In this document: positions 1 to 64,000 of the stretch, piece by piece
Position numbering within the stretch: the first letter of the stretch is position 1
Layout of the letters: each line of letters begins with the position of its first letter
Assembly: GCF_024347595.1 (NCBI RefSeq)
Contig: NZ_AP025507.1
Coordinates: 806,001 to 870,000 of the forward strand
Direction: 5' to 3'
DNA: 64,000 nucleotides
Source of the DNA: Vibrio pomeroyi
Lineage (GTDB): Bacteria; Pseudomonadota; Gammaproteobacteria; Enterobacterales; Vibrionaceae
Notes under the pieces: model-generated
Database searches by the model: none
The model's input: only the letters and a program-made list of their open reading frames with translations
Told to the model about the DNA's origin: nothing
Translations under genes and position numbers: made by a program

Positions 1-804
1 GAGCAACAAGACCAAGCGCGTGTTGATACGCTGAATAATATCCAGACTCTAGAAAGTAGCCTAGATATCGTTATTCGTGAACGCAACATGCTCAAAGACG
101 TGGTCGCGAGCGGCGCGGTTGCTGAGGTTGAACTGCTGAAGCTGAACCGTGATGTGGTGAAGCTGAAAGGCGATATTGCCAGCTCAAAAGTGGCGGCTCA
201 AAAACAGATAGCTGCTTACTCAGAATCGATAGCGGATCATCGCAGCATCGCACTCGACTTTCGTGCCAAGGTACAAGGTCAATTGAATGAAGTGGCCAGT
301 AAAATCGCGCAATTGAACGAAAGCCAACAGGCGATTGCCGACCAGTTGAAACGAACTGAAATTTTGGCGCCCGTCGATGGCACGGTGAAAGAGATATTTG
401 TTCGCACCATTGGCGGTGTGGTGAGGCCGGGTGAGCCAATTATTGAGCTGATTCCGTCGAACAGCCAGTTGATTGTTGAAGCCAGAATCTCGCCACAGGA
501 TATTGCCTTCGTGCATAAAGGTTTGGGCGCCACGATTAAATTCACTGCTTATGATTTTGTCATTTATGGTGGGCTTAAAGGCGAGGTGACTTATGTCAGT
601 GCTGACGCCTTGCAAACAGAAGATGGCAACGCCTATTACCGAGCCCATATTCAGTTAAATGAAGACCAACAACAAAACTCTGCCTTTAGCATTATCCCAG
701 GAATGCAAGTGGCGGTTGATATCTTAACCGGTGAAAAAACAGTATTGAGTTATTGGTTAAAACCTATTTTACGAGCTAAGGAAAACTCACTTCGCGAACG
801 ATGA
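1..804 (+). CDS. HlyD-family type I secretion adaptor, C-terminal part
   Basis: The frame is open from the first base, so this is the C-terminal 267 residues of a membrane fusion protein that joins an inner-membrane ABC exporter to an outer-membrane TolC-type channel. A long helical, coiled-coil stretch is followed by the lipoyl-type half-motif (LAPVDGTVKEIFVRTIGG) and a beta-barrel region ending in GMQVAVDIL..TGEKTVLSYWLKPI, the usual HlyD/LapC C-terminal signature. A TolC-like gene follows after 34 bp on the same strand. The ABC transporter and the exported protein should lie to the left of the window. The substrate cannot be read from this piece; large adhesins are common clients of such clusters in Vibrio. 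Confidence 0.93.
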   Translation, partial: EQQDQARVDTLNNIQTLESSLDIVIRERNMLKDVVASGAVAEVELLKLNRDVVKLKGDIASSKVAAQKQIAAYSESIADHRSIALDFRAKVQGQLNEVASKIAQLNESQQAIADQLKRTEILAPVDGTVKEIFVRTIGGVVRPGEPIIELIPSNSQLIVEARISPQDIAFVHKGLGATIKFTAYDFVIYGGLKGEVTYVSADALQTEDGNAYYRAHIQLNEDQQQNSAFSIIPGMQVAVDILTGEKTVLSYWLKPILRAKENSLRER

Positions 805-838
805 AGTGGGTTAAAGCATAAATATAAAAGGAAGTGTA

Positions 839-2152
839 ATGCATTCAAAATTCTTACTCTCTTCTTGCTTACTAATGAGCGGACTGTCTCAAGCAGCCTC
901 ATTGGAAGAGTCCGTGGCCTTTGCCATAGACTACAGCCCAGAGATATTGGCGCAGTACTCCCGATACCAGTCGGTGATAAGAGACGGTGACGCTGCAGGC
1001 GGTTTGTATATGCCGCAAGTTAATCTGTACGCGGCTGCAGGTTATGAAGAGACGCGTTATAACAGTGGTAGCAAACTTGACACTGATGACCGTGGACTAA
1101 CGCGAACAGAAATCGGCGTTAAAGTCTCCCAGTTACTATTCGATGGTTTTAAAACAACGTCGAACGTCGACCGACTAACATTTGAAGCTGAGGCTGAACG
1201 TTTAACCCTGATTTCACGTGCTGAAAATGTATCGTTAGATGTGGTGAGAAACTATCTCGATATCTTGAAAGCTGAGACGCTGCTTGAACTGTCCAAGCGT
1301 AATGTAAAAGAGCATCAAGAAATCTATCAAGACATCCAAGATAAAAAGAGTAAAGGCCTAAGTAGTAACTCGGATCTGGCTCAAATCTCTGCTCGTGTTG
1401 CGACGGCGCAATCTTCATTGATAGCTGCTCAGAACAACCTGTTTGATTTGCAAACTCAGTACCTACGTTTAGTGGGCAAGCCTGCTGTAAATTTGGTTTA
1501 TCCCCGTTTTGATTACGCTCTATTACCAAGCTCAGCACAGGTCGCACTTGAACAAGCTGTCGAGAATCACCCAGAAATCAAAGCCTCTTTGCTTGATATC
1601 GATGCCGCTCGGAAAGAGATGCGTAGAGAGAAAGGCGATTACTATCCAGAAGTAAAACTGGAACTTCATGCCAACAAAAATGACAACGTGTCTAACCCAC
1701 CGGGTGGTGTTGATGAAGACGCGAGAATCATGCTGACCATGGATTATGATCTGTTTAACGGCTTCTCTACTGACTCTCGTGTTGAATCGTCAGCATGGCG
1801 TGTTGAAGAGGCAAGAGCGATTCGCGTGAGAACCGAGCGTGAAGTGAAAGAGGGTACTCAACTTGCTTGGAACGCCTACAAAATGCTTGAACAACAAAAG
1901 TCTCTACTTCAACAGAACGTGGACGCGGCCAAAATTGCAGAACTGGGTTACATCCAACAATTTAATGTAGGTAGACGAAGCCTGTTGGATGTACTCGATG
2001 CAAAAGTGGAAGTGTTCTTGGCTCGAAGAAACTTCATCAGCACTGAATACGATCAAACGTTAGCGGCATACCGCGTACTGAACGCGATGGGCATGTTGAC
2101 CTACGCATTAAGGGTTGAACACCCAGAAGAGTGGCAAGGGGAGAACAAGTAA
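839..2152 (+). CDS. TolC-family outer-membrane channel of type I secretion
   Basis: 437 residues with a signal peptide of about 20 (MHSKFLLSSCLLMSGLSQAA). Two repeated outer-membrane-efflux halves are visible, with long amphipathic helices typical of the TolC periplasmic tunnel. It should form the outer-membrane exit for the adaptor encoded just upstream. A GGAAG Shine-Dalgarno lies 6 nt before the ATG. The stop overlaps the next start (TAATG), so it is translationally coupled to the OmpA-like lipoprotein. Annotated relatives are often called agglutination proteins or LapE-type channels; that specific role is inference. Confidence 0.92.
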   Translation: MHSKFLLSSCLLMSGLSQAASLEESVAFAIDYSPEILAQYSRYQSVIRDGDAAGGLYMPQVNLYAAAGYEETRYNSGSKLDTDDRGLTRTEIGVKVSQLLFDGFKTTSNVDRLTFEAEAERLTLISRAENVSLDVVRNYLDILKAETLLELSKRNVKEHQEIYQDIQDKKSKGLSSNSDLAQISARVATAQSSLIAAQNNLFDLQTQYLRLVGKPAVNLVYPRFDYALLPSSAQVALEQAVENHPEIKASLLDIDAARKEMRREKGDYYPEVKLELHANKNDNVSNPPGGVDEDARIMLTMDYDLFNGFSTDSRVESSAWRVEEARAIRVRTEREVKEGTQLAWNAYKMLEQQKSLLQQNVDAAKIAELGYIQQFNVGRRSLLDVLDAKVEVFLARRNFISTEYDQTLAAYRVLNAMGMLTYALRVEHPEEWQGENK

Positions 2153-2790
2153 TGAGATATTTTAAACTAGCGCTACTTAGTTCTATCTTGCTAATGGGTT
2201 GTGCAGAAACGCCCGACACGACAATGACTCGTCATCAAATTGATGATCTAGCGGATGATGACCGTGATGGGGTGATTAACCAACGCGATCTTTGTGCTGA
2301 TACTCCAGAAGGCGTAACGGTAGATATTAAAGGCTGTGCCAATTGGAAAATCGTCGAAGATGTTGAAGTGTTAAGCGTGGCATTTGATTTCGATAAGTAC
2401 GCCCTTAAACCTGAACATACTGCGGTACTCAATGAACTTGTTCGTTTACTGGGAGAACAGCCAGACGCATCGGTGACTTTGGTTGGCGATACCAGTTCTG
2501 AGGGTACAAACACTTATAACAAGGCACTGGCGAAGAAAAGGACTGGCGTGATTCGAGATGCACTGATTGACAGAGGCATCGATGGTGAGCGAATTTTCGA
2601 ACAAGAATTTACCCAAATAACCAGCTTAACTCAGCATCTTCATAAGCGTAAGCGCAGGACCATCGCAGTGTTAAAAACAGAGAGCATGGAAGTGAATCCA
2701 TCTTGGAATATCTTCACCTCAGAGATGCAGCTCGACAGTAACAGCGATGTGGAATCTAAGACATCGATTGACCCAGTAGGAGGCCAGTAA
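2152..2790 (+). CDS. OmpA-family lipoprotein with calcium-repeat linker
   Basis: Start chosen at the ATG overlapping the tolC-like stop. The N-terminus (MRYFKLALLSSILLMGC) is a lipoprotein signal with lipobox LLMGC. After it comes a thrombospondin type 3-like acidic segment (DDDRDGVINQRDLC..TPEG), then an OmpA C-terminal peptidoglycan-binding domain (VAFDFDKYALKP ... SEGTNTYNKALAKKR). It probably anchors the secretion complex or a surface protein to the cell wall. The stop overlaps the next ATG by one base (TAATG), so the last three genes of this cluster are tightly coupled. Confidence 0.9.
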   Translation: MRYFKLALLSSILLMGCAETPDTTMTRHQIDDLADDDRDGVINQRDLCADTPEGVTVDIKGCANWKIVEDVEVLSVAFDFDKYALKPEHTAVLNELVRLLGEQPDASVTLVGDTSSEGTNTYNKALAKKRTGVIRDALIDRGIDGERIFEQEFTQITSLTQHLHKRKRRTIAVLKTESMEVNPSWNIFTSEMQLDSNSDVESKTSIDPVGGQ

Positions 2791-3734
2791 TGAAACGTCT
2801 ATCGAATAAATCGAGCTTACTACTTGCTGCTGTACCTATGTTGTTCTCGGCATCGACGTTCGCAAGTGATGCCAGTGAAATTGGTTTGGTCGCAATTGAG
2901 CCGAATATGCAGGGCCTTGTTGAAGACTTACTTAAGAGCCAAGAGATCGATCTAGATATCTTGCTGAGTGATAGCGTCCCAGAGCAGATGATCATGCAAC
3001 GCTCACGCGTTGGTATTACTTCCAAAAAGTGGACTGACAAAGAGATGGCTAGGTTCGACATGCGCTACGGCTATAGGCCGACAGAGCTGATGTTTACCGC
3101 CGACGTGATTGCGATTTTAGCGAATGAGAATAACCCTGCAACATCCATCAGTGTCGCTGAACTTATCGATGTGTTTGGTTGCTCTAACGACCCTAAACAT
3201 CCCAAATGGACGCCAAGTAGTGACACTCGAGGTGGTGAAAGCCTAGACACACACATGTTGCCTTTCGCTATCGACCATAATCTGCAAGGCCATACTACGT
3301 TTTCTAGTTGGGTCGAGTGTGGATCTGACGGAGAGTATGCGAATACTCAATTCTTAGCGGATCTGCCGGATCTGATTAACAAGATCGAAGACGAGGATGC
3401 CGCCATTGGTTACACCGTCTACTCAGATCAAATCTCAGATGTGAAATGGCTGAGTGTGGTTGATAATCTAGGTGTGAACTACGACTTAAACAAAGAGACG
3501 ATCCTCTCTGGTCGTTACCCATTAGCCACGGTTTATTACATGTACCTGAATATTCCAGCGCATCGTAAAGGGTTTACTGAGCAAGAGAAGTTCTTTGTTG
3601 GGCTTACTTTGTCGGAAGAACATCAAAGCGTGTTGAATCAATACGGTTTCATCAGTTTGCCGCCAGAAGCCATTCAACGTAATAAAGTAAGACTATCGCT
3701 TGAAGAGCCAGCAATAGAAGGTGGCTATAAATAA
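2790..3734 (+). CDS. PstS-like periplasmic substrate-binding-fold protein
   Basis: 314 residues with a cleavable signal peptide (…LFSASTFASDA). The body has the layout of PBP-like/PstS proteins (ITSKKWTDKEMARF, LANENNPATSISVAELIDVFG, the segment that binds oxyanions in PstS), but the canonical SGS-T phosphate loop near the N-terminus is missing, so phosphate binding is doubtful. It is the last gene of the type I secretion operon, coupled by a TAATG overlap to the OmpA-like gene, which argues for a role in export or surface attachment rather than in phosphate uptake. A strong terminator follows about 100 bp later. Confidence 0.8.
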   Translation: MKRLSNKSSLLLAAVPMLFSASTFASDASEIGLVAIEPNMQGLVEDLLKSQEIDLDILLSDSVPEQMIMQRSRVGITSKKWTDKEMARFDMRYGYRPTELMFTADVIAILANENNPATSISVAELIDVFGCSNDPKHPKWTPSSDTRGGESLDTHMLPFAIDHNLQGHTTFSSWVECGSDGEYANTQFLADLPDLINKIEDEDAAIGYTVYSDQISDVKWLSVVDNLGVNYDLNKETILSGRYPLATVYYMYLNIPAHRKGFTEQEKFFVGLTLSEEHQSVLNQYGFISLPPEAIQRNKVRLSLEEPAIEGGYK

Positions 3735-3835
3735 TTGGTATGATGTGTTGTATGTGAGGCATGGGAATGGTATTGTTAGTTCCGTAATGGTTCTCAACGT
3801 GACGAATTACGTTATTCGGCGATAGAATTTATCTA

Positions 3836-3860
3836 GCGGGCATGTATGCCCGTTTTTTTT
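3836..3860 (+). terminator. Rho-independent terminator of the secretion operon
   Basis: Stem CGGGCAT/ATGCCCG with a very tight loop, followed by eight T residues. It ends the operon that finishes at 3734. Confidence 0.85.
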
Positions 3861-3944
3861 CGCCTAAAATTTGTGGCTCTGGCGTTTGTTTGTTGATTGG
3901 TCGCGTATAATGGACGGTTCTTATCGCGCAAAATAAGCACAATC

Positions 3945-4532
3945 ATGAGAACTTTTCCTACCTTAATCTTACCTTTGTTACTGGTTTTGAATGCCATTGT
4001 ATTCTCCGTACAAGCAACCGAAAGCTGGTGGCTGCGAACGGTATTCAACACAAGTTCAGATCAGCCAAGTGCTCAAAACTATATTAACGATATCGATCTC
4101 ATGGATTGTGGTGACATAGAAGGCACTCTGCTGTGCAGTGACCAAACCAAATATTACGATCTGGATGTTTACGTTGAACTGGAGTTAAGTGAATCAAGCA
4201 TTGAAGTAGTCCGCATAAGCTTGCCGTATTCAAACCTAAGTTACACCAAGCTTCAGGCTTACCTTCGTCAAGATGGCTTTGCTCTGAGTTTTATTCGTAT
4301 TGGGGAAGATGAGTTTGATGTCGTCGCTCAACTCGAACACGCAAAACGTGAGGGCGTTGGTTTTGATGAGGTAGATAAGCAGCTAGTAGAATTTATTAAT
4401 GCGCCACACCATTCATCTGATCAAGTGAGTTTATGGAACGTTCCTAGCTCATCGAATGCTAGTTTGTCTTCTCCTCGGGTTCAGTTACACAGTGATGGTG
4501 ATAACTTAACAGTTGAACTAAATCGCTTTTAA
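3945..4532 (+). CDS. secreted hypothetical protein
   Basis: 195 residues. The start at 3945 is preferred over an in-frame upstream ATG at 3897 because it puts a clean signal peptide at the N-terminus (MRTFPTLILPLLLVLNAIVFSVQA). Two cysteines in the mature part (DLMDCGDIEGTLLC) could form a disulfide. The body is acidic and rich in beta-like segments. I recognise no family. It stands alone between the secretion-operon terminator and an aldo/keto reductase. Confidence 0.7.
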   Translation: MRTFPTLILPLLLVLNAIVFSVQATESWWLRTVFNTSSDQPSAQNYINDIDLMDCGDIEGTLLCSDQTKYYDLDVYVELELSESSIEVVRISLPYSNLSYTKLQAYLRQDGFALSFIRIGEDEFDVVAQLEHAKREGVGFDEVDKQLVEFINAPHHSSDQVSLWNVPSSSNASLSSPRVQLHSDGDNLTVELNRF

Positions 4533-4749
4533 TTGCTCAAATTTATAGATGCTTTCGTAATTCATTAGAGAGAATAAGCCTTTTGGAATAAAGGTTCACG
4601 GGCAGACAGCAAGTTATTATTCATTTTAGTGTTCGTTTTTCTGTGGCTCTCACATTTTTGGCAAGCGTTTACTTTTGCCATTTGTTATACGTTGAGCCTT
4701 CGGTAAAACGAGCATAGGATACGTTCAGTATTGATAAAGGAGACAACCC

Positions 4750-5658
4750 ATGGTTGCAAGAGTAACGACAGCGCCACAAGGCCCAGAACTTTCTGAGTTG
4801 GTGCAAGGATACTGGCGTACAGCTGAATGGGGCATGACCCCGCAACAACGCCTGACTTTCCTTAAGCAGCACATTGATCTTGGCATCACAACTGTTGATC
4901 ACGCGGATATCTACGGTAACTACCAATGTGAAAAGTTGTTTGGTGAAGCATTAGCGCTTGAGCCGAGCCTTCGTGATGATATTCAAATCGTCACCAAGTG
5001 CGATATCAATTTGTGTGGTGACCACACTCCTGATCGTAAGATCAATCACTATGACACCAGCGCGCACCATATTTACCAATCAGTAAATAACTCACTAGAG
5101 CGCCTCGGTGTTAACGATATCGACGTATTGCTGATTCATCGCCCAGATGTACTGATGGATGCCGATGAAGTAGCAGAAGCGTTCGCAGAGCTGCATAAAG
5201 TCGGTAAAGTTAAGCACTTTGGTGTTTCTAACTTTTCACCGCGTCAGTTCGAACTGCTTCAATCTCGCCTTGGTAAGCCATTAGTAACTAACCAAGTTGA
5301 AATTAACCCACTGAACTTCGAAGTTGCCCATGATGGCACGCTAGATCAACTGCAGATGAACCGCATTCGCCCAATGGCGTGGTCTTGTCTTGGTGGTGGT
5401 AGCATCTTCAGTGGAGATTCAGCACAAGCGATTCGTGTTCGTGATGAGCTAGAAGCGATTCGTCAAGAAGTGGGTGCAGACAGCGTTGATCAAGTGATTT
5501 ACGCTTGGGTTCGTCGTTTACCGTCTAATCCAATTGCGATTATTGGCTCAGGTAAGATTGAACGTGTGGAGACGGCTGTTGATGCACTGAAAATTGAACT
5601 GACTCGCGAGCAGTGGTACCGCGTATGGGTAGCATCTAAAGGTCATGGTGTGCCATAG
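4750..5658 (+). CDS. aldo/keto reductase (YdhF-like)
   Basis: 302 residues with the TIM-barrel AKR layout. The likely catalytic tetrad is D50, Y55 (DHADIYGNY), K83 (VTKCD) and H130 (LLIHRPD). NADPH-binding motifs appear near the C-terminus (AIIGSGKIERV). The sequence resembles E. coli YdhF, an NADPH-dependent carbonyl reductase of unknown physiological substrate. An AAGGAGA Shine-Dalgarno sits just before the ATG. It is a single-gene unit closed by a terminator at 5681-5706. Confidence 0.9.
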   Translation: MVARVTTAPQGPELSELVQGYWRTAEWGMTPQQRLTFLKQHIDLGITTVDHADIYGNYQCEKLFGEALALEPSLRDDIQIVTKCDINLCGDHTPDRKINHYDTSAHHIYQSVNNSLERLGVNDIDVLLIHRPDVLMDADEVAEAFAELHKVGKVKHFGVSNFSPRQFELLQSRLGKPLVTNQVEINPLNFEVAHDGTLDQLQMNRIRPMAWSCLGGGSIFSGDSAQAIRVRDELEAIRQEVGADSVDQVIYAWVRRLPSNPIAIIGSGKIERVETAVDALKIELTREQWYRVWVASKGHGVP

Positions 5659-5680
5659 AAAGCAATTTACATAGAAGCAA

Positions 5681-5706
5681 AAGCCAGCTAAGAAGCTGGC
5701 TTTTTT
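5681..5706 (+). terminator. Rho-independent terminator after the aldo/keto reductase
   Basis: Stem AAGCCAGCT/AGCTGGCTT with a 4-nt loop and a six-T tail. Confidence 0.9.
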
Positions 5707-5805
5707 GTGTTCGCCTAACATGTTGCTTCAAAACTGTGATTAAGGTGGAATAATTTTCAAAAACACTCATAATGCACTCTGTTTTTCACCAGTTGGATAT
5801 TTCCA

Positions 5806-7185
5806 TTGAGCACTTCAAAATTCTCTTCAATCGCCCTTAAACCAGAGCTTCTAAATACGTTAGATTCTCTTGGTTATACTGAAATGACGCCGATCCAAGC
5901 GTTAAGTCTTCCTACTATCCTAAATGGCAAGGACGTTATCGGTCAGGGTAAAACGGGTTCAGGTAAAACAGCTGCTTTTGGTTTAGGCGTGCTGCAGAAC
6001 CTACGCGTTAAGCGTTTCCGTGTTCAGTCTTTAGTGTTATGTCCGACTCGTGAGCTTGCAGACCAAGTAGCAAAAGAGATCCGTACTCTTGCTCGTGGTA
6101 TTCACAATATTAAAGTGCTGACACTATGTGGCGGTATGCCAATGGGCCCTCAGATTGGTTCACTAGAGCATGGCGCACACATTCTTGTGGGCACTCCTGG
6201 TCGTATTCTTGACCACCTAGAGAAAGGTCGCATTGACCTGTCTGAGCTGAATACACTTGTGTTAGATGAAGCGGATCGCATGCTAGAGATGGGTTTCCAA
6301 GACGCTTTGGATGCAGTGATTGAAGCGGCGCCAAAAGAACGCCAAACTCTGCTATTCAGTGCAACTTTCCCTAAACAGATCAAATCTGTTGCAGACCGCA
6401 TTATGCGTAACCCAGAAATGGTGAAGGTTGAATCAACGCACGATCACTCAAGCATCCAGCAACACTTCTATAAGTTAGAAGGTTCTGAAGCTCGTGATGA
6501 CGCTCTAGAGTTGCTGCTACTTCATCACCAACCGGAATCTGCGGTTGTGTTCTGTAACACCAAGAAAGAAGTGCAGAACGTAAACGATGAGCTAAGCCAC
6601 CGTGGTTTCAGTGTCATCGAACTTCATGGCGATATGGAGCAGCGTGAACGTGACCAAGCTTTGGTTCAGTTCTCAAACAAAACGATCTCGATTCTAGTTG
6701 CGACAGACGTTGCGGCTCGTGGTCTTGATGTTGATAACCTAGACGCTGTATTCAATTTTGAATTGTCTCGCGACCCTGAAGTTCACGTACACCGCATTGG
6801 TCGTACTGGCCGTGCAGGAAGCAAAGGCGTCGCTATCAGCTTCTTTAGCGAGAAAGAGATGTACCGTGTTGCTCAAATTGATGAGTACATGGATATGCCG
6901 ATTGAGCCATCTGAGCTTCCAGCAAAACCTATTGCTAAGCCGTACTACTCAAACATGGTAACCATTCAGATTGATGGCGGTAAGAAAGCTAAGCTTCGTG
7001 CAGGCGATATTCTTGGTGCATTGACTGGTCAAGGTGGTATTGATGGTAAATCAGTAGGTAAGATCAACCTATTTGCAATGCGTGCTTACGTTGCTGTAGA
7101 ACGCTCTGTCGCTAAGAAAGCACTGAACAAGATTGAATCAGGTAAAATGAAGGGTCGTCAATTCCGCGCCCGAATCCTGAAGTAA
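5806..7185 (+). CDS. dbpA: ATP-dependent RNA helicase DbpA
   Basis: 459 residues, the usual length for DbpA. DEAD-box motifs are in order: Q-motif MTPIQALSLP, motif I GKTGSGKTAAF, PTRELA, VGTPGR, motif II DEAD (VLDEADRMLEMGF), motif III SATF, ARGLD and HRIGRTGRAG. The last 75 residues form the DbpA RNA-binding domain (VTIQIDGGKKAKLRAGDILGALTG…), which in the known family binds hairpin 92 of 23S rRNA during large-subunit assembly. The start codon appears to be TTG at 5806, chosen because the protein then begins where relatives begin. Confidence 0.95.
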   Translation: MSTSKFSSIALKPELLNTLDSLGYTEMTPIQALSLPTILNGKDVIGQGKTGSGKTAAFGLGVLQNLRVKRFRVQSLVLCPTRELADQVAKEIRTLARGIHNIKVLTLCGGMPMGPQIGSLEHGAHILVGTPGRILDHLEKGRIDLSELNTLVLDEADRMLEMGFQDALDAVIEAAPKERQTLLFSATFPKQIKSVADRIMRNPEMVKVESTHDHSSIQQHFYKLEGSEARDDALELLLLHHQPESAVVFCNTKKEVQNVNDELSHRGFSVIELHGDMEQRERDQALVQFSNKTISILVATDVAARGLDVDNLDAVFNFELSRDPEVHVHRIGRTGRAGSKGVAISFFSEKEMYRVAQIDEYMDMPIEPSELPAKPIAKPYYSNMVTIQIDGGKKAKLRAGDILGALTGQGGIDGKSVGKINLFAMRAYVAVERSVAKKALNKIESGKMKGRQFRARILK

Positions 7186-7310
7186 TTCGAGACTGAAGCC
7201 CTTTACTGCGAGCTGCCATTATTAACGGCGAAGCGGTAAAGGGTGTTTCACAAAATGCCACTCAAGTTTCTTCTCTTAGGTTTATCGACCTAGTCCTCTA
7301 TATCAAAGCA

Positions 7311-7484
7311 TTATTCATCGGGTCTTATCGAATAAAGATCGTTGATATGTTTTCCTTCGCTAACATACCAATTCATCGCTTCCTGTCGATTGTGAACGAA
7401 TATCGTGATTGTGGTTATTGAACCATCATCAAAATAACAAAGCTCATATTCTAAATCGCTTGGGTGCTCAGGAATAGCGGCCAT
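7311..7484 (-). CDS. small hypothetical protein
   Basis: 57 residues (MAAIPEHPSDLEYELCYFDDGSI…). The start at 7484 is preferred to 7505 because a strong GGGAGG Shine-Dalgarno lies 7 nt upstream. It is soluble and aromatic-rich, with no recognised domain and no operon partner. Confidence 0.6.
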   Translation of the reverse strand: MAAIPEHPSDLEYELCYFDDGSITTITIFVHNRQEAMNWYVSEGKHINDLYSIRPDE

Positions 7485-7765
7485 AGCTTGCCTCCCAAAT
7501 ATCAATCATTTGAAAACGCTACCCCGTTTCTTTTATAGGGTTCGTATTACGTCAAATGAGTAATAAAATTCAAGTTACATCACTGCCGTTAATTATTTTT
7601 AGTTTAATCATTTGCCTAAATAGATGGTTTAGCAAGGTTAAGTCTCAATTTATCTGAAAGTTTTTACGAACAGCTGCTTTTATAGCTAATGTTATAAGAT
7701 CAAGAGTGAATCTGATAAAGCTGTTTACAGGTTCGCTGATCAGTAGAAGTTTGTGAGAGGGTGTA

Positions 7766-8602
7766 ATGAGAAAATGCCGTTGGTTAATGTTATTGGTGTG
7801 CTTCCTATTTGCTGGGTGTGGGACTAAATTCGCCTATAACAATATCAGTTGGTTTGCGGTCAGCTATATCGAAGACTTTGTTTCCTTATCTAATAGTCAA
7901 GAGTCCGAGTTAGAAGCCCGTCTAGACTCATTGCAAGCCTGGCATAAAGAAACTCAACTCCCACTGTACATTTCGCAATTAGAAGCGCTTCAAAGTATTA
8001 CTCGTCCTGATATGAACTCTGCGTTTATCGTCGACCAAAGTGAGCAAATTAAAAATCATATTCGCTCGATCGTTAATAAGTTTGCACCCGATGTTTACTC
8101 GTTAAGTATGCAACTTAGCGCTAAGCAAGATAGCGAGTTCTTAAAAAACTTTAGAGAAAAGCAGCAAGACTATTACGAAGAAAGATTGTCGTTGAATGAC
8201 GAAGATTCCAGAGAGCGATATCGAAATCGGATAGAAGAGAGACTAGAGCGATGGCTAGGGTCGGTATCGAAAGAACAAAAGCAGATTATTTTTACTTGGT
8301 CTCAAGAGTGGGTAAATACCAACGATAACTGGCGCCAATATCAAAATAATACCTACCAAGATCTCACAACATTGATGGAAAAGAAGAGTGACCTGCATAT
8401 CGCTCAGCCAATTATTATGAACTTGCTTCTGAACAACGAAGCTTATTATCCAGACGAATTGGAATCTAAGCTTAATAAGAATATGCAGACATCAGCCAAA
8501 TTCTTGGCGGATATCGCCGCAACCAGTAGTGATAAGCAATGGTCTTATTTCATGAATGAATTAGAGAGCCTCAAATCTACACTGGTGACACTGCAGGAGT
8601 AG
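7766..8602 (+). CDS. DUF6279-type lipoprotein
   Basis: 278 residues with a lipoprotein signal (MRKCRWLMLLVCFLFAGC). The body is almost wholly helical and charged, with long coiled-coil-like stretches (EKQQDYYEERLSLNDEDSRERYRNRIEERLERWLG). This matches the gammaproteobacterial DUF6279 lipoproteins (KFAYNNISWFAVSYIEDFV), whose function is unknown. It is a single gene with a GAGGG Shine-Dalgarno, and the bidirectional terminator at 8630-8663 follows. Confidence 0.85.
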   Translation: MRKCRWLMLLVCFLFAGCGTKFAYNNISWFAVSYIEDFVSLSNSQESELEARLDSLQAWHKETQLPLYISQLEALQSITRPDMNSAFIVDQSEQIKNHIRSIVNKFAPDVYSLSMQLSAKQDSEFLKNFREKQQDYYEERLSLNDEDSRERYRNRIEERLERWLGSVSKEQKQIIFTWSQEWVNTNDNWRQYQNNTYQDLTTLMEKKSDLHIAQPIIMNLLLNNEAYYPDELESKLNKNMQTSAKFLADIAATSSDKQWSYFMNELESLKSTLVTLQE

Positions 8603-8629
8603 GGTACAAGTAAGCTTCGTTAATAACTA

Positions 8630-8663
8630 AAAAGGCTGATCGTGTTAAACCCATCAGCCTTTC
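8630..8663. terminator. bidirectional terminator
   Basis: Stem AAAGGCTGAT/ATCAGCCTTT between convergent genes (the DUF6279 lipoprotein on + and the exonuclease on -). Confidence 0.75.
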
Positions 8664-8687
8664 AATCATTATCGTATGGTAAGGGTT

Positions 8688-9311
8688 TTAACCTCGATTA
8701 CTCATCAACAGCTTTGGAATAGAGCCTTTCGCTGTCTTCGATATTTTTTGCATCAGTTGAAAGCTTGGCTGTTGAATGCCGTGGTCGCTTTGCAGTTCAT
8801 CAATCATCAATAACCATAAGCGTGCTGTCATCTCTGAATCGGCTAACGCCCTGTGGAAAGTGCCGTCATTGTCGATATTCTTGAAACGCACAAGGTCGCC
8901 TAGCTTATGAGTCGGTGCGTCTTGGATTAGACGACGAGCAATCAGCATTGAGCATGCAAATTGTCCATTGTAATCGCGACCAATATTATCTAATTCCGCA
9001 TCAAGAAAGCGCTTATCAAATGAGGCATTGTGAGCGACAAGTTGGCTGTCTTGAATGAAGTCTGCAAACTCTTCCATCACTTCACTGCAACTGGCCGCTG
9101 TGCTTAACATACGGTTACTGATTCCGGTATAACCTTCAATGAATCCACTGACACGAAACCCTGGGTTCATGAGTTGTTGGAAGGTGTCGACGACTTCGCC
9201 GTTAACGAGTTTCACCGCACCGATTTCAATCGCTCTGTCACCCATGTTTGGTGATAAGCCTGTGGTTTCGAAATCGAGAACGATAACGGAGTCTGCGGAG
9301 TTGGGAGCCAT
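8688..9311 (-). CDS. DnaQ-like 3'-5' exonuclease
   Basis: 207 residues with a DEDDh exonuclease domain: ExoI DFETTG (about residue 13), ExoII HNASFDKRFLD and ExoIII H..LADSEMT. It resembles the epsilon subunit of DNA polymerase III, but it is shorter and is not next to a polymerase gene, so it is more likely a stand-alone nuclease in repair or RNA turnover. Confidence 0.9.
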   Translation of the reverse strand: MAPNSADSVIVLDFETTGLSPNMGDRAIEIGAVKLVNGEVVDTFQQLMNPGFRVSGFIEGYTGISNRMLSTAASCSEVMEEFADFIQDSQLVAHNASFDKRFLDAELDNIGRDYNGQFACSMLIARRLIQDAPTHKLGDLVRFKNIDNDGTFHRALADSEMTARLWLLMIDELQSDHGIQQPSFQLMQKISKTAKGSIPKLLMSNRG

Positions 9312-9381
9312 CGTGTTTCCTAATTGCTATTGTGTGGTATCGCTTTATATGAGGCGCTTGGTGCTATTACAAGTTAAGCTA

Positions 9382-9783
9382 CTATGTGCCACTGCTGATA
9401 GTGAGCTCAGTGTAACCCGTCGTATCATCATGCTCTCTGTTGAAGGTCAAAGTATCGTAGCGGTGAACAATCAATTCAGCGGTGGTTGCGATAATCGTCC
9501 CCTCTAGCAGGTGCCCGCCAATCACATCACCACTCTCATCAGCAACGGATATATGAACGTGCTGGTGGTTAGGCGTTAACGTTGCCATCACAGATACGAT
9601 TTCGAACGGAGCTTGAACTAGCTTGGTATTGTTGGCATTAGCTAAGCGAATATTGAGTTGAGAAACACATCCGACACAAGATGCGATAGAGCCTGCCGAG
9701 ATATTATGCGCTGTCACTAGCCTCTGGATCTCGAGCTTTAGGTCTTGTCCTCGGGTTAATCTCGTTGCGATAGGAGTAATCAT
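9382..9783 (-). CDS. PPC-domain (DUF296) DNA-binding protein
   Basis: 133 residues, a single PPC/DUF296 fold. Recognisable pieces are LTRGQDLKLEIQRLV, ISAGSIASCVGCVSQLNIRLAN, HVHISVADESGDVIGGHLLEG (the histidine-rich core strand) and a final beta strand. In plants the domain accompanies AT-hooks. Bacterial versions are free-standing trimers of unknown role; DNA binding is a family label, not shown here. Confidence 0.85.
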   Translation of the reverse strand: MITPIATRLTRGQDLKLEIQRLVTAHNISAGSIASCVGCVSQLNIRLANANNTKLVQAPFEIVSVMATLTPNHQHVHISVADESGDVIGGHLLEGTIIATTAELIVHRYDTLTFNREHDDTTGYTELTISSGT

Positions 9784-9818
9784 CTCAATACCTCGGTTTT
9801 ATCTGTGTATCAAAGAAC

Positions 9819-9846
9819 AAAACGAAGCCACATACGGCTTCGTTTA
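9819..9846 (-). terminator. terminator after the RhlE-like helicase
   Basis: Stem AACGAAGCC/GGCTTCGTT with a 6-nt loop. On the minus strand it runs into a T-rich tail. It lies downstream of the helicase and upstream of the PPC gene. Confidence 0.75.
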
Positions 9847-9895
9847 GGTCATAGGTTAGCTAGCTCGTTATCGCAGCCAGTTAAGCTTTGATAGT

Positions 9896-11101
9896 TTACT
9901 TGCCTTCTTTCTCTTGCTGTTCTCTTTTCTTCTTAGGAACGAAGTTCAGCACTGAAATAGGCACTTCTTTGCGTGGTTCGAAACCTTCCACTACACGACG
10001 CTCAATCAGGTGACCAAGGCGCTTTTCAATAATGCACAGGTTTTTGAAGTTGTCTTTTGATAGGAAAGAGATCGCTTCACCAGATGCATCAGCACGGCCT
10101 GTACGACCAATACGGTGAACGTAGTCGTCTGCTGGGAAAGGCAAGTCGTAGTTCACTACGCGGCTTAGGTTATCGATATCGATACCACGAGCAGCAACGC
10201 CAGTCGCTACCAAGTATTTTAGGCGACCTTTCTTGAAGTCAGCCAAGATCTTTTCACGGATCGCTTGGCTGCGTCCACTGTGGAAAGCTTCAGCCTGAAT
10301 GCCACGTTTCTCTAGTTGAGCAACCAACTTAGCCGCGCCGTGCTTGGTCTCGATAAAGATAAGCGCTTGATCCCAATTGCCTTCGGTAATCATGTGGCTC
10401 AACAGTGCTGACTTACGGTCTTTATCTACTGTTACCAACCATTGTTCAATGTTTGCTTTAGACGCGTCAGTCTTCGCAATTGAAATCTCTTCCGCTTCGC
10501 TGATAGCACTTTTCGCTAGCGCACGAACTGGCGTTGAAAGCGTTGCTGAGAACAGTAGGTTTTGGATGTCTTGTGGTAAACGCGCAATGATCTTGTTGAT
10601 GTCTTCAATGAACCCCATGTCCAGCATGCGGTCAGCTTCATCAAGAACTAATACTTCAACTTCATCAAAGTGAACGGCACGTTGTCCGTACATGTCGATC
10701 AAACGGCCAGGTGTTGCAACCAGAATATCAACACCTTCAATCAGACGATCTTTTTGATGTTGGTAAGACACACCACCGTACATCGCTAATGATGTTAGGT
10801 TTAGGAACTTCGCGTACTTAGTGATGTTCTGTTCAACCTGAACAGCCAGCTCACGAGTTGGTGTAAGAATCACGGCGCGAATACGTTTTTTACGCTGCGT
10901 TTCACCTTTGCTTAGCATTTCTAAGATAGGGAGAACAAAGCTCGCAGTTTTACCTGTACCTGTTTGTGCTGCCGCAATAAGGTTCTTACCAGAAAGAACA
11001 ATCGGGATTGCTTTTTCTTGAATCGAAGTTGGCTTTTCATAGCCTTGTTTTGCAACGGCTTTAACAATAGGTGAGCTTAATCCAAGCTTGGAAAATGGCA
11101 T
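9896..11101 (-). CDS. DEAD-box RNA helicase, RhlE type
   Basis: 401 residues. Motifs in order: Q-motif YEKPTSIQEKAIP, motif I AAQTGTGKTASF, PTRELA, VATPGR, DEAD (VLDEADRMLDMGF), SAT, RGIDI and HRIGRTGR. The basic C-terminal tail is short (PKKKREQQEKEGK), without the RGG repeats of CsdA or the DbpA domain, which fits the short RhlE group. Likely jobs are ribosome assembly or mRNA decay. Confidence 0.9.
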   Translation of the reverse strand: MPFSKLGLSSPIVKAVAKQGYEKPTSIQEKAIPIVLSGKNLIAAAQTGTGKTASFVLPILEMLSKGETQRKKRIRAVILTPTRELAVQVEQNITKYAKFLNLTSLAMYGGVSYQHQKDRLIEGVDILVATPGRLIDMYGQRAVHFDEVEVLVLDEADRMLDMGFIEDINKIIARLPQDIQNLLFSATLSTPVRALAKSAISEAEEISIAKTDASKANIEQWLVTVDKDRKSALLSHMITEGNWDQALIFIETKHGAAKLVAQLEKRGIQAEAFHSGRSQAIREKILADFKKGRLKYLVATGVAARGIDIDNLSRVVNYDLPFPADDYVHRIGRTGRADASGEAISFLSKDNFKNLCIIEKRLGHLIERRVVEGFEPRKEVPISVLNFVPKKKREQQEKEGK

Positions 11102-11268
11102 AAGTTTCTCGGTATGATTTGGCTAAATAGCGATGGAAAGGTCCAACAATCTTATACAAGGATAAGATTAATGGCGGCATTCTACCATGTTGCTTGTGTA
11201 CCGCTAGTAACATAGACACTTTAGTTGGATAATACTGGCTCAATAAGACGACGATAAGACAGGGAAGT

Positions 11269-11937
11269 ATGGAAATTACGCCGAATGAACGCGAAGCAGT
11301 ATATAAAACGATTTTTTCTCGCCGAGATGTTCGTGGTCAGTTTCTTCCTGATGAGATCCCAGAAGACGTTTTGATGCGAGTGTTAACCGCCGCGCACCAT
11401 GCGCCTAGTGTCGGTTTTATGCAACCCTGGGACTTTGTCGTTGTTCGTGATATCGAAACCAAGCAACAAATTAAAGCGGGCTTCAATCAAGCGCATGCAG
11501 AATCCGCTGAAATGTTCACCGACGAGAAGCAGGCGATGTATAAGCGCTTAAAGTTGGAAGGTATTGTTGAATCACCTATCGGCATCTGCGTGACTTGCGA
11601 CCGTAATCGAACTGGAAAGGTCGTGCTAGGTAGAACCATCAAACAAGAGATGGACTTATACAGCACAGTCTGTGCGGTTCAAAACTTGTGGCTTGCGGCA
11701 AGATCCGAAAACCTTGGATTAGGGTGGGTGAGCATCCTACATGATTCAACACTGAGAGACGCATTAGATATCCCAGAAAATATCGATATCGTGGCGTACT
11801 TATGTATCGGCTACGTTGACCACTTCAAAGATAAACCCGAACTTGAAACCATGGGTTGGTTACCAAGAAGAGACGTTAATTCAGCGATTCATGAAGGTAA
11901 GTGGAATCCTGAGCAGCTGCAGACTGATGGAAAGTAA
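11269..11937 (+). CDS. bluB: 5,6-dimethylbenzimidazole synthase BluB
   Basis: 222 residues of the nitroreductase fold, with the BluB hallmark N-terminus (IFSRRDVRGQFLPDEI) and the segment HHAPSVGFMQPWDFVVV. BluB cleaves reduced FMN with oxygen to make the lower ligand of cobalamin. No other B12 gene is nearby, so the product must feed salvage or a pathway encoded elsewhere. A GGAAG Shine-Dalgarno precedes the ATG, and a clean terminator follows. Confidence 0.93.
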   Translation: MEITPNEREAVYKTIFSRRDVRGQFLPDEIPEDVLMRVLTAAHHAPSVGFMQPWDFVVVRDIETKQQIKAGFNQAHAESAEMFTDEKQAMYKRLKLEGIVESPIGICVTCDRNRTGKVVLGRTIKQEMDLYSTVCAVQNLWLAARSENLGLGWVSILHDSTLRDALDIPENIDIVAYLCIGYVDHFKDKPELETMGWLPRRDVNSAIHEGKWNPEQLQTDGK

Positions 11938-11970
11938 ATGCTTCAACAGAAACACTGATATTAAGATCTA

Positions 11971-11995
11971 AAAAAGGGCTCATTGAGCCCTTTTT
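11971..11995. terminator. bidirectional terminator between bluB and the oxidoreductase
   Basis: AAAAAGGGCT/AGCCCTTTTT with a 5-nt loop, between convergent genes. Confidence 0.9.
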
Positions 11996-12018
11996 GATAT
12001 TTGCTTTAAACCGAAACC

Positions 12019-13650
12019 TTAAGCGATCTCAATTTTCTCAGCTTGGTTCTGCTCTGCCATAGACAGTGCTAAAGCTTCAGCAACTTTAATACCGTCGATA
12101 CCAGCAGACAGGATGCCGCCTGCGTAGCCTGCGCCTTCACCTGCAGGGAAGAAGCCCTTAAGGTTGATGCTTTGGTAGTCTTTGCCACGCTTGATGCATA
12201 CAGGAGAAGATGTACGAGTCTCAACACCTGTTAGTAGGCCGTCTGGTGTAGAGAAGCCTTTGATCTTCTTCTCGAACGCTGGGATTGCTTCACGAATCGC
12301 TTCGATAGCAAAATCAGGTAGCGCTTTTGAAATGTCTGTCAAGTGGATACCCGGCGTGAAAGACGGTTGTACTTCTCCGATCGCACTTGGATCGCGACCT
12401 TTCAGGAAGTCACCGATTTTTTGTGCTGGTGCATCGTAGTTTTCGCCACCAAGAACATAAGCACCGCTTTCTAGTTCACGTTGTAAACGGATACCAGCCA
12501 GTGCGTCACCTGGGTAATCACGTTCTGGGTCGATACCAACAACGATCGCACTGTTTGCGTTACGTTCTGCACGAGAGTATTGGCTCATGCCGTTTGTTAC
12601 TACGCGGCCTTCTTCAGACGTTGCAGCAACCACAGTACCACCCGGGCACATACAGAAACTGTATACAGTGCGGCCATTCTTACAGTGGTGAACCAGCTTG
12701 TAGTCCGCCGCACCTAGAATTGGGTTGCCTGCATTTTTACCGAAGCGAGCTTCATCAATCATTGATTGCTTGTGTTCGATACGGAAACCCACAGAAAAAG
12801 GCTTCGCTTCCATGTAAACGCCACGGTCGTGTAGCATTTCGAACGTGTCACGAGCACTGTGACCAACGGCTAGTACAACGTGGCGAGACTTAATCTCTTC
12901 ACCATTAGAAAGCGTTAAGCCAGTGATTTGACCGTCTTCCATGTGAACGTCGTCTACACGAGTGCTGAAACGGATTTCACCACCTAGTTCAATGATAGAA
13001 GCACGCATCTTTTCGATCATGGTAACCAGTTTGAAGGTACCGATGTGCGGCTTACTTACATATAGGATTTCTTCTGGTGCGCCAGCTGCAACGAACTCTT
13101 CGATTACTTTACGGCCGTAGTGTTTTGGATCTTTCACTTGGCTGTAAAGCTTACCGTCAGAGAAAGTACCTGCGCCGCCTTCACCAAACTGTACGTTTGA
13201 TTCTGTGTTCAGAGTACGCTTACGCCAGAAACCAAAGGTATCTTTAGTACGTTCACGAACTTCTTTGCCACGTTCAACGATGATTGGGTTGAAGCCCATT
13301 TGAGCAAGCACCAGACCAGCGAACAAACCACAAGGGCCAAAGCCGATAACCACAGGGCGTTCAGTTTGGTTTTCAACGGCTTTAGCAACGAATTTGTATT
13401 CCATGTCTGGAGTCACTTTTACGTGCGGGTCGCTGATGAATTGCTCTAGCAGTTCAGCTTCGTTTTCAACGAGAACATCCAGCGTGTAGATAAGTAGGAT
13501 CTTCGATTTCTTACGAGCATCGTAGCCACGTTTAAAGATATTAAAAGAAAGTACCTGATCAGAGTTAATACCAAGCTTCGCTTCAATCGCGTCTTGAATG
13601 GCAGACTCTTCGTGGTCTAGTGGAAGTTTAATTTCGGTTAAACGTATCAT
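12019..13650 (-). CDS. FAD-dependent dehydrogenase (COG2509-type)
   Basis: 543 residues. An N-terminal domain of about 100 residues (MIRLTEIKLPLDHEES…) is followed by a dinucleotide-binding motif (VIGFGPCGLFAGLVLAQMGFNPIIVERG), FGEGGAGTFSDGKLYSQ, and a C-terminal FAD motif (GFFPAGEGAGYAGGILSAGIDGIKVAEA). This arrangement is typical of the widely conserved, uncharacterised COG2509 FAD dehydrogenases. CXXXC-like residues (SFCMCPGG) lie mid-protein. The substrate is unknown. Confidence 0.88.
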   Translation of the reverse strand: MIRLTEIKLPLDHEESAIQDAIEAKLGINSDQVLSFNIFKRGYDARKKSKILLIYTLDVLVENEAELLEQFISDPHVKVTPDMEYKFVAKAVENQTERPVVIGFGPCGLFAGLVLAQMGFNPIIVERGKEVRERTKDTFGFWRKRTLNTESNVQFGEGGAGTFSDGKLYSQVKDPKHYGRKVIEEFVAAGAPEEILYVSKPHIGTFKLVTMIEKMRASIIELGGEIRFSTRVDDVHMEDGQITGLTLSNGEEIKSRHVVLAVGHSARDTFEMLHDRGVYMEAKPFSVGFRIEHKQSMIDEARFGKNAGNPILGAADYKLVHHCKNGRTVYSFCMCPGGTVVAATSEEGRVVTNGMSQYSRAERNANSAIVVGIDPERDYPGDALAGIRLQRELESGAYVLGGENYDAPAQKIGDFLKGRDPSAIGEVQPSFTPGIHLTDISKALPDFAIEAIREAIPAFEKKIKGFSTPDGLLTGVETRTSSPVCIKRGKDYQSINLKGFFPAGEGAGYAGGILSAGIDGIKVAEALALSMAEQNQAEKIEIA

Positions 13651-13904
13651 TTCGATGTCTCGTTTTTTATAGGTGTCTTAGCTAGACCACTTCTTAACAC
13701 AGAGTTTGATGAAAACGCTGATGTTTAAAGATGCGATAAGCTCACAATGGCGCGCATTTTACGAGAAATTGATTTATCTGTCATACTAATTTGGAAACAT
13801 GGAGCAAATAGACACGATATTAGAGCCGTATGATGTTGAATTTTGCTTTGGGATGAGTATTATCCCCATTCTTCAATTTTGACTAACTTATAGAGCAGAG
13901 CATC

Positions 13905-14228
13905 ATGGCATTTGTCGTAGGCGATAATTGTATTCAATGTAAATACACAGACTGTGTGGCCGTGTGCCCCGCAGATGCGTTCCATGAAGGCCCGAATTTC
14001 ATGGTAATTAACCCGATCGAATGCATCGATTGTGGTTTATGTGTACCTGAATGTGATGCTCAAGCGATCTTCCAAGAAGACGAATTACCAGAAGATCAAA
14101 AGATCTTTATTGAAGTGAATGCTGAGCTTGCTGAAATTTGGCCTGTGCAAACGGAAGTCAAAGCACCAATGGATGACGCTGAAAAGTGGAATGGTGTGTC
14201 TGATAAGTTGGCAATGCTAGAGAAGTAA
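13905..14228 (+). CDS. fdxA: 7Fe ferredoxin FdxA
   Basis: 107 residues, full length for FdxA. Cysteines C9, C12, C17 and C21 ([13 protein letters not shown]) and C40, C43, C46 and C50 ([11 protein letters not shown]) supply one [3Fe-4S] and one [4Fe-4S] cluster, as in Azotobacter-type seven-iron ferredoxins. It is a small soluble electron carrier, transcribed alone, divergent from the FAD dehydrogenase across about 250 bp. A partner reductase cannot be told from this window. Confidence 0.95.
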
Positions 14229-14264
14229 TTCTGCTACTTGAAATAAATCTCCCCTAAAAAGATC

Positions 14265-14310
14265 CCCGACTCAGTCGTCCTCCTTCTCGAGGATGACGGC
14301 TGGTATGAAC
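14265..14310. repeat. extragenic palindromic element
   Basis: An imperfect hairpin (AGTCGTCCTC/GAGGATGACGGCT) flanked by GATCCCCGACTC on the left and by the phrases TCATTCCCTACTGCGAGAGACG and GATAGGGAATCT on the right up to about 14375. It looks like a dispersed Vibrio extragenic repeat rather than a simple terminator, because it lacks a T-run. The identification is from general resemblance only. Confidence 0.45.
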
Positions 14311-14421
14311 TTACCACGAGACTGTATTTTCACGTCATTCCCTACTGCGAGAGACGAGCAAGATAGGGAATCTTGCTCTTTATATCCGTGAATTCTGGAT
14401 AGTCGTTTAACTTTGAATTGG

Positions 14422-15156
14422 TTAACTATGTTGACGACGCATGTTGTCAAGGATGATACCTGTCGCCATTGCTACGTTCAGAGATTCAGCGCCACCGAAT
14501 GCTGGAATCGTAATCTTGTCTGTAACGAACTTCGCTGCATGTTCACGGATACCGTGAGACTCGCTACCCATCAGCAAAATGCCATTTGCAGTGAAGTCAG
14601 TCTTATGAACACTTTCACCTTCTAAAAACGCGCCGTAAACAGGCAAGTTCGCTTGCTCTAAGTAAGCTGGTAAGTCCGTTTGGCTTACGTGTACCCGGCC
14701 AAAGCTACCCATAGTTGCACTGATCGTTTTAGGGTTATATGGGTCTGCGCAATCGCTACTCGCAACTATATGCTTAATGCCATACCAGTCTGCCACGCGA
14801 ATAATTGTACCTAGGTTACCTGGGTCAGAAACACCATCCAGCGCAATCATTAAGCCTGTCGCTTCTGGTAATTCAACCTTTGGAATCTCAACCACAGCAA
14901 TCGCGGCATTGTTACTTACTAGAGTGCTTGCTTTGGTTAGGTCGTCTAGCGAGGCTTCAACACAATCAAACTCAATCAGTGATGCGTGATTCTCTGATAA
15001 GAAATCAGCAGTGGCAAAGACGTTCTTTACGACTAAGTCACTATTGAACAGTTCAAGAACGTTCTTTTCACCTTGAACTAGAAACAAGCCGTGGGCTTTA
15101 CGTTGTTTCTTTTGGCCCAAAGCACGAAGGAGTTTTAATTGGTTTTTTGAAATCAT
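14422..15156 (-). CDS. SpoU-family RNA 2'-O-methyltransferase
   Basis: 244 residues. The N-terminal substrate-binding part (KNQLKLLRALGQKKQRKAHGLFLVQGEKNVLE) is followed by the SPOUT domain with its three motifs: N-GLIxR-type ALDGVSDPGNLGTIIRVADWYG, LLMGSESHGI and IPAFGGAESLNVAMATGIIL. It binds SAM through a trefoil knot. The target nucleotide, in rRNA or tRNA, cannot be decided from sequence alone. A single-gene unit. Confidence 0.92.
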   Translation of the reverse strand: MISKNQLKLLRALGQKKQRKAHGLFLVQGEKNVLELFNSDLVVKNVFATADFLSENHASLIEFDCVEASLDDLTKASTLVSNNAAIAVVEIPKVELPEATGLMIALDGVSDPGNLGTIIRVADWYGIKHIVASSDCADPYNPKTISATMGSFGRVHVSQTDLPAYLEQANLPVYGAFLEGESVHKTDFTANGILLMGSESHGIREHAAKFVTDKITIPAFGGAESLNVAMATGIILDNMRRQHS

Positions 15157-15330
15157 GTTTTTATCCTAGATATAAGCCCGCGCATTATAGAGCAAAGGTT
15201 GGATAACCAAAAGCGTGATGGCTCAATGCGATCCATATAAAAAGCAAAAGCGACCCACTTAAAAAAGAAAAGCGCACTAAATAGCGCGCTCTTATGGGAT
15301 TACTTACCTAAGTTAAGTTGAACTGACAGC

Positions 15331-16383
15331 TTAATACGGAGCAGGGTAGCGCTTAAACACCGTGTTGATATCGGTAAGGATCTCTTCTGACAGCGGTTTA
15401 CGGAACGCCGCCACGTTTTCTTTCAACTGTTCCATGGTGGTTGCGCCAATAATGGCCGAGGTAACACCGTCGACTTGATTACACCACGCTAATGCCAGTT
15501 GACTCGGTGTGAACCCATGAGCGTTCGCCACTTCCACGTATCCTTTCACCGCTTCGTTTGCAGATTCAGTGTCACGGAAAATGCCTTTACGCTGCATGTA
15601 CGTCCAGCGACTGCCTTCCGGTCTTGCACCATCAATGTATTTACCACTCAACATACCTGCAGCCAAAGGTGACCAAGGCAGGTAAGCGACATCTTCATGC
15701 ACACAGTTCTCAATCAAATATGGCCAATCTTTCGCGTGCAGTAGGCTGAATTCATTCTGAATAGAGACCATGCGCGGCAAATCGTGTTTCTCACTCAGCT
15801 TAAGGTACGTGTTAATGCCCCAAGTTGTGTCATCTGAAAGGCCGACATGACGAATCTTACCCGCCTTAATACAGCTCGCTAATGCTTGAAGGATCTCCAA
15901 CATCTCCGCTTCATGTTGCTTTCGGTCGATATCGCTGAATCGAATGTGATTTGGGAAATGCTTACCAAAGTGAGGAGTGGTGCGATTTGGCCAGTGAAGT
16001 TGGTAAAGATCAATATAGTCGGTTTGCAGGCGTTGTAATGACGCATCAACTGCGGCGATCACGGCTTCACCCGTTATCGGTCCACCATCTCGAACCCAAG
16101 GCAGTCCTGGCCCCGCAATTTTACTCGCAATGATTAACTCTTGGCGGCGTTGTGGATTACGAGACAGCCAGTTACCGATGATCGCTTCTGTTTTGCCGTA
16201 GGTATCTGGAGAAGGCGGAACCGCGTACATTTCTGCCGTATCAATAAAGTTAATGCCTTGGCTTAATACGTATTCGATCTGTTGGTCGGCTTGCTGTTGC
16301 GTATTTTGAAGCCCCCAAGTCATGCTACCAAGACAGATTCGGGAAACGGGAATTTGACTACTTCCTAGTTTTGAATATTCCAT
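15331..16383 (-). CDS. Tas-like aldo/keto reductase
   Basis: 350 residues from the ATG at 16383. An upstream in-frame extension to 16497 is not used, because family members begin MEYSKLGSSQIPVSRICLGSMTWG. AKR motifs are FIDTAEMYAVPP (catalytic Asp and Tyr), IIASKIAGPGLPW (Lys) and DLYQLHWPNR (His). It is closest in length and layout to E. coli Tas, an NADP(H)-dependent reductase linked to tyrosine-auxotrophy suppression. The substrate is unknown. Confidence 0.9.
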   Translation of the reverse strand: MEYSKLGSSQIPVSRICLGSMTWGLQNTQQQADQQIEYVLSQGINFIDTAEMYAVPPSPDTYGKTEAIIGNWLSRNPQRRQELIIASKIAGPGLPWVRDGGPITGEAVIAAVDASLQRLQTDYIDLYQLHWPNRTTPHFGKHFPNHIRFSDIDRKQHEAEMLEILQALASCIKAGKIRHVGLSDDTTWGINTYLKLSEKHDLPRMVSIQNEFSLLHAKDWPYLIENCVHEDVAYLPWSPLAAGMLSGKYIDGARPEGSRWTYMQRKGIFRDTESANEAVKGYVEVANAHGFTPSQLALAWCNQVDGVTSAIIGATTMEQLKENVAAFRKPLSEEILTDINTVFKRYPAPY

Positions 16384-16680
16384 TGAATTCGGGATTCCTG
16401 TGGTTAAGTTCTCTGGTACTCGCATAAAAGTATTTGAAAAGAGGGCGAGTGAGGAATGAAAACGAATATGAATTATTAGCACAAAATGGGACGACAAGGT
16501 ATGGCTTGGGGAAGTTTAATGAGTCATTTCTCAGCGTGGCGAGTGAGATGGCGATGTACTCGAGTAACTATAGGGGCAGGTATAGATGCAGGTATGGGCG
16601 AAGGTCGGAAAGGAAAGAGTGCGAATAGGCTGCCGCCTGAATAGGACTTATTGGAAATAGGGAAGAAAGGTCTAAAGACA

Positions 16681-16714
16681 AAGAGCTCTACATCATAGAG
16701 AAGTAGAGCTCTTT
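16681..16714 (-). terminator. hairpin terminator below a 48-residue gene
   Basis: Eleven-pair stem AAGAGCTCTAC/GTAGAGCTCTT. On the minus strand it is followed by a T-rich stretch. The stretch from about 16384 to 16680 otherwise holds only the upstream region of the Tas-like gene and nothing I can name. Confidence 0.7.
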
Positions 16715-16752
16715 ATTAGGGGTTCTATAAATACGTTCTGAGTATTATCAAG

Positions 16753-16899
16753 TTACGAGGTCGCGTTGGTATCAAATCCACCTTGGGATTGCGCGAGCCT
16801 TAGAGCTTCCTGCCTTTGAACTTCTTTCTCAGTCAATACTGGTTGAAGTGCTTCCTCAGAGGCTTGAGGAGAAAAAATAAAATACTTATTAATCGTCAT
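16753..16899 (-). CDS. 48-residue hypothetical small protein
   Basis: A short open frame starting MTINKYFIFSPQASEEALQP and ending …GGFDTNATS. A GGAG Shine-Dalgarno lies 8 nt before the ATG and the hairpin terminator lies about 40 bp downstream, so it has a complete small transcription-unit layout. No family recognised. Confidence 0.5.
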   Translation of the reverse strand: MTINKYFIFSPQASEEALQPVLTEKEVQRQEALRLAQSQGGFDTNATS

Positions 16900-17249
16900 A
16901 ACTGTGTCTCCGTGTAACGTATGACAGATTCTGCATCAGGGATAAATTGTGATCATCATCCACTTTGTACTTTTTTTAGGCTGAGAGCGAAGGGCGTAGA
17001 ATGCGTACAAAGCGATCGCTTATCATCCGTATGCAATATTGGAACTGACGAAACCCTCTGATTTCAAGTATAGGAAGCTCGTCTAATTTCGCACAATAAT
17101 GATTTAGAGCAATTACATAGATGGTCAGGGGCGTAAGATGAAAAACCTCGCTACTGACTCTGCGTAGGTAATTTCCTAACAATAAAATACTTACCTATAT
17201 TAAGTATTAAGTCAGTAAATCAATTACTTAATCCATGGTGAGATGAATT

Positions 17250-18482
17250 ATGGAAAAGCTTGTAGAACGTTTTCTGAATTACGTTACTTTTGATACCAAA
17301 TCCGATCCTTCTAATCAGCAGTGCCCAAGTTCACCGGGTCAAATCACCTTTGCTGAAGCCTTAAAGTCAGAATTGATCGCATTAGACTTAGTTGATGTGT
17401 CTTTAGATGAAAATGGATATTTGATGGCGAAACTGCCGTCGAACGTCGATTTCCCAGTACCTGCGATTGGCTTTGTCGCACACATGGATACCGCTCCTGA
17501 TGCATCCGGCGCGAACGTGAAACCACAGGTGATTAAAGATTACCAAGGTGGAACGATTGAGCTAGGCACAAGTGGAGAATGCTTAAACCCAAGCCAATAC
17601 CCAGATCTTGATACTCTGCATGGTCATGACCTTATTACGACCGATGGCACGACGTTACTGGGTGCCGACAATAAAGCGGGCATCGCTGAAATCATCAGCG
17701 CGATTGCTTACCTAAAAGCGAATCTTGAAATTAAACACGGTGACATCTGCATTGGTTTTACGCCGGATGAAGAGATCGGCCGTGGTGCAAACCTGTTTGA
17801 TGTAGAGAAGTTTGGCGCAGAGTGGGCGTACACCATTGATGGTGGTCCAGTCGGTGAGTTGGAATTTGAGAATTTTAATGCCACAAGTGCTGATGTTATT
17901 TGCCATGGCGTAAATGTTCACCCGGGTACTGCGAAAGGTAAAATGGTGAACTCGATGAACATTGCAGCGCAGTTCCAATTGATGATGCCAGCACAAGAAA
18001 CCCCTGAATGCACAGAAGGCTATGAAGGTTTCTACCACCTGAAATCGGCTGAAATGGGTGTTGCTCGTTCCGAACTAGGCTACATCATCCGTGATTTTGA
18101 GCGTGAGGGTGTAGAAGCGCGTAAGGTGTTCATGCAACAGAAAGTCGATGAACTGAACGAACGCCTAGAGAAAGGCCATGTTGAGTTGGTACTGACTGAT
18201 AGTTACTTCAACATGAAAGAGATGGTTGAACCTCATCAGCACATTATTGAGTTGGCGAAGCAAGCGATGATCGAGTGCGATGTGGAGCCAATGATCAAAC
18301 CGATCCGTGGCGGTACAGACGGTGCTCGCCTATCGTTCATGGGGCTACCATGTCCGAATATCTTTACTGGCGGCTATAACTTCCACGGTATTCATGAGTT
18401 CATTACCATCCAAGGTATGGAACAGGCGGTAAAAGTGATTGTGGAACTGTCTCAACGTACCGCTTTGCATTACCAGAAATAG
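17250..18482 (+). CDS. pepT: peptidase T
   Basis: 410 residues, full length. It is an M20B dinuclear zinc tripeptidase acting in the cytoplasm on N-terminal residues of tripeptides. Metal-site motifs are visible: VAHMDTAPD (H78, D80), [18 protein letters not shown] (adjacent glutamates) and a C-terminal NFHGIHEF histidine. The E. coli enzyme uses the same H78/D80 numbering. A single gene with its own promoter region from 17183. Confidence 0.96.
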
Positions 18483-18558
18483 CAACCTATAACGCGATAT
18501 CTCTTTGTATTTTTGAGAGTATTCAATAATACTCTCTTTAAGCATAAGGGAGTACGCG

Positions 18559-19026
18559 ATGAAAAAGTTAGTTTTACTTTGCACCCACCTAGCCGTGGGT
18601 GCTGTTGGTTTTGGGCTTGGTGTTTATGCATTGCCTATCTTGATTGAACCTGATTCTCCATCTTCGAGTTCAGTTGAAGCTATTTCACAACAAGCTATTT
18701 ATACCGGCGAATTCAGTAAAGATCGCCAAGACAGTGATTTCTTACACTGGGGAGAGGGCATCGTCTCGGTTTCAGAAAATGCGATTGCGTTTGAAGGCGA
18801 GCTGGCTCCGGGGCCGGACTACAAGGTTTACCTCTCTCCTAAGTTTATTGAAACCGAACAAGCCTTCAATGACAGCAAGAGCGACTTATTGAGAGTGGGA
18901 GATGTAAAAACATTCGACCGATTTATGGTTGAGCTTCCAGAAGGTGTTGATCTTAATCGATTTAATACCGTTGTGATTTGGTGTGAAACTTTTGGCCAAT
19001 TTATTACTTCTGCTCAGATAAAATGA
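18559..19026 (+). CDS. membrane-anchored DM13-domain protein
   Basis: 155 residues. An uncleaved signal anchor at residues 3-27 (LVLLCTHLAVGAVGFGLGVYALPIL) is followed by a DM13 domain (GEFSKDRQDSDFLHWGEGIVSV…, LAPGPDYKVYLSP, FNTVVIWCETFGQFITSAQI). DM13 is thought to have a redox or electron-transfer role, partly by its conserved Cys (VIWCETF). The GGGAG Shine-Dalgarno is 10 nt upstream of the ATG. Confidence 0.88.
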   Translation: MKKLVLLCTHLAVGAVGFGLGVYALPILIEPDSPSSSSVEAISQQAIYTGEFSKDRQDSDFLHWGEGIVSVSENAIAFEGELAPGPDYKVYLSPKFIETEQAFNDSKSDLLRVGDVKTFDRFMVELPEGVDLNRFNTVVIWCETFGQFITSAQIK

Positions 19027-19055
19027 TAGCCTTAGCTAAGCTGATTTAGGCATGT

Positions 19056-19087
19056 AAAAAAAGCGCTCTACTTTTGAGCGCTTTTTT
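19056..19087 (+). terminator. Rho-independent terminator
   Basis: AAAAAAGCGCTC/GAGCGCTTTTTT hairpin, symmetrical A and T runs, directly after the DM13 gene. Confidence 0.9.
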
Positions 19088-19182
19088 ATAATGCCGTTTA
19101 CGGCTGCTTTGTTGTTAAAGCTGCTAGCTGCTGTATCGCTAGCCGTTGTAAAGCTCACTGTTGTAATGCTAAGGATTAAGTA

Positions 19183-20025
19183 ATGGAAAAAGTGTGGCAA
19201 GTAATAGATTTCCTACTCGCTCATAAGTTTATTTTTAGTGCGCTGATTATCAGTCTTATTTTAATCATCCGCCGAATCACCTTGTCTCGCATTAGAGGTG
19301 ATGTCGCTTTCCTTAGCGAAGACCAACGTAACTGGATGTCCCGTACCAAAAACGGCACCTTTGCGATTATTGTTATTACGCTGTTTATTCTCTGGAAATC
19401 TGAAATCAGTGAGTTTGCTCTGTCTGTGACTGCGATTGCCGTTGCGATAGTTGTGGCTTCGAAAGAGATCATCTTGTGTTTTACTGGCTCGATTCAACGT
19501 GCGAGTTCACGTTCATTCCGAATCGGTGACTGGATTGAGGTGGGTAAAATCAGTGGTGAGGTGATTGAACACAATCTGATGGCGACTGTGATTCAAGAAA
19601 TCGACTTGTATCATGGTCAATACCACTTCACAGGAAAGACAGCGACGCTGCCTAACAGCATGTTCTTTACTTATCCTGTAAAGAATCTCAACTTCATGAA
19701 GCGTTACGTTTACCATAGCTTTACGGTGACAGTGAAAGACTTCGTTAACCTGTACCCAATGGTGCCGGGTCTTATCGTCAAAATTGAAGAGCATTGTGAA
19801 GAGTTTATCGATGTCGCTCGTCGTTATAACGGTGTAATCGAAAAGCACGCTGGCGTCGACCTTCCGGGCTCTGAGCCGCATATCCACATCACAAGCAGTT
19901 CAACGGGTGAGCAAGAAGTCCACTTTATGATTTTCTGCCCGACGGAAAAAGCGATTCACCTAGAGCAAGACATCCGCAAAGACTTCATGGAAGCGTACGC
20001 TGAAGAGTTTCCAGCTACCGCATAA
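19183..20025 (+). CDS. small-conductance mechanosensitive channel (MscS family)
   Basis: 280 residues. Three hydrophobic segments (about 12-32, 60-78 and 82-105) lead into the MscS beta domain (SFRIGDWIEVGKISGEVIEHNLMATVIQEID) and a C-terminal alpha/beta domain. The pore-lining helix is atypical: it has fewer Gly/Ala pairs than E. coli MscS (AIAVAIVVASKEIILCFTGSI). It probably releases osmolytes on hypo-osmotic shock. A single gene. Confidence 0.88.
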   Translation: MEKVWQVIDFLLAHKFIFSALIISLILIIRRITLSRIRGDVAFLSEDQRNWMSRTKNGTFAIIVITLFILWKSEISEFALSVTAIAVAIVVASKEIILCFTGSIQRASSRSFRIGDWIEVGKISGEVIEHNLMATVIQEIDLYHGQYHFTGKTATLPNSMFFTYPVKNLNFMKRYVYHSFTVTVKDFVNLYPMVPGLIVKIEEHCEEFIDVARRYNGVIEKHAGVDLPGSEPHIHITSSSTGEQEVHFMIFCPTEKAIHLEQDIRKDFMEAYAEEFPATA

Positions 20026-20060
20026 TCCTCGCTTCATTTGTGAATGAACAAGCCGAATAA

Positions 20061-20101
20061 AAAGAAAGCCGAGAGCGATATCATCGACTCTCGGCTTTTT
20101 T
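20061..20101. terminator. bidirectional terminator
   Basis: AAAGCCGAGAG/CTCTCGGCTTT with a 12-nt loop and flanking A and T runs, between convergent genes. Confidence 0.9.
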
Positions 20102-20143
20102 GTATCTTCTTAATCAATCAATAAACAGATTAACCAACTGAAG

Positions 20144-20587
20144 TTAGTCTAAGTCAGCTATTGGCAACCAATCGACTTGTACGCCAGCTTGTTCAAACAT
20201 ATCTTGGCTTACCTTGATCTTGTCTCCCCAGCGAGAAAGGAAATCTTCACTTTGCTCAGGGCAGTGAACCGCAGAGATACCTGTTTGAATGATCTTCGCT
20301 GCACAGTTTGGACAAGGGAAGTGAGTCACCCAGATTTCACAGCTGTCTAAATCACGCTTAGCAAACAAGATTGCGTTTTCTTCTGCGTGTAAGGTTTTTA
20401 GGTATTTCATCTCACGATCATCAGTATCAGCGCTATCTGATACACCATGAGGATAGCCGTTAAAGCCTACTGAAACGATACGGTTGTGTTTGGTGATCAC
20501 AGCGCCAACTTGAGTGGATGGATCTTTACTCCAAGAGCCAACCAGCTCCGCCATTTGATAAAAACGTTTAGCCCATTTTGAAATCAT
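20144..20587 (-). CDS. dCMP deaminase-family protein
   Basis: 147 residues of the zinc-dependent cytidine/deoxycytidylate deaminase fold. Zinc site and proton shuttle are visible: HAEENAI (His, catalytic Glu) and PCPNCAAKI (two Cys). The N-terminal WAKRFYQMAELVGSWSKDPSTQVGAVI is typical of dCMP deaminases, which give dUMP for thymidylate synthesis. Confidence 0.92.
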   Translation of the reverse strand: MISKWAKRFYQMAELVGSWSKDPSTQVGAVITKHNRIVSVGFNGYPHGVSDSADTDDREMKYLKTLHAEENAILFAKRDLDSCEIWVTHFPCPNCAAKIIQTGISAVHCPEQSEDFLSRWGDKIKVSQDMFEQAGVQVDWLPIADLD

Positions 20588-20847
20588 GTGAATTACCTTA
20601 AGTAATTAAATATGAATACTTATCTACGAAGATACATGATGTTAATCAATATACCTAGTTACCAATAGCGAGAAAGGCTCATTTGAGGTGATTTTGTTAT
20701 CTACTTGTAAGTGTTTTATAAGCATCAGGTTTCTCGTTACACGTTGAAACACTTTTGCGAGTTATAATTGATATTCCTCGGACATTTGAAGCAATTGTGT
20801 TACGTAACTTTTATGCTGTTCAATTTCTCATAAGTGACGGTATAACC

Positions 20848-21984
20848 ATGCGTAAAAAGTTAATCCTTACGGCTCTTGCAAGCTCTCTTATTCTTGCTGG
20901 ATGTGGGCAAGATGCTCAGAATGCCAAGCAAGCGCCTTTACCTCTCGTAGCTGTACAGGATGTTAGCGTTGTTTCTCACCAGCAAAGTAAGTCGTACATC
21001 GGTCGTATTGAAGCCGTAGAAGACACGGCGATCACGGCGCAGGTTTCTGGCTATCTACAAAGCCGTCACTTCAAAGAAGGCCAAATGGTCGAGAAGGGTC
21101 AATTGCTTTACTCAATTGAGCCTTCATCATTTGAAGCGGAAGTAGCAAGCGCGAAAGCGGCTGTTGCTCAAGCGAATGCCAACCTTAAAAAAGCCGAACT
21201 TGATTTCAACCGTGGTAAGAACCTACTTCCTAAGGGCAGTATTTCTCAATCGGAATTTGATGCATTAACGGCAAACCTATTAGGTTCTCAAGCACAGCTA
21301 GAAGCAAGCCAAGCTCAGTTAAACGCCGCGAATGTCCAACTTTCTCACACCCAAATTATCGCGCCTTTCTCTGGAAGAATCAGTGACACTAAAGTAAGTA
21401 AAGGTGACCTAGTTTCACCGTCTTCAGGTGTACTAACGACTTTGGTTAGCCTAGACCCAATCCACGCATCGTTCAGCATCAGTGAGCGTGAGCGTATTGA
21501 GTTAGGTATGGATCGTATTGAAGGTGACGGCAGCAGCGATTCTGACCGTGTTGAAGTGCAAATCATGCTTGAAAATGGCGAAGCATTCGAACACCTAGGT
21601 CAGCTCGATTTCTTGGGAAACCGTATCAACCTAAACACTGGTACGATCGCGATGCGCGCGATTGCCGATAACCCAGACCAGCAATTGCTTCCTGGCCAGC
21701 ACGTTCGTGTTGATCTGCGTGAAAAGCAATCTATTGATGTTGTCACTATTCCTCGCCGCGCAGTTCAAACTGATCTTGAAGGTGACTTTGTTATGGTGCT
21801 AGTTGAAGGCGAAGCTGCTCCTGTGGCTGAACGTAGAAACATCGAGATGGGTCGTCAGGTTGAAGGTGGTGTGATTGTTCACTCTGGACTAGAGAAGGAC
21901 GATGCAGTTATCACTCAAGGCTTACAGCGTGTGCGTAATGGTATGTCTGTGCGCATTCAACCTGCTGCTGAAAAAGCTGAGTAA
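20848..21984 (+). CDS. RND efflux periplasmic adaptor (lipoprotein)
   Basis: 378 residues from the ATG at 20848, which yields a lipoprotein signal ([19 protein letters not shown]). An upstream extension to 20755 is rejected. Order of parts: lipoyl half ([12 protein letters not shown]), alpha-hairpin coiled coil (about 95-170), second lipoyl half ([20 protein letters not shown]), beta-barrel and membrane-proximal domain. It couples the RND pump encoded 11 bp downstream to a TolC-type channel that is not encoded here. Confidence 0.94.
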
Positions 21985-21995
21985 GGGGCTTATTT

Positions 21996-24900
21996 ATGTT
22001 GAGTCGTTTCTTTATTCAAAGGCCTAAGTTTGCCCTTGTAATATCCATAATCTTAACGCTGGCGGGTGCGATTTCTCTCGCTATCTTGCCAGTGGCGGAA
22101 TATCCAAAAATCAGCCCGCCTTCTGTTAGTGTTACCGCATTCTACACAGGTGCAAGTGCTGAAGTAGTAGAACAGGCGATAGCCGACCCCATAGAAACGT
22201 CGGTTAACGGCGTTGAAGATATGATCTACATGTCTTCTAAGAGTGCTAATGATGGTTCATATAACCTTAATGTGACCTTTGATGTTGGTACTGATCCAGA
22301 TATGGCTCAGGTCAACGTTCAGAACCGAGTTGCTCAAATCGAATCAAAGCTTCCTCAAGAAGTTAGAATGGTGGGTGTTACCGTTAAAAAGCGTTCACCG
22401 GACCTTTTGATGGTATTGAACTTCTATTCGCCAAACGGTGAGTACGACGATCAATTCCTGATCAACTACGTTAACTTAAACATTAAAGACCAATTGGCAC
22501 GTGTGTCAGGCATTAGTGAAGTTAATGTGTTGGGTGGTGGTGAATACGCAATGCGTGTTTGGTTAGATCCTGAGAAAATGGCTAATCTCAATATCACCAC
22601 TTCAGACGTGAATCGCGCGTTGGCAGAGCAGAACGTTCAAGTTGCTGCAGGCCGTATTGGTGCTGCACCTTATAACAACGCTCAAGAAGTGCAGTTTAAC
22701 TTGGTAACAAAAGGCCGACTAGAAACGGCTGATGAGTTTGAAAATGTTGTTCTTCGTGCAACTCAAGACGGTTCAACGGTTTATCTAAAAGACATTGCAC
22801 GTGTTGAGCTTGGTAAAAAGTTCTACGATGGTAATGGTAAATACCGTGGTCAAGATGCGTCGATCGTAACGCTGTCACTTCAGTCAGACGCTAACGCACT
22901 GGAAAGTGGTAAAGCCGTAATGGCGATGCTCGACAACCTAAGCAAAAACTTCCCTGAAGGTGTCGCTTATGAAGCGAGTTACGACACGACAGTTTTCGTT
23001 GCTGAGTCGATCAAAGGGGTAGTAAAAACGCTGATCGAAGCGATCTTGCTGGTAATCGCAGTGACTTACCTGTTCTTGGGTAGTGCGCGTGCAACCTTGA
23101 TTCCTGTCGTCGCGATTCCGGTATCTTTGATCGGTACGTTTGCCATCATGCAGATGACGGGCTTTACCATCAACACGGTAACCCTGTTCGGTCTGATATT
23201 GGCGATTGGTATTGTAGTAGATGATGCGATCTTGGTTATCGAGAACGTTGATACCACGATGGCCAAAGACCCAACGATTTCACCGCGTAAAGCGACGCTT
23301 ATCGCGATGAAAGAAGTAACGGGTCCGATCATTACGTCTACCTTGGTTCTACTTGCGGTATTCATCCCTGTTGCGATGCTGCCAGGTATTACCGGCATCA
23401 TGTATCGTCAGTTCGCCCTGACTATCTGTATCGCCGTTGTTATCTCTTCGATTAACGCACTAACGTTGTCACCAGCATTGTGTTCATTGGTTCTGAAGCA
23501 AGGCGGTGGTAACACAGCTCGTTGGTACCAAGCGTTTAACCGTGGCCTAGAATCCGTAACTAACAAATACGGTCAAATTGCTGGCTTCTTAGTTAAGAAA
23601 GGCGTTCTGCTGTTCACTTTCTTCGTTGTTGCTTTGGCTGCTGTTACTTACTTCGCGAAAACAACGTCTACGGCGTTCGTACCTCAAGAAGATAAAGGTA
23701 TTTTGCTGGTTAACGTGCAGCTTCCTGACGCGGCATCACTGTCTCGTACAGAAGATGTGACTGAGCAATTACTAGAGATGGTTGAGCAAGAGCCGGGTGT
23801 TGATGGTGTAACACTGGTAAACGGCTACGCATTCATGACAGGTGCATCTGCATCGAATGGTGCGTCGATGTTCATCAAGCTTCACGATTGGGATACGCGT
23901 AACGCACTGGGCGGTCAACATTCAGCGCAGGCTATCTCACAGCGTATCAATGGGCGAGCAGCCACTGAACTGCCTCAGGCGATTGTTTTTGCTATGGGAC
24001 CGCCAGCGGTACCGGGTATGGGTGCAGCGTCTGGTTTTGAGTTTGTGCTTGAAGATACATTAGGTCGTAGCCGTACTGACCTTGCGATGGTTATGAATGA
24101 CGTGATTGCTGAGGCGACTAAACAGCCTGAGATTTCACACACATTCAGTACTTTCCGTGCGAACGTGCCTCACTACTATGTCGACATTGACCGTGAGAAA
24201 GCGCAGCAACTAGGTATTCCGCTGTCGGAAATCTTCCAAACACTACAAGGTAACCTGGGTTCGTTGTACGTGAACGACTTCACCATGTTTGGTAAGAACT
24301 TCCGCGTAACCATGCAAGCTGACAGTGATCACCGTAGCAGCATGGACGACCTACAACGATTCCACGTACGTTCGTCTAATGGTGAGATGATCCCGCTAAG
24401 TACGCTTGTTACTTACGACCAGATCTTCGAACCTGATGTAGCATGGCGTTACAACATGTACCGCAGTGCAGTGATCCAAGGCCAACCAGCACCGGGTTAC
24501 TCTAGTGGTGATGCGATTGCGGCGATGGAACGTGTAGCTGCAGAAGTTCTGCCACAAGGTTACCAGTACGAATGGACTGGTATGGCTTACCAAGAGGTAT
24601 TAGCGGGTAACCAAGCGATCTTCGCGTTCGCATTGGCACTGATCTTCATCTACTTGTTCATGGTGGCTCAATACGAGAGTTGGACCATACCGATTGCGAT
24701 TATCTTAGTAGTACCGGTCGCAACCTTAGGTTCCTTCTTGGCGTTGAACCTAACAGGCACACCGTTGAACCTATATGCACAGATTGGTTTGGTTCTCTTA
24801 ATAGCCTTGGCCGCGAAGAACGCAATCTTGATTGTGGAATTCGCGAAAGTTGAGCGTGAAGAGAAAGACGCACCAATCGAAGATGCGGCAGTGAAGGGCG

Positions 24901-25148
24901 GTACGCTACGTTTCCGTGCTGTAAACATGACGTCTTGGTCGTTCATCTTAGGTATCTTCCCGCTTATCTTCGCTGCGGGTGCTGGTCACGTGAGCCAGAA
25001 CTCTCTGGGTATTTCACTGATTGGTGGTCTGCTATGTGTGTTACTAGCGGGTACGTTCCTAATCCCTGGCTTCTACGCATTCGTGCAGCGTAAGCGTGAG
25101 AAGGCACACGGTGGTAATACCAAACTGATTCCACTGGATGACGAATAG
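21996..25148 (+). CDS. RND multidrug efflux permease
   Basis: 1050 residues, the usual HAE1/AcrB length with twelve membrane helices and two large periplasmic loops. Proton-relay aspartates lie in TM4 ([14 protein letters not shown]), and a TM10 lysine-containing segment ([14 protein letters not shown]) is present. The N-terminus [24 protein letters not shown] is typical. It forms an operon with the adaptor and exports hydrophobic or amphiphilic compounds. Vibrios carry many such pumps; which Vme/Vex member this is cannot be settled without comparison. Confidence 0.95.
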
Positions 25149-25235
25149 GATAAGTTAATTTCAAGGGAGGTGGCTTGCTTGCCAAAGTAAGCCACAAACG
25201 AATCCCTTGTGAAAATTAATCCCTTATAAAAACTG

Positions 25236-25265
25236 AGGCTTAGCATTGCGCTAAGCCTTTTTTTA
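25236..25265 (+). terminator. terminator of the RND operon
   Basis: Stem AGGCTTAGC/GCTAAGCCT followed by a run of T. Between here and 25497 lies an AT-rich promoter region for the MaoC gene, otherwise empty. Confidence 0.88.
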
Positions 25266-25497
25266 TTCCACTTGTGAATAAAAACGCTATTTATATAATC
25301 AAATGTTTATTATGTGATAGAGCTAACACTCTAAATTGGGTTTTGTAATAAAATGATGTTTTATTAGTAAGTGTATGTTTATTATAAAAATAGCAAGGTT
25401 CAGCTAACGGGTGTATGCTCGAAAACATTTGCACAATAGTGTGAAGTGTTTCAAAATTACGAAGTTATATTGAAATTTTTTGTGCATTGAGGTTCTT

Positions 25498-26184
25498 ATG
25501 AAAGTCATTGATTTATTTAAACACCGAGGCGACAGCGTGTCTTCGCAACACTCAGAGTTTATGCAATGGATGTCTCCAGCTCTTAGAGATTACTGGGGTG
25601 ACTTTCTTAATCGTACGCAAAATAGCCATTTCTTTGCGTGGGTTCGTGATCACCACAAACCTGCAGTAAATGAAGATGCACCAGAGATGCCTGTGGAGCA
25701 ACCGATCGTATTAAAGCCTGAAGCACAGCTTGTGTTTGACGAGCTTAATCAGCAGATCGGTGAAGTCATCCATACTGGCGACTGGATCAATGTAAGTCAA
25801 GACCGTATTAACCAGTTCGGCCTTGTGACTGAAGACATGCAGTGGATCCACACTGAGCCTTCTAAGGCAGAAACAGACTCTCCGTTCAAAACAACCATCG
25901 CACATGGTTTTTTAACTTTGTCTCTGCTTCCTCGCCTTACTGACAGCGTTGATCCTGACAAGTCTCAATTTCCAACAGCGAAGATGGTTGTAAACATTGG
26001 TCTTAACCAAGTACGTTTCCCATACCCTGTGAAATCAGGCAGCAACGTTCGTGCTAAAAGTACGCTAACAAAAGTGACGCCAATTAAGAAAGGCCTAGAG
26101 ATTGAGCGCGAAATACGCGTAGAAATCGAAGGTATTCGTCGTCCTGGCGCTGTTATCGTTTCGGTGATTCAACTTCACTTCTAA
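25498..26184 (+). CDS. MaoC-like hotdog-fold dehydratase
   Basis: 228 residues. The start at 25498 has an AGG Shine-Dalgarno; an in-frame start six codons upstream is less likely. The C-terminal half has the R-specific enoyl-CoA hydratase pattern (FGLVTEDMQWIHTEPSKAETDSPFKTTIAHGFLTLSLL), with the catalytic Asp/His region in hydratase motif 2. The first 80 residues are extra and helical. Likely role: hydration of short enoyl-CoA in fatty-acid or PHA metabolism. Confidence 0.9.
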   Translation: MKVIDLFKHRGDSVSSQHSEFMQWMSPALRDYWGDFLNRTQNSHFFAWVRDHHKPAVNEDAPEMPVEQPIVLKPEAQLVFDELNQQIGEVIHTGDWINVSQDRINQFGLVTEDMQWIHTEPSKAETDSPFKTTIAHGFLTLSLLPRLTDSVDPDKSQFPTAKMVVNIGLNQVRFPYPVKSGSNVRAKSTLTKVTPIKKGLEIEREIRVEIEGIRRPGAVIVSVIQLHF

Positions 26185-26216
26185 GTGATTTGTAAACAAG
26201 CGATTTATAAAGATTC

Positions 26217-26249
26217 AAAAAAAGAGAGAGCATAGTGCTCTCTCTTTTT
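26217..26249. terminator. bidirectional terminator
   Basis: AAAGAGAGAGC/GCTCTCTCTTT between the MaoC gene and the convergent pstS-like gene. Confidence 0.88.
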
Positions 26250-26275
26250 GTTTCCATAAGATAAAACTCGCTCAC

Positions 26276-27091
26276 TTATTTAATGCGAGTGTAGCCGTAT
26301 TCTTCGATAAGATCTTGCCCTTGCTCTGACTTCACGAACTTGATGAAGTCTTTGCTTTCTTCAGAAACAGAATCTGTTTTGTGCAGCAATAAGAATGGGC
26401 GAGCTAGTTCATAGCTGTGGTTGGCAATGTTCTTAGATGTCGGCTCTACGCCTTCAAATGTGATTGCTTTAATCGAACGGTCGATAGAACCTACAGAGAT
26501 AAAACCAATCGCGTGTGGGTTATGGTTAACAATCGTCTTTACCATGCTGTTGCTGTTTACAACCAAGTTATTTGGGTTGATGTCAGACACTAGACGGTCA
26601 TTAATGATTTTCGTTAAACCCAGTAAGCTCTCGAAGCTGTAACGTGAACCAGAAGACGCTTCACGAGTCACAACCGCAATAGGCTGATCGGCACCACCTA
26701 CGGCTTTCCAGTTGGTGATTTTGCCCTTGTAGATATCGAATAACTGTTCGCGAGTAACGTTACTTACACCGTTCGAACGGTTAGTTACGACCGCTAGGCC
26801 ATCAAAAGCAATCGGGAACACTTTCAGTTTGTCGCTCTGTTCACGATCCGTTAAGTAGCGTGAGGTCATACCGATATCAGACACACCTTTATTAACCATG
26901 GTAATGCCTGCTGTAGAACCGATGCCCTGAACCGCAATGTAGTTATCAGGGTGAGTCTTGTTGTACTCCTCAGCTAATACATCCATCACTCGTGATACCG
27001 AAGTGGAGCCCGAAATATTGGTTTCTTGTGCAAAAGCAGCGTGAGAAGACAGGGCTAAGGATAAAAGAGAGGCAATCGCGACTCGTAACAT
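26276..27091 (-). CDS. PstS-family phosphate-binding protein
   Basis: 271 residues from the ATG at 27091, with GGAG 9 nt upstream; an earlier TTG two codons upstream is rejected. Cleavable signal peptide (…SLALSSHAAFA), then phosphate-loop motifs SGSTSV near the mature N-terminus and REASSGSRYSFE. It is a periplasmic receptor of the PBP-like phosphate family. No pstCAB lies beside it, so it may be an orphan or signalling receptor. Confidence 0.9.
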   Translation of the reverse strand: MLRVAIASLLSLALSSHAAFAQETNISGSTSVSRVMDVLAEEYNKTHPDNYIAVQGIGSTAGITMVNKGVSDIGMTSRYLTDREQSDKLKVFPIAFDGLAVVTNRSNGVSNVTREQLFDIYKGKITNWKAVGGADQPIAVVTREASSGSRYSFESLLGLTKIINDRLVSDINPNNLVVNSNSMVKTIVNHNPHAIGFISVGSIDRSIKAITFEGVEPTSKNIANHSYELARPFLLLHKTDSVSEESKDFIKFVKSEQGQDLIEEYGYTRIK

Positions 27092-27344
27092 AAACAACTC
27101 CTAGTTAATAACATTTGTCGCATATGATAGGTCGGTTATATGACACTTTTGTGAAATTCTATACGCTCGATGTATAGCTGCCGGGTTCGTTTTTGAAAGT
27201 AAGATAACTTTGGAGGAGAAGGATTCGTTTCTGGGAGCTGGGCGGGTATTTTGTTTTCGCTGGTTCGCTAAAATGTTCGTTGAGTCCTAAGCTAAGTAGA
27301 GGAATTCACTACTTAGAAGTTTCTATGAAGTTACAAGGGGTGTT

Positions 27345-27707
27345 ATGTCCGTTATTCATATAGAACTGAATCGTCTTTTAATTGGAGCTGAGAGGCTCTG
27401 TACTTCTCGAAATAGCAATTTACCGGTCGAGCTAGGCAAATCCCTATATGAAGAGTATGAGGGCGGTGTGCTGTTTTCTCAGGCCCATTACCTGCTCGAC
27501 TCATCTCATAGTGATTATACAAATGAGATAGCCTGCGTGACCTTTGATGAATCGTTATCTTGCTGGTTGGTGATGGTGCCGCTTGAAGACGATACCGAAA
27601 CTGACTCCGTGAATTGGGCACCTTATCCCTACCTTCCTAAATCGAAGGATCTTGATGCTATTCTGGCTGAACTAGAAAAAGATCCTAAATCGTATTTTTG
27701 GTCATAA
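27345..27707 (+). CDS. hypothetical cytoplasmic protein
   Basis: 120 residues, acidic, no signal or membrane segment. Tryptophan- and proline-rich C-terminal part (NWAPYPYLPKSKDLDAILAELEKDPKSYFWS). No family recognised. GGGGTG lies 4 nt before the ATG. The 250 bp before it hold only the upstream region of the pstS-like gene. Confidence 0.65.
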   Translation: MSVIHIELNRLLIGAERLCTSRNSNLPVELGKSLYEEYEGGVLFSQAHYLLDSSHSDYTNEIACVTFDESLSCWLVMVPLEDDTETDSVNWAPYPYLPKSKDLDAILAELEKDPKSYFWS

Positions 27708-27804
27708 CCGACCACTTCAACGTCGCTGGTGGCTGAACCTCATAGCGAGTGGCGCAACGCCAAAGCTTAACCACTTGCGCCTAACCAACTTGTTTCCCTA
27801 CACT

Positions 27805-28635
27805 TTAGACGGGCGGTTTAATGCCTTGTTGTTGCGCTCGTGCGATTAACGAACGGAAGTCTTTTGGCGTTTTTCCGTGATAAGTTTTAAAGGCAGTACT
27901 GAAGTGAGCGGCACTTTTAAAGCCTGATTCATAAGCAATTTGAGTGATCGATTTATCCGATGTTCTTAATTGCGTAGCGGCGTGGGCAATTCGCTTGATC
28001 TTCAGTAGATTCGAAAACGACAGATCTTCAGCAGACAAACGACGTTTAAGCGTTGCTGGCGACATTCCCATGTAACTCGCGAGCGTGTCCAAAGAGATAT
28101 TGTTTTCTATGTTTTGTTCAATGTAATGAATGACTTTTTGTGTCACGGTTAATCTCGAAGCTCGAGCTATGATGACCAAAAGAGCAGGGTATTGCTCTAC
28201 CATCAGCGACAGCAAACTTAAGCCTAATTGAGTGAGTGCGTAGTCATTTTGAGAAGAAGAATTGGCGATCGACATGATGAGCTCTTTCAACTGGTAGATT
28301 TCAGTATCAGTTTGATTGAACTTGATGTATTTGTCTGGGATTCGAGTGGATTCTAGATCGCTGAATTGGTTGATGAACTTCTGAAAAATAGCCAAATCGA
28401 AATCTAAGCAGGTTGCGCTAAATTCGCCATTTTCAGTGTTAACCGTGATGTCTTTAATCTGACCAGAATTGTAAAGTGTGAAATCGCCCGCTTGTAACGA
28501 GGCTTCAGTGCCATTAGGTAGCACGAAAGAAATGCTGCCCTTCGATACCATGAATATACCGTTTTTAGAGGCAGGGTAGCGTTCTCGTTTCCTGGGAATG
28601 AAGTTTCTAAACTGAGTAACTGTGATTGATGACAT
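27805..28635 (-). CDS. AraC-family transcriptional regulator
   Basis: 276 residues. An N-terminal cupin-like sensor half is followed by the double helix-turn-helix of AraC/XylS proteins (LDTLASYMGMSPATLKRRLSAEDLSFSNLLKIKRIAHAATQLRTSDKSITQIAYESGFKSAAHFSTAFKTYHGKTPKDFR). The layout resembles the ToxT/GadX-like group, but the effector and targets are unknown. No divergent partner is close. Confidence 0.92.
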   Translation of the reverse strand: MSSITVTQFRNFIPRKRERYPASKNGIFMVSKGSISFVLPNGTEASLQAGDFTLYNSGQIKDITVNTENGEFSATCLDFDLAIFQKFINQFSDLESTRIPDKYIKFNQTDTEIYQLKELIMSIANSSSQNDYALTQLGLSLLSLMVEQYPALLVIIARASRLTVTQKVIHYIEQNIENNISLDTLASYMGMSPATLKRRLSAEDLSFSNLLKIKRIAHAATQLRTSDKSITQIAYESGFKSAAHFSTAFKTYHGKTPKDFRSLIARAQQQGIKPPV

Positions 28636-28716
28636 AGTGCGCTTCTTTGACGTTGTAAATTGGTTGCTTATTGATTGTTTTTTTTAAGTATTGTTTAAGC
28701 ATGAGACATTTACAAA

Positions 28717-28742
28717 AAAGGCGCTAATAATTAGCGCCTTTA
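28717..28742 (-). terminator. terminator of rnb
   Basis: GGCGCTAA/TTAGCGCC hairpin with flanking A and T runs. It lies about 75 bp below the rnb stop on the minus strand. Confidence 0.85.
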
Positions 28743-28815
28743 GAAGTGAACCTTGAAGCTTTAAAGCTTTTGACCTTGAAGGGCCTAACCTTGCAAGCTG
28801 TAACCGTTATAGGTC

Positions 28816-30822
28816 TTAAGCTTCGGTTTCGTCTGTTGTTTCAGGCTCGCTAGGCAAGTCCGCAAATACTTGAGTCGGTTTAGCGACTAAGTTACGGTTT
28901 TCCTGATTAACTTCTGAGAGAACTACTTCTAAAACGTCTCCCAGTTTGTATACCATTTCTTTATCGATAGATACAGTGCCCATATCACTGTTGCACTCGA
29001 TTCTCTCTTTATTATCAAGAATGAGAGAACCAGGGATAAATGCCGCAGCACCATTCTCTAGTAAACGAACACGCATACCCGCACGGTTAATGTCGAAGAT
29101 CTCTGCTTGGAAGCGAGTTTCTTCTGTTGGAGCGTTCGCCAGAGTGCGAGCATATAACCAATCGCCAACATTACGCTCAGCCATACCGTGGTGACGGCGG
29201 TGTAGAGCAAGTTCATCACCAATGGTTTCATCTGGTGTTTGAATTGGCGCTTTACCTAGGATGTGCGCTTTAAGCATACGGTGGTTAATCATGTCGCCGT
29301 ATTTACGGATTGGAGATGTCCAAGTCGCGTAAATGTCTAAACCCATTGCGTAGTGAGGCGCAGGCTCATTGCTGATCTCGCTGTACGCTTGGAATTTACG
29401 AATACGGTTGTCGTAGTAGCTGTTGTCTAACGAACCCAACCAACGACGCAGCGTTGCGAATCCTTCAAGAGAAACAATCTGTTCTTCAGTGAATGGTGTT
29501 TCCGCTTGCGGGTTCACCAGTTCAAGAACGTCAGCAACTTTCTCAGCTTTGAAACCAGAGTGGCAGTTAAACACACCTTGGTTGAAGCTCTCTTTTAACA
29601 CTCGACCTGCACAGATGTTTGCGCTGATCATCGACTCTTCAACTAACTTGTTCGCGCTACGACGCATGTCAGCGTGAATAGCAACAACATCGTTATCTTC
29701 GCTAAGTTCAAAGCGGTAGTCAGGACGATCAGGGAACACAACAGCGTTTGCTGAGCGCCATGCTGAACGTGCTTGAGCGAATTGATGAAGGTCAGAAACA
29801 ATCGCAGCGATCTCTTCTGATGGCTGCCACTTCTCTGAAGCACCCGTTTCTAGCCAGTCTGATACATTGTCGTAAGCAAGACGAGCGTGAGACTTGATGT
29901 TTGCAGCGAAGAAGTTGATGTCGTCGCCGATAACGCCATCTTTAGATACCGTTACTGTGCAGCATAGAGCAGGGCGAACTTCGTTCTCGATAAGTGAACA
30001 CAAGTTGTCTGCAAGATCACGAGGCAACATTGGGATGTTACGACCCGGGAGGTAAATCGTGAAACCACGCTCACGAGCTACTTTATCCATAGCATCATCA
30101 GGAGAGATGTAAGCCGTAGGATCAGCAATCGCGATAGTCAGTTCAAAATCACCGTTTTCTTTCTTCTTCGCGTAAAGCGCATCATCCATATCTTTTGTGC
30201 TTTCACCATCGATGGTCACAAAAGGTACGTGCGTCATGTCTACACGTTCAAGATCGGCGTCATCATTGATCTGCCAGTTGTCGATGCCTGCAGGCTCGCT
30301 GTTTGGTAGGTCGTTCTGTGCCAGCGTTACCCACCAAGGTGCGATCTTGTCATCAGCGTCTGTGATTTTTTCAGAGATCTGAGCTAAGAAGCCGTTGTCA
30401 CCTTTTAATGGGTGTTGAACGATGTGAGCAACAACCCAGTCACCTTCTTTAAGCGTTTCAGGGTTTAAACCCTTCATTGCTTTCGCTTTTAGTTGCAGCT
30501 TTTTCAGTTGCGGGTGATCAGGAACAACGTTCAAACGGCCTTTGAAAAGCTTCACTCGTGCAATAAAGCGAGTAAGACCTTGTTCAACCAATTCCTCTGG
30601 CTCTGCTACTTCGCGCTCTTTCTCGGTGCGAATGATGGCAATCACCTTGTCACCGTGAACACATTTCTTCATGTACGGAGGCGGGATAAAGAAGCTTGTT
30701 TTGCTATCAACTTCGAGAAAACCAAAGCCTTTTTCAGTGGCTTTGATAGTACCTTCCTTTTTAGGGAGGGTTTCTTGGATTTGCTGCTTGAGCTGAGCGA
30801 GTAGAGGATTATCTTGAAACAT
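28816..30822 (-). CDS. rnb: exoribonuclease II
   Basis: 668 residues from the ATG at 30822, chosen because the protein then begins [16 protein letters not shown], as E. coli RNase II does; an upstream TTG extension is rejected. Cold-shock domains ([24 protein letters not shown]) are followed by the RNB catalytic domain ([17 protein letters not shown] with its cluster of aspartates, [10 protein letters not shown]) and a C-terminal S1 domain. It is a processive 3'-5' hydrolytic exoribonuclease for single-stranded mRNA decay. Confidence 0.95.
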
Positions 30823-31214
30823 CTTACTTTTATCTAACGAGAACAATTGAGCACACTATAATCATTGCGAGGCCCGATTACTACTTAAAGCCGAAGTGAG
30901 CGTAAATTAATTGTCGGCTTATTTAACTAGGTCAATTTGGTGGATGTCCTTCGCTATGACGAGATATTCATCAAGTTTTGACGATATGATAGCCAGTATT
31001 GACATAAAACCGAAAAATATGTGATGTATTTCAATTTTTTCTGGCTTTTTTTATGCATTTAGGGAATAATCCGCCTCCCTTAGACGTCCCTAATGGCTTG
31101 AAGTGTTTTATTACTGCTTCGTAACTCTGAATGGAATCAGTATCTGATTGGATCAGTATTGGAATTGATAGAGCTCCCGGGACCTTTTGTTTACTTATAT
31201 ATAGTGGGATCCCA
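30823..31214 (+). promoter_or_regulatory. long leader region of csdA
   Basis: About 390 bp between divergent rnb and csdA hold no gene. AT-rich promoter-like sequence lies at 31010-31060, and an untranslated leader would run to 31215. Long leaders are known for cold-inducible helicase mRNAs. The exact start of transcription cannot be fixed here. Confidence 0.4.
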
Positions 31215-33185
31215 ATGTCCGAATCTGTAATTCAATTTAATGAATTAGCCCTAAACGATAACATTCTTTCAGCTCTTGATAGCATGGGTTTCGTTTCTCC
31301 GACTCCAATCCAAGCAGCAGCTATTCCTCTTCTACTTGAAGGCCGTGACGCACTAGGTAAAGCACAGACTGGTACTGGTAAAACAGCAGCATTCTCTCTG
31401 CCTTTACTTAACAAAATCAACCTAAACCAACACAAACCACAAGCAATCATCATGGCTCCTACTCGTGAGCTAGCGATTCAAGTTGCTGCGGAAATCAAAA
31501 ACCTTGGCCGTGATATCAAAGGTCTTAAGGTTATTGAAATCTACGGTGGTGCTTCAATCGTTGACCAAATGCGCGCTCTAAGCCGCGGTGCTCACATTGT
31601 TGTTGGTACTCCAGGTCGTGTTAAAGACTTACTAACTCGTGACCGTCTACACCTAGATGAAGCACACACATTTGTTCTTGATGAAGCAGATGAAATGCTA
31701 AAAATGGGCTTCGTAGATGACGTTACTTGGATCCTAGAGCAAGCTCCAGAAACTGCACAACGTGTACTTTTCTCTGCAACTATGCCTCCAATGGTTAAGA
31801 CTATTGTTGACCGTTACCTACGTAACCCTGCAAAAGTTGACGTTGCTGGTACTAACCACACAGTTGACAAAGTAGCGCAGAACTTCTGGGTTGTTAAAGG
31901 CGTAGAAAAAGACGAAGCAATGTCTCGTCTTCTAGAAACTGAAGAAACTGACGCATCAATCGTATTCGTACGTACTCGTCAAGACACTGAGCGTCTAGCT
32001 GATTGGCTATCTGCACGTGGCTTCAAAGCTGCTGCACTGCACGGTGATATTCCTCAGTCTCTACGTGAGCGCACTGTTGATCACATCAAACAAGGTGTTA
32101 TCGACATCCTAGTTGCAACTGACGTTGTAGCACGTGGTCTTGATGTTCCACGTATCACTCACGTATTCAACTACGACATCCCATTCGATGTTGAATCTTA
32201 CATCCACCGTATCGGTCGTACTGGCCGTGCTGGACGTAAAGGTAAAGCGATCCTACTAGTTCGCACTAACCAAATTCGCATGCTTCGCACTATCGAGCGC
32301 GTAACTAAGTCATCTATGGAAGAAATCCAACTTCCTCTACGTGACCAAGTTGCTGCAGCACGTGTTGCTAAGCTTGGCGCTGAACTTGAAACAGAGAAAG
32401 AAAGCAAAGCTCTAGAAAACTTCGCAGGTCTTATCTCTACACTTCAAGAGTCTCTAGAAGTTGATGCTGCTACTCTAGCTGCAATGCTTCTTAAGCGTCA
32501 GCAAGGTAAGAGCCCACTATTCTATGTTGGCGAAGACCCAATGATCGCTGCTATTGAGCGTGACAAGAACCGTCGCAAAGAGCGTCGTGAAGACCGTGAA
32601 AATGGTCGTGGCGATCGCAACTTCAATACGCAAGATTGGGATACTTACCAACTACAAGTTGGCCGTGAGCAAGGCGTTCAGGTTAAAGACATCGTTGGCG
32701 CACTAGCAAACGAACTTGGCCTAACTAAAGGTTCAATCGGTGCTATCAAGCTAGACCAAGGTTCTACTTACGTTCAACTGCCAAAAGCAATGAACTCTGA
32801 AACTGCTGGTAAGCTAAGCAAACTACGTATTCGTCAAAAAGAAGCTGGCGCTGTTGTTGTTGATTTCAACGACTTCCGTGAGCCTCGTCGTGGTGGCGGC
32901 GGTCGTGATGGCAACCGTGGTCGTGGCGGTCGTGATGGCGGCGGCTACCGTGGTAACCGTGATGGTAACCGCGAAGGTGGCAACCGTGAAGGCGGTCGTG
33001 GTGGATACCGTGGCAACCGTGATGGTGCACGCGATGGTAACCGTGAAGGCGGCCGTGATGGCGAGCGTCGTTTCGACCGTAACCGTGGTGGCGATCACCG
33101 TGGTAACTACCGTGGTGAACGTGGCCATGGTAACGGCAATGGCGGCGGTAACCGTGGTCGTCGTCCAGAGCGTAACGAAGGTTAA
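31215..33185 (+). CDS. deaD: cold-shock DEAD-box RNA helicase CsdA/DeaD
   Basis: 656 residues from the ATG at 31215, chosen because relatives begin near MSESVIQFNELALND; the in-frame upstream ATG at 31131 lies in the leader. DEAD-box core: motif I GKAQTGTGKTAAF, PTRELA, VGTPGR, DEAD (VLDEADEMLKMGF), SAT, ARGLDV, HRIGRTGRAG. A dimerisation/DbpA-like RNA-binding region follows, then a tail from about residue 555 packed with GG, RG and NRDG repeats. It is likely a ribosome-biogenesis and cold-adaptation helicase associated with RNase E. Codon use is strongly biased, as in highly expressed genes. Confidence 0.95.
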   Translation: MSESVIQFNELALNDNILSALDSMGFVSPTPIQAAAIPLLLEGRDALGKAQTGTGKTAAFSLPLLNKINLNQHKPQAIIMAPTRELAIQVAAEIKNLGRDIKGLKVIEIYGGASIVDQMRALSRGAHIVVGTPGRVKDLLTRDRLHLDEAHTFVLDEADEMLKMGFVDDVTWILEQAPETAQRVLFSATMPPMVKTIVDRYLRNPAKVDVAGTNHTVDKVAQNFWVVKGVEKDEAMSRLLETEETDASIVFVRTRQDTERLADWLSARGFKAAALHGDIPQSLRERTVDHIKQGVIDILVATDVVARGLDVPRITHVFNYDIPFDVESYIHRIGRTGRAGRKGKAILLVRTNQIRMLRTIERVTKSSMEEIQLPLRDQVAAARVAKLGAELETEKESKALENFAGLISTLQESLEVDAATLAAMLLKRQQGKSPLFYVGEDPMIAAIERDKNRRKERREDRENGRGDRNFNTQDWDTYQLQVGREQGVQVKDIVGALANELGLTKGSIGAIKLDQGSTYVQLPKAMNSETAGKLSKLRIRQKEAGAVVVDFNDFREPRRGGGGRDGNRGRGGRDGGGYRGNRDGNREGGNREGGRGGYRGNRDGARDGNREGGRDGERRFDRNRGGDHRGNYRGERGHGNGNGGGNRGRRPERNEG

Positions 33186-33226
33186 TCAACCTTTCGCTTA
33201 GACGCTTTAGTCTAGACACTGAATTT

Positions 33227-33255
33227 AAAAGCCGAGCGTAATGCTCGGCTTTTTT
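33227..33255 (+). terminator. terminator of csdA
   Basis: AAAAGCCGAGC/GCTCGGCTTTT hairpin with T tail. From here to 33847 (about 590 bp) I see no gene, only AT-rich upstream sequence of ackA. Confidence 0.9.
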
Positions 33256-33847
33256 GTGCCTGCTCGTTTATCTTCCCGATCTTACTACTCACATTTGAAG
33301 CAAACTATCCAAACTCCGCGATTGACTGTCTTCGTCGGTATATAAACTAAAAATGAATAATCCGATTTCAAGACGACGTGAAGTGAGCATCAAGTGCCGT
33401 TAGCATGGCTGTATGACGTTGTAAGGCTATACTTAAATCGCGTGCTACAAGATTCAGCGAGATGTATGAAAGCCACTTAATGTGCCGTGTAGAAGGTTTA
33501 TTGGAGTGGGGGGAGGTTTTGGCAGTCACAGGTGTTTAATGGGGGGAGTTTTACTATTTTCTCTCGTGAAATGAGCTTCCTGACCGAATCCGACAAATAG
33601 AGCAAATCAAGTTAAAAATAACGTTAGCATTCGTTTGCGGTACTCGTTTATCAATTTTCTTATTCAACTATTTTTTAATTTCGCTCTCGAAATAAATAAA
33701 TTAATGACTAAGATCAACTTAATTGTGTTCATTTAGTGATTTTTTCAAAACAAAAGTTGAAAGATTCAAAAATTATTGAATAATGGGCTTAACTAAAATT
33801 GAAGTAAACACTTCATCCAATTCGTACTGAAACAGGATCCATATCCA

Positions 33848-35041
33848 ATGTCTAATTCGTTTGTTCTGGTTATTAACTCGGGTAGTTCATCCCTAAAATT
33901 TGCTGTAATCGATTCTGTTTCTGGTGAAGCAGTATTAAGTGGCCTAGGGGAGTGTTTTGGTCTTGAAGATGCTCGCATGAGCTGGAAATTCCAAGGCGAG
34001 AAAACTGAAATTGCCATTCAAGGTGAAGATAACCACCACAAAATTGCCATTGGCAAATTGGTTGGCCTGATGGAAGACCTAGGCTTCACGGCAGATATCG
34101 TGGCAATCGGTCACCGTATCGTTCACGGTGGTGAGAAGTTCACTCAAACTGTTCGCATTACTGAAGAAGTAACGAACGAAATTGAAAGCCTGTCTGACCT
34201 AGCTCCACTTCATAACCCAGCAGGTGCTATCGGCATCCGTGCTGCGATTGAAGCTTTCCCTTCTCTACCTCAGTTCGCTGTATTTGATACTGCTTTCCAC
34301 CAAACAATGCCTCAACGTGCATTCACTGGTGCAATCGCAAAAGAGCTATACACAGACTTCGGCGTACGTCGTTACGGTTTCCACGGTACTAGCCACTACT
34401 TCGTTAGCCGTGAAGCTGCGAAGATGGTTAACAAGCCAATCGAGAAATCGAGCTTCATCTCTGTTCACCTAGGTAACGGCGCATCTGTATGTGCTATCAA
34501 AGATGGTAACAGTGTTGATACTTCTATGGGCTTTACACCGCTTTCTGGCCTAATGATGGGCACACGTTGTGGTGACCTAGACCCAGGCATCATCGAGTAC
34601 CTACTTAAGAAAGGTTGGTCACAAGAGCAAGTCTTCAACTCTCTTAACAAGGAGTCTGGCTTCCTAGGCGTGTCTGGTCTTACGAGCGATGCTCGTGGCA
34701 TTTTAGAAGCAATGGAAGAGGGCCATGAAGGCGCTAAACTGGCTTTCGAAGTATTCACATACCGCGTAGCTAAATACGTTGCTTCTTACCTTGCAACGCT
34801 AGATTCTTTAGACGGCATCATCTTCACAGGCGGTATCGGTGAGAACTCTCTACCAATTCGTCGTGAGATCCTAAGCAACCTTAAGATTCTAGGTTTTGTT
34901 GAAGATGTAGCTGGTAACGAAGCAGCTCGCTTCGGTGCTGAAGGCATCATCGCGAAGTCTGAAATGCTAGACGCTGTAGCAATGGTTATCCCAACTAACG
35001 AAGAGTTCGTTATTGCTCAACAGTCGGTAGAGCTTCTGTAA
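33848..35041 (+). CDS. ackA: acetate kinase
   Basis: 397 residues, full length. ASKHA-fold motifs: NSGSSSLKFAV at the N-terminus, the active-site arginine region (GHRIVHGGEKF), DTAFHQTMP, HLGNGASVCAI, and FTGGIGENS near the C-terminus. It converts acetyl phosphate and ADP to acetate and ATP, or the reverse. No pta follows; a terminator lies directly downstream, so this is a stand-alone copy, as seen for second acetate kinase genes on Vibrio chromosome 2. Codon bias suggests high expression. Confidence 0.96.
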   Translation: MSNSFVLVINSGSSSLKFAVIDSVSGEAVLSGLGECFGLEDARMSWKFQGEKTEIAIQGEDNHHKIAIGKLVGLMEDLGFTADIVAIGHRIVHGGEKFTQTVRITEEVTNEIESLSDLAPLHNPAGAIGIRAAIEAFPSLPQFAVFDTAFHQTMPQRAFTGAIAKELYTDFGVRRYGFHGTSHYFVSREAAKMVNKPIEKSSFISVHLGNGASVCAIKDGNSVDTSMGFTPLSGLMMGTRCGDLDPGIIEYLLKKGWSQEQVFNSLNKESGFLGVSGLTSDARGILEAMEEGHEGAKLAFEVFTYRVAKYVASYLATLDSLDGIIFTGGIGENSLPIRREILSNLKILGFVEDVAGNEAARFGAEGIIAKSEMLDAVAMVIPTNEEFVIAQQSVELL

Positions 35042-35075
35042 TCTAAGCAACGGCTTAAGTTATAAAAAACAATTG

Positions 35076-35104
35076 AAAAGCGAGCCTAAGTGGCTCGCTT
35101 TTTT
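35076..35104 (+). terminator. terminator of ackA
   Basis: AAAAGCGAGCC/GGCTCGCTTTT hairpin with T tail. Confidence 0.9.
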
Positions 35105-35128
35105 GTGTCTGTTGTATTCAATTGAAAA

Positions 35129-36112
35129 CTACTTAACTTCGTACCTTAGAAGCACTTCATTATCGAGAACAACATTCGTCGACCAGATAAAGCTTGCTCC
35201 GGCGCCACTGAATTTTTCAATGAAGTTCATGTATGCCTTTTTGTTGTTTACGCCAATATCGTCTTCTGAGTAGACAGATGCTTGAGGCCATGAAGCTGAA
35301 TTAAACTCTTGGTTCATCCAATTACTTGGCGTTTCCCAGTGAGCGGCGTACGCATCTTGCCCGTGATCAGTGCCTTCGGTTGTGCAACTTTCAGAAAGAC
35401 GTTTTCCGTCTACTTCACTCAAACAAGTTAGGTCGTAAATCGGTGCGGTATAGAATGTTTGAGCTTGCCAATCTGCGCTTGTAACGGTTCCATCACTAAA
35501 GCTCGCGATAAAACCACCATCACCCGCATGATAAGCTTTACCGCGGTTGTCTTCTGTACCTAGGCCTAGGTTTTCTTCCCAATCAATCACCTTTACTGCA
35601 ATCGTGTAGGGCTTGTTAACTTTGAACTTAACAAGGTTTGAGTTAAATGGCGTAAAAGGAACCGTATCGACTGCGACTAGCGTGCCGTTGATGTACAGTT
35701 CAAAATAGTTATCGGCAAAAATATAGCCTGTCACTTCTTCGCCGTCAGGATCAATTTCGACTACCGGAACCAAAGTTTGATCGACATCCGCTAGGCTGCT
35801 TGGTGTGGTGTTTGAACACTCTTCATAAAGATCGAAGGCTTTTGGACCGCTCGCAAAGCTGTTTTTGGCAGGAACTGTCCAAACCTTTCCGTCAGAGTCT
35901 GTAATTTCCCCAACACCGGCGACTCGGCTGCGTCCGTTGTTACATTCAAATAGATTCGACTCAACGGTAGTGGCTCTGCCTTGAGTAATGCTTGCTGAGC
36001 CTTGGTAATCGTTGATGTTGCTGACAGACGGTGTGTCTGATGATGGTGAGCACCCTGCCACGAGTAATGCGATAGATGAAATGGCAAGAGCCTGATGTTT
36101 TGTGTTGATCAT
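35129..36112 (-). CDS. lipoprotein of unknown function
   Basis: 327 residues from the ATG at 36112, which gives a lipoprotein signal (MINTKHQALAISSIALLVAGC); the upstream extension is rejected. The mature part is rich in beta strands and aromatic residues (GYIFADNYFELYINGTLVAVDTVPFTPFN), resembling a sugar- or ligand-binding beta-sandwich. Four cysteines could form disulfides. No family named with confidence. Confidence 0.75.
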   Translation of the reverse strand: MINTKHQALAISSIALLVAGCSPSSDTPSVSNINDYQGSASITQGRATTVESNLFECNNGRSRVAGVGEITDSDGKVWTVPAKNSFASGPKAFDLYEECSNTTPSSLADVDQTLVPVVEIDPDGEEVTGYIFADNYFELYINGTLVAVDTVPFTPFNSNLVKFKVNKPYTIAVKVIDWEENLGLGTEDNRGKAYHAGDGGFIASFSDGTVTSADWQAQTFYTAPIYDLTCLSEVDGKRLSESCTTEGTDHGQDAYAAHWETPSNWMNQEFNSASWPQASVYSEDDIGVNNKKAYMNFIEKFSGAGASFIWSTNVVLDNEVLLRYEVK

Positions 36113-36451
36113 TGATAGAGAGCCAATGTGGAATGATGTAAATAAGCGTGGTTCAAAATGAGCCAAGTGCAAGTAAGTTAAGCTAAATACAATTAAACTA
36201 AGCAGAAGCTAGATCACCTGCTGGGCTACCATGCTTATTCCTGAATGGGGCTTATAATAACGGCAAGAATGTAAACAAGCGTAAAGCTGAGTAATAAATG
36301 GTAAAACAGCGTTTGCTTGGATAATGGCACCAGCTTGCGCTGTGTTCGTAAAAATAACCCCCACGAATCAGTCTCTGGTTGTGATTGAGATAGTATTTTG
36401 CTACAAAACGCGCATAATCTCGCTATACAACATTTAAAGAAGAAATTACCT

Positions 36452-36838
36452 ATGACTACCTTTCAATACTACTTTCACCAACTGCCTTGCTTCGATTGTA
36501 AAAAGACATCTGTAAGTACTGATCTTGGTTGGTTAACGCCTGCGATGAAAGAGGCTGCTGTAGCACAAGTAACTGCGACGCTTGCTCAAGGTGAAGTTAC
36601 GCCAGATCTTTCAGCGGACGTAGTTTGTACGAAAGAAGAAGCTCGCGAATACTTGCTGCTGAACTTCTTTGGTTATTCAGAAGAAGAGCTAGAAAGCGGG
36701 ATCGAAGCGGATGATGAGAAAGAAGTCGCTGATGAAATCGCAGAACTACTAGAAGAAGGTAAAGACACGATCACCTTCGAACATGAAATTGCGCTTCAGT
36801 GCTGTGCTGACTGTGATGTTGAAGACGAGTCAAACTAA
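36452..36838 (+). CDS. conserved hypothetical acidic protein with CXXC motifs
   Basis: 128 residues from the ATG at 36452; the in-frame ATG at 36398 is less likely. CFDC at the N-terminus and CCADC at the C-terminus could bind a metal together. The middle is highly acidic (EEELESGIEADDEKEVADEIAELLEEGKD). Soluble, single gene, family unknown. Confidence 0.7.
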   Translation: MTTFQYYFHQLPCFDCKKTSVSTDLGWLTPAMKEAAVAQVTATLAQGEVTPDLSADVVCTKEEAREYLLLNFFGYSEEELESGIEADDEKEVADEIAELLEEGKDTITFEHEIALQCCADCDVEDESN

Positions 36839-36890
36839 GCACTCGTATTAGACGATACATCCATCGATAGGGTGTAATCTTCAAATGATT

Positions 36891-36930
36891 AAAGGCGTTA
36901 GTGGATTAAAGTTCACTAAAAGCCTTTTTT
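36891..36930. terminator. imperfect terminator hairpin
   Basis: Nested arms AAAGGC/GCCTTT and TTAGTG/CACTAA with a six-T tail, between convergent genes. Confidence 0.65.
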
Positions 36931-36942
36931 ATCTTTAGGTCG

Positions 36943-37875
36943 TTAAGACTTTTGAGTTTCTATAATGCCTTGCTCGCTCAGTTGAGAAAGGATCTCTGCG
37001 GTTTTCTCGCGGAACAGATCTCTTAATAGGCGAACGGTCGGAGTGATGGATTGACGGCTGGGACACACTAACCACAGTTCAGTTGAGGTTGGCTTGAACT
37101 CGGGCATGATTTTAACCACTTCGCCAGAGAGCAGATGGCTCGACATATCTAAACAAGACTTTATCGCCACGCCTTTCCCTGCCACACACCAGCGCCTAAC
37201 AAGGTCAGCATCATTTGAGGCGCGATTCCCTTTTAGTTTCACTTTATGATCTTGTTTACCGTCATTAAACACCCATTCGTCTTGCAACATATCATGCAGC
37301 TGATACAGCAGACCATTGTGATCAGCTAGGTCGCTTGGCTGGTTTGGTGTTCCCATCTCGGCCAAGTATGCAGGCGCTGCACACAATATTCTTGGCACAT
37401 CGCAGATCTTAAAGCCGTACATGTTGGCATCATTCGGAGAACCATAACGCAAAGCCATGTCTACAGAATCACGGTAGAAATCGATGTTGCTGTCACTGAT
37501 GCTGGTGCGAAGTGTAGCCTTTGGGTATTCAAGCAGAAATTCATCAAGCCAAGGTGTAATGAGGTTACGTCCTAAATCCGAAGAAAGCGCGATGCGGATT
37601 TCTCCGTCTAAGATACCAAGCTCTTCACGCATGTTGAGTTTGGCTTGCTCTAACATCTTCAAGGCTTGCTCACACTCAGGTAAATAGCGCTCGCCTGCAG
37701 AGGAAAGCCGTAAATGACGAGTGGTTCTTACAAACAGTTCAGCACCCAGTGCGGCTTCAACACGTTTGACGGCAGCACTCGCGGTTGCGGTACGCATGTC
37801 TAGGTTGGTGGCTGCTGCGGTGATACTACGAAACTCCGCCACCTTTAAAATGACCTGCAAGTCTTCAAGAAGCAT
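36943..37875 (-). CDS. LysR-family transcriptional regulator
   Basis: 310 residues. N-terminal winged helix (MLLEDLQVILKVAEFRSITAAATNLDMRTATASAAVKRVEAALGAELFVRTTRHLRLS), then a periplasmic-binding-like effector domain. It diverges from the OpuAC-like gene at 38086 across 210 bp, the usual position for a LysR activator of the opposite gene. A promoter element shared with the reductase at 39060 suggests that gene may be a second target. Confidence 0.92.
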   Translation of the reverse strand: MLLEDLQVILKVAEFRSITAAATNLDMRTATASAAVKRVEAALGAELFVRTTRHLRLSSAGERYLPECEQALKMLEQAKLNMREELGILDGEIRIALSSDLGRNLITPWLDEFLLEYPKATLRTSISDSNIDFYRDSVDMALRYGSPNDANMYGFKICDVPRILCAAPAYLAEMGTPNQPSDLADHNGLLYQLHDMLQDEWVFNDGKQDHKVKLKGNRASNDADLVRRWCVAGKGVAIKSCLDMSSHLLSGEVVKIMPEFKPTSTELWLVCPSRQSITPTVRLLRDLFREKTAEILSQLSEQGIIETQKS

Positions 37876-37998
37876 ATTATCTACCTGTGTTTGATAATGT
37901 TCTAAACATTGTATTGAGATTTTTGCTAATCATAAAGTGGGTTGATCCCAATTCATCTCTTTTAAGCTAGCTTTATATGCGCAATTGCCAAAATATAT

Positions 37999-38030
37999 TT
38001 GAGAATCATTCAAATATTAGGCTGTTTTTC
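37999..38030 (+). promoter_or_regulatory. shared upstream element, copy 1
   Basis: A 32-bp segment starting TTGAGAATCATTCAA and including ATTAGGC. It is 26/32 identical to 38977-39008 and sits 87 bp before the OpuAC-like start. The TTGA..TCAA arms form an inverted repeat. Confidence 0.6.
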
Positions 38031-38085
38031 GCTGATTTTTACCCATGTACTATCTCTATCAAGCCGAACAAAAGGGGATAACAAC

Positions 38086-38871
38086 ATGACTAAGAAAATC
38101 ACAATTGGCGTAACAGATTTGTCGTTTCACCGAACCACTGCATCATTGGTTACCAATGTATTAAACGCAATGGGCTTCGAGGTGGAGCGTGTTTTTTCTC
38201 CTCATCAAGAAAATTTCGAAAAGCTAAAAGCGGGTGAAGTAGACATGCTTTCTTCGGCTTGGTTGCCATCAAGCCACGGTATCTACAAAGCGGACGTTGA
38301 GGAAGTTGAGCCACTTATTGAACTTGGCCTTCACTATGAACCTTATGCGTTGTGGGGCGTGCCTGATTATGTCCCTGAAGAAGCTGTTTCTGAGGTCGCT
38401 GATCTATTAAAGCCTGAAGTTATCGAGAAAATGAACTCTACCATTCAGGGTATTAACCCCGGTGCAGGCATCACACGCTTCTCTATTCAGATGATGAAAG
38501 AGTACGGCCTGAACGATGCGGGTTACGAGTTTTTCCCTGGTAGTGAAGACGACTGTTTTGATGCCTTTGAAAGCGCGGTAGCGAACAAGGAGTGGGTTGT
38601 TGTACCGCTGTGGAAACCTCAATTCTTGCACTATCGCTATGACATTCGAGAGATCAAAGAGCCAAAAGGCTTACTCGGTATTGTGGATAGAGCAGTACTT
38701 CTTTTAAGAGACGACAAGAAGCATTTGTTTAGCGAACAACAGATCCAGACGTTAGATTCATTGCGATTCTCAAACGATATTATCGCAGAGCTAGATTATA
38801 AAGTTTGCCGTGAAGGTAAGCCGCAAGATGAAGTAACGCGTGACTGGTTGATTGAGCAAGATCTAATTTAA
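38086..38871 (+). CDS. OpuAC-like glycine-betaine-type binding protein without signal peptide
   Basis: 261 residues of the OpuAC/ProX substrate-binding fold (KITIGVTDLSFHRTTASLVTNVLNAMGFEVERVF… and AGEVDMLSSAWLPSSHG). From the ATG at 38086 there is no signal peptide. A longer frame opens at a TTG at 37999 and would supply a hydrophobic N-terminus, but that stretch carries the promoter element shared with the next gene, so the shorter form is preferred. No permease or ATPase is nearby. It may be a cytoplasmic ligand sensor. Confidence 0.82.
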   Translation: MTKKITIGVTDLSFHRTTASLVTNVLNAMGFEVERVFSPHQENFEKLKAGEVDMLSSAWLPSSHGIYKADVEEVEPLIELGLHYEPYALWGVPDYVPEEAVSEVADLLKPEVIEKMNSTIQGINPGAGITRFSIQMMKEYGLNDAGYEFFPGSEDDCFDAFESAVANKEWVVVPLWKPQFLHYRYDIREIKEPKGLLGIVDRAVLLLRDDKKHLFSEQQIQTLDSLRFSNDIIAELDYKVCREGKPQDEVTRDWLIEQDLI

Positions 38872-38872
38872 T

Positions 38873-38912
38873 CTCTATGCCTCTATGCCTCTATGCCTCT
38901 ATGCCTCTATGC
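38873..38912 (+). repeat. five tandem copies of an 8-bp unit
   Basis: Five exact copies of CTCTATGC begin two bases after the OpuAC-like stop. Non-coding as placed. Confidence 0.95.
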
Positions 38913-38976
38913 AGCACCTAACAGAGTTACTTGTTCGTGTTGCTCAATCAGTAGCAACACGATTATCAAAAAATAA

Positions 38977-39008
38977 TTGAATATGATTCAAACATTAGGC
39001 GGTTTATC
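38977..39008 (+). promoter_or_regulatory. shared upstream element, copy 2
   Basis: Starts TTGAATATGATTCAA, a near-perfect inverted repeat, and includes ATTAGGC. It lies 83 bp before the reductase start and matches copy 1 at 26 of 32 bases. Confidence 0.6.
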
Positions 39009-39059
39009 TAAATTGAGAGTCAACTAAGATTAAGTCGTCTAATTCAAGGAGAAAGCACA

Positions 39060-40085
39060 ATGTCAGTACCATCGAAAATGAAAGCTATCGGATTTACTCA
39101 GTCACTTGCGATTGCAGAGCAAAACAGTCTAGTTGAGTTTGAAACGAATCTTCCAGAACTAAAAGAACATGATCTGCTTGTGAAAGTGAGCGCGACCTCT
39201 ATCAATCCAGCAGACGCAAAAATTCGAATTCGCAGTGCTCAAGATAAAACACTTGAGCAACCAAAAGTCCTTGGTTATGACGCGGTTGGTGAAGTTGTCG
39301 GTAAAGGTACAGACGTTGAAGGGTTCGAACTAGGCGACCGCGTTTACTATGCAGGTGACGTAACTCGCATGGGTGCTAATGCAGAATACCAAGCCGTTGA
39401 CTACCGTATTACGGCGAAAGCACCAAAGAGCCTTTCTGATGAAGCTGCTGCAGTTATGCCACTGGCAACACTTACTGCGTGGGAAGCGTTGTTTGATCGC
39501 CTACGTGTGCGTCCAGAAGAGAAAAAATCCATTTTGATCATTGGTGGTGCTGGTGGTGTCGGTTCAATCACAATTCAATTGGCGAGCCAACTGACTAACC
39601 TGACTGTTATTGCGACTGCTTCAAGACCTGAAACTGAACAGTGGGTAAGGGATATGGGTGCAGACCATGTCGTAAATCACCGTAACTTGGTTGAGTCTGT
39701 ACGAGAGCAAGGCATTCAGCATGTCGACTACATCTTCAATGTTGCCGATACCAAAGGGCACTGGGAATCAATGGTCGAGCTTATTGCACCACAAGGCATG
39801 ATCAGTTCTATTGTTGAGTTCGACGGCGGAATAGATCTGTCGGCGCTGCAAGGCAAGTCTGCAGGCTTTGTGTGGGAGTTGATGTTTACACGTTCACTGT
39901 TCAACACTGACGATATTCAGAAACAACAAGATATCCTGTTCCAAGCAGCGAACCTGATTGATGCTGGCCGTATCAAATCTACGCTTACCACCACATTGAA
40001 TGGCTTTAGCGTTGAGACACTGAAAGATGCGCACCAACGTATTGAAAGCAGCGCGTCGATTGGTAAAACAGCTATCAAATATTAA
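39060..40085 (+). CDS. zinc-type alcohol dehydrogenase / quinone oxidoreductase family protein
   Basis: 341 residues of the medium-chain dehydrogenase/reductase fold. GroES-like N-terminal half (SATSINPADAKIR, VLGYDAVGEVVGKG) and a Rossmann half with nucleotide motif (IIGGAGGVGSITIQLA). Catalytic zinc ligands are lacking, so it should act as an NADPH:quinone reductase of the ZADH/YogA type. It has a GGAG Shine-Dalgarno and a promoter element in common with the gene before it. Confidence 0.9.
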   Translation: MSVPSKMKAIGFTQSLAIAEQNSLVEFETNLPELKEHDLLVKVSATSINPADAKIRIRSAQDKTLEQPKVLGYDAVGEVVGKGTDVEGFELGDRVYYAGDVTRMGANAEYQAVDYRITAKAPKSLSDEAAAVMPLATLTAWEALFDRLRVRPEEKKSILIIGGAGGVGSITIQLASQLTNLTVIATASRPETEQWVRDMGADHVVNHRNLVESVREQGIQHVDYIFNVADTKGHWESMVELIAPQGMISSIVEFDGGIDLSALQGKSAGFVWELMFTRSLFNTDDIQKQQDILFQAANLIDAGRIKSTLTTTLNGFSVETLKDAHQRIESSASIGKTAIKY

Positions 40086-40153
40086 TTGTTAATGATTTAG
40101 ATCTTTGACGGTTTGAATCGTTGATCTTTTGAATAGCTCGAACGCTGGATTAG

Positions 40154-40200
40154 AAAGCCCCTGATACTTATCGTGAATCGGTAAGGTATCAGGGGCTTTT
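40154..40200 (+). terminator. terminator after the reductase
   Basis: AAAGCCCCTGATAC/GTATCAGGGGCTTT hairpin with T tail; bidirectional in form. Confidence 0.88.
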
Positions 40201-40237
40201 GTTCGTCTGTAGTTTACTTCGGGTCTTACTCAGAGCT

Positions 40238-40846
40238 TTACTCAGTTTCTTGAAGCGTTTTGAATTGAATCTGAATTAAATTTAACTCGAAGGGCAGAGC
40301 CTGTTTATCTGCAATTAAAAAGCCGATCTTTTTAATGTCTTGAGCTTTGAGTTCTGGTGCTCCGCTGAGCAATCGACCTCTGAACACGGCTTGAAAGTCC
40401 GTTAGTTGGAAGACTTTCCTAAGTTGCTCGCCTTTGATTGTCTCAAAGTTGTGCTTGTAGTTGGTTCGATAACCGTCTTTCCATGTGGTTAACCTTAATT
40501 GGTAAGTACGCCCATCACCCACAAACATCAGTTCTACGTTGCCTACTTCAGATCTTAGTGATTCAACAGAGCGGTTGATTGAGCTAAAGCCACCGTTATT
40601 CTCTAACGATAACTCTCCCTTGAACTGACTCATACCACCGTCATAAACAAACCCACCGGTTGAGATTCCGCCCATCACGTTGTCGTTAGTCGCTGTCCAA
40701 TTCTTATGTTCGTTCGCTTGTGTGAAATCAATCATCTCTGTTCCTGCTGTTGACCCTTTAGACCATAAAAAAGAAAGGCTGAGCATTAGCCATAAAGGAG
40801 CGACTCGTTTACGTAATGAAGATTCCTTAAAAGCAGATTCGTTCAT
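40238..40846 (-). CDS. CIA30-family protein
   Basis: 202 residues. A hydrophobic N-terminal segment (about 16-32) is followed by a CIA30/NDUFAF1-like beta-sandwich (IDFTQANEHKNWTATNDNVMGGISTGGFVYDGGMSQFKGELSLENNGGFSSINR). The eukaryotic relative helps assemble complex I; bacterial members are uncharacterised. The Shine-Dalgarno (GGAG, 7 nt before the ATG) directly abuts a run of six 7-bp repeats. Confidence 0.88.
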   Translation of the reverse strand: MNESAFKESSLRKRVAPLWLMLSLSFLWSKGSTAGTEMIDFTQANEHKNWTATNDNVMGGISTGGFVYDGGMSQFKGELSLENNGGFSSINRSVESLRSEVGNVELMFVGDGRTYQLRLTTWKDGYRTNYKHNFETIKGEQLRKVFQLTDFQAVFRGRLLSGAPELKAQDIKKIGFLIADKQALPFELNLIQIQFKTLQETE

Positions 40847-40854
40847 GATTTTCT

Positions 40855-40896
40855 CCGATAGCCGATAGCCGATAGCCGATAGCCGATAGCCGATAG
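40855..40896 (+). repeat. six tandem copies of a 7-bp unit at the CIA30 leader
   Basis: Six exact copies of CCGATAG. On the minus strand they end in the GG of the GGAG Shine-Dalgarno of the CIA30-family gene. Confidence 0.95.
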
Positions 40897-40918
40897 TAGT
40901 GATGAGTCTGTTCGCGTT

Positions 40919-41185
40919 TTATGGAGAAGGTTCAGTGGCGAGCATACCTAAACAATGTTCGATAAATTCAGAGTAGTTTGAAGCATTGTCGTACTCAATT
41001 TTCAACGAGCCATGGAACATCAGAGTCACAGTGACGTCTTTATAGCTTAGCCAACAGGTGTAACCATCGTAATCATGCCAGGCCGTCATTTCGCCAATTT
41101 GATATTTGTTGTCCCGTTGCTCACCGGAAGAGCGAATAAACTCAAACACTCTGAGAAACTCAATAATGGTGATTCTATTGTCCAT
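40919..41185 (-). CDS. small hypothetical protein
   Basis: 88 residues from the ATG at 41185, with GGGAG 8 nt upstream; the in-frame ATG seven codons earlier would contain this Shine-Dalgarno and is rejected. Soluble, aromatic-rich (WHDYDGYTCWLSYKDVTVTLMFHGSLKIEYDN). No family recognised. Confidence 0.65.
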   Translation of the reverse strand: MDNRITIIEFLRVFEFIRSSGEQRDNKYQIGEMTAWHDYDGYTCWLSYKDVTVTLMFHGSLKIEYDNASNYSEFIEHCLGMLATEPSP

Positions 41186-41531
41186 GTGTTGCTCCCGCTG
41201 CGTCATCTTTTAACATAGGCTGAATTTTGGTATCTAAACTAACTACGGCTTAATTTTATATCCTTACGGCTTGGCTCTATGCCCCGATCACTGAAAGGGT
41301 CTTATCTTCTCGATAAACCGCTGTTTTCTAATATTTTCATCGTCATTCCATACATCTGTTCAATCCTGAGCAAAACGGGCGTAACAAACTCGAATAATGA
41401 TGTTAACCCTCAAAATAAAGACGAGCTTAATTTGCGGTTATGGTGGTTAATTAAAATTAGAGTCGATAGGATAAATAGCATCGGAGTCGGGTTATTGGCT
41501 GAAATGGAATCTACAGAAAGTGCGTGTCAAC

Positions 41532-42512
41532 ATGATAGAAAAACTGAAAAAGGAATGGTTTCTGGTAGGGATGGTGGTGGCCATGGCCGTTGCTGTTTTT
41601 ACGCCAGATTGGGGTAAATCAGGTGGGGTACTTCATCTCGATACGGTGACTGTTCTCGGCATTGCTTTGGTGTTTTTCTTACACGGTTTGGGTTTGTCAC
41701 CAAAAGCCATTCTTGAGGGGCTTTCAAATTGGAAGCTGCACGTTTTTGTACAAAGTGCGACCTTCTTAGTTTACCCACTGCTTTGGGTGATATTCGGGAA
41801 AGGGTTTGTCGCTTATATGCCAGCAGCTCTGGCTTTTGGTTTTTGCTATCTTTTTGTTTTGCCTAGTACGATTTCGTCTTCGGTCGCGATGACGGTGATT
41901 GGAAAAGGAAACCTACCGGGTGCGATATTCAATGCATCACTTTCTAGTATCTTAGGTGTATTCATTACGCCGCTTCTGATTCAGCTCTTTATGGGTTTGG
42001 AAGGTGCAGAGCTAAACCTGATGGAGTCGGTGATCTCTATATCTAAAATGCTGCTATTGCCAATGATTGTAGGCCAGGTGATGCGCCCATTACTTTTTGA
42101 ATGGACTCAGAAACACAAGTCAGTGGTCAACAAATTAGACAAATACGTGATACTTCTGATTGTTTACAGTGCTTTCTGTGACTCCATTGAACACGGTATT
42201 TGGAGCGACTTCTCACCAATGCTGTTGCTGGTGTCTGCGGTGATTTGTTTAGTGGTATTGATGGTGATGGTACACGGCATTCAATGGAGTGCCCGAAAGG
42301 TTGGATTCAATCATCAAGATGAAGTGGCGGCAGTATTCTGTGGTACCAAGAAGACTTTAGCGGCAGGTATTCCTATGGCTAAGGTTATCTTTGCTCACAA
42401 CCCTAATCTGGGGATGATATTACTGCCAATCATGCTCTATCACCCGATTCAGATCTTTTACTGTGCAGTGCTAGCCAACCGTTACGCCAAGGTTGATACA
42501 CAATCGAGTTAA
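41532..42512 (+). CDS. bile acid:sodium symporter-family transporter
   Basis: 326 residues from the ATG at 41532 (an upstream GTG at 41520 is possible). About ten membrane segments with the SBF/YfeH layout: LHGLGLSPKAILEGLSNWKLHV early, VLPSTISSSVAMTVIGKGNLPGAIFNASLSSILG in the crossover region, and AAVFCGTKKTLAAGIPMAKVIF near the C-terminus. Substrate unknown. The 300 bp before it hold no credible gene. Confidence 0.9.
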   Translation: MIEKLKKEWFLVGMVVAMAVAVFTPDWGKSGGVLHLDTVTVLGIALVFFLHGLGLSPKAILEGLSNWKLHVFVQSATFLVYPLLWVIFGKGFVAYMPAALAFGFCYLFVLPSTISSSVAMTVIGKGNLPGAIFNASLSSILGVFITPLLIQLFMGLEGAELNLMESVISISKMLLLPMIVGQVMRPLLFEWTQKHKSVVNKLDKYVILLIVYSAFCDSIEHGIWSDFSPMLLLVSAVICLVVLMVMVHGIQWSARKVGFNHQDEVAAVFCGTKKTLAAGIPMAKVIFAHNPNLGMILLPIMLYHPIQIFYCAVLANRYAKVDTQSS

Positions 42513-42541
42513 ACTTGTTTGTTGTTACAAGTACAACAGAA

Positions 42542-42573
42542 AAACGCCTTTCACTTCGCTGTGAAAGGCGTTT
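42542..42573. terminator. bidirectional terminator
   Basis: AAACGCCTTTCAC/GTGAAAGGCGTTT between convergent genes. Confidence 0.9.
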
Positions 42574-42583
42574 GTATTTGAAT

Positions 42584-43204
42584 CTACTTCACTTTAATTA
42601 GTGTGCTTGAATCGGTATGAGCGAATGCGTTGTCGTAGATCTCTAAGCCAGTTGTTTGAGAGTAAGTCAGCGTGTCGTCTGAAATACTGATGTTCATTGT
42701 GAAGCCCGTAGTGGTTGCGTTGTCTGTCATGTATTCAGACTCAGCGATACCACGCTTAGACGCGACTAACGTCATTGTGTCGCCAGCAGGGCCTTCCGCG
42801 GTGACACATGTGGTGCGTGGCACACAGTAAGAGTTGTACACGATCTGATTTTTTTGATCGTAGATGAAGTAACCACGTTGATCGTGGAATTTAGAATCGT
42901 CGGCCTTTCTGAATACTTCCTGCTTGTAGTACAGAGCAACAAGGTATTGGTCGCTGGCATTAGTCGCGTCTGCGGCAACCTCGAACGTCATCATTTCATA
43001 AAACGGTGTGACTGCAGGGCCACCCGCACCGACTTCTGTGCCTTCTTGACCTGGGGAGATATCAACGCCGCCTGTTTCGACTGATTTCCATGTGCCGACT
43101 AGTTTTGCCAATGGACCGAAATCCATTCCGTTGATTGTATTGTGGTCGGCTACTGCTGGAACCGAGATTACTGCTGCAATACTAAGTGCTAATAATTTTT
43201 TCAC
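42584..43204 (-). CDS. secreted beta-barrel protein, possibly nitrobindin-like
   Basis: 206 residues with a cleavable signal peptide (MKKLLALSIAAVISVPAVA). The mature part looks like an FABP/THAP4-nitrobindin-type barrel (PLAKLVGTWKSVE… early, then RGYFIYDQKNQIVYNSYCVPR…), but I do not see a firm heme-ligand histidine. Two cysteines (YCVPRTTC) may pair. The family call is tentative. The 300 bp between this gene and 43504 are AT-rich, with no further gene. Confidence 0.65.
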   Translation of the reverse strand: MKKLLALSIAAVISVPAVADHNTINGMDFGPLAKLVGTWKSVETGGVDISPGQEGTEVGAGGPAVTPFYEMMTFEVAADATNASDQYLVALYYKQEVFRKADDSKFHDQRGYFIYDQKNQIVYNSYCVPRTTCVTAEGPAGDTMTLVASKRGIAESEYMTDNATTTGFTMNISISDDTLTYSQTTGLEIYDNAFAHTDSSTLIKVK

Positions 43205-43503
43205 TGTAACTTCCTTTTTTGTAATTATACGACCTCAGTAAAAGTAAGGTTATTGTGAAACCAGTTTATTAACTCAGATCAGTGTTCTTGGTTACTATGA
43301 AAGCGATTTGTAACTTGATGTATCAGTCAATAAGAGAATATTAATGCGGCTAAATATTGAACGAATAGCTTTGATTTGTTCATCGAGGTTTAATTCAAAA
43401 TTGCATTAATCTGAGCCTTATTAATTTTGCTATTACACATTTCAAATTCTCATGTATGATGTGCGCCCATAATTGTATGACAAATGTGTAATCTTACTTC
43501 TGT

Positions 43504-44397
43504 ATGAATAAAGCTGCTAACCACGCCATTTTACTTTTGGTGTTCGCAAACCTACTTGCGTCCTTTTCAGATGTATCGTTGAAGATACTGAATGGCGAAG
43601 TCCCTACGTTCCAGTATGTGTTTATCCGCCAGCTATTGAGCGTGATCTTGCTTCTTCCATTTTGGTTAAAGTTACCGAGAGAGACACGTATGCAAGGCGG
43701 TTGCAGAATCAACTTCTTAAGGGCTCAATTTATCTTGGTGGGGAGTGGCTGCGCGATGATCGCCATTACACACCTTACTTTGGCGACAGCAAACGCGATG
43801 TTCTATGTTGGACCAATCCTTATGCTGCCTTTGTCGATAGTGCTGTTGAAAGAAAGGCCGACATCTTCAAAAGTGATCGCGACCTTAATTGGTTTTGTGG
43901 GCGTGTTGATCGTATTACGCCCAGAGCAATTTCACTGGGCAGCGATTGCTGGGCTAGGCAGTGCGCTTGCGATGGGCGTGGGTAACATATTGATCAAACG
44001 CCTGAACACAGAGCAACACATCATCTCAACTCTGTTCTGGACCAGCATTATGACTCTTCCACTCGCACTGGCATTTGCACTACCAACTTGGTCTGCGATT
44101 GAATGGCATCATGTGGGTTGGATCATGGCAATCAACTTGTTCGTACTTGGATACCATGCGCTTGTGGTGGTGGCTTACAAAAAAGCACCGGCCAACCAGA
44201 TTGCGCTCGCAGAGTATTCCGGGTTGGTGTTTGTGACACTGTTTGGTGTTATGTGGTTCGATGAGATTCCAGACATCCTGACACTGGTGGGTATTAGCCT
44301 TATCGTTATTCCTATGATGCCGATTAAATGGAAGAAGAGTTTCAAGTGGAGGGAGCGAGCCGCTTTAGAAGTTGAGGTTACTCCGCCTAAACCATAG
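43504..44397 (+). CDS. EamA/DMT-family transporter
   Basis: 297 residues with ten predicted membrane segments in two EamA repeats (about 8-135 and 145-280). Typical pieces are ATANAMFYVGPILMLPLSIVLLKERPTSSKVIATLIGFVGVLIVLRP and IALAEYSGLVFVTLFGVMWFDEIPDILTLVGISLIV. An inner-membrane exporter of metabolites; substrate unknown. Confidence 0.92.
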   Translation: MNKAANHAILLLVFANLLASFSDVSLKILNGEVPTFQYVFIRQLLSVILLLPFWLKLPRETRMQGGCRINFLRAQFILVGSGCAMIAITHLTLATANAMFYVGPILMLPLSIVLLKERPTSSKVIATLIGFVGVLIVLRPEQFHWAAIAGLGSALAMGVGNILIKRLNTEQHIISTLFWTSIMTLPLALAFALPTWSAIEWHHVGWIMAINLFVLGYHALVVVAYKKAPANQIALAEYSGLVFVTLFGVMWFDEIPDILTLVGISLIVIPMMPIKWKKSFKWRERAALEVEVTPPKP

Positions 44398-44602
44398 AGG
44401 TTTGTCTCTCAGCTATTCTGGATTCCAAATAAACCACATTAGGGAAGGTCGTCTAAACTTAGGGTTTGTATCGCTTAAAAATACGACAATTTGGGCTCTA
44501 AAAACGTTCTCGAAATAAATGCAAATTAGTGCTTTACCTCAACTTAACTTGAGGTATTAGGATATGCAACGTTGCTTACGAGAATACTTTAAGGAGAGAA
44601 GA

Positions 44603-45022
44603 ATGATCCAACTTGAACATGTGAATTTAGTCGTTAAGGACATCCCTGAAATGCTGACTTTCTATAAAGCGGCGTTTCCACACTGGTACGTTCGTGATGA
44701 AGGAAAAGGCGAATGGTCAGGCAAGCCACGTAACTGGCTGCATTTTGGCGACGAGTACCAATACATCGCATTGAGTGATCACGGAGAAGGTGAAAATAGA
44801 GACTTAGCAGGGCACTCTGTTGGTCTCGCGCACTTTGCTTATGTGACCAATAATATCGAAAGCGTCACTCAACGTCTTATTGATGCGGGCTTCCCGATTG
44901 CTAAACCCGGCGCTGAAGAACCTTATCGAAAAAATGTCTACTTTGTGGATCCGGCAGGCTTTGAAATCGAGTTCGTTGAATACCTAAGTGATGACCCCAA
45001 GCTGCGTAATGCTACAAGCTAA
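44603..45022 (+). CDS. VOC-family (glyoxalase/bleomycin-resistance fold) protein
   Basis: 139 residues from the ATG at 44603, with a strong AAGGAG Shine-Dalgarno. Vicinal-oxygen-chelate repeats: LEHVNLVVKDIPEMLTFYKAAFP and LAHFAYVTNNIESVTQRLIDAGFPIAKPG…VYFVDPAGFEIEFVEY. Possible metal ligands are H6, H75-76 and E near the end. Substrate unknown. Confidence 0.9.
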   Translation: MIQLEHVNLVVKDIPEMLTFYKAAFPHWYVRDEGKGEWSGKPRNWLHFGDEYQYIALSDHGEGENRDLAGHSVGLAHFAYVTNNIESVTQRLIDAGFPIAKPGAEEPYRKNVYFVDPAGFEIEFVEYLSDDPKLRNATS

Positions 45023-45046
45023 TAGCGTCTTTGGGTAGAAAGTAAC

Positions 45047-45084
45047 AAAAAGGGCATTGTGGAATATTCCGCAATGCCCTTTTT
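45047..45084. terminator. bidirectional terminator
   Basis: Long stem AAAAAGGGCATTG/CAATGCCCTTTTT with an inner GGAA/TTCC, between convergent genes. Confidence 0.9.
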
Positions 45085-45119
45085 AGATTCTATTTATTAG
45101 CTGATATTGAGTGGGTTAC

Positions 45120-46019
45120 TTATTTAGCCTTGAATGGCACCAATAGCTGTTTACCAAACACGTTAATGAGTGCGCCAGTGACAATCAGGCCACCACCTAG
45201 ATAAGTCCAAACTGATGGGATTTCATTAAAGATCCACACGCCTAACAGTGCCGAGAACACAATCTGAACGTAAGAGTAAGCCGAAGCTTTGCCCGCTGCT
45301 TGTGTCTGCATCGCCTTGGTCAAACCGTATTGGCCGATTTGAGTGAAGATCCCAACCAAAACCAGCATCACGGTTAAGAATAGGCTTGGCCACACAAAGT
45401 CGTTCCAGATAAGGGCTGTTGAGATCGGTAGGGCAACCAGTGGGAAGTAGAAGATGATGACAGAGCTGTCTTCCGTTTGACTCAGTTTTCTCACAATCAC
45501 ATAAGCGATTGAGCTACCAAACGCGCCACATAACGCCACCATAATGCTGAATAACGGCAGTTCGCTGCTCGCGCCGCTGTTCATGCTTGGCTGTACCATT
45601 ACCAGTAATCCCGCTAGGCAGAATGCAATGCAGATCATGGTCGATTTTTGGACGCGTTCTTTAAGGAATAACACACCGAGTAATGCGGTAAAGACAGGGT
45701 GTACGTATTGCAGAATGGTCGCTTCTGCTAACGGTAACGTGGTTACTGCGTAGTAAACACACATCAGCGCCGCAGTGCCGACTGCGCCTCGAACGAACAA
45801 CAGAGGTTTGTTATTACCCCAGATAGAAATGCCTTTTCGTTTTACGTCGATGTAGCTGATGATCAAAGACACCAGCGCCCTTGCTGCAACGATTTCAAAT
45901 ACCGGTATGCCGTAGTTGCTGATGTATTTCACACAAGCAGACATCAGTGCGAATCCAAAAGCAGAAAGGATCATAAATCGAACCCCAACAGGGATCATTG
46001 AAAAAGAGAAAGAAGGCAT
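45120..46019 (-). CDS. EamA/DMT-family transporter
   Basis: 299 residues, ten membrane segments, two EamA repeats (FALMSACVKYISNYGIPVFEIVAARALVSLII; VYYAVTTLPLAEATILQYVHPVFTALLGVLFLKERV). It resembles the RarD/YdcZ-like drug/metabolite group. It is not closely alike to the DMT gene at 43504, so this is not a local duplication. The 300 bp from 46020 to 46319 are the divergent upstream region shared with the amylase gene, without other genes. Confidence 0.92.
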   Translation of the reverse strand: MPSFSFSMIPVGVRFMILSAFGFALMSACVKYISNYGIPVFEIVAARALVSLIISYIDVKRKGISIWGNNKPLLFVRGAVGTAALMCVYYAVTTLPLAEATILQYVHPVFTALLGVLFLKERVQKSTMICIAFCLAGLLVMVQPSMNSGASSELPLFSIMVALCGAFGSSIAYVIVRKLSQTEDSSVIIFYFPLVALPISTALIWNDFVWPSLFLTVMLVLVGIFTQIGQYGLTKAMQTQAAGKASAYSYVQIVFSALLGVWIFNEIPSVWTYLGGGLIVTGALINVFGKQLLVPFKAK

Positions 46020-46319
46020 AAAAATATCAATCGGTTGAGGGAGAAGGAATCATAGCTTAGTTTAGGAGAGGCGACCAAAGTCTTTGTCCTGTTCTCGTCA
46101 ACTTGATTCAATTAATTCTCATTTCCACTCTTTACGCATACCTGTACAACCCCATAAAACGCACATCACATTTTGTCCCACATAATATCGGCTATAGCTC
46201 AATTTTATAAAATCAACATCAACAGAAGGTGACGCTAATTCAACTCTGATTTATCGGTCGTTTTAATTGTCCTTATCACTCATATCATTCTTGTGAATTT
46301 ATAATGAGAGATATGTTCT

Positions 46320-47720
46320 ATGAAACCAATAAATACCCTACTCATATCCACAATCGCGCTTTGCTCTTTTAGTTCAGCGACTTACGCTGACACCATTTTG
46401 CATGCTTTCAATTGGAAGTACTCAGATGTGACAGCCAATGCCAACCAAATAGCCGAAGCTGGCTATAAGAAAGTGTTGGTTGCTCCGGCAATGAAATCCA
46501 GCGGCAGCCAATGGTGGGCGCGTTATCAACCACAAGATCTGCGCACCATTGATTCTCCGTTGGGGAATAAACAAGATTTAGCTGCAATGATCACCGCACT
46601 TAAAGGTGTGGGTGTTGATGTTTACGCAGATGTGGTGCTGAACCACATGGCAAATGAAAGCTGGAAGCGAAGTGACTTGGACTACCCAGGCACAGAAGTG
46701 CTAAATGACTATGCCAGCCGTTCAAGCTACTATGCCGACCAGACTTTGTTTGGCAACTTAGCGCAAGGTTTTGTCTCGGCTAACGATTTCCATGCCGCAG
46801 GCTGTATTACTGACTGGAACGACCCGGGTCATGTTCAATACTGGCGTTTATGTGGTGCCGACGGCGATGTGGGTCTTCCTGATCTGGATCCAAACAACTG
46901 GGTGGTTTCACAACAACGTTTATATTTGAAAGCGTTAAAAGACATGGGCATCAAAGGTTTCCGTATTGACGCAGTGAAGCACATGAGCCAGTACCAAATC
47001 GACCAAGTATTTACGCCTGAGATCACCGCGAACATGCATGTGTTTGGCGAGGTGATTACCAGTGGCGGGGCAGGGAACAGTGGTTATGAGTCGTTCTTAG
47101 CGCCTTACTTGAACAACACCAATCATTCTGCGTACGATTTCCCGCTGTTTGCTTCAATTCGATCAGCCTTCTCTATGAGTGGCGGTTTAAACCAACTGCA
47201 TGATCCACAAGCGTACGGACAAGCTTTGGATGATAGTCGCTCAATCACTTTCGCTATCACACATGATATTCCAACTAATGACGGCTTCCGTTACCAAATC
47301 ATGGACCCACAAGACGAGCAGCTTGCTTACGCGTATATCCTTGGTAAAGATGGTGGCACGCCGTTGATCTACAGCGATGATCTTCCTGATTCTGAAGACA
47401 AGGATAATGGTCGCTGGGGCAATGTGTGGAACAGTTCGACAATGAAGAACATGTTGAGCTTCCATAACGCGATGCAAGGCAAAACAATGACTATGATTTC
47501 GAGCGACCAGTGCACTTTGTTGTTCAAGCGAGGTAAAGAGGGAGTTGTTGGTATTAACAAGTGTGGCGAAACGCGTGGCGTGACGGTCGATACCTACCAA
47601 CATGAGTTCAATTGGCATATTCAATACAAAGACGTATTAAGCAGCGCGACAGAAACCGTGACTTCTCGCTATCACACCTTTAACTTACCACCACGCAGTG
47701 CGCGTATGTTTAAGTTGTAA
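46320..47720 (+). CDS. secreted alpha-amylase (GH13)
   Basis: 466 residues with a cleavable signal peptide (…IALCSFSSATYA). GH13 regions: DVYADVVLNHM, GFRIDAVKHM (nucleophile D217), FGEVITSG (acid/base E244) and ITHDIP (D316). All three catalytic carboxylates are present. The C-terminal all-beta domain is short, and no starch-binding module follows. It is likely an extracellular or periplasmic starch- or glycogen-degrading enzyme. Confidence 0.94.
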   Translation: MKPINTLLISTIALCSFSSATYADTILHAFNWKYSDVTANANQIAEAGYKKVLVAPAMKSSGSQWWARYQPQDLRTIDSPLGNKQDLAAMITALKGVGVDVYADVVLNHMANESWKRSDLDYPGTEVLNDYASRSSYYADQTLFGNLAQGFVSANDFHAAGCITDWNDPGHVQYWRLCGADGDVGLPDLDPNNWVVSQQRLYLKALKDMGIKGFRIDAVKHMSQYQIDQVFTPEITANMHVFGEVITSGGAGNSGYESFLAPYLNNTNHSAYDFPLFASIRSAFSMSGGLNQLHDPQAYGQALDDSRSITFAITHDIPTNDGFRYQIMDPQDEQLAYAYILGKDGGTPLIYSDDLPDSEDKDNGRWGNVWNSSTMKNMLSFHNAMQGKTMTMISSDQCTLLFKRGKEGVVGINKCGETRGVTVDTYQHEFNWHIQYKDVLSSATETVTSRYHTFNLPPRSARMFKL

Positions 47721-47767
47721 ATGTTATCTAGCTAAACCACTTAGCTTATTAAGCAAGAACGAAGTAT

Positions 47768-47793
47768 AAGCCTCAGCAAATGCTGTGGCTTAT
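47768..47793. terminator. weak hairpin terminator
   Basis: TAAGCC..CAGC/GCTG..GGCTTA stem between the amylase and the convergent LysR gene. Confidence 0.6.
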
Positions 47794-47814
47794 TCATTTG
47801 GCGTAAGCTTGTGT

Positions 47815-48789
47815 TCAGTGCTGGTCTTCAATCACTCCTGACCAATGATTTTGCTGGGAAAGCGCTTTCAACAATTCGATCTCTTTCGCTGTCTCTATTT
47901 TAAGCCAATCAATCAAACCACTGATCACAGGTGAGTGAGTGCGCTGGTGGATGAAATAGGTCCAAGCACTGTTCTGGATCTTGGCATTCTCTGGGCAATA
48001 TAAGAAACCGCGTTGGAGATCCTGCAAAACCAAAAGCAGATCCGTTACCGTGACGCCTTCACCGGATAAGCAGGCACTGAGTGCCATATCCAAAGACAAG
48101 AAGCTGGTGTTTCTAACGGGCTTTTTCGGAGGCGATTCGACATCAGCCAGCCATACTTTCCAGTCATGGTGATCTAAGGTCGGGTGCAGCCGTGGCATGG
48201 TTAAGATCGAATCGAGGTCGGTATCTTTCTTAGTCAAACCAACAGCATTCGTTAAGCTCGTGGAGCAGACTGGCGCCATGAACTCTTCACGCAAGAAAGT
48301 GATGTCAGGTGCGTTGTCATAGCGTTTTTTGAATCGAGTGTGGAAGATCAACAGGTCATACTCACTACTGTTAATGGCTTCATCTTCTTCAATCACGGGA
48401 ACGATCACGATCTCGTAATCTGGGTAACGCTCGTTTAATTCACGAACCTTAGAGATCAACACGCGCGTAGCAAAACTTAGGGTTGCTTTGATCACTATGC
48501 GTTTCTGTTTCGGCTCACTCCAAGAGGCGATAACCGATTCGATATTGCCGTAGCTTTCACGCAAAGCGACATACAAATCATGACCTTGTACCGTTAATTC
48601 AATCGCTCGATGCTTACGAATGATCAAAGATGCGTTCAGCTCATCTTCAAGCTGTTTGATCTGACGGCTGATTGCACTCTGTGTCACGTTGAGCTCATCG
48701 GCAGCCAACGTAAAGCTCATCAGCCTTGCAGCCGCTTCGAAGGCTTTTAAGCTATTATGGGAGGATGGCAAGCTAGGATATGGGGTCAT
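47815..48789 (-). CDS. LysR-family regulator (GcvA-like)
   Basis: 324 residues. Winged helix at residues 11-70 (SLKAFEAAARLMSFTLAADELNVTQSAISRQIKQLEDELNASLI), then the effector-binding domain. The opening LPSSHNSLKAFEAAAR is typical of the GcvA/AmpR subgroup. It diverges from the MATE pump at 48890 across 100 bp, so it may control that gene. Confidence 0.92.
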   Translation of the reverse strand: MTPYPSLPSSHNSLKAFEAAARLMSFTLAADELNVTQSAISRQIKQLEDELNASLIIRKHRAIELTVQGHDLYVALRESYGNIESVIASWSEPKQKRIVIKATLSFATRVLISKVRELNERYPDYEIVIVPVIEEDEAINSSEYDLLIFHTRFKKRYDNAPDITFLREEFMAPVCSTSLTNAVGLTKKDTDLDSILTMPRLHPTLDHHDWKVWLADVESPPKKPVRNTSFLSLDMALSACLSGEGVTVTDLLLVLQDLQRGFLYCPENAKIQNSAWTYFIHQRTHSPVISGLIDWLKIETAKEIELLKALSQQNHWSGVIEDQH

Positions 48790-48889
48790 AATTCATTCGC
48801 ATGAGTTTTTGGAATGTTAGAGTCGCAAATTTATCAATTGAACGCCAGCCCCATCGATCGTATTTTGGGCGAAATTAACTGAGGCGCTC

Positions 48890-50242
48890 ATGAAAAAAAT
48901 ACTCACTCTTGCATTCCCTTTGATCATTTCACAGCTGATATCCATGGCTTTAGTCCTTACTGATGTTTGGATGATGTCGCGAATCAGCGTGTCAGCCCTT
49001 GCGGCTGGTGGTTTAGGTGCCTCTATTTACTTCTTCATCTTCATTATTGCGAGTAGCACAGTCGGCTGTGTCGCAAACTTAATCGCTATTGCTTATGGTC
49101 AGCGTGTCGCACGCCCAGAGTTCGGTAATACACAAATTAGATTGGCCGTGAAAGGTGCAACCATGCTGTCGTTCGTGCTCAGCGTGACCTTAATGGCGAG
49201 CTTCTGGTTTGCGCCACTGGTGTTGGAAGCGGCGAAACAACCTCAAGAAGTGATCACCTTAGCGATGGAATATGTACACGCCCTAAAATGGGTGATGTTG
49301 CCTTCGCTTATCTTATTGGTGCTGCGTGGCTTAACCAGTGCATTCGGTAATGTGCGTTCTATTCTGGTGATGTCGATTATCACTGTGATTTTGAATGTAC
49401 CAGTGAGCTACTTCCTCACGTTCCAGCTCGACATGGGCTTAACAGGTTTAGGCTTAGGTACGGCTATTGCGGCATTTATCGTGATGGTTGGCTACACCGT
49501 TTGGGTGTTTAAACGTGACGAATTTAAACAGTTCGCCCCTTGGCTCAATACCGAAGAGTACTCTATTAAGTTGATGAGCCCGTTGTTATTAATGGGTTTG
49601 CCTATCGGCTTGGCGGCGTTACTTGAGCACGGCTTGATTTATGGCGGAACCTTGATGGCGGGAACGATCAGTATTGCTTCTCTAGCGCTGCACCAAATCT
49701 TGCTGCAATGCTTAAGCTTTACTTGGAACTTTAACTTCGGTTTCTCGCAAGCTGCGGCAATTTTAGTAGGCCGTGATTATGGCGCAGGCAACTACGAAGG
49801 CATCAAAAGAACCTCGATTCAAAGCTTTATATTGGTGTCTGTGTTGAGTGTGGCCTTGTCTGCCGTGTTTATCATTTGGCCTGAAATGATCGCTTCCATC
49901 TTCAAGCTAGACGACGGCACTGGCTCAATGACATCGCTATTGGCTTCGGTTATCTGGGTTGTCGCACTGTGTTTTATTGTTGATGCTTGGCAACTGTTGG
50001 CGATTAACCTGCTAAGAGGGATGAAGATTGTCTCTATGCCAACGGTGATGACAGCCATTGGTTACTGGATGTTTGGCTTGCCTGCTGCTTGGTACTTGAT
50101 GCCAAAATTCGAGCTTGCAGGGATCTGGGGCGGAATCGGCGTTGGCTTAGGCGTGACGGGTATTCTGCTGCTTATCCATTTGATGGTCGTTCTAAACAAG
50201 AGCAGCAAGACACCAGACTTAGATTGTTCAGCTTATTCTTAA
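48890..50242 (+). CDS. MATE-family efflux transporter
   Basis: 450 residues with twelve membrane segments in two six-helix halves (MatE domains at about 5-165 and 230-390). The start MKKILTLAFPLIISQLISMALVLTDVWMMSRIS is the usual MATE N-terminal helix. It should export cationic compounds with Na+ or H+. It is divergent from a LysR gene. Confidence 0.94.
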   Translation: MKKILTLAFPLIISQLISMALVLTDVWMMSRISVSALAAGGLGASIYFFIFIIASSTVGCVANLIAIAYGQRVARPEFGNTQIRLAVKGATMLSFVLSVTLMASFWFAPLVLEAAKQPQEVITLAMEYVHALKWVMLPSLILLVLRGLTSAFGNVRSILVMSIITVILNVPVSYFLTFQLDMGLTGLGLGTAIAAFIVMVGYTVWVFKRDEFKQFAPWLNTEEYSIKLMSPLLLMGLPIGLAALLEHGLIYGGTLMAGTISIASLALHQILLQCLSFTWNFNFGFSQAAAILVGRDYGAGNYEGIKRTSIQSFILVSVLSVALSAVFIIWPEMIASIFKLDDGTGSMTSLLASVIWVVALCFIVDAWQLLAINLLRGMKIVSMPTVMTAIGYWMFGLPAAWYLMPKFELAGIWGGIGVGLGVTGILLLIHLMVVLNKSSKTPDLDCSAYS

Positions 50243-50258
50243 GCTTTACTGAAACGCA

Positions 50259-50287
50259 AAAAGCCACAGCAAAGTCTGTGGCTTTTG
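50259..50287. terminator. bidirectional terminator
   Basis: AAAGCCACAG/CTGTGGCTTT hairpin between convergent genes. Confidence 0.85.
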
Positions 50288-50352
50288 TTTATCTCATTGA
50301 TTCTGGGGGAGTGAATCAATATCAGGTTTAGGGGCAGCTAGTTTCTACCAAA

Positions 50353-50790
50353 CTATTTTTCACCAGAGAGCGCTGACTTCATCATTGTCTTAAATTGCTC
50401 TTTCTGCTCTTCAGTTAGTACGTTATAGATGTTGTTCTTAAGACGCATTTCTTGCATCACCATCGACTTCTCAGTGGCTTGTACTGTGTCGATGACTTTT
50501 TCCATCTCAGCTTCATCAAACTCAGGTTGAGTCACTAAGGCGATCTGCTTTTTCTTAAGTTCAATCGCACTATCCATATCAATTTCAGTTCTATCGGATT
50601 GATAATCTTGCACAAGAGTGAACACTTCCGCTTGCTGTTCTTCCGTTAGATTCAAAGAAGCAATAACCATTTGTAGTGGGCTGAGGACTGGCTGTGGCGG
50701 TTGTTGTGGTGATGACGCACTCACAAACGGAGCAGTAACGAGTAAAGCTGAAGCAGTTAATACACAAAGCGACTTTTTCAGTGATTTCAT
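50353..50790 (-). CDS. Spy/CpxP-family periplasmic protein
   Basis: 145 residues from the ATG at 50790. Cleavable signal peptide (…ALLVTAPFVSA). Helical mature part with LTxxQ motifs (LNLTEEQQAEVFTLVQ and VLTEEQKEQFKTMMK), the hallmark of the CpxP/Spy chaperone and stress-sensor family. Envelope-stress regulation is likely by family but not shown by the sequence. Confidence 0.85.
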   Translation of the reverse strand: MKSLKKSLCVLTASALLVTAPFVSASSPQQPPQPVLSPLQMVIASLNLTEEQQAEVFTLVQDYQSDRTEIDMDSAIELKKKQIALVTQPEFDEAEMEKVIDTVQATEKSMVMQEMRLKNNIYNVLTEEQKEQFKTMMKSALSGEK

Positions 50791-51015
50791 TGAGTTTCTC
50801 CTGTTAGTGGAAATAAGAGTATAGGTGAGCAAGCTGAACTCGATATGAACACGCTGTTCAGTTAACTAAGCTTGCTTCACGCCTAGCTGCTGTATCCGGA
50901 TAAGCAAAGAAGCAGATAAACAAGGAAGCAGGTTAGACCTTGGTCTTACAGAAACCGAGCGCAAAGGTGACTAGAATGATTTGAGTTGCTCACCGTTTTA
51001 TCAAGGATTACACAA

Positions 51016-51261
51016 ATGGAAGTTGGATTGTTCTGGGCTGAAAAAGGGATGCTAGTGCTTGGCGCACTGTTTGTTTTGACGAGCATGATGCAGTACGGAA
51101 GACGCAGTAGTGATTGGAAAGGCGTGATTACGATGTTCTACAAGCGTATCCCAATGAATATTGCGGAATACAAATGGTACCGACTTGGAATCGCGTTATT
51201 GGTTTTTGCCGTGATTATCCGTTTCGCCTTGCTGATTCTATGGCCGACCTATCAATTCTAG
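51016..51261 (+). CDS. small inner-membrane protein
   Basis: 81 residues from the ATG at 51016, with an AAGGA Shine-Dalgarno. Two membrane segments (about 8-26 and 56-77) enclose a basic cytoplasmic loop (YGRRSSDWKGVITMFYKRIP). No family recognised. Confidence 0.7.
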   Translation: MEVGLFWAEKGMLVLGALFVLTSMMQYGRRSSDWKGVITMFYKRIPMNIAEYKWYRLGIALLVFAVIIRFALLILWPTYQF

Positions 51262-51341
51262 CTATCTTGTATTCGCTCTGACATCTTTCATAAGTTCTTT
51301 CATGTTGGATATATAGAAGCGATAAATGCATGAGTAAACCG

Positions 51342-51369
51342 AGCCTTAATAAACTCACTTATTAAGGCT
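51342..51369 (+). terminator. perfect hairpin after the small membrane gene
   Basis: Eleven-pair stem AGCCTTAATAA/TTATTAAGGCT, weak T tail. The rest of 51262-51587 is AT-rich promoter sequence for the next operon. Confidence 0.6.
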
Positions 51370-51587
51370 GCTATTTAATAAAATAGTGTTAATACTCCAT
51401 GATATTGAGTTGCTATTGTCTTTGTAGCATATTGTTTTTCATAAAGAATAATGCGAGATAATAGCTTACCCACTTGTTTCATCATTCTTACTAATAATCT
51501 ACACATAAATCCATTCACCCCGTACCTGATACCATAATGATCTGTTACACTCGTCCAAATTAGCTTTAATTTGTCGGTGGTGCATTT

Positions 51588-52592
51588 ATGTCGTTCCCAG
51601 TTCTTATATGTGATGATTCTGCGTTAGCAAGGAAGCAGATGGCTCGATCACTGCCTAGTTCTCTAAATGCAGATATAACTTTTGCTGTTCATGGGCTTAA
51701 TGCACTTGAAGAGCTCGCTCAAAACCAGTTCAAACTGATGTTCCTCGACCTCACCATGCCGGAGTTAGATGGCTATGGCACATTGGAAGAGATGCAACGT
51801 TTAGGTGATACCACACCTGTTGTAGTGGTTTCTGGTGATATCCAACCAAAAGCGCAGCAGAAGGTCATGGACCTTGGTGCCAAAGCGTTTTTGCAAAAGC
51901 CGATTGATAAAGAAGCGTTAAAAGCCATTTTACGTGAGCATGTGGAGCCGCCAAAACAGCCTCAACTCATTACGCCTTCGCCTTTAGAACTCCCAATACT
52001 TCGCCGACGTGACATCTATATGGAAGTCGCGAACGTTGCGATAGGCCGTGCAGCCGATGCATTGGCGCGCCACTTTAATGTATTTGTGCACTTACCATTG
52101 CCGAACGTGAACATCTTCGAAGTGAGTGAATTGCACATGGCACTTCGTGACCTCGCAGACAACGACCAAGTTTCGGGTGTTTGCCAAGGCTTTAGCGGAG
52201 AAGGCATTGCAGGTGAAGCATTAGTTTTATTGAGTGATTCCAGCGTGAGCGATCTTAAGAAGCTCATGAAGGTGCCCACCGAAAGCGAACAGCTTGAAGA
52301 ACTAGAACTGCTGATGGATGTGTCGAATATCCTAGTCGGCTCATTCCTTAACGGGCTAGGGGAGCAATCCGAGGTTCGCTTCTTCCAGAGTTCGCCTGTT
52401 CTGCTAGGGCAACACATCTCGATTGATTCTGTGATTGAGAATACCAGTGGCTCGTTTAAGAAGACCATGACCTTCGAAGTCAGCTATAACATTGATGGCA
52501 CTTCTATCCGTTGTGACCTTCTGTTTATGTTCGTTGACGAATCTCTGCCTCTTCTAGACAACAAGTTGGCCTACCTAATGGAGGAGTTTTAA
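51588..52592 (+). CDS. response regulator fused to a CheC-like phosphatase domain
   Basis: 334 residues. Residues 1-120 form a CheY-like receiver (acidic pair D9/D10, phospho-acceptor D54 in MFLDLTMPE, K104 in FLQKPID). Residues 140-330 form a CheC/CheX/FliY-like domain with two phosphatase-type motifs, E146-x-x-N149 (MEVANVAIGRAADALA) and D244-x-x-N247 (MDVSNILVGSFLNGLGE). The second has Asp where Glu is usual. It probably dephosphorylates a CheY-type protein, its own receiver being the switch. A PAS protein follows one base after the stop. Confidence 0.88.
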   Translation: MSFPVLICDDSALARKQMARSLPSSLNADITFAVHGLNALEELAQNQFKLMFLDLTMPELDGYGTLEEMQRLGDTTPVVVVSGDIQPKAQQKVMDLGAKAFLQKPIDKEALKAILREHVEPPKQPQLITPSPLELPILRRRDIYMEVANVAIGRAADALARHFNVFVHLPLPNVNIFEVSELHMALRDLADNDQVSGVCQGFSGEGIAGEALVLLSDSSVSDLKKLMKVPTESEQLEELELLMDVSNILVGSFLNGLGEQSEVRFFQSSPVLLGQHISIDSVIENTSGSFKKTMTFEVSYNIDGTSIRCDLLFMFVDESLPLLDNKLAYLMEEF

Positions 52593-52593
52593 T

Positions 52594-53031
52594 ATGCTGA
52601 ATCTTCCTGCTGAATTTGAACAGTTCCACTGGATGGTGGATATGGTTCAAAATGTCGATATGGGGCTGGTGGTCATTAACCGTGACTTTCAGGTACAAGT
52701 TTGGAATGGCTTCATGACGCACCATAGCGGTAAGCAATCGCATGATGCGATTGGTAAGTCTATCTTTGAACTGTTCCCGGAGATTCCTGAAGAGTGGTTT
52801 AGGCTCAAAACCAAGCCCGTTTATGATTTAGGTTGTCGTAGCTTCATTACATGGCAACAAAGGCCTTATCTGTTTAAGTGTCGTAACGTTAGGCCTGTAA
52901 CTCAACAAGCCGATTTCATGTATCAGAACGTGACGCTAAACCCAATGCGCTCGCCAACAGGCCAAGTCACTTCATTGTTCCTGTCTATTCAGGATGCAAC
53001 GGCAGAAGCGCTGATGTCTCAAAAGAGCTAA
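52594..53031 (+). CDS. stand-alone PAS-domain protein
   Basis: 145 residues, essentially one PAS domain (FHWMVDMVQNVDMGLVVINRDFQVQVWNGFMTHHSGKQSHDAIGKSIFELFPEIPEEWF) plus a PAC-like end (NPMRSPTGQVTSLFLSIQDATAEA). No kinase, GGDEF or methyl-accepting output is attached. It is coupled to the CheY-CheC fusion upstream, so the pair probably forms one signalling unit with PAS as sensor. Confidence 0.87.
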   Translation: MLNLPAEFEQFHWMVDMVQNVDMGLVVINRDFQVQVWNGFMTHHSGKQSHDAIGKSIFELFPEIPEEWFRLKTKPVYDLGCRSFITWQQRPYLFKCRNVRPVTQQADFMYQNVTLNPMRSPTGQVTSLFLSIQDATAEALMSQKS

Positions 53032-53083
53032 CCCATCTTGCGATGACTAAATAGCTTTAGAAGAGCAATCCAAACATCGAATA

Positions 53084-53119
53084 AAAATGGCTAAGGTGAA
53101 TCACCTTAGCCATTTTTTT
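53084..53119 (+). terminator. terminator of the signalling pair
   Basis: AAAAATGGCTAAGGTGA/TCACCTTAGCCATTTTT, a very long stem with T tail. From 53120 to 53750 there is no credible gene, only AT-rich sequence. Confidence 0.92.
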
Positions 53120-53750
53120 GCTTTCTATTCTTCAATTGACCTTAAAGGCTTCGATCTTTTTCGTCTGCTTATTGCAAATTTCCATCATTTATACAGTTCA
53201 CCACCTCAGCGAACTCTCTTTGCTCGAACCTTTTACTCAAGAACCTAGATAGAATGAACTACTAGGTAATGAAGAAGCACGATCTCGGCTGTTAGTGGTT
53301 TATAAATTTTGTTGTTTTAGGTGGCTTTTAATAGAGATTGGGATTTGGGTTGTCGAAACCAAATGAACCTTGCCTTCAAGATAAAGCGAATTGAGGTGTA
53401 TTTTTCATACTTGATGCTAACCAACAGCACCATGAGTTTGCTGAATTTGGTCGAAAACAGGAAAAATTTGGAAAAAAATCGAATTTATTTAAGAAAAAAG
53501 GCATTTTTTTGTTGGAGAAAAGTGTGATTTTTATGTGATCTCGAGGCACTTTCTTCACATATTTGCTTAATGAAGGCGATATTGTGTGAAAAAGAGAGGA
53601 AAACGATTGCGCAATAAACCGACAGCGTTTGCGTGATTGGTTCGCTAAGTTATTAATTAGTAAGAATTTAGTAGGAAAGTGTTACTTGGGAGGTTTTACC
53701 AGATATGGAATCTTCGAGAGGATAGCACAAAAAAAAATGAAATATCAGAC

Positions 53751-53778
53751 TTGCTGTTACTAAATCACGACCTATAAT
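53751..53778 (+). promoter_or_regulatory. predicted promoter upstream of guaC
   Basis: TTGCTG, 16 bp, TATAAT (53773-53778). Transcription would start near 53785. Confidence 0.6.
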
Positions 53779-53785
53779 GCTGAAA

Positions 53786-53818
53786 ACCGGAGCGTCTGCC
53801 AACGCTCCGGTTTTTTTG
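53786..53818 (+). terminator. hairpin with T-run at the predicted guaC transcript start
   Basis: Nine-pair GC-rich stem ACCGGAGCG/CGCTCCGGT with an 8-nt loop and seven T. It lies at the very start of the predicted guaC leader, 95 bp before the ATG. Confidence 0.75.
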
Positions 53819-53905
53819 TGTCCGAAGAAAAGTAAACTCGTCTGCCAACGGTTTTACTACGCATTTCGCGAGAGACACATAATTTTATGAATCAAGGAAA
53901 ACACC

Positions 53906-54949
53906 ATGCGTATCGAACAAGAACTTAAGTTAGGTTTCAAAGATGTACTCTTCCGTCCGAAGCGTTCTACCCTTAAAAGCCGTTCTCAAGTTGAATTAAC
54001 CCGCGATTTTACATTCAAGCATAGCGGTCGTCAATGGTCTGGTACTCCAGTAATTGCAGCTAACATGGATTCGGTAGCAAGCTTTGAAATGGCAGCTGCT
54101 CTAGCAGAGCACGGTGTTATGACTGCAGTACACAAGCACTACACAGTAGAGCAGTGGGCTGAGTTCGCTAAAACAGCAGATAAGAAAACACTGAACAACG
54201 TATTTGTATCAACAGGTACATCTGAAGCTGAGTTTGAGAAAACTAAGCAAATCATGGCACTTAGCGAAGACTTCGTATTTATCTGTATTGATATCGCTAA
54301 CGGCTACTCAGAGCATCTAGTTGAGTACGTACAGAAAGTACGTGCAGAATTCCCGAACAAAGTTATCTCTGCTGGTAACGTTGTAACAGGTGACATGGTT
54401 GAAGAGCTAATCCTAGCGGGCGCAGACATCGTTAAGGTTGGTATCGGCCCTGGTTCGGTTTGTACTACTCGTGTTAAAACAGGTGTAGGTTACCCTCAAC
54501 TTTCTGCAATCATCGAATGTGGCGACGCGGCACACGGCCTTGGCGGCATGATCATCGGTGACGGTGGCTGTTCATGTGCGGGTGACGTATCTAAAGCGTT
54601 CGGCGGCGGTGCAGACTTCGTAATGCTAGGCGGCATGCTAGCAGGTCACTCTGAGTCAGGCGGTGAAGTTGTAGAGCAAGACGGTAAGCAATACATGAAG
54701 TTTTACGGCATGTCGTCTCAGTCGGCTATGGACAAGCACTCAGGTGGTGTTGCTAAGTACCGTGCTGCGGAAGGTAAAACTGTACTTCTTCCGTTCCGTG
54801 GTTCAGTTCACAACACAATTTCTGACATCCTTGGTGGTGTACGTTCAACTTGTACATACGTAGGCGCAGCGAAGCTTAAAGAGCTAACTAAGCGTACAAC
54901 TTTCATCCGTGTACAAGAGCAAGAGAACAACGTATTCGGTAAAGAGTAA
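53906..54949 (+). CDS. guaC: GMP reductase
   Basis: 347 residues, full length. IMPDH/GMPR TIM barrel with the active-site loop [17 protein letters not shown]; the catalytic cysteine is C186, as in E. coli GuaC. Phosphate-binding [10 protein letters not shown] and [17 protein letters not shown] follow. It converts GMP to IMP with NADPH. Its last 20 codons ([14 protein letters not shown]…) are the attachment region recognised by the transposon next door. The gene is intact; the insertion lies 21 bp after the stop, so its own terminator has been displaced. Confidence 0.97.
54890..54921 (+). other. guaC protospacer, the CAST attachment site
   Basis: 32 bp at codons 329 onward of guaC. It matches the homing guide at 61340-61371 at 23 of 32 positions. 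The PAM is CT at 54888-54889. The transposon end starts after a further 49 bp. The first base is codon position 1, so mismatches at 3, 6, 9, 18, 21, 24 and 30 fall on wobble positions. Confidence 0.93.
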
Positions 54950-54965
54950 TCTGAACGAGTTCGAA

Positions 54966-54970
54966 TAGTT
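54966..54970 (+). other. predicted 5-bp target duplication
   Basis: ATAGT directly before the terminal TGT. Tn7-like elements duplicate 5 bp; the second copy should follow the right end beyond the window. Confidence 0.6.
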
Positions 54971-55038
54971 GTTGAAACATCCATAAATTGATATTTACAA
55001 CCATATATTGATTTTTGGTACAGCCATAATTTGATATT
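54971..55038 (+). repeat. transposon left end with three TnsB-type binding sites
   Basis: Terminal TGTTGAAACA (54971-54980), then three 15-bp repeats of the form CCATAAATTGATATT at 54982-54996, 55002-55016 and 55024-55038, spaced 20 and 22 bp apart. This is the usual left-end layout of Tn7-like elements. Confidence 0.92.
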
Positions 55039-55058
55039 GCCTCTTCATGGTCTAAACT
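55031..55058 (+). promoter_or_regulatory. predicted tnsA promoter inside the left end
   Basis: TTGATA (55031-55036), 16 bp, TAAACT (55053-55058). The -35 box overlaps the third TnsB site, so TnsB could repress its own operon. An imperfect inverted repeat at 55058-55076 (TTGTGTAA..TTACGACAA) covers the predicted start. Confidence 0.45.
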
Positions 55059-55095
55059 TGTGTAAGTTTACGACAAAATCGTGAAGAGGCAATAT
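55034..55095 (+). promoter_or_regulatory. 14-bp inverted repeat enclosing the tnsA ribosome binding site
   Basis: Arms 55034-55047 and 55082-55095 are perfect inverted repeats (ATATTGCCTCTTCA and its complement) with a 34-nt loop. The right arm contains GAGG, the tnsA Shine-Dalgarno. A transcript entering from guaC would fold it shut; one started at about 55065 would lack the left arm. Confidence 0.75.
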
Positions 55096-55096
55096 T

Positions 55097-55786
55097 ATGT
55101 CTGCTCTACCTTTCCTTTCTATAGCCACCCTGCTTGAACTTGAAACTGCGTTTGACACTCCTGCTAGAAACTTAACTAAATCACGTGGAAAAAACATACA
55201 CCGTTACGTCAGTGCTAAGATGGGAAAAAGAGTCACGGTAGAATCTTTTTTAGAATGTGCCGCTTGTTATCATTTTGATTTCGAACCTAGTATCGTTCGC
55301 TTTTGTTCTCAACCGATAAGATTTTCATACAGCCTAAATGGTAAGACCCATACTTATGTTCCAGACTTTCTAGTTCAATTTGATACCGGTGAATATAAGT
55401 TGTACGAGGTAAAGTCCGACAAGGAAAGTTCAAAAAAGGAGTTTCATTGTGAATGGGAAGCAAAAGTTCAAGGTGCGTTTGAGATAGGGTTAGATCTAGA
55501 GCTGGTTGTAGAGGAAGAAATACTGGATGAGGTCATATTTAACAACCTTAAGCTTTTGCATCGGTATGCCTCAAGAGATAACTTGAACGACTTCCATCAA
55601 ATTCTCCTTACTACTTTGAAACGGAATGGTACGCAAACAGCAAAGAGTTTAGGGCATCACCTCGGCTTAAATGGAAGAAAAATATTACCATTCCTGTGTG
55701 ATTTACTCTCTCGAAACCTCCTCCAGACGAGCTTAGAGACCCCACTATCACTTGAGTCTGAATTTGAATTGGGTTGTTATGCCTAA
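55097..55786 (+). CDS. tnsA: TnsA transposase endonuclease subunit
   Basis: 229 residues. N-terminal restriction-like nuclease with likely catalytic E53 (ESFLECAACYHFDFEP), D90 (HTYVPDFLVQF) and the E104-V-K106 motif (LYEVKSDKE). The C-terminal part is a winged-helix-like domain (TAKSLGHHLGLNGRKILPFL). In Tn7 TnsA cuts the 5' strands at the transposon ends, with TnsB cutting the 3' strands, which allows cut-and-paste movement. GAGG lies 7 nt before the ATG. The stop overlaps the tnsB start by 8 bases. Confidence 0.95.
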   Translation: MSALPFLSIATLLELETAFDTPARNLTKSRGKNIHRYVSAKMGKRVTVESFLECAACYHFDFEPSIVRFCSQPIRFSYSLNGKTHTYVPDFLVQFDTGEYKLYEVKSDKESSKKEFHCEWEAKVQGAFEIGLDLELVVEEEILDEVIFNNLKLLHRYASRDNLNDFHQILLTTLKRNGTQTAKSLGHHLGLNGRKILPFLCDLLSRNLLQTSLETPLSLESEFELGCYA

Positions 55787-57590
55787 GAAATCATTTTCAA
55801 GTTTTCATAGGAAGTCAGCACTTCAGCAAGAAAAACTTGAGCAGAATGATAGAGTCGTTGATTCCAACGATGTCGATGAAGCAACATATCAAGATATATC
55901 CGCATTTCCTGAAAATATAGCCAATCAGATTACTTTTCGTCTAAGCATTCTTCGTTTTTTAGCTGGTAAGTGCGAAAAAATCACTCCCAAGACAATCGAA
56001 CCATATCGCGTCGCACTGCAACGGTTACACGACAAAAATATTCCAAGTGCGATATCAATATACAGGTGGTGGTTAGTTTTCAGAGCCTCCGGTTATAACC
56101 CGGTTAGTTTAGCTCCTGACTTTAAAAGTAGAGGAAATAGGGGGGCTAAAGTTTCACCAATTGTTGATTCGATAATAGAACAAGCAGTTGAAAGAGTTAT
56201 TTCTGGTCGAAAGATCAATATCAGCTCGGCACACAGGCGAGTTAAGCGTAAAGTTCGACAATATAACTTAACGCACGGTACAAAGTATCCATACCCTAAA
56301 TACGAGTCTGTAAGAATACGGGTTAAAAAGAAAACTCCCTTCGAAGTATTAGCAGCAAAGAAAGGCGAACGAGTTGCTAAAAGAGAATTCCGCCGTATGG
56401 GAAAGAAGATAACAACCTCGGCCGTATTAGAGCGGGTGGAAATAGACCATACAATGGTTGATATATTTGCGGTACACCCAGTACATCGAGTTACTTTAGG
56501 AAGACCTTGGCTCACGCAGTTAGTAGATTGTTATAGTAAAGCCGTAATTGGTTTTTATTTAGGTTTTGAGCCACCCAGTTACGTATCGGTATCGTTAGCC
56601 CTAAAAAATGCAATACAACGCAAAGATGACTTATTGTCTTCATATGAATCAATTGAAAATGAATGGCTATGTTACGGTATCCCTGACTTGCTCGTAACTG
56701 ATAATGGTAAAGAATTTTTGTCTAAAGCCTTTGATAAAGCATGTGAGTCACTGTTGATCAATGTTCATCAAAACAGAGTCGAAGTGCCTGACAATAAGCC
56801 TGATGTCGAACGTAAATACGGGACGATCAATACTTCTCTATTAGACGATTTACCAGGGAAAGCTTTTAGTCAATACCTTCAGAGAGAGGGTTATGATTCA
56901 GTGGGTGAAGCTACTCTTACACTAGATGAAATTCAAGAAATTTACTTAATTTGGTTAGTAGATATTTATCATAAAGACTCTAACCAGAGAGGCACTAATT
57001 GTCCGAATATCGCTTGGCGAAATGGGTGCCAAGAATGGGAGCCTGAAGAGTTTTCTGGTTCTAAAGATGAGTTGGACTTTAAATTCGCTATTGTTGATAG
57101 CAAACAACTAACCAAAGCAGGGGTAACCGTCTACAAAGGACTGACATACAGCAGTGAACGTTTAGCTGGGTACAGAGGTAAGAAAGGGAATCATAAAGTG
57201 CAGTTCAAATATAATCCAGAGTGTATGGCGGTCATTTGGGTGTTAGATGAAGATGTGAACGAATACTTCACGGTTAATGCTATAGATTATGAATATGCTA
57301 GTAGAGTCTCTCTGTGGCAGCATAAATACAATATTAAGTATCTAGCAGAATTAAATTCAGCAGAATATGACGAAGATAAGGAAATCGATGCAGAGATCAA
57401 AATTGAAGAAATTGCTGATCGTTCAATTCTTGAAACAAAGAAAATTAGATCCCGGAGGCGTGGAGCTAGGCATCAGGAAAATAGCGCAAGAGCAAAGAGC
57501 ATCAGCAATACTAAGCTAGCCCCACCCCAGAAAGACGAAGAAGAAATTGTAATTGTAGATAATGAAGATTGGGATATTGGTTATGTTTGA
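55779..57590 (+). CDS. tnsB: TnsB DDE transposase
   Basis: 603 residues from the ATG at 55779 that overlaps the tnsA stop; a TTG nine codons earlier is less likely. N-terminal helix-turn-helix regions for end binding (about 30-190), a retroviral-type integrase core with D223 (VEIDHTMVD), D308 (LLVTDNGKEF) and E344 (KPDVERKYGTIN), that is a DD(35)E spacing, then a Mu-type C-terminal beta domain and a basic, disordered TnsC-contact tail (KKIRSRRRGARHQ…). All catalytic residues are intact. Confidence 0.96.
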   Translation: MPKKSFSSFHRKSALQQEKLEQNDRVVDSNDVDEATYQDISAFPENIANQITFRLSILRFLAGKCEKITPKTIEPYRVALQRLHDKNIPSAISIYRWWLVFRASGYNPVSLAPDFKSRGNRGAKVSPIVDSIIEQAVERVISGRKINISSAHRRVKRKVRQYNLTHGTKYPYPKYESVRIRVKKKTPFEVLAAKKGERVAKREFRRMGKKITTSAVLERVEIDHTMVDIFAVHPVHRVTLGRPWLTQLVDCYSKAVIGFYLGFEPPSYVSVSLALKNAIQRKDDLLSSYESIENEWLCYGIPDLLVTDNGKEFLSKAFDKACESLLINVHQNRVEVPDNKPDVERKYGTINTSLLDDLPGKAFSQYLQREGYDSVGEATLTLDEIQEIYLIWLVDIYHKDSNQRGTNCPNIAWRNGCQEWEPEEFSGSKDELDFKFAIVDSKQLTKAGVTVYKGLTYSSERLAGYRGKKGNHKVQFKYNPECMAVIWVLDEDVNEYFTVNAIDYEYASRVSLWQHKYNIKYLAELNSAEYDEDKEIDAEIKIEEIADRSILETKKIRSRRRGARHQENSARAKSISNTKLAPPQKDEEEIVIVDNEDWDIGYV

Positions 57591-57601
57591 GAAATCATTA
57601 G

Positions 57602-58594
57602 ATGAATGAAACTCGAGAAGCGCGCATCTCAAAAGCCAAAAGAGCATTTGTATCAACGCCGAGTGTTACGAAAATTTTGGGCTATATGGATAGATGTAGG
57701 GATTTGTCAGATTTTGAATCCGAGCCAACTTGTATGATGGTCTTTGGTGCATCGGGAGTAGGCAAGACGACGGTTATCAAAAAATATTTAAGTCAAAATA
57801 ATCGCGATTCTAAAGTGCGAGGAGAAATAGTTCCTGTTCTGCATATCGAATTACCAGACAATGCGAAGCCTATTGATGCAGCAAGAGAGTTGTTGCTTGA
57901 AATGGGTGACCCATTAGCGCTTTATGATACTGATCTGGCGAGGTTGACGAAAAAACTGACTGACTTGATACCTTTGGTTGGTGTTAAGTTGATCATTATT
58001 GATGAATTTCAGCACTTAGTTGAAGAGAGGTCAAATCGCATTCTTACACAAGTAGGCAATTGGCTCAAAATGATACTCAATAGAACGAAGTGCCCAATTG
58101 TTCTTTTTGGTATGCCGTATTCTAAGGTTGTATTGAAAGCAAACTCACAACTGCATGGACGATTCTCAATTCAGTGTGAACTCCGCCCATTTATCTATCA
58201 GGGTGGTGAAGGTGTATTCAAAAAATTTCTGGAAAATCTTGATAAATTATTACCTTTTGTCAAAGAGGCTGGGTTAGCAGAGAAAAACCTTCAGAAAAAA
58301 CTATATGCTTTTTCTGAAGGTAATATGCGTTCGCTGAGAAACCTCATCTATCAAGCATCGGTTAATGCCATTGATAATCATCGGGCCACGATTATTTATG
58401 AAGATCTAGTTTTTGCTGCTGAGCTCACATGTAGTAACAAGACCTACACATGGAAAAACCCTTTTGAAAACGGAGTCAAGGTGACGGAGGAAATGTTGCG
58501 TCCTCCACCAAAGGATATTGGATGGGAGGATTATCTGAAAAACATTAATTCAAGATCAAAAAGTAAGCTTAATGGTGGGAACATGTTTGAGTAA
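57602..58594 (+). CDS. tnsC: TnsC AAA+ ATPase
   Basis: 330 residues. Walker A GASGVGKT (49-56), Walker B LIIIDEFQHL (D134, E135), sensor region FGMPYSKVV. TnsC forms a ring on DNA at the target chosen by the TniQ-Cascade complex and activates TnsAB. It starts 11 nt after tnsB with no gap for a promoter. No tnsD/tnsE or tniQ follows it, as expected for I-F3, where tniQ sits with the cas genes. Confidence 0.95.
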   Translation: MNETREARISKAKRAFVSTPSVTKILGYMDRCRDLSDFESEPTCMMVFGASGVGKTTVIKKYLSQNNRDSKVRGEIVPVLHIELPDNAKPIDAARELLLEMGDPLALYDTDLARLTKKLTDLIPLVGVKLIIIDEFQHLVEERSNRILTQVGNWLKMILNRTKCPIVLFGMPYSKVVLKANSQLHGRFSIQCELRPFIYQGGEGVFKKFLENLDKLLPFVKEAGLAEKNLQKKLYAFSEGNMRSLRNLIYQASVNAIDNHRATIIYEDLVFAAELTCSNKTYTWKNPFENGVKVTEEMLRPPPKDIGWEDYLKNINSRSKSKLNGGNMFE

Positions 58595-58604
58595 TGTAAT
58601 GGTG

Positions 58605-58624
58605 TACACAACACTACTTAAGGA
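58605..58624 (+). repeat. imperfect direct repeat, left copy
   Basis: TACACAACACTACTTAAGGA, close to TACACAATACTACGTTAAGA at 58907. The pair flanks the antitoxin-like gene. Confidence 0.55.
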
Positions 58625-58664
58625 GCGTTGTCCTTATTTTCTGGGCAAAACCTACTACAAAAGG

Positions 58665-58883
58665 TCACGAAAACACTCCGTGCTCTAAACGACCGATTAA
58701 ACTAATTACGACTTGAGTGTCTTCAGTTGTTGAAAGCATGTCAATTGGCCGTTTGTTACTTAGTCCTCTAACTGGGTGTTTAAGCCAGTAATGAGTAGCT
58801 TCTTCACTTCCAAACAGCGCTAGTGCTTCCTGAAATACTCTATCAAAATTCTTTTTCGTTTCTTTATTCACCTTAAACTCCAC
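58665..58883 (-). CDS. orphan MbcA/ParS/Xre-type antitoxin domain protein
   Basis: 72 residues starting at a GTG (58883); a second GTG at 58871 has the better Shine-Dalgarno (GGTGGAG) and may be the real start. Nearly the whole protein is the toxin-binding domain of the MbcA/ParS/Xre family (ALALFGSEEATHYWLKHPVRGLSNKRPIDMLSTTEDTQVVISLIGRLEHGVF). The usual N-terminal DNA-binding half and the adjacent RES-type toxin gene are both missing. It lies between tnsC and the cargo, in opposite orientation to tnsABC, flanked by short direct repeats. Confidence 0.82.
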   Translation of the reverse strand: MEFKVNKETKKNFDRVFQEALALFGSEEATHYWLKHPVRGLSNKRPIDMLSTTEDTQVVISLIGRLEHGVFS

Positions 58884-58906
58884 CTAAATGGATGTAGTAA
58901 GTGTAA

Positions 58907-58927
58907 TACACAATACTACGTTAAGAA
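58907..58927 (+). repeat. imperfect direct repeat, right copy
   Basis: See the copy at 58605: three mismatches and one inserted base over 20 bp. Bases 58928-59060 hold nothing else I can name. Confidence 0.55.
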
Positions 58928-59060
58928 AAGTAGGCCAAATAATGATTAGGCGAACTGATAAATAACAATGGTCTAAACAAGAAGTGGCCAAAAGTCAGAT
59001 TGTGGAGGGTTGATTCGCTGAAAATTCGACGTGTCACTTATAAGATTTAACCAAACTGGA

Positions 59061-60449
59061 TCAAAGATATTGGAAAGCTTCAATTACTCGTTGTTTAAAG
59101 CTTGTCAGTGTTAGGTCCGCGATCTCGGCAGAGTTGCTTTCCGATTTTGTGCTACCACTCTGATCAATTCGTCCAGAGAAATTGATGGAGACACTATCGG
59201 TATTGTCTCCATTATCACTAAGGGGGAGATTTGAATTTGTAGCTATGTGTTCTAGTGCTTGGTTTGGTTTTTTCTGAGGCCTCCTCAAATAACGACAGCT
59301 ATCTGGAATATCTCGTTCAACTTCCTCTGCAAATTCGATGAGTTTTGGGGCGGCAAAAGTATATAGCCATGCTTCTTGGTTCGGGCATGAAGTCATACGG
59401 AGTATACGACCAAGGATTTGGCGAAAGTAGAGTTCGGTCTTTATGTTGCTCAGATGGCAACATACTTGGAGTCTCGGAATATCTGTGCCCTCACTGACCA
59501 TACCAACACTCACAATCCACTCGGTGTAGTCGGTTCTAAATTGTTTAATTCTGACTTGGGAGTCATCATTTTTGTATGTGACTATCGTGGTTGTTTGATT
59601 GAATGTATTTTTGAGTAGTGAAGCTATTTCTATGGCGTGATTGACAGATGTAGCTACGATTAAGCCTCCGGCATATGGGGATTGACTTCGAATTTTCTTC
59701 AAGCGAGTAACGGCTGTTCCCAAAATATGAATCAAAGCAGGTTTGTTGTTGAGAATAGTAGAGTAGTTAATTTCACTCTCAGATATAAGCTCATTGAATG
59801 AGTTAAATGATTCAATATGATTATCTAACTTAATCGTGGATTTATCACAATCAATAAGCGTAATCGTTGGTTTACGGCAAACGCCGTCTTGGACAGCTTG
59901 CGCTAGTGTGTATTGATAATCACATACAATCGTCCCCTCAGGATCGCTGTATGACGAGAGTACAACGGGGGGCAAATTTGAACGCCAAGGTGTACCAGTT
60001 AAAGCGAGTGTATAAGTGGCTACTTTCTTAATCTTGCATAGAATCAGTTGGCCCCAGACATTGCTGTTCTCATTATTATCACCACCGCAGTGATGTATTT
60101 CATCAAAAACACAAAGTACACGATATTTTAAAAGCCTATTCCAGAACTTGTCATCTAGGTGTGTTATTGATTGGTAAGTGATAGATGTACCTAGAGAGCC
60201 AAACTTTCCATCCATTTCATCTTGTAGTGTTTCGGAGAAGTTACTTTGTATACTCGATGACACAGTCTTTGATGGAGAAAAGCAGATAACGAAATCGATC
60301 ATAGAGCGTTCAAATAAGCCTTTAGCTAGATTGGCGGCCATAAATGTTTTGCCTGCACCTGGTGTGGCTTGTGCTAAAAAATGTTTGTTTCCTTGAATGT
60401 AGTGGGCCATTGCGTTTCCAATACACTCTGATTGCCAACGCCTTAACAT
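59061..60449 (-). CDS. SF2 DEAH-type helicase, transposon cargo
   Basis: 462 residues. ResIII-type two-RecA-domain helicase: motif I ATPGAGKTF (28-36), motif II DEIH (116-119), motif III TGTPWRS (151-157), motif V SVGMVSEGTDIPRLQ and motif VI QILGRILRMT. It lacks nuclease, methylase or target-recognition domains, so it is not a complete restriction subunit. Its ATG overlaps the stop of the upstream gene (ATGTTAA, 7 nt), so the two are translationally coupled and probably work together. Role unknown; defence or a DNA-processing helper are options. Confidence 0.88.
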   Translation of the reverse strand: MLRRWQSECIGNAMAHYIQGNKHFLAQATPGAGKTFMAANLAKGLFERSMIDFVICFSPSKTVSSSIQSNFSETLQDEMDGKFGSLGTSITYQSITHLDDKFWNRLLKYRVLCVFDEIHHCGGDNNENSNVWGQLILCKIKKVATYTLALTGTPWRSNLPPVVLSSYSDPEGTIVCDYQYTLAQAVQDGVCRKPTITLIDCDKSTIKLDNHIESFNSFNELISESEINYSTILNNKPALIHILGTAVTRLKKIRSQSPYAGGLIVATSVNHAIEIASLLKNTFNQTTTIVTYKNDDSQVRIKQFRTDYTEWIVSVGMVSEGTDIPRLQVCCHLSNIKTELYFRQILGRILRMTSCPNQEAWLYTFAAPKLIEFAEEVERDIPDSCRYLRRPQKKPNQALEHIATNSNLPLSDNGDNTDSVSINFSGRIDQSGSTKSESNSAEIADLTLTSFKQRVIEAFQYL

Positions 60450-61000
60450 TCTTTTTTACCACCAGTATTTTGATTAATTAGAGATATAGTGTTTGTCCAC
60501 ACATTCAATTGAGCCATTAGCTTTGCCGACTTGTTAGTCGCTTCTTGGTAACTCGGTTGTATGAATGGTTGTAAGGAATTGAAGCGTCGCATAAGGCTTT
60601 GGTATTCATCAATCTCAGCAAGAGTTACTGTGAGCTGCGCAGTTATGTCTTGTCGTTCAACCTCTAATTGGGCTTTTGCTATATTAAATTCGGATATTTT
60701 TAGTCCCTGTTCTTTTGCTATGACCTTTTTGCGTCTAGGAACAATGTTAAATTGCGTTGAATCAAAATTATCTGATTTTGAAAACGTTCTGTTTCGACCC
60801 TCCCCCGTTGCCTGTAATACACCTAACGAGAGAAGTCGCTCCAATGACCTCGCTACAAAAAGTCGAGCAACGCTACTGTTCTCATACTGGTCAGATTCTT
60901 TTTGAATCGAACTTCTAATCTCAATAATGCTGAACTGGTTTGAATTGCATCGATTAATTGCATCAAAGATATCTTGATTAATTTTTACTTTTGAACTCAT
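60443..61000 (-). CDS. unknown partner of the cargo helicase (winged-helix-like plus coiled coil)
   Basis: 185 residues from the ATG at 61000. A longer frame to 61108 would overlap xre and the operator and is rejected. Residues about 1-75 read as a winged-helix domain (VKINQDIFDAINRCNSNQFSIIEIRSSIQKE…ARLFVARSLERLLSLGVLQATGEGRNRTFSK). Residues about 95-150 form a helical coiled coil (FNIAKAQLEVERQDITAQLTVTLAEIDEYQSLMRRF). I do not recognise a family. First gene of the two-gene leftward operon whose -10 box lies inside the Xre-type operator. Confidence 0.75.
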   Translation of the reverse strand: MSSKVKINQDIFDAINRCNSNQFSIIEIRSSIQKESDQYENSSVARLFVARSLERLLSLGVLQATGEGRNRTFSKSDNFDSTQFNIVPRRKKVIAKEQGLKISEFNIAKAQLEVERQDITAQLTVTLAEIDEYQSLMRRFNSLQPFIQPSYQEATNKSAKLMAQLNVWTNTISLINQNTGGKKEC

Positions 61001-61025
61001 TGTTGAATCTATTTGTGAATTTTTG

Positions 61026-61057
61026 CGGATTATAGTCCGTGGCAATAAATGCATCAA
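61026..61057 (-). promoter_or_regulatory. promoter of the helicase operon with embedded Xre-type operator
   Basis: On the minus strand: TTGATG (61057-61052), 17 bp, TATAAT (61034-61029). The -10 box sits in the centre of CGGATTATAGTCCG (61026-61039), whose core GGATTATAGTCC recurs at the guide promoter. On the plus strand the same site gives TATAGT, 54 bp before xre, so the site may also autoregulate xre. Confidence 0.75.
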
Positions 61058-61092
61058 GAGGCGATAGTTTTTGTTTTTTAGAGTCGTTTTAA

Positions 61093-61299
61093 ATGAAAGA
61101 CTTAGCAAAGCGCTTTGGGGCCAAATTACGCGGAAAACGCAGGGATAAGAAGGTTTCTCAAGACCAACTAGCTTTGTTGGCTGATATCGATCGAAGTTAT
61201 ATTGGCAGGATTGAGCGTGGGGAAGTAAACATCACACTCGAAAAAGCCTATCAGTTGGCTCAAGTTCTTGAGTGTGATGTGAGAGATTTGCTGCCTTAA
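61093..61299 (+). CDS. xre: Xre-family HTH regulator of the CAST
   Basis: 68 residues, a single Cro/C1-type helix-turn-helix domain (LRGKRRDKKVSQDQLALLADIDRSYIGRIERGEVNITLEKAYQLAQVLECDVRDLL) of the restriction-controller type. It is encoded right beside the homing-guide unit, as is known for I-F3 transposons, where such a protein controls the atypical guide. Two copies of a palindromic core flank the gene (61027-61038 and 61400-61411); both cover -10 boxes of leftward promoters. Repression is the likely action. Confidence 0.9.
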   Translation: MKDLAKRFGAKLRGKRRDKKVSQDQLALLADIDRSYIGRIERGEVNITLEKAYQLAQVLECDVRDLLP

Positions 61300-61311
61300 G
61301 GTACCAGTTCT

Positions 61312-61399
61312 TAAAGTATCTACTTATTCAGCAGTAAACTGTTATTTAACGCGAATGAAAGTGGTCCGTTTGTTATCAACTACTTTACAGTAGTATTGA
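61312..61399 (-). CRISPR. stand-alone homing-guide unit: atypical repeat, guaC spacer, atypical repeat
   Basis: Read on the minus strand. First atypical repeat 61399-61372: stem CTACT/AGTAG, 4-nt loop, handle TTGATAAC. Homing spacer 61371-61340: 32 nt, matching the guaC end. Second atypical repeat 61339-61312: GTTTACTGC…, stem CTGCT/AGTAG with loop GAATA. Both repeats differ from the typical repeat (GTAAACTGCCGAATAGGTAG…) but keep the hairpin that Cas6 cuts. Such privatised repeats are known from I-F3 elements. Confidence 0.94.
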
Positions 61400-61430
61400 G
61401 GATTATAGTCCTCATTAATTTCTAAAGCAA
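61397..61430 (-). promoter_or_regulatory. guide promoter with embedded Xre-type operator
   Basis: On the minus strand: TTGCTT (61430-61425), 17 bp, perfect TATAAT (61407-61402) inside the 6-bp-arm palindrome TGAGGACTATAATCCTCA (61414-61397). The predicted start near 61395 lies just before the first guide hairpin, so the transcript would be almost leaderless. Confidence 0.78.
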
Positions 61431-61477
61431 ACAACAGAGTAATATTTTGAGATTTGAAGCAACAGCATTGATATTGA

Positions 61478-61625
61478 AAGGCCTCCTATCAATTCGGCAG
61501 TTCACACAAAGCCAATACCTGTTACCACGCAAGTGACATTATCAGCTACCTATTCGGCAGTTTACTCATCCTGCCCCTGATGAACGCGACTACAAGTATT
61601 ATCAGCTACCTATTCGGCAGTTTAC
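61478..61625 (-). CRISPR. short type I-F array, three repeats and two spacers
   Basis: On the minus strand: repeat 61625-61598, spacer 61597-61566 (32), repeat 61565-61538, spacer 61537-61506 (32), terminal repeat 61505-61478. The first two repeats are identical (GTAAACTGCCGAATAGGTAG then CTGATAAT). The last keeps only its first half, the usual decay at the leader-distal end. Neither spacer matches the rest of the window well. The array is co-directional with the cas genes. Confidence 0.95.
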
Positions 61626-61752
61626 GGTTACTAATAAAAGAATAGTATATATTTATCAATCAGTTAATATATTTAGTGTCAATTAACCCTATTTTTCTCA
61701 CTGTGATAAAATTTCTATAATTCAACGACTTAAAAGTGTCGATAAAATAGGG
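61626..61752 (-). promoter_or_regulatory. leader of the typical array
   Basis: 127 AT-rich bases between the cas6 stop and the first repeat. A TTGACA on the minus strand (61682-61677) lies 52 bp before the first repeat; no convincing -10 at the right spacing. The array may also be read through from cas. Confidence 0.45.
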
Positions 61753-62352
61753 TCAAATTAGGGGGACAGGTTGAGATTTGTTTTCAGTATTCGCAAGACC
61801 ATAGCTGCTAAATAGTGCATCTCCGTCTAAGCGAGCTTCTTTGAATATTCTTATATTGAGTCGAAAACTACCGCCACGACTTTTACTGTCTTCCTCAAGC
61901 GAGTGGTAGTGATGGAGTACAACAATTTCGTGTTGTTTGAACGAGGATAAGTCAAACTCTTCACCTCTTTCTTCCGCACGTTTTTTTAATCTTTTCGCTT
62001 TTCTAGCTTGTCCAGCAGGTGTTGCTTTGTCTATCGACTGGCAACGCTTAAATGAAACATACTCGCAACCGTCAGGGACAACCTTTGTATTTGATATATC
62101 AAAATAGTGCAGCTCTTTCATTTGGGTAAAGTAGTGCTGTTTGAGTAGCAAATCGAGCTCGATTTTATTTGTGCTCACAAAAGAAATTTTATTTCCGATG
62201 GTATCGTCACTCCAAAGAGGAAATGAAACGCCAATATTTCTTGTTTCATACTCATAGTTAAAGCCATGAAGAATCCGAAGGCACTTAGCGGCTAATGATT
62301 CATTGTTACAACGCGCTGGCAGAAAAGTGACAGTTTTGTAGTACCACTTCAT
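61753..62352 (-). CDS. cas6f: Cas6f (Csy4) crRNA endonuclease
   Basis: 199 residues. N-terminal ferredoxin-like fold with the likely catalytic histidine H29 (LRILHGFNY), the Csy4 position. An arginine/lysine-rich helix (AGQARKAKRLKKRAEERGEEF) should grip the repeat hairpin. C-terminal GGSFRLNIRIF…FSSYGLAN is typical. It cuts the pre-crRNA at the base of the repeat stem and stays on the 3' end of the guide in Cascade. It starts 2 nt after the cas7 stop. Confidence 0.94.
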   Translation of the reverse strand: MKWYYKTVTFLPARCNNESLAAKCLRILHGFNYEYETRNIGVSFPLWSDDTIGNKISFVSTNKIELDLLLKQHYFTQMKELHYFDISNTKVVPDGCEYVSFKRCQSIDKATPAGQARKAKRLKKRAEERGEEFDLSSFKQHEIVVLHHYHSLEEDSKSRGGSFRLNIRIFKEARLDGDALFSSYGLANTENKSQPVPLI

Positions 62353-62354
62353 AC

Positions 62355-63416
62355 TTAATCCCCCTTATGTTGGAACATTCCACCCTTGATGATGTTTGCG
62401 ACCAAAAAATGCAGGTCGTTTATGGTCTCTTGATTTGGTTTATCTGAAGACGTGAGTGCTTCAATATAAGACTCTGTTTGCTTAAGGATAGAAAAGAAAT
62501 CTTTTTGCGTAGAAGGGTGACGGTAGCAAGTGACATCTTCTTTATGAACCCCAAACCGACCGACACGTAGTGCCTCAGTTGCATCGGGGTACCAGTCGTC
62601 TATGGTCGCAATGGCGGCACCAGTTTTATAAATGCCCAATATTGGGCTCCGTTCACCGTCAACCGTTGTGCTTTGAAAAATTCGTCCCTTGCTTTGTTTC
62701 TTAGATTTATTGGTGTTGTTACTTTCATTTTCGGTGAATGCTTGGCTCGGGAAAATCTGTTTATTGGTTGGTAGCCGCAAGGTGGCTTTCACTTCAAATA
62801 TGGCCAAACCATTAGAGTGAGAAAAAGCATTTCTGGTCATTTGAGCAATAGCTTCCCAATCTTTATGGTTCTCAAAGTCATTTCTTTCTAGGTAGTTAGC
62901 CCTTATGTCTTGAAATTTGACAGCATCTCCCGCCCAGGGCCAAGGGGTTAACTCTATATCCCAGCAATAGGCTTTTTTAGTATTTTTCCACAGCCATGAA
63001 CCATTACATATATTGACTAGATATCGAGAAACCAATTCATTCCAACCAATATTTTCTTCATACGCTTTGATTAGCTGCATTAGTGTGTGCTTAACCGTAG
63101 ACGAATTACACTTGTAAGGTTTGCGTAGCTCAGAAGAAAAAGAGACCGAAAAGTAGCATTCAATGTTGCTCGCACCGAAAGGAGCATGACAAAAATCGAC
63201 TTGATGTAGGTTACCTTGAGCCAGTTTTTCAGCGGTTGCACTCTCTTTGGTCCGCCCCGACGGCTCATAAGCTAAGGCTGCGGTTTCCATTTGTCCTATT
63301 ACAGTACGAGAAGTGTAGGTTAAGGGGGTCTTTCGCCCATCTGGCCACACAACTAGAAAGCACACATCAGAAGGATCAATAGAACGTTCATAGGCTAGGT
63401 TAGTCGGTAGTTCCAT
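62355..63416 (-). CDS. cas7f: Cas7f (Csy3) backbone subunit
   Basis: 353 residues. Csy3 family: LAYERSIDPSDVCFLVVWPDG, VDFCHAPFGASNIECYFSVSF, and WKNTKKAYCWDIELTPWPWAGDAVKF. Six copies form the spiral that holds the crRNA and contacts TniQ in I-F3 transposition complexes. Its start overlaps the end of cas8/5 by 17 bp. Confidence 0.95.
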   Translation of the reverse strand: MELPTNLAYERSIDPSDVCFLVVWPDGRKTPLTYTSRTVIGQMETAALAYEPSGRTKESATAEKLAQGNLHQVDFCHAPFGASNIECYFSVSFSSELRKPYKCNSSTVKHTLMQLIKAYEENIGWNELVSRYLVNICNGSWLWKNTKKAYCWDIELTPWPWAGDAVKFQDIRANYLERNDFENHKDWEAIAQMTRNAFSHSNGLAIFEVKATLRLPTNKQIFPSQAFTENESNNTNKSKKQSKGRIFQSTTVDGERSPILGIYKTGAAIATIDDWYPDATEALRVGRFGVHKEDVTCYRHPSTQKDFFSILKQTESYIEALTSSDKPNQETINDLHFLVANIIKGGMFQHKGD

Positions 63417-64000
63417 GATAGGTACTCCTTGGCTGCACAGAAAGGTAGTTTTGATAGCACCTGTGATGCCACAAAATAGTATTTATGTCGGTGTTTTGAT
63501 CAAAAGTGGTTGGCTCAATCAGACCAATCATGCACTCAGAAAAAGCATGTTTATAACCTCGAAGAGAGTTAGGTTTGTCGGTCGGCTCTTCAAGAAAATG
63601 ATACCCAACACAGCTTGGGGTTAATTTTCGGTTCTCTTTAACTTCCGATAAAATATCACTCATGTTTTCGATAGGTTCAGTATGCATCGATAGCCATTTG
63701 CCGGTTTTCTGAGGAAAGGATTGAATCGTCTTTTCTAACGTTGAAAATGACCGGATGTATTTGAAATCTGCAATGGCTATTTTAGCGGAACCTCTGGCAA
63801 ACCGTTTCGGCAGAGCTCGAACAATCGTACTTTCATCAACGCTCAAGCTACGATCAAATTTAATCACTAAACTAAATACCAAATCACACTGCCAGTCATC
63901 GTGTGTAGCGGGTGGAGATATGGTGTGGTTTGCTTTTTGTATATATTCTTTTGTTAAACCGCGTTTTTCAACGTGTAGTTGATGGACACAGATGGCAAAC
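63400..64000 (-). CDS. cas8f: Cas8f/Cas5f fusion, C-terminal part
   Basis: The frame stays open to the window edge (…VEKRGLTKEYIQ…DDWQCDLVFSLVIKFD), so only the last ~200 residues are seen; the first ATG in view (63882) is internal. Position directly before cas7f, overlap with it, and a Csy1/Csy2-like body (KRFARGSAKIAIADFKYIRSFSTLEKTIQSFPQKTGKW) support Cas8f/5f. In I-F3 the two are one protein that recognises the PAM. Upstream, beyond the window, tniQ is expected. Confidence 0.88.
   Translation of the reverse strand, partial: FAICVHQLHVEKRGLTKEYIQKANHTISPPATHDDWQCDLVFSLVIKFDRSLSVDESTIVRALPKRFARGSAKIAIADFKYIRSFSTLEKTIQSFPQKTGKWLSMHTEPIENMSDILSEVKENRKLTPSCVGYHFLEEPTDKPNSLRGYKHAFSECMIGLIEPTTFDQNTDINTILWHHRCYQNYLSVQPRSTYHGTTD

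Follow-up and report, generated by a model that had tools for sequence, protein, structure and literature searches.

Type I-F3a CRISPR-associated transposons (CASTs) that home to guaC by means of a dedicated crRNA, with an ambiguous PAM and with mismatches at wobble bases, have been described (PMC11406308), and four loci, guaC among them, take 94% of the homing events (PMC12774636). In VpaCAST (VpaI-7) of V. parahaemolyticus an Xre box overlaps the −10 box of an atypical one-spacer array and also that of the gene transcribed divergently from xre (PMC12150760).

The locus analysed here lies in a stretch of 64,000 nucleotides of Vibrio pomeroyi DNA (the window) and is a further example of this already described mechanism. 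With a probability of about 95% it is a type I-F3a CAST with a one-spacer atypical array and a guide-directed insertion behind guaC. It resembles Tn6677 (V. cholerae VchCAST, I-F3a), whose TnsC (7rzy) is the best hit of the window TnsC, and the chains that match TniQ and Cas7 best (6lnd, 6v9p and 6v9q) presumably belong to the Tn6677 system as well. Host and cargo are different from those of Tn6677, the window element carrying a dpd cluster. Guide target, relaxed PAM and wobble mismatches are the same as in the reviewed guaC-homing I-F3a elements, and compared with the available part of that review nothing is different in kind (PMC11406308). VpaCAST likewise has an atypical one-spacer array, with its Xre boxes over the −10 box TATAAT (PMC12150760) in the places of the probable Xre operators of the window (61398-61413 and 61027-61038), but it homes to yciA, whereas the window element homes to guaC.

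By its predicted gene content the element is assigned to type I-F3 (I-F3a), close to Tn6677. The I-F3 gene set is complete, consisting of tnsA, tnsB and tnsC together with tniQ, cas8/5, cas7 and cas6, and these genes are open over their full length. Read from guaC, the order is left end, tnsA, tnsB, tnsC, the ResIII/helicase gene, orf221, xre, atypical array, typical array, cas6, cas7, cas8 and tniQ (Table 1); the same layout is found in relatives, and the helicase/ResIII-like gene beside xre is kept in many of them according to tblastn. TniQ, TnsC and Cas7 are close to solved I-F3 chains. Family profile searches with the window part of cas8 gave no match, and this gene was recognised by its position and its conservation in relatives. 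Searches of the own genome for an I-F Cas3 (TIGR02562) and for Cas1 (PF01867) gave no match. The true start of orf221 is probably the ATG near 61005. The cargo at L005:6319-17717 (G000:C2:874319-885717) contains a dpd cluster for 7-deazaguanine DNA modification, in which PADLOC identified two DpdA, two DpdB, DpdC, DpdE and QueC. Two diverged dpdA-dpdB pairs face away from each other in this cargo, and further genes there are, as we take them, queE-like and folE-like.

Table 1. Features of the insertion site and of the element (window positions unless stated otherwise)
Feature	Position	Strand	Basis
guaC, GMP reductase, attachment gene	53906..54949	+	NCBIfam NF003470 and TIGR01305 above cut-off; intact, 347 aa
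PAM, CT, with the T as wobble base of a Thr codon	54888..54889	+	sequence
protospacer, 32 bp, starts on codon position 1	54890..54921	+	23/32 identical to guide
target-site duplication ATAGT, 5 bp	54965..54969	+	same bases directly after right end, G000:C2:910850
left (guaC-proximal) end, TGTTGAAACA, with three TnsB-site-like CCATAA/CCATAT repeats	54970..55040	+	inverted copy at right end
tnsA	55097..55786	+	Pfam PF08722 above cut-off
tnsB	55752..57590	+	Pfam Mu-transpos_C above cut-off, rve below cut-off
tnsC	57602..58594	+	TniB above cut-off; near full-length match to Tn6677 TnsC 7rzy, E 7.4e-176
helicase/ResIII-like gene	59061..60449	-	Pfam PF04851; tblastn in relatives
orf221, divergent from xre, in the place of VPA1392 of VpaCAST	60443..61108	-	comparison with PMC12150760
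palindrome GGATTATAGTCC between xre and orf221, probable Xre operator	61027..61038		
xre, Cro/CI-type regulator (RtaC/VpxR-like)	61093..61299	+	Pfam HTH_3 above cut-off
atypical repeat downstream of guide (GTTTACTGCTGAATAAGTAGATAC...), outer border approximate	61312..61339	-	
homing guide spacer	61340..61371	-	
atypical repeat upstream of guide (CTACTGTAAAGTAGTTGATAAC)	61372..61393	-	
palindrome GAGGACTATAATCCTC, probable Xre operator, contains −10 box TATAAT (61402-61407)	61398..61413	-	
−35-like box TTGCTT, 17 bp upstream of −10 box	61425..61430	-	read from sequence
typical CRISPR array, three repeats (last degenerate), two spacers	61478..61625	-	
cas6 (csy4)	61753..62352	-	TIGR02563 above cut-off
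cas7 (csy3)	62355..63416	-	TIGR02566 above cut-off; best structural match 6v9q, E 3.4e-184
cas8/5, 3′ part (640 aa in all)	63400..64000	-	gene runs past window, L005:1400-3322
tniQ, 397 aa	beyond window, L005:3323-4516	-	matches 6lnd/6v9p, E about 1e-217

Both Tn7-like inverted ends and a 5-bp target duplication are present. The right end lies beyond the window at G000:C2:910850 and is an inverted copy of the left end with three similar repeats, so that the element is 49,881 bp long; the CCATAA/CCATAT repeats of the left end resemble TnsB sites. The initial annotation had set the terminus to 54971 and its distance from the protospacer to 49 bp. Both values were replaced once the right end was located: because the ATAGT duplication is present at both flanks, the element starts at 54970 and the spacing is 48 bp, the duplicated bases included.

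Realignment of the guide spacer AAACGGACCACTTTCATTCGCGTTAAATAACA to the guaC site AAGCGTACAACTTTCATCCGTGTACAAGAGCA confirmed the annotated match of 23 of 32 bases, the mismatches at positions 3, 6, 9, 18, 21, 24, 25, 28 and 30 and the CT PAM adjoining the protospacer. A match of this kind might be a mere likeness of an ordinary spacer to guaC, since 3 of 300 shuffled spacers attained 23/32 somewhere in the 64-kb window, and the score alone is thus only moderately unusual. The site adjoins the terminus, however, and in the region 54701-54972 none of 5000 shuffled spacers exceeded 21 matches on either strand; at one fixed place, with 0.26 per base, the probability of 23/32 is about 7.5e-8. In addition, seven of the nine mismatches fall on third codon positions of guaC (hypergeometric p = 0.001) and 18 further elements of the family have related guides. 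The match at the terminus is not due to chance, a reading to which we give next to no weight. The claim that no better match exists elsewhere held in a scan of the window, where the guaC site is the top match of the spacer (self excluded) and the runner-up reaches 20/32. When the 5.66-Mb genome was searched with a degenerate pattern of guide and site, allowing up to three further mismatches, only the guide and the guaC site were found. Comparison of the guide with plasmids and phages gave no credible match, and the two spacers of the typical array had no credible match among plasmids. The reading of this spacer as a guide by which an I-F3 CAST homes to the 3′ end of guaC is supported by the anatomy of the element, by the duplication at the predicted place and by the related guides of the 18 other elements.

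The family was searched for such elements. TnsA was found in 115 of the 329 family genomes, mostly in distant form, and Cas6 in 76 of the 329. A Cas6 at least 45% identical to that of the window occurs in 22 elements, 19 of which have a guaC-type guide (15 distinct sequences). The other three are G233, in which the attachment gene, to judge from its protein sequence, is presumably yciA, and G058 and G064, where no guaC guide was found in the stretch read. The atypical spacer of the G233 element (L055), aligned without gaps, agrees with the yciA end in only 19 of 32 bases; a one-base gap seems to be required, and the repeat beside it looks shorter.

For 15 elements with a guaC site (the window and 14 relatives' loci, the yciA element L055 being left out) the distance of the left end from the protospacer was determined. 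It is 47-52 bp in 14 of them and 67 bp in G121. The latter element (L047, contig C14) adjoins a match resembling a 3′ fragment of guaC (residues 264-347); the full guaC of this genome is located on contig C1, and the fragment is possibly a second att copy. Right ends were searched for in 17 genomes; in seven of these the 5-bp flanks of both ends match, and they differ from genome to genome (ATAGT, GTTTA, TTTAA, AAAAT, ATAAC, ACAAG and AAATT). In G015 the ends lie on separate contigs; the flank GCCGC of G121 agrees too, with the right end on another contig, and was left out of the count; the remaining genomes yielded no flank pair for comparison. Since the flanks agree within and differ between genomes, the sequences point to several independent insertions at a single place measured off by the guide.

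Several loci showed further peculiarities. In L075 (G146:C2, right end at about 464612) the duplicated ACAAG is followed by a left-end-like sequence, TGCTGAAATAACCATAAATTGATAT, which would indicate tandem elements or a relic. L044 (G147) has approximately 2.6 kb of additional, insertion-sequence-like DNA between cas6 and the typical array. A broken, split or partial tnsA beside guaC was seen in L054, L056, L057, L058, L064-L066 and L068; these are probably elements at this att site that have decayed or been interrupted.

Across 18 pairs of a guide and its own site we counted 136 mismatches, 5 to 10 in each pair, and the window with its nine is near the top. These are 18 of 19 possible pairs; L174 (G067) is missing, as the end of its guaC departs from the site pattern. 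Third codon positions account for 123 of the 136 mismatches and sixth guide positions for 69. As the protospacer starts on codon position 1, every third guide base faces a wobble base, the sixth positions among them, and every sixth base is flipped out in class 1 effectors (PMC12774636). The annotation had discounted the mismatches at these flipped-out positions. This covers four of the nine mismatches of the window but is only half of the pattern, the fuller description being the third codon position.

These mismatches also bear on whether the element could have come to guaC via a TnsD-like protein that recognises guaC, leaving the spacer as a relic. Some I-F3 elements do have a TniQ/TnsD dedicated to their att site, parE being one such site (PMC11406308), and nine mismatches in the window guide would suit such a route. 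Against it, the guide tracks the guaC protein sequence in the 18 pairs with mismatches almost only at wobble bases, the insertions keep the guide-measured distance, and in the region beside cas8 only one tniQ was seen. We regard this route as very improbable; the insertion was almost certainly guide-directed.

The sites used for comparison came from guaC, which was found in 300 of the 329 family genomes. They were taken from the best 30 loci of the 300, from 20 hand-picked stretches, from further family loci and from the element loci, and were counted only if they fitted the KRTTFIRV codon pattern with a C at PAM position −2. Two guide sequences (L133 and L135) caught by this pattern were removed before the tally; four additional guaC loci (L216-L219) were counted by script only. 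All 41 distinct combinations of PAM and site have a CN PAM, as expected from the conserved Thr codon, and CN is the preferred PAM of VpCAST (PMC12774636).

Of the guide substitutions placed on the cas6 tree, the five sixth-position wobbles have 24 and the five remaining wobbles 9; the first and second codon positions have 4 over the 16 in 1-23 and 7 over the six in 25-32. The difference between 24 and 9 has a p of 0.007 on this tree, but the count can be inflated by recombination and depends on a tree which may not be the guide's own. A tree-free comparison of the diversity at flipped-out and read wobbles gave p = 0.04, and p = 0.13 after the site diversity was subtracted. The guide of L172 lies outside its locus, behind an inserted sequence, so that the offset computed for this locus is meaningless. 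Positions 3 and 9 are invariant in the 15 distinct guides, and most sampled sites differ from the guides there.

We compared the guides with 43 family sites and found a mean of 7.9 differences, against 4.5 between one site and another; the consensus site, used as a guide, would do better with 3.4. Adaptation of a guide to the allele of its own host was not seen, the mean being 7.56 mismatches with the own host and 7.90 over the 43 sites. Because own-host mismatches are hardly fewer, it seems that guides are passed on as part of the element and are not updated from the host. An alignment of the spacer to many guaC alleles had been proposed as a check. With 63 distinct sites it showed that other alleles fit the window guide slightly better than the allele of its own host, the best having seven mismatches. 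Copying of the guide from the guaC of a neighbouring family was also considered, and no source was found among the 63 sites. Two of them are within four mismatches of the consensus guide, one from a non-family genome (G402/L200) and one from the family; guaC was found in 1 of 4 genomes of the family of G402 and in 7 of 24 genomes of another family.

In four relatives, G279 (L040/L131), G272 (L041/L132), G216 (L133) and G315 (L135), a guaC guide and related cas genes occur together with TnsA, TnsB and TnsC that are only 34-44% identical to those of the window. The ends of these elements start with TGTAAAA and not with TGTTGAAACA, and by hand count their distance to the protospacer is 47 to 50 bp. 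In G279, Cas6 is 96% identical to that of the window and the guide differs at position 25 only. From this we infer an exchange between CAST lineages in which the guide-Cas module recombined with the transposase module.

PAM ambiguity and mismatch tolerance have been reported to help in reserving the crRNA for the element and keeping it from I-F1 systems (PMC11406308). An I-F1 Cas2-3 is present in 4 of the 19 guide-bearing hosts (G152, G015, G067 and G054). The expectation that guides of I-F1 hosts have more read mismatches was not supported (3, 6 and 4 versus 2-5, p = 0.22). Four of the five genomes whose guides have a first- or second-position substitution in 1-23 are I-F1 hosts; for this post hoc association the Fisher test gave 0.0013, or 0.005 with two related genomes taken as one. 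In the guaC lineage the guide might be inherited within the TniQ-Cas module and have moved between two transposase lineages, its lasting seed mismatches being selected, for example against chromosome cutting by I-F1, and not the result of drift. We consider this doubtful.

Compared with the commonest bases of the guides, the window guide differs at G6, C21, A25 and T28, and its A30 is one of three equally frequent bases among 12 guides. G6, C21, T28 and A30 are common to the window, G252 and G279. A25 is private to the window among the 19 guides, and the otherwise same guide of G252 and G279 has C25. The point against the guide is its nine mismatches, of which two (25 and 28) are PAM-distal and two read ones (3 and 9) lie in seed segments. 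In VpCAST the first two 6-base segments, which here hold 3 and 9, act as seed; full mismatch of 25-29 abolished transposition and that of 31-32 impaired it, and a target with three mismatches, two of them in the seed, lowered transposition 20-fold (PMC12774636). The annotated number of five effective mismatches (3, 9, 21, 25 and 28) is a fair count, but in view of the VpCAST seed and 25-29 data these mismatches are not harmless.

The guide might have inserted the element in an earlier C25 form and have decayed since, so that the A25 guide is now impaired. The private A25, the C25 of both relatives and the loss of transposition upon full mismatch of 25-29 would agree with this, as would the presumably lower constraint on a guide after insertion. 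The available part of PMC12774636, however, does not report on a single extra mismatch at 25, and T28, which is located in the same segment, is present in the window, G252 and G279, whose elements sit at +48, +47 and +47 (G279 counted by hand) in different genomes. T28 therefore probably survived at least one move, and since G279 has another transposase it probably passed through more than one insertion, although the window and G252 could also go back to one insertion and differ by one base through a later indel. Decay from a C25 form is a tentative explanation that we think less probable than its absence; the guide accounts for the insertion, though it may have lost strength since that event.

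On the minus strand the guide is preceded by promoter-like boxes of its own (TTGCTT, 17 bp, TATAAT; 61430-61402). The core of the palindrome GAGGACTATAATCCTC over the −10 box is found again at 61027-61038, and both palindromes are probably Xre operators, as judged from sequence and position. A scan for the exact core in 16 elements found it at two or more places in 12, at one in two (L046 and L050) and at none in two (L049 and L057); L055 has a third copy. Variant palindromes are located at the guide in L050, L049 and L057, and in L049 and L057 the 20 kb examined showed no xre. In VpaCAST the overexpressed regulator repressed the guide promoter, whereas the regulator at baseline did not (PMC12150760).

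Taken together, the guide would be transcribed from this promoter and processed, and the crRNA would be loaded into a TniQ-Cascade of TniQ, Cas8/5, Cas7 and Cas6, which is predicted to bind the last codons of guaC beside the CN PAM. TnsC and TnsA/TnsB would then insert the element about 47-52 bp past the protospacer and directly after the stop codon, so that guaC stays intact; that the A25 guide itself directed this step is an assumption. The guide is expected to tolerate the allele of its host since the differences lie almost entirely at wobble bases, half of these being flipped-out sixth positions. After establishment Xre probably represses the guide promoter.

For one natural element, the window and the right end together provide the complete set: guide, target, insertion distance and target duplication. 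The wobble mismatches tabulated for the whole family, the exchange of transposases and the frozen guide go somewhat beyond the available parts of PMC11406308 and PMC12774636. The comparison of the family is a natural mismatch experiment on the I-F3 effector, which reveals the positions that are free, those that are held and the mismatch load that is carried, and it is useful for judging the specificity of CASTs. If the guide is indeed an inherited part of the TniQ-Cas module with selected seed mismatches, its substitutions would be a record of how TniQ-Cascade reads its target: free at the flipped-out wobbles, rare at the first and second bases of 1-23, and fixed at 3 and 9.
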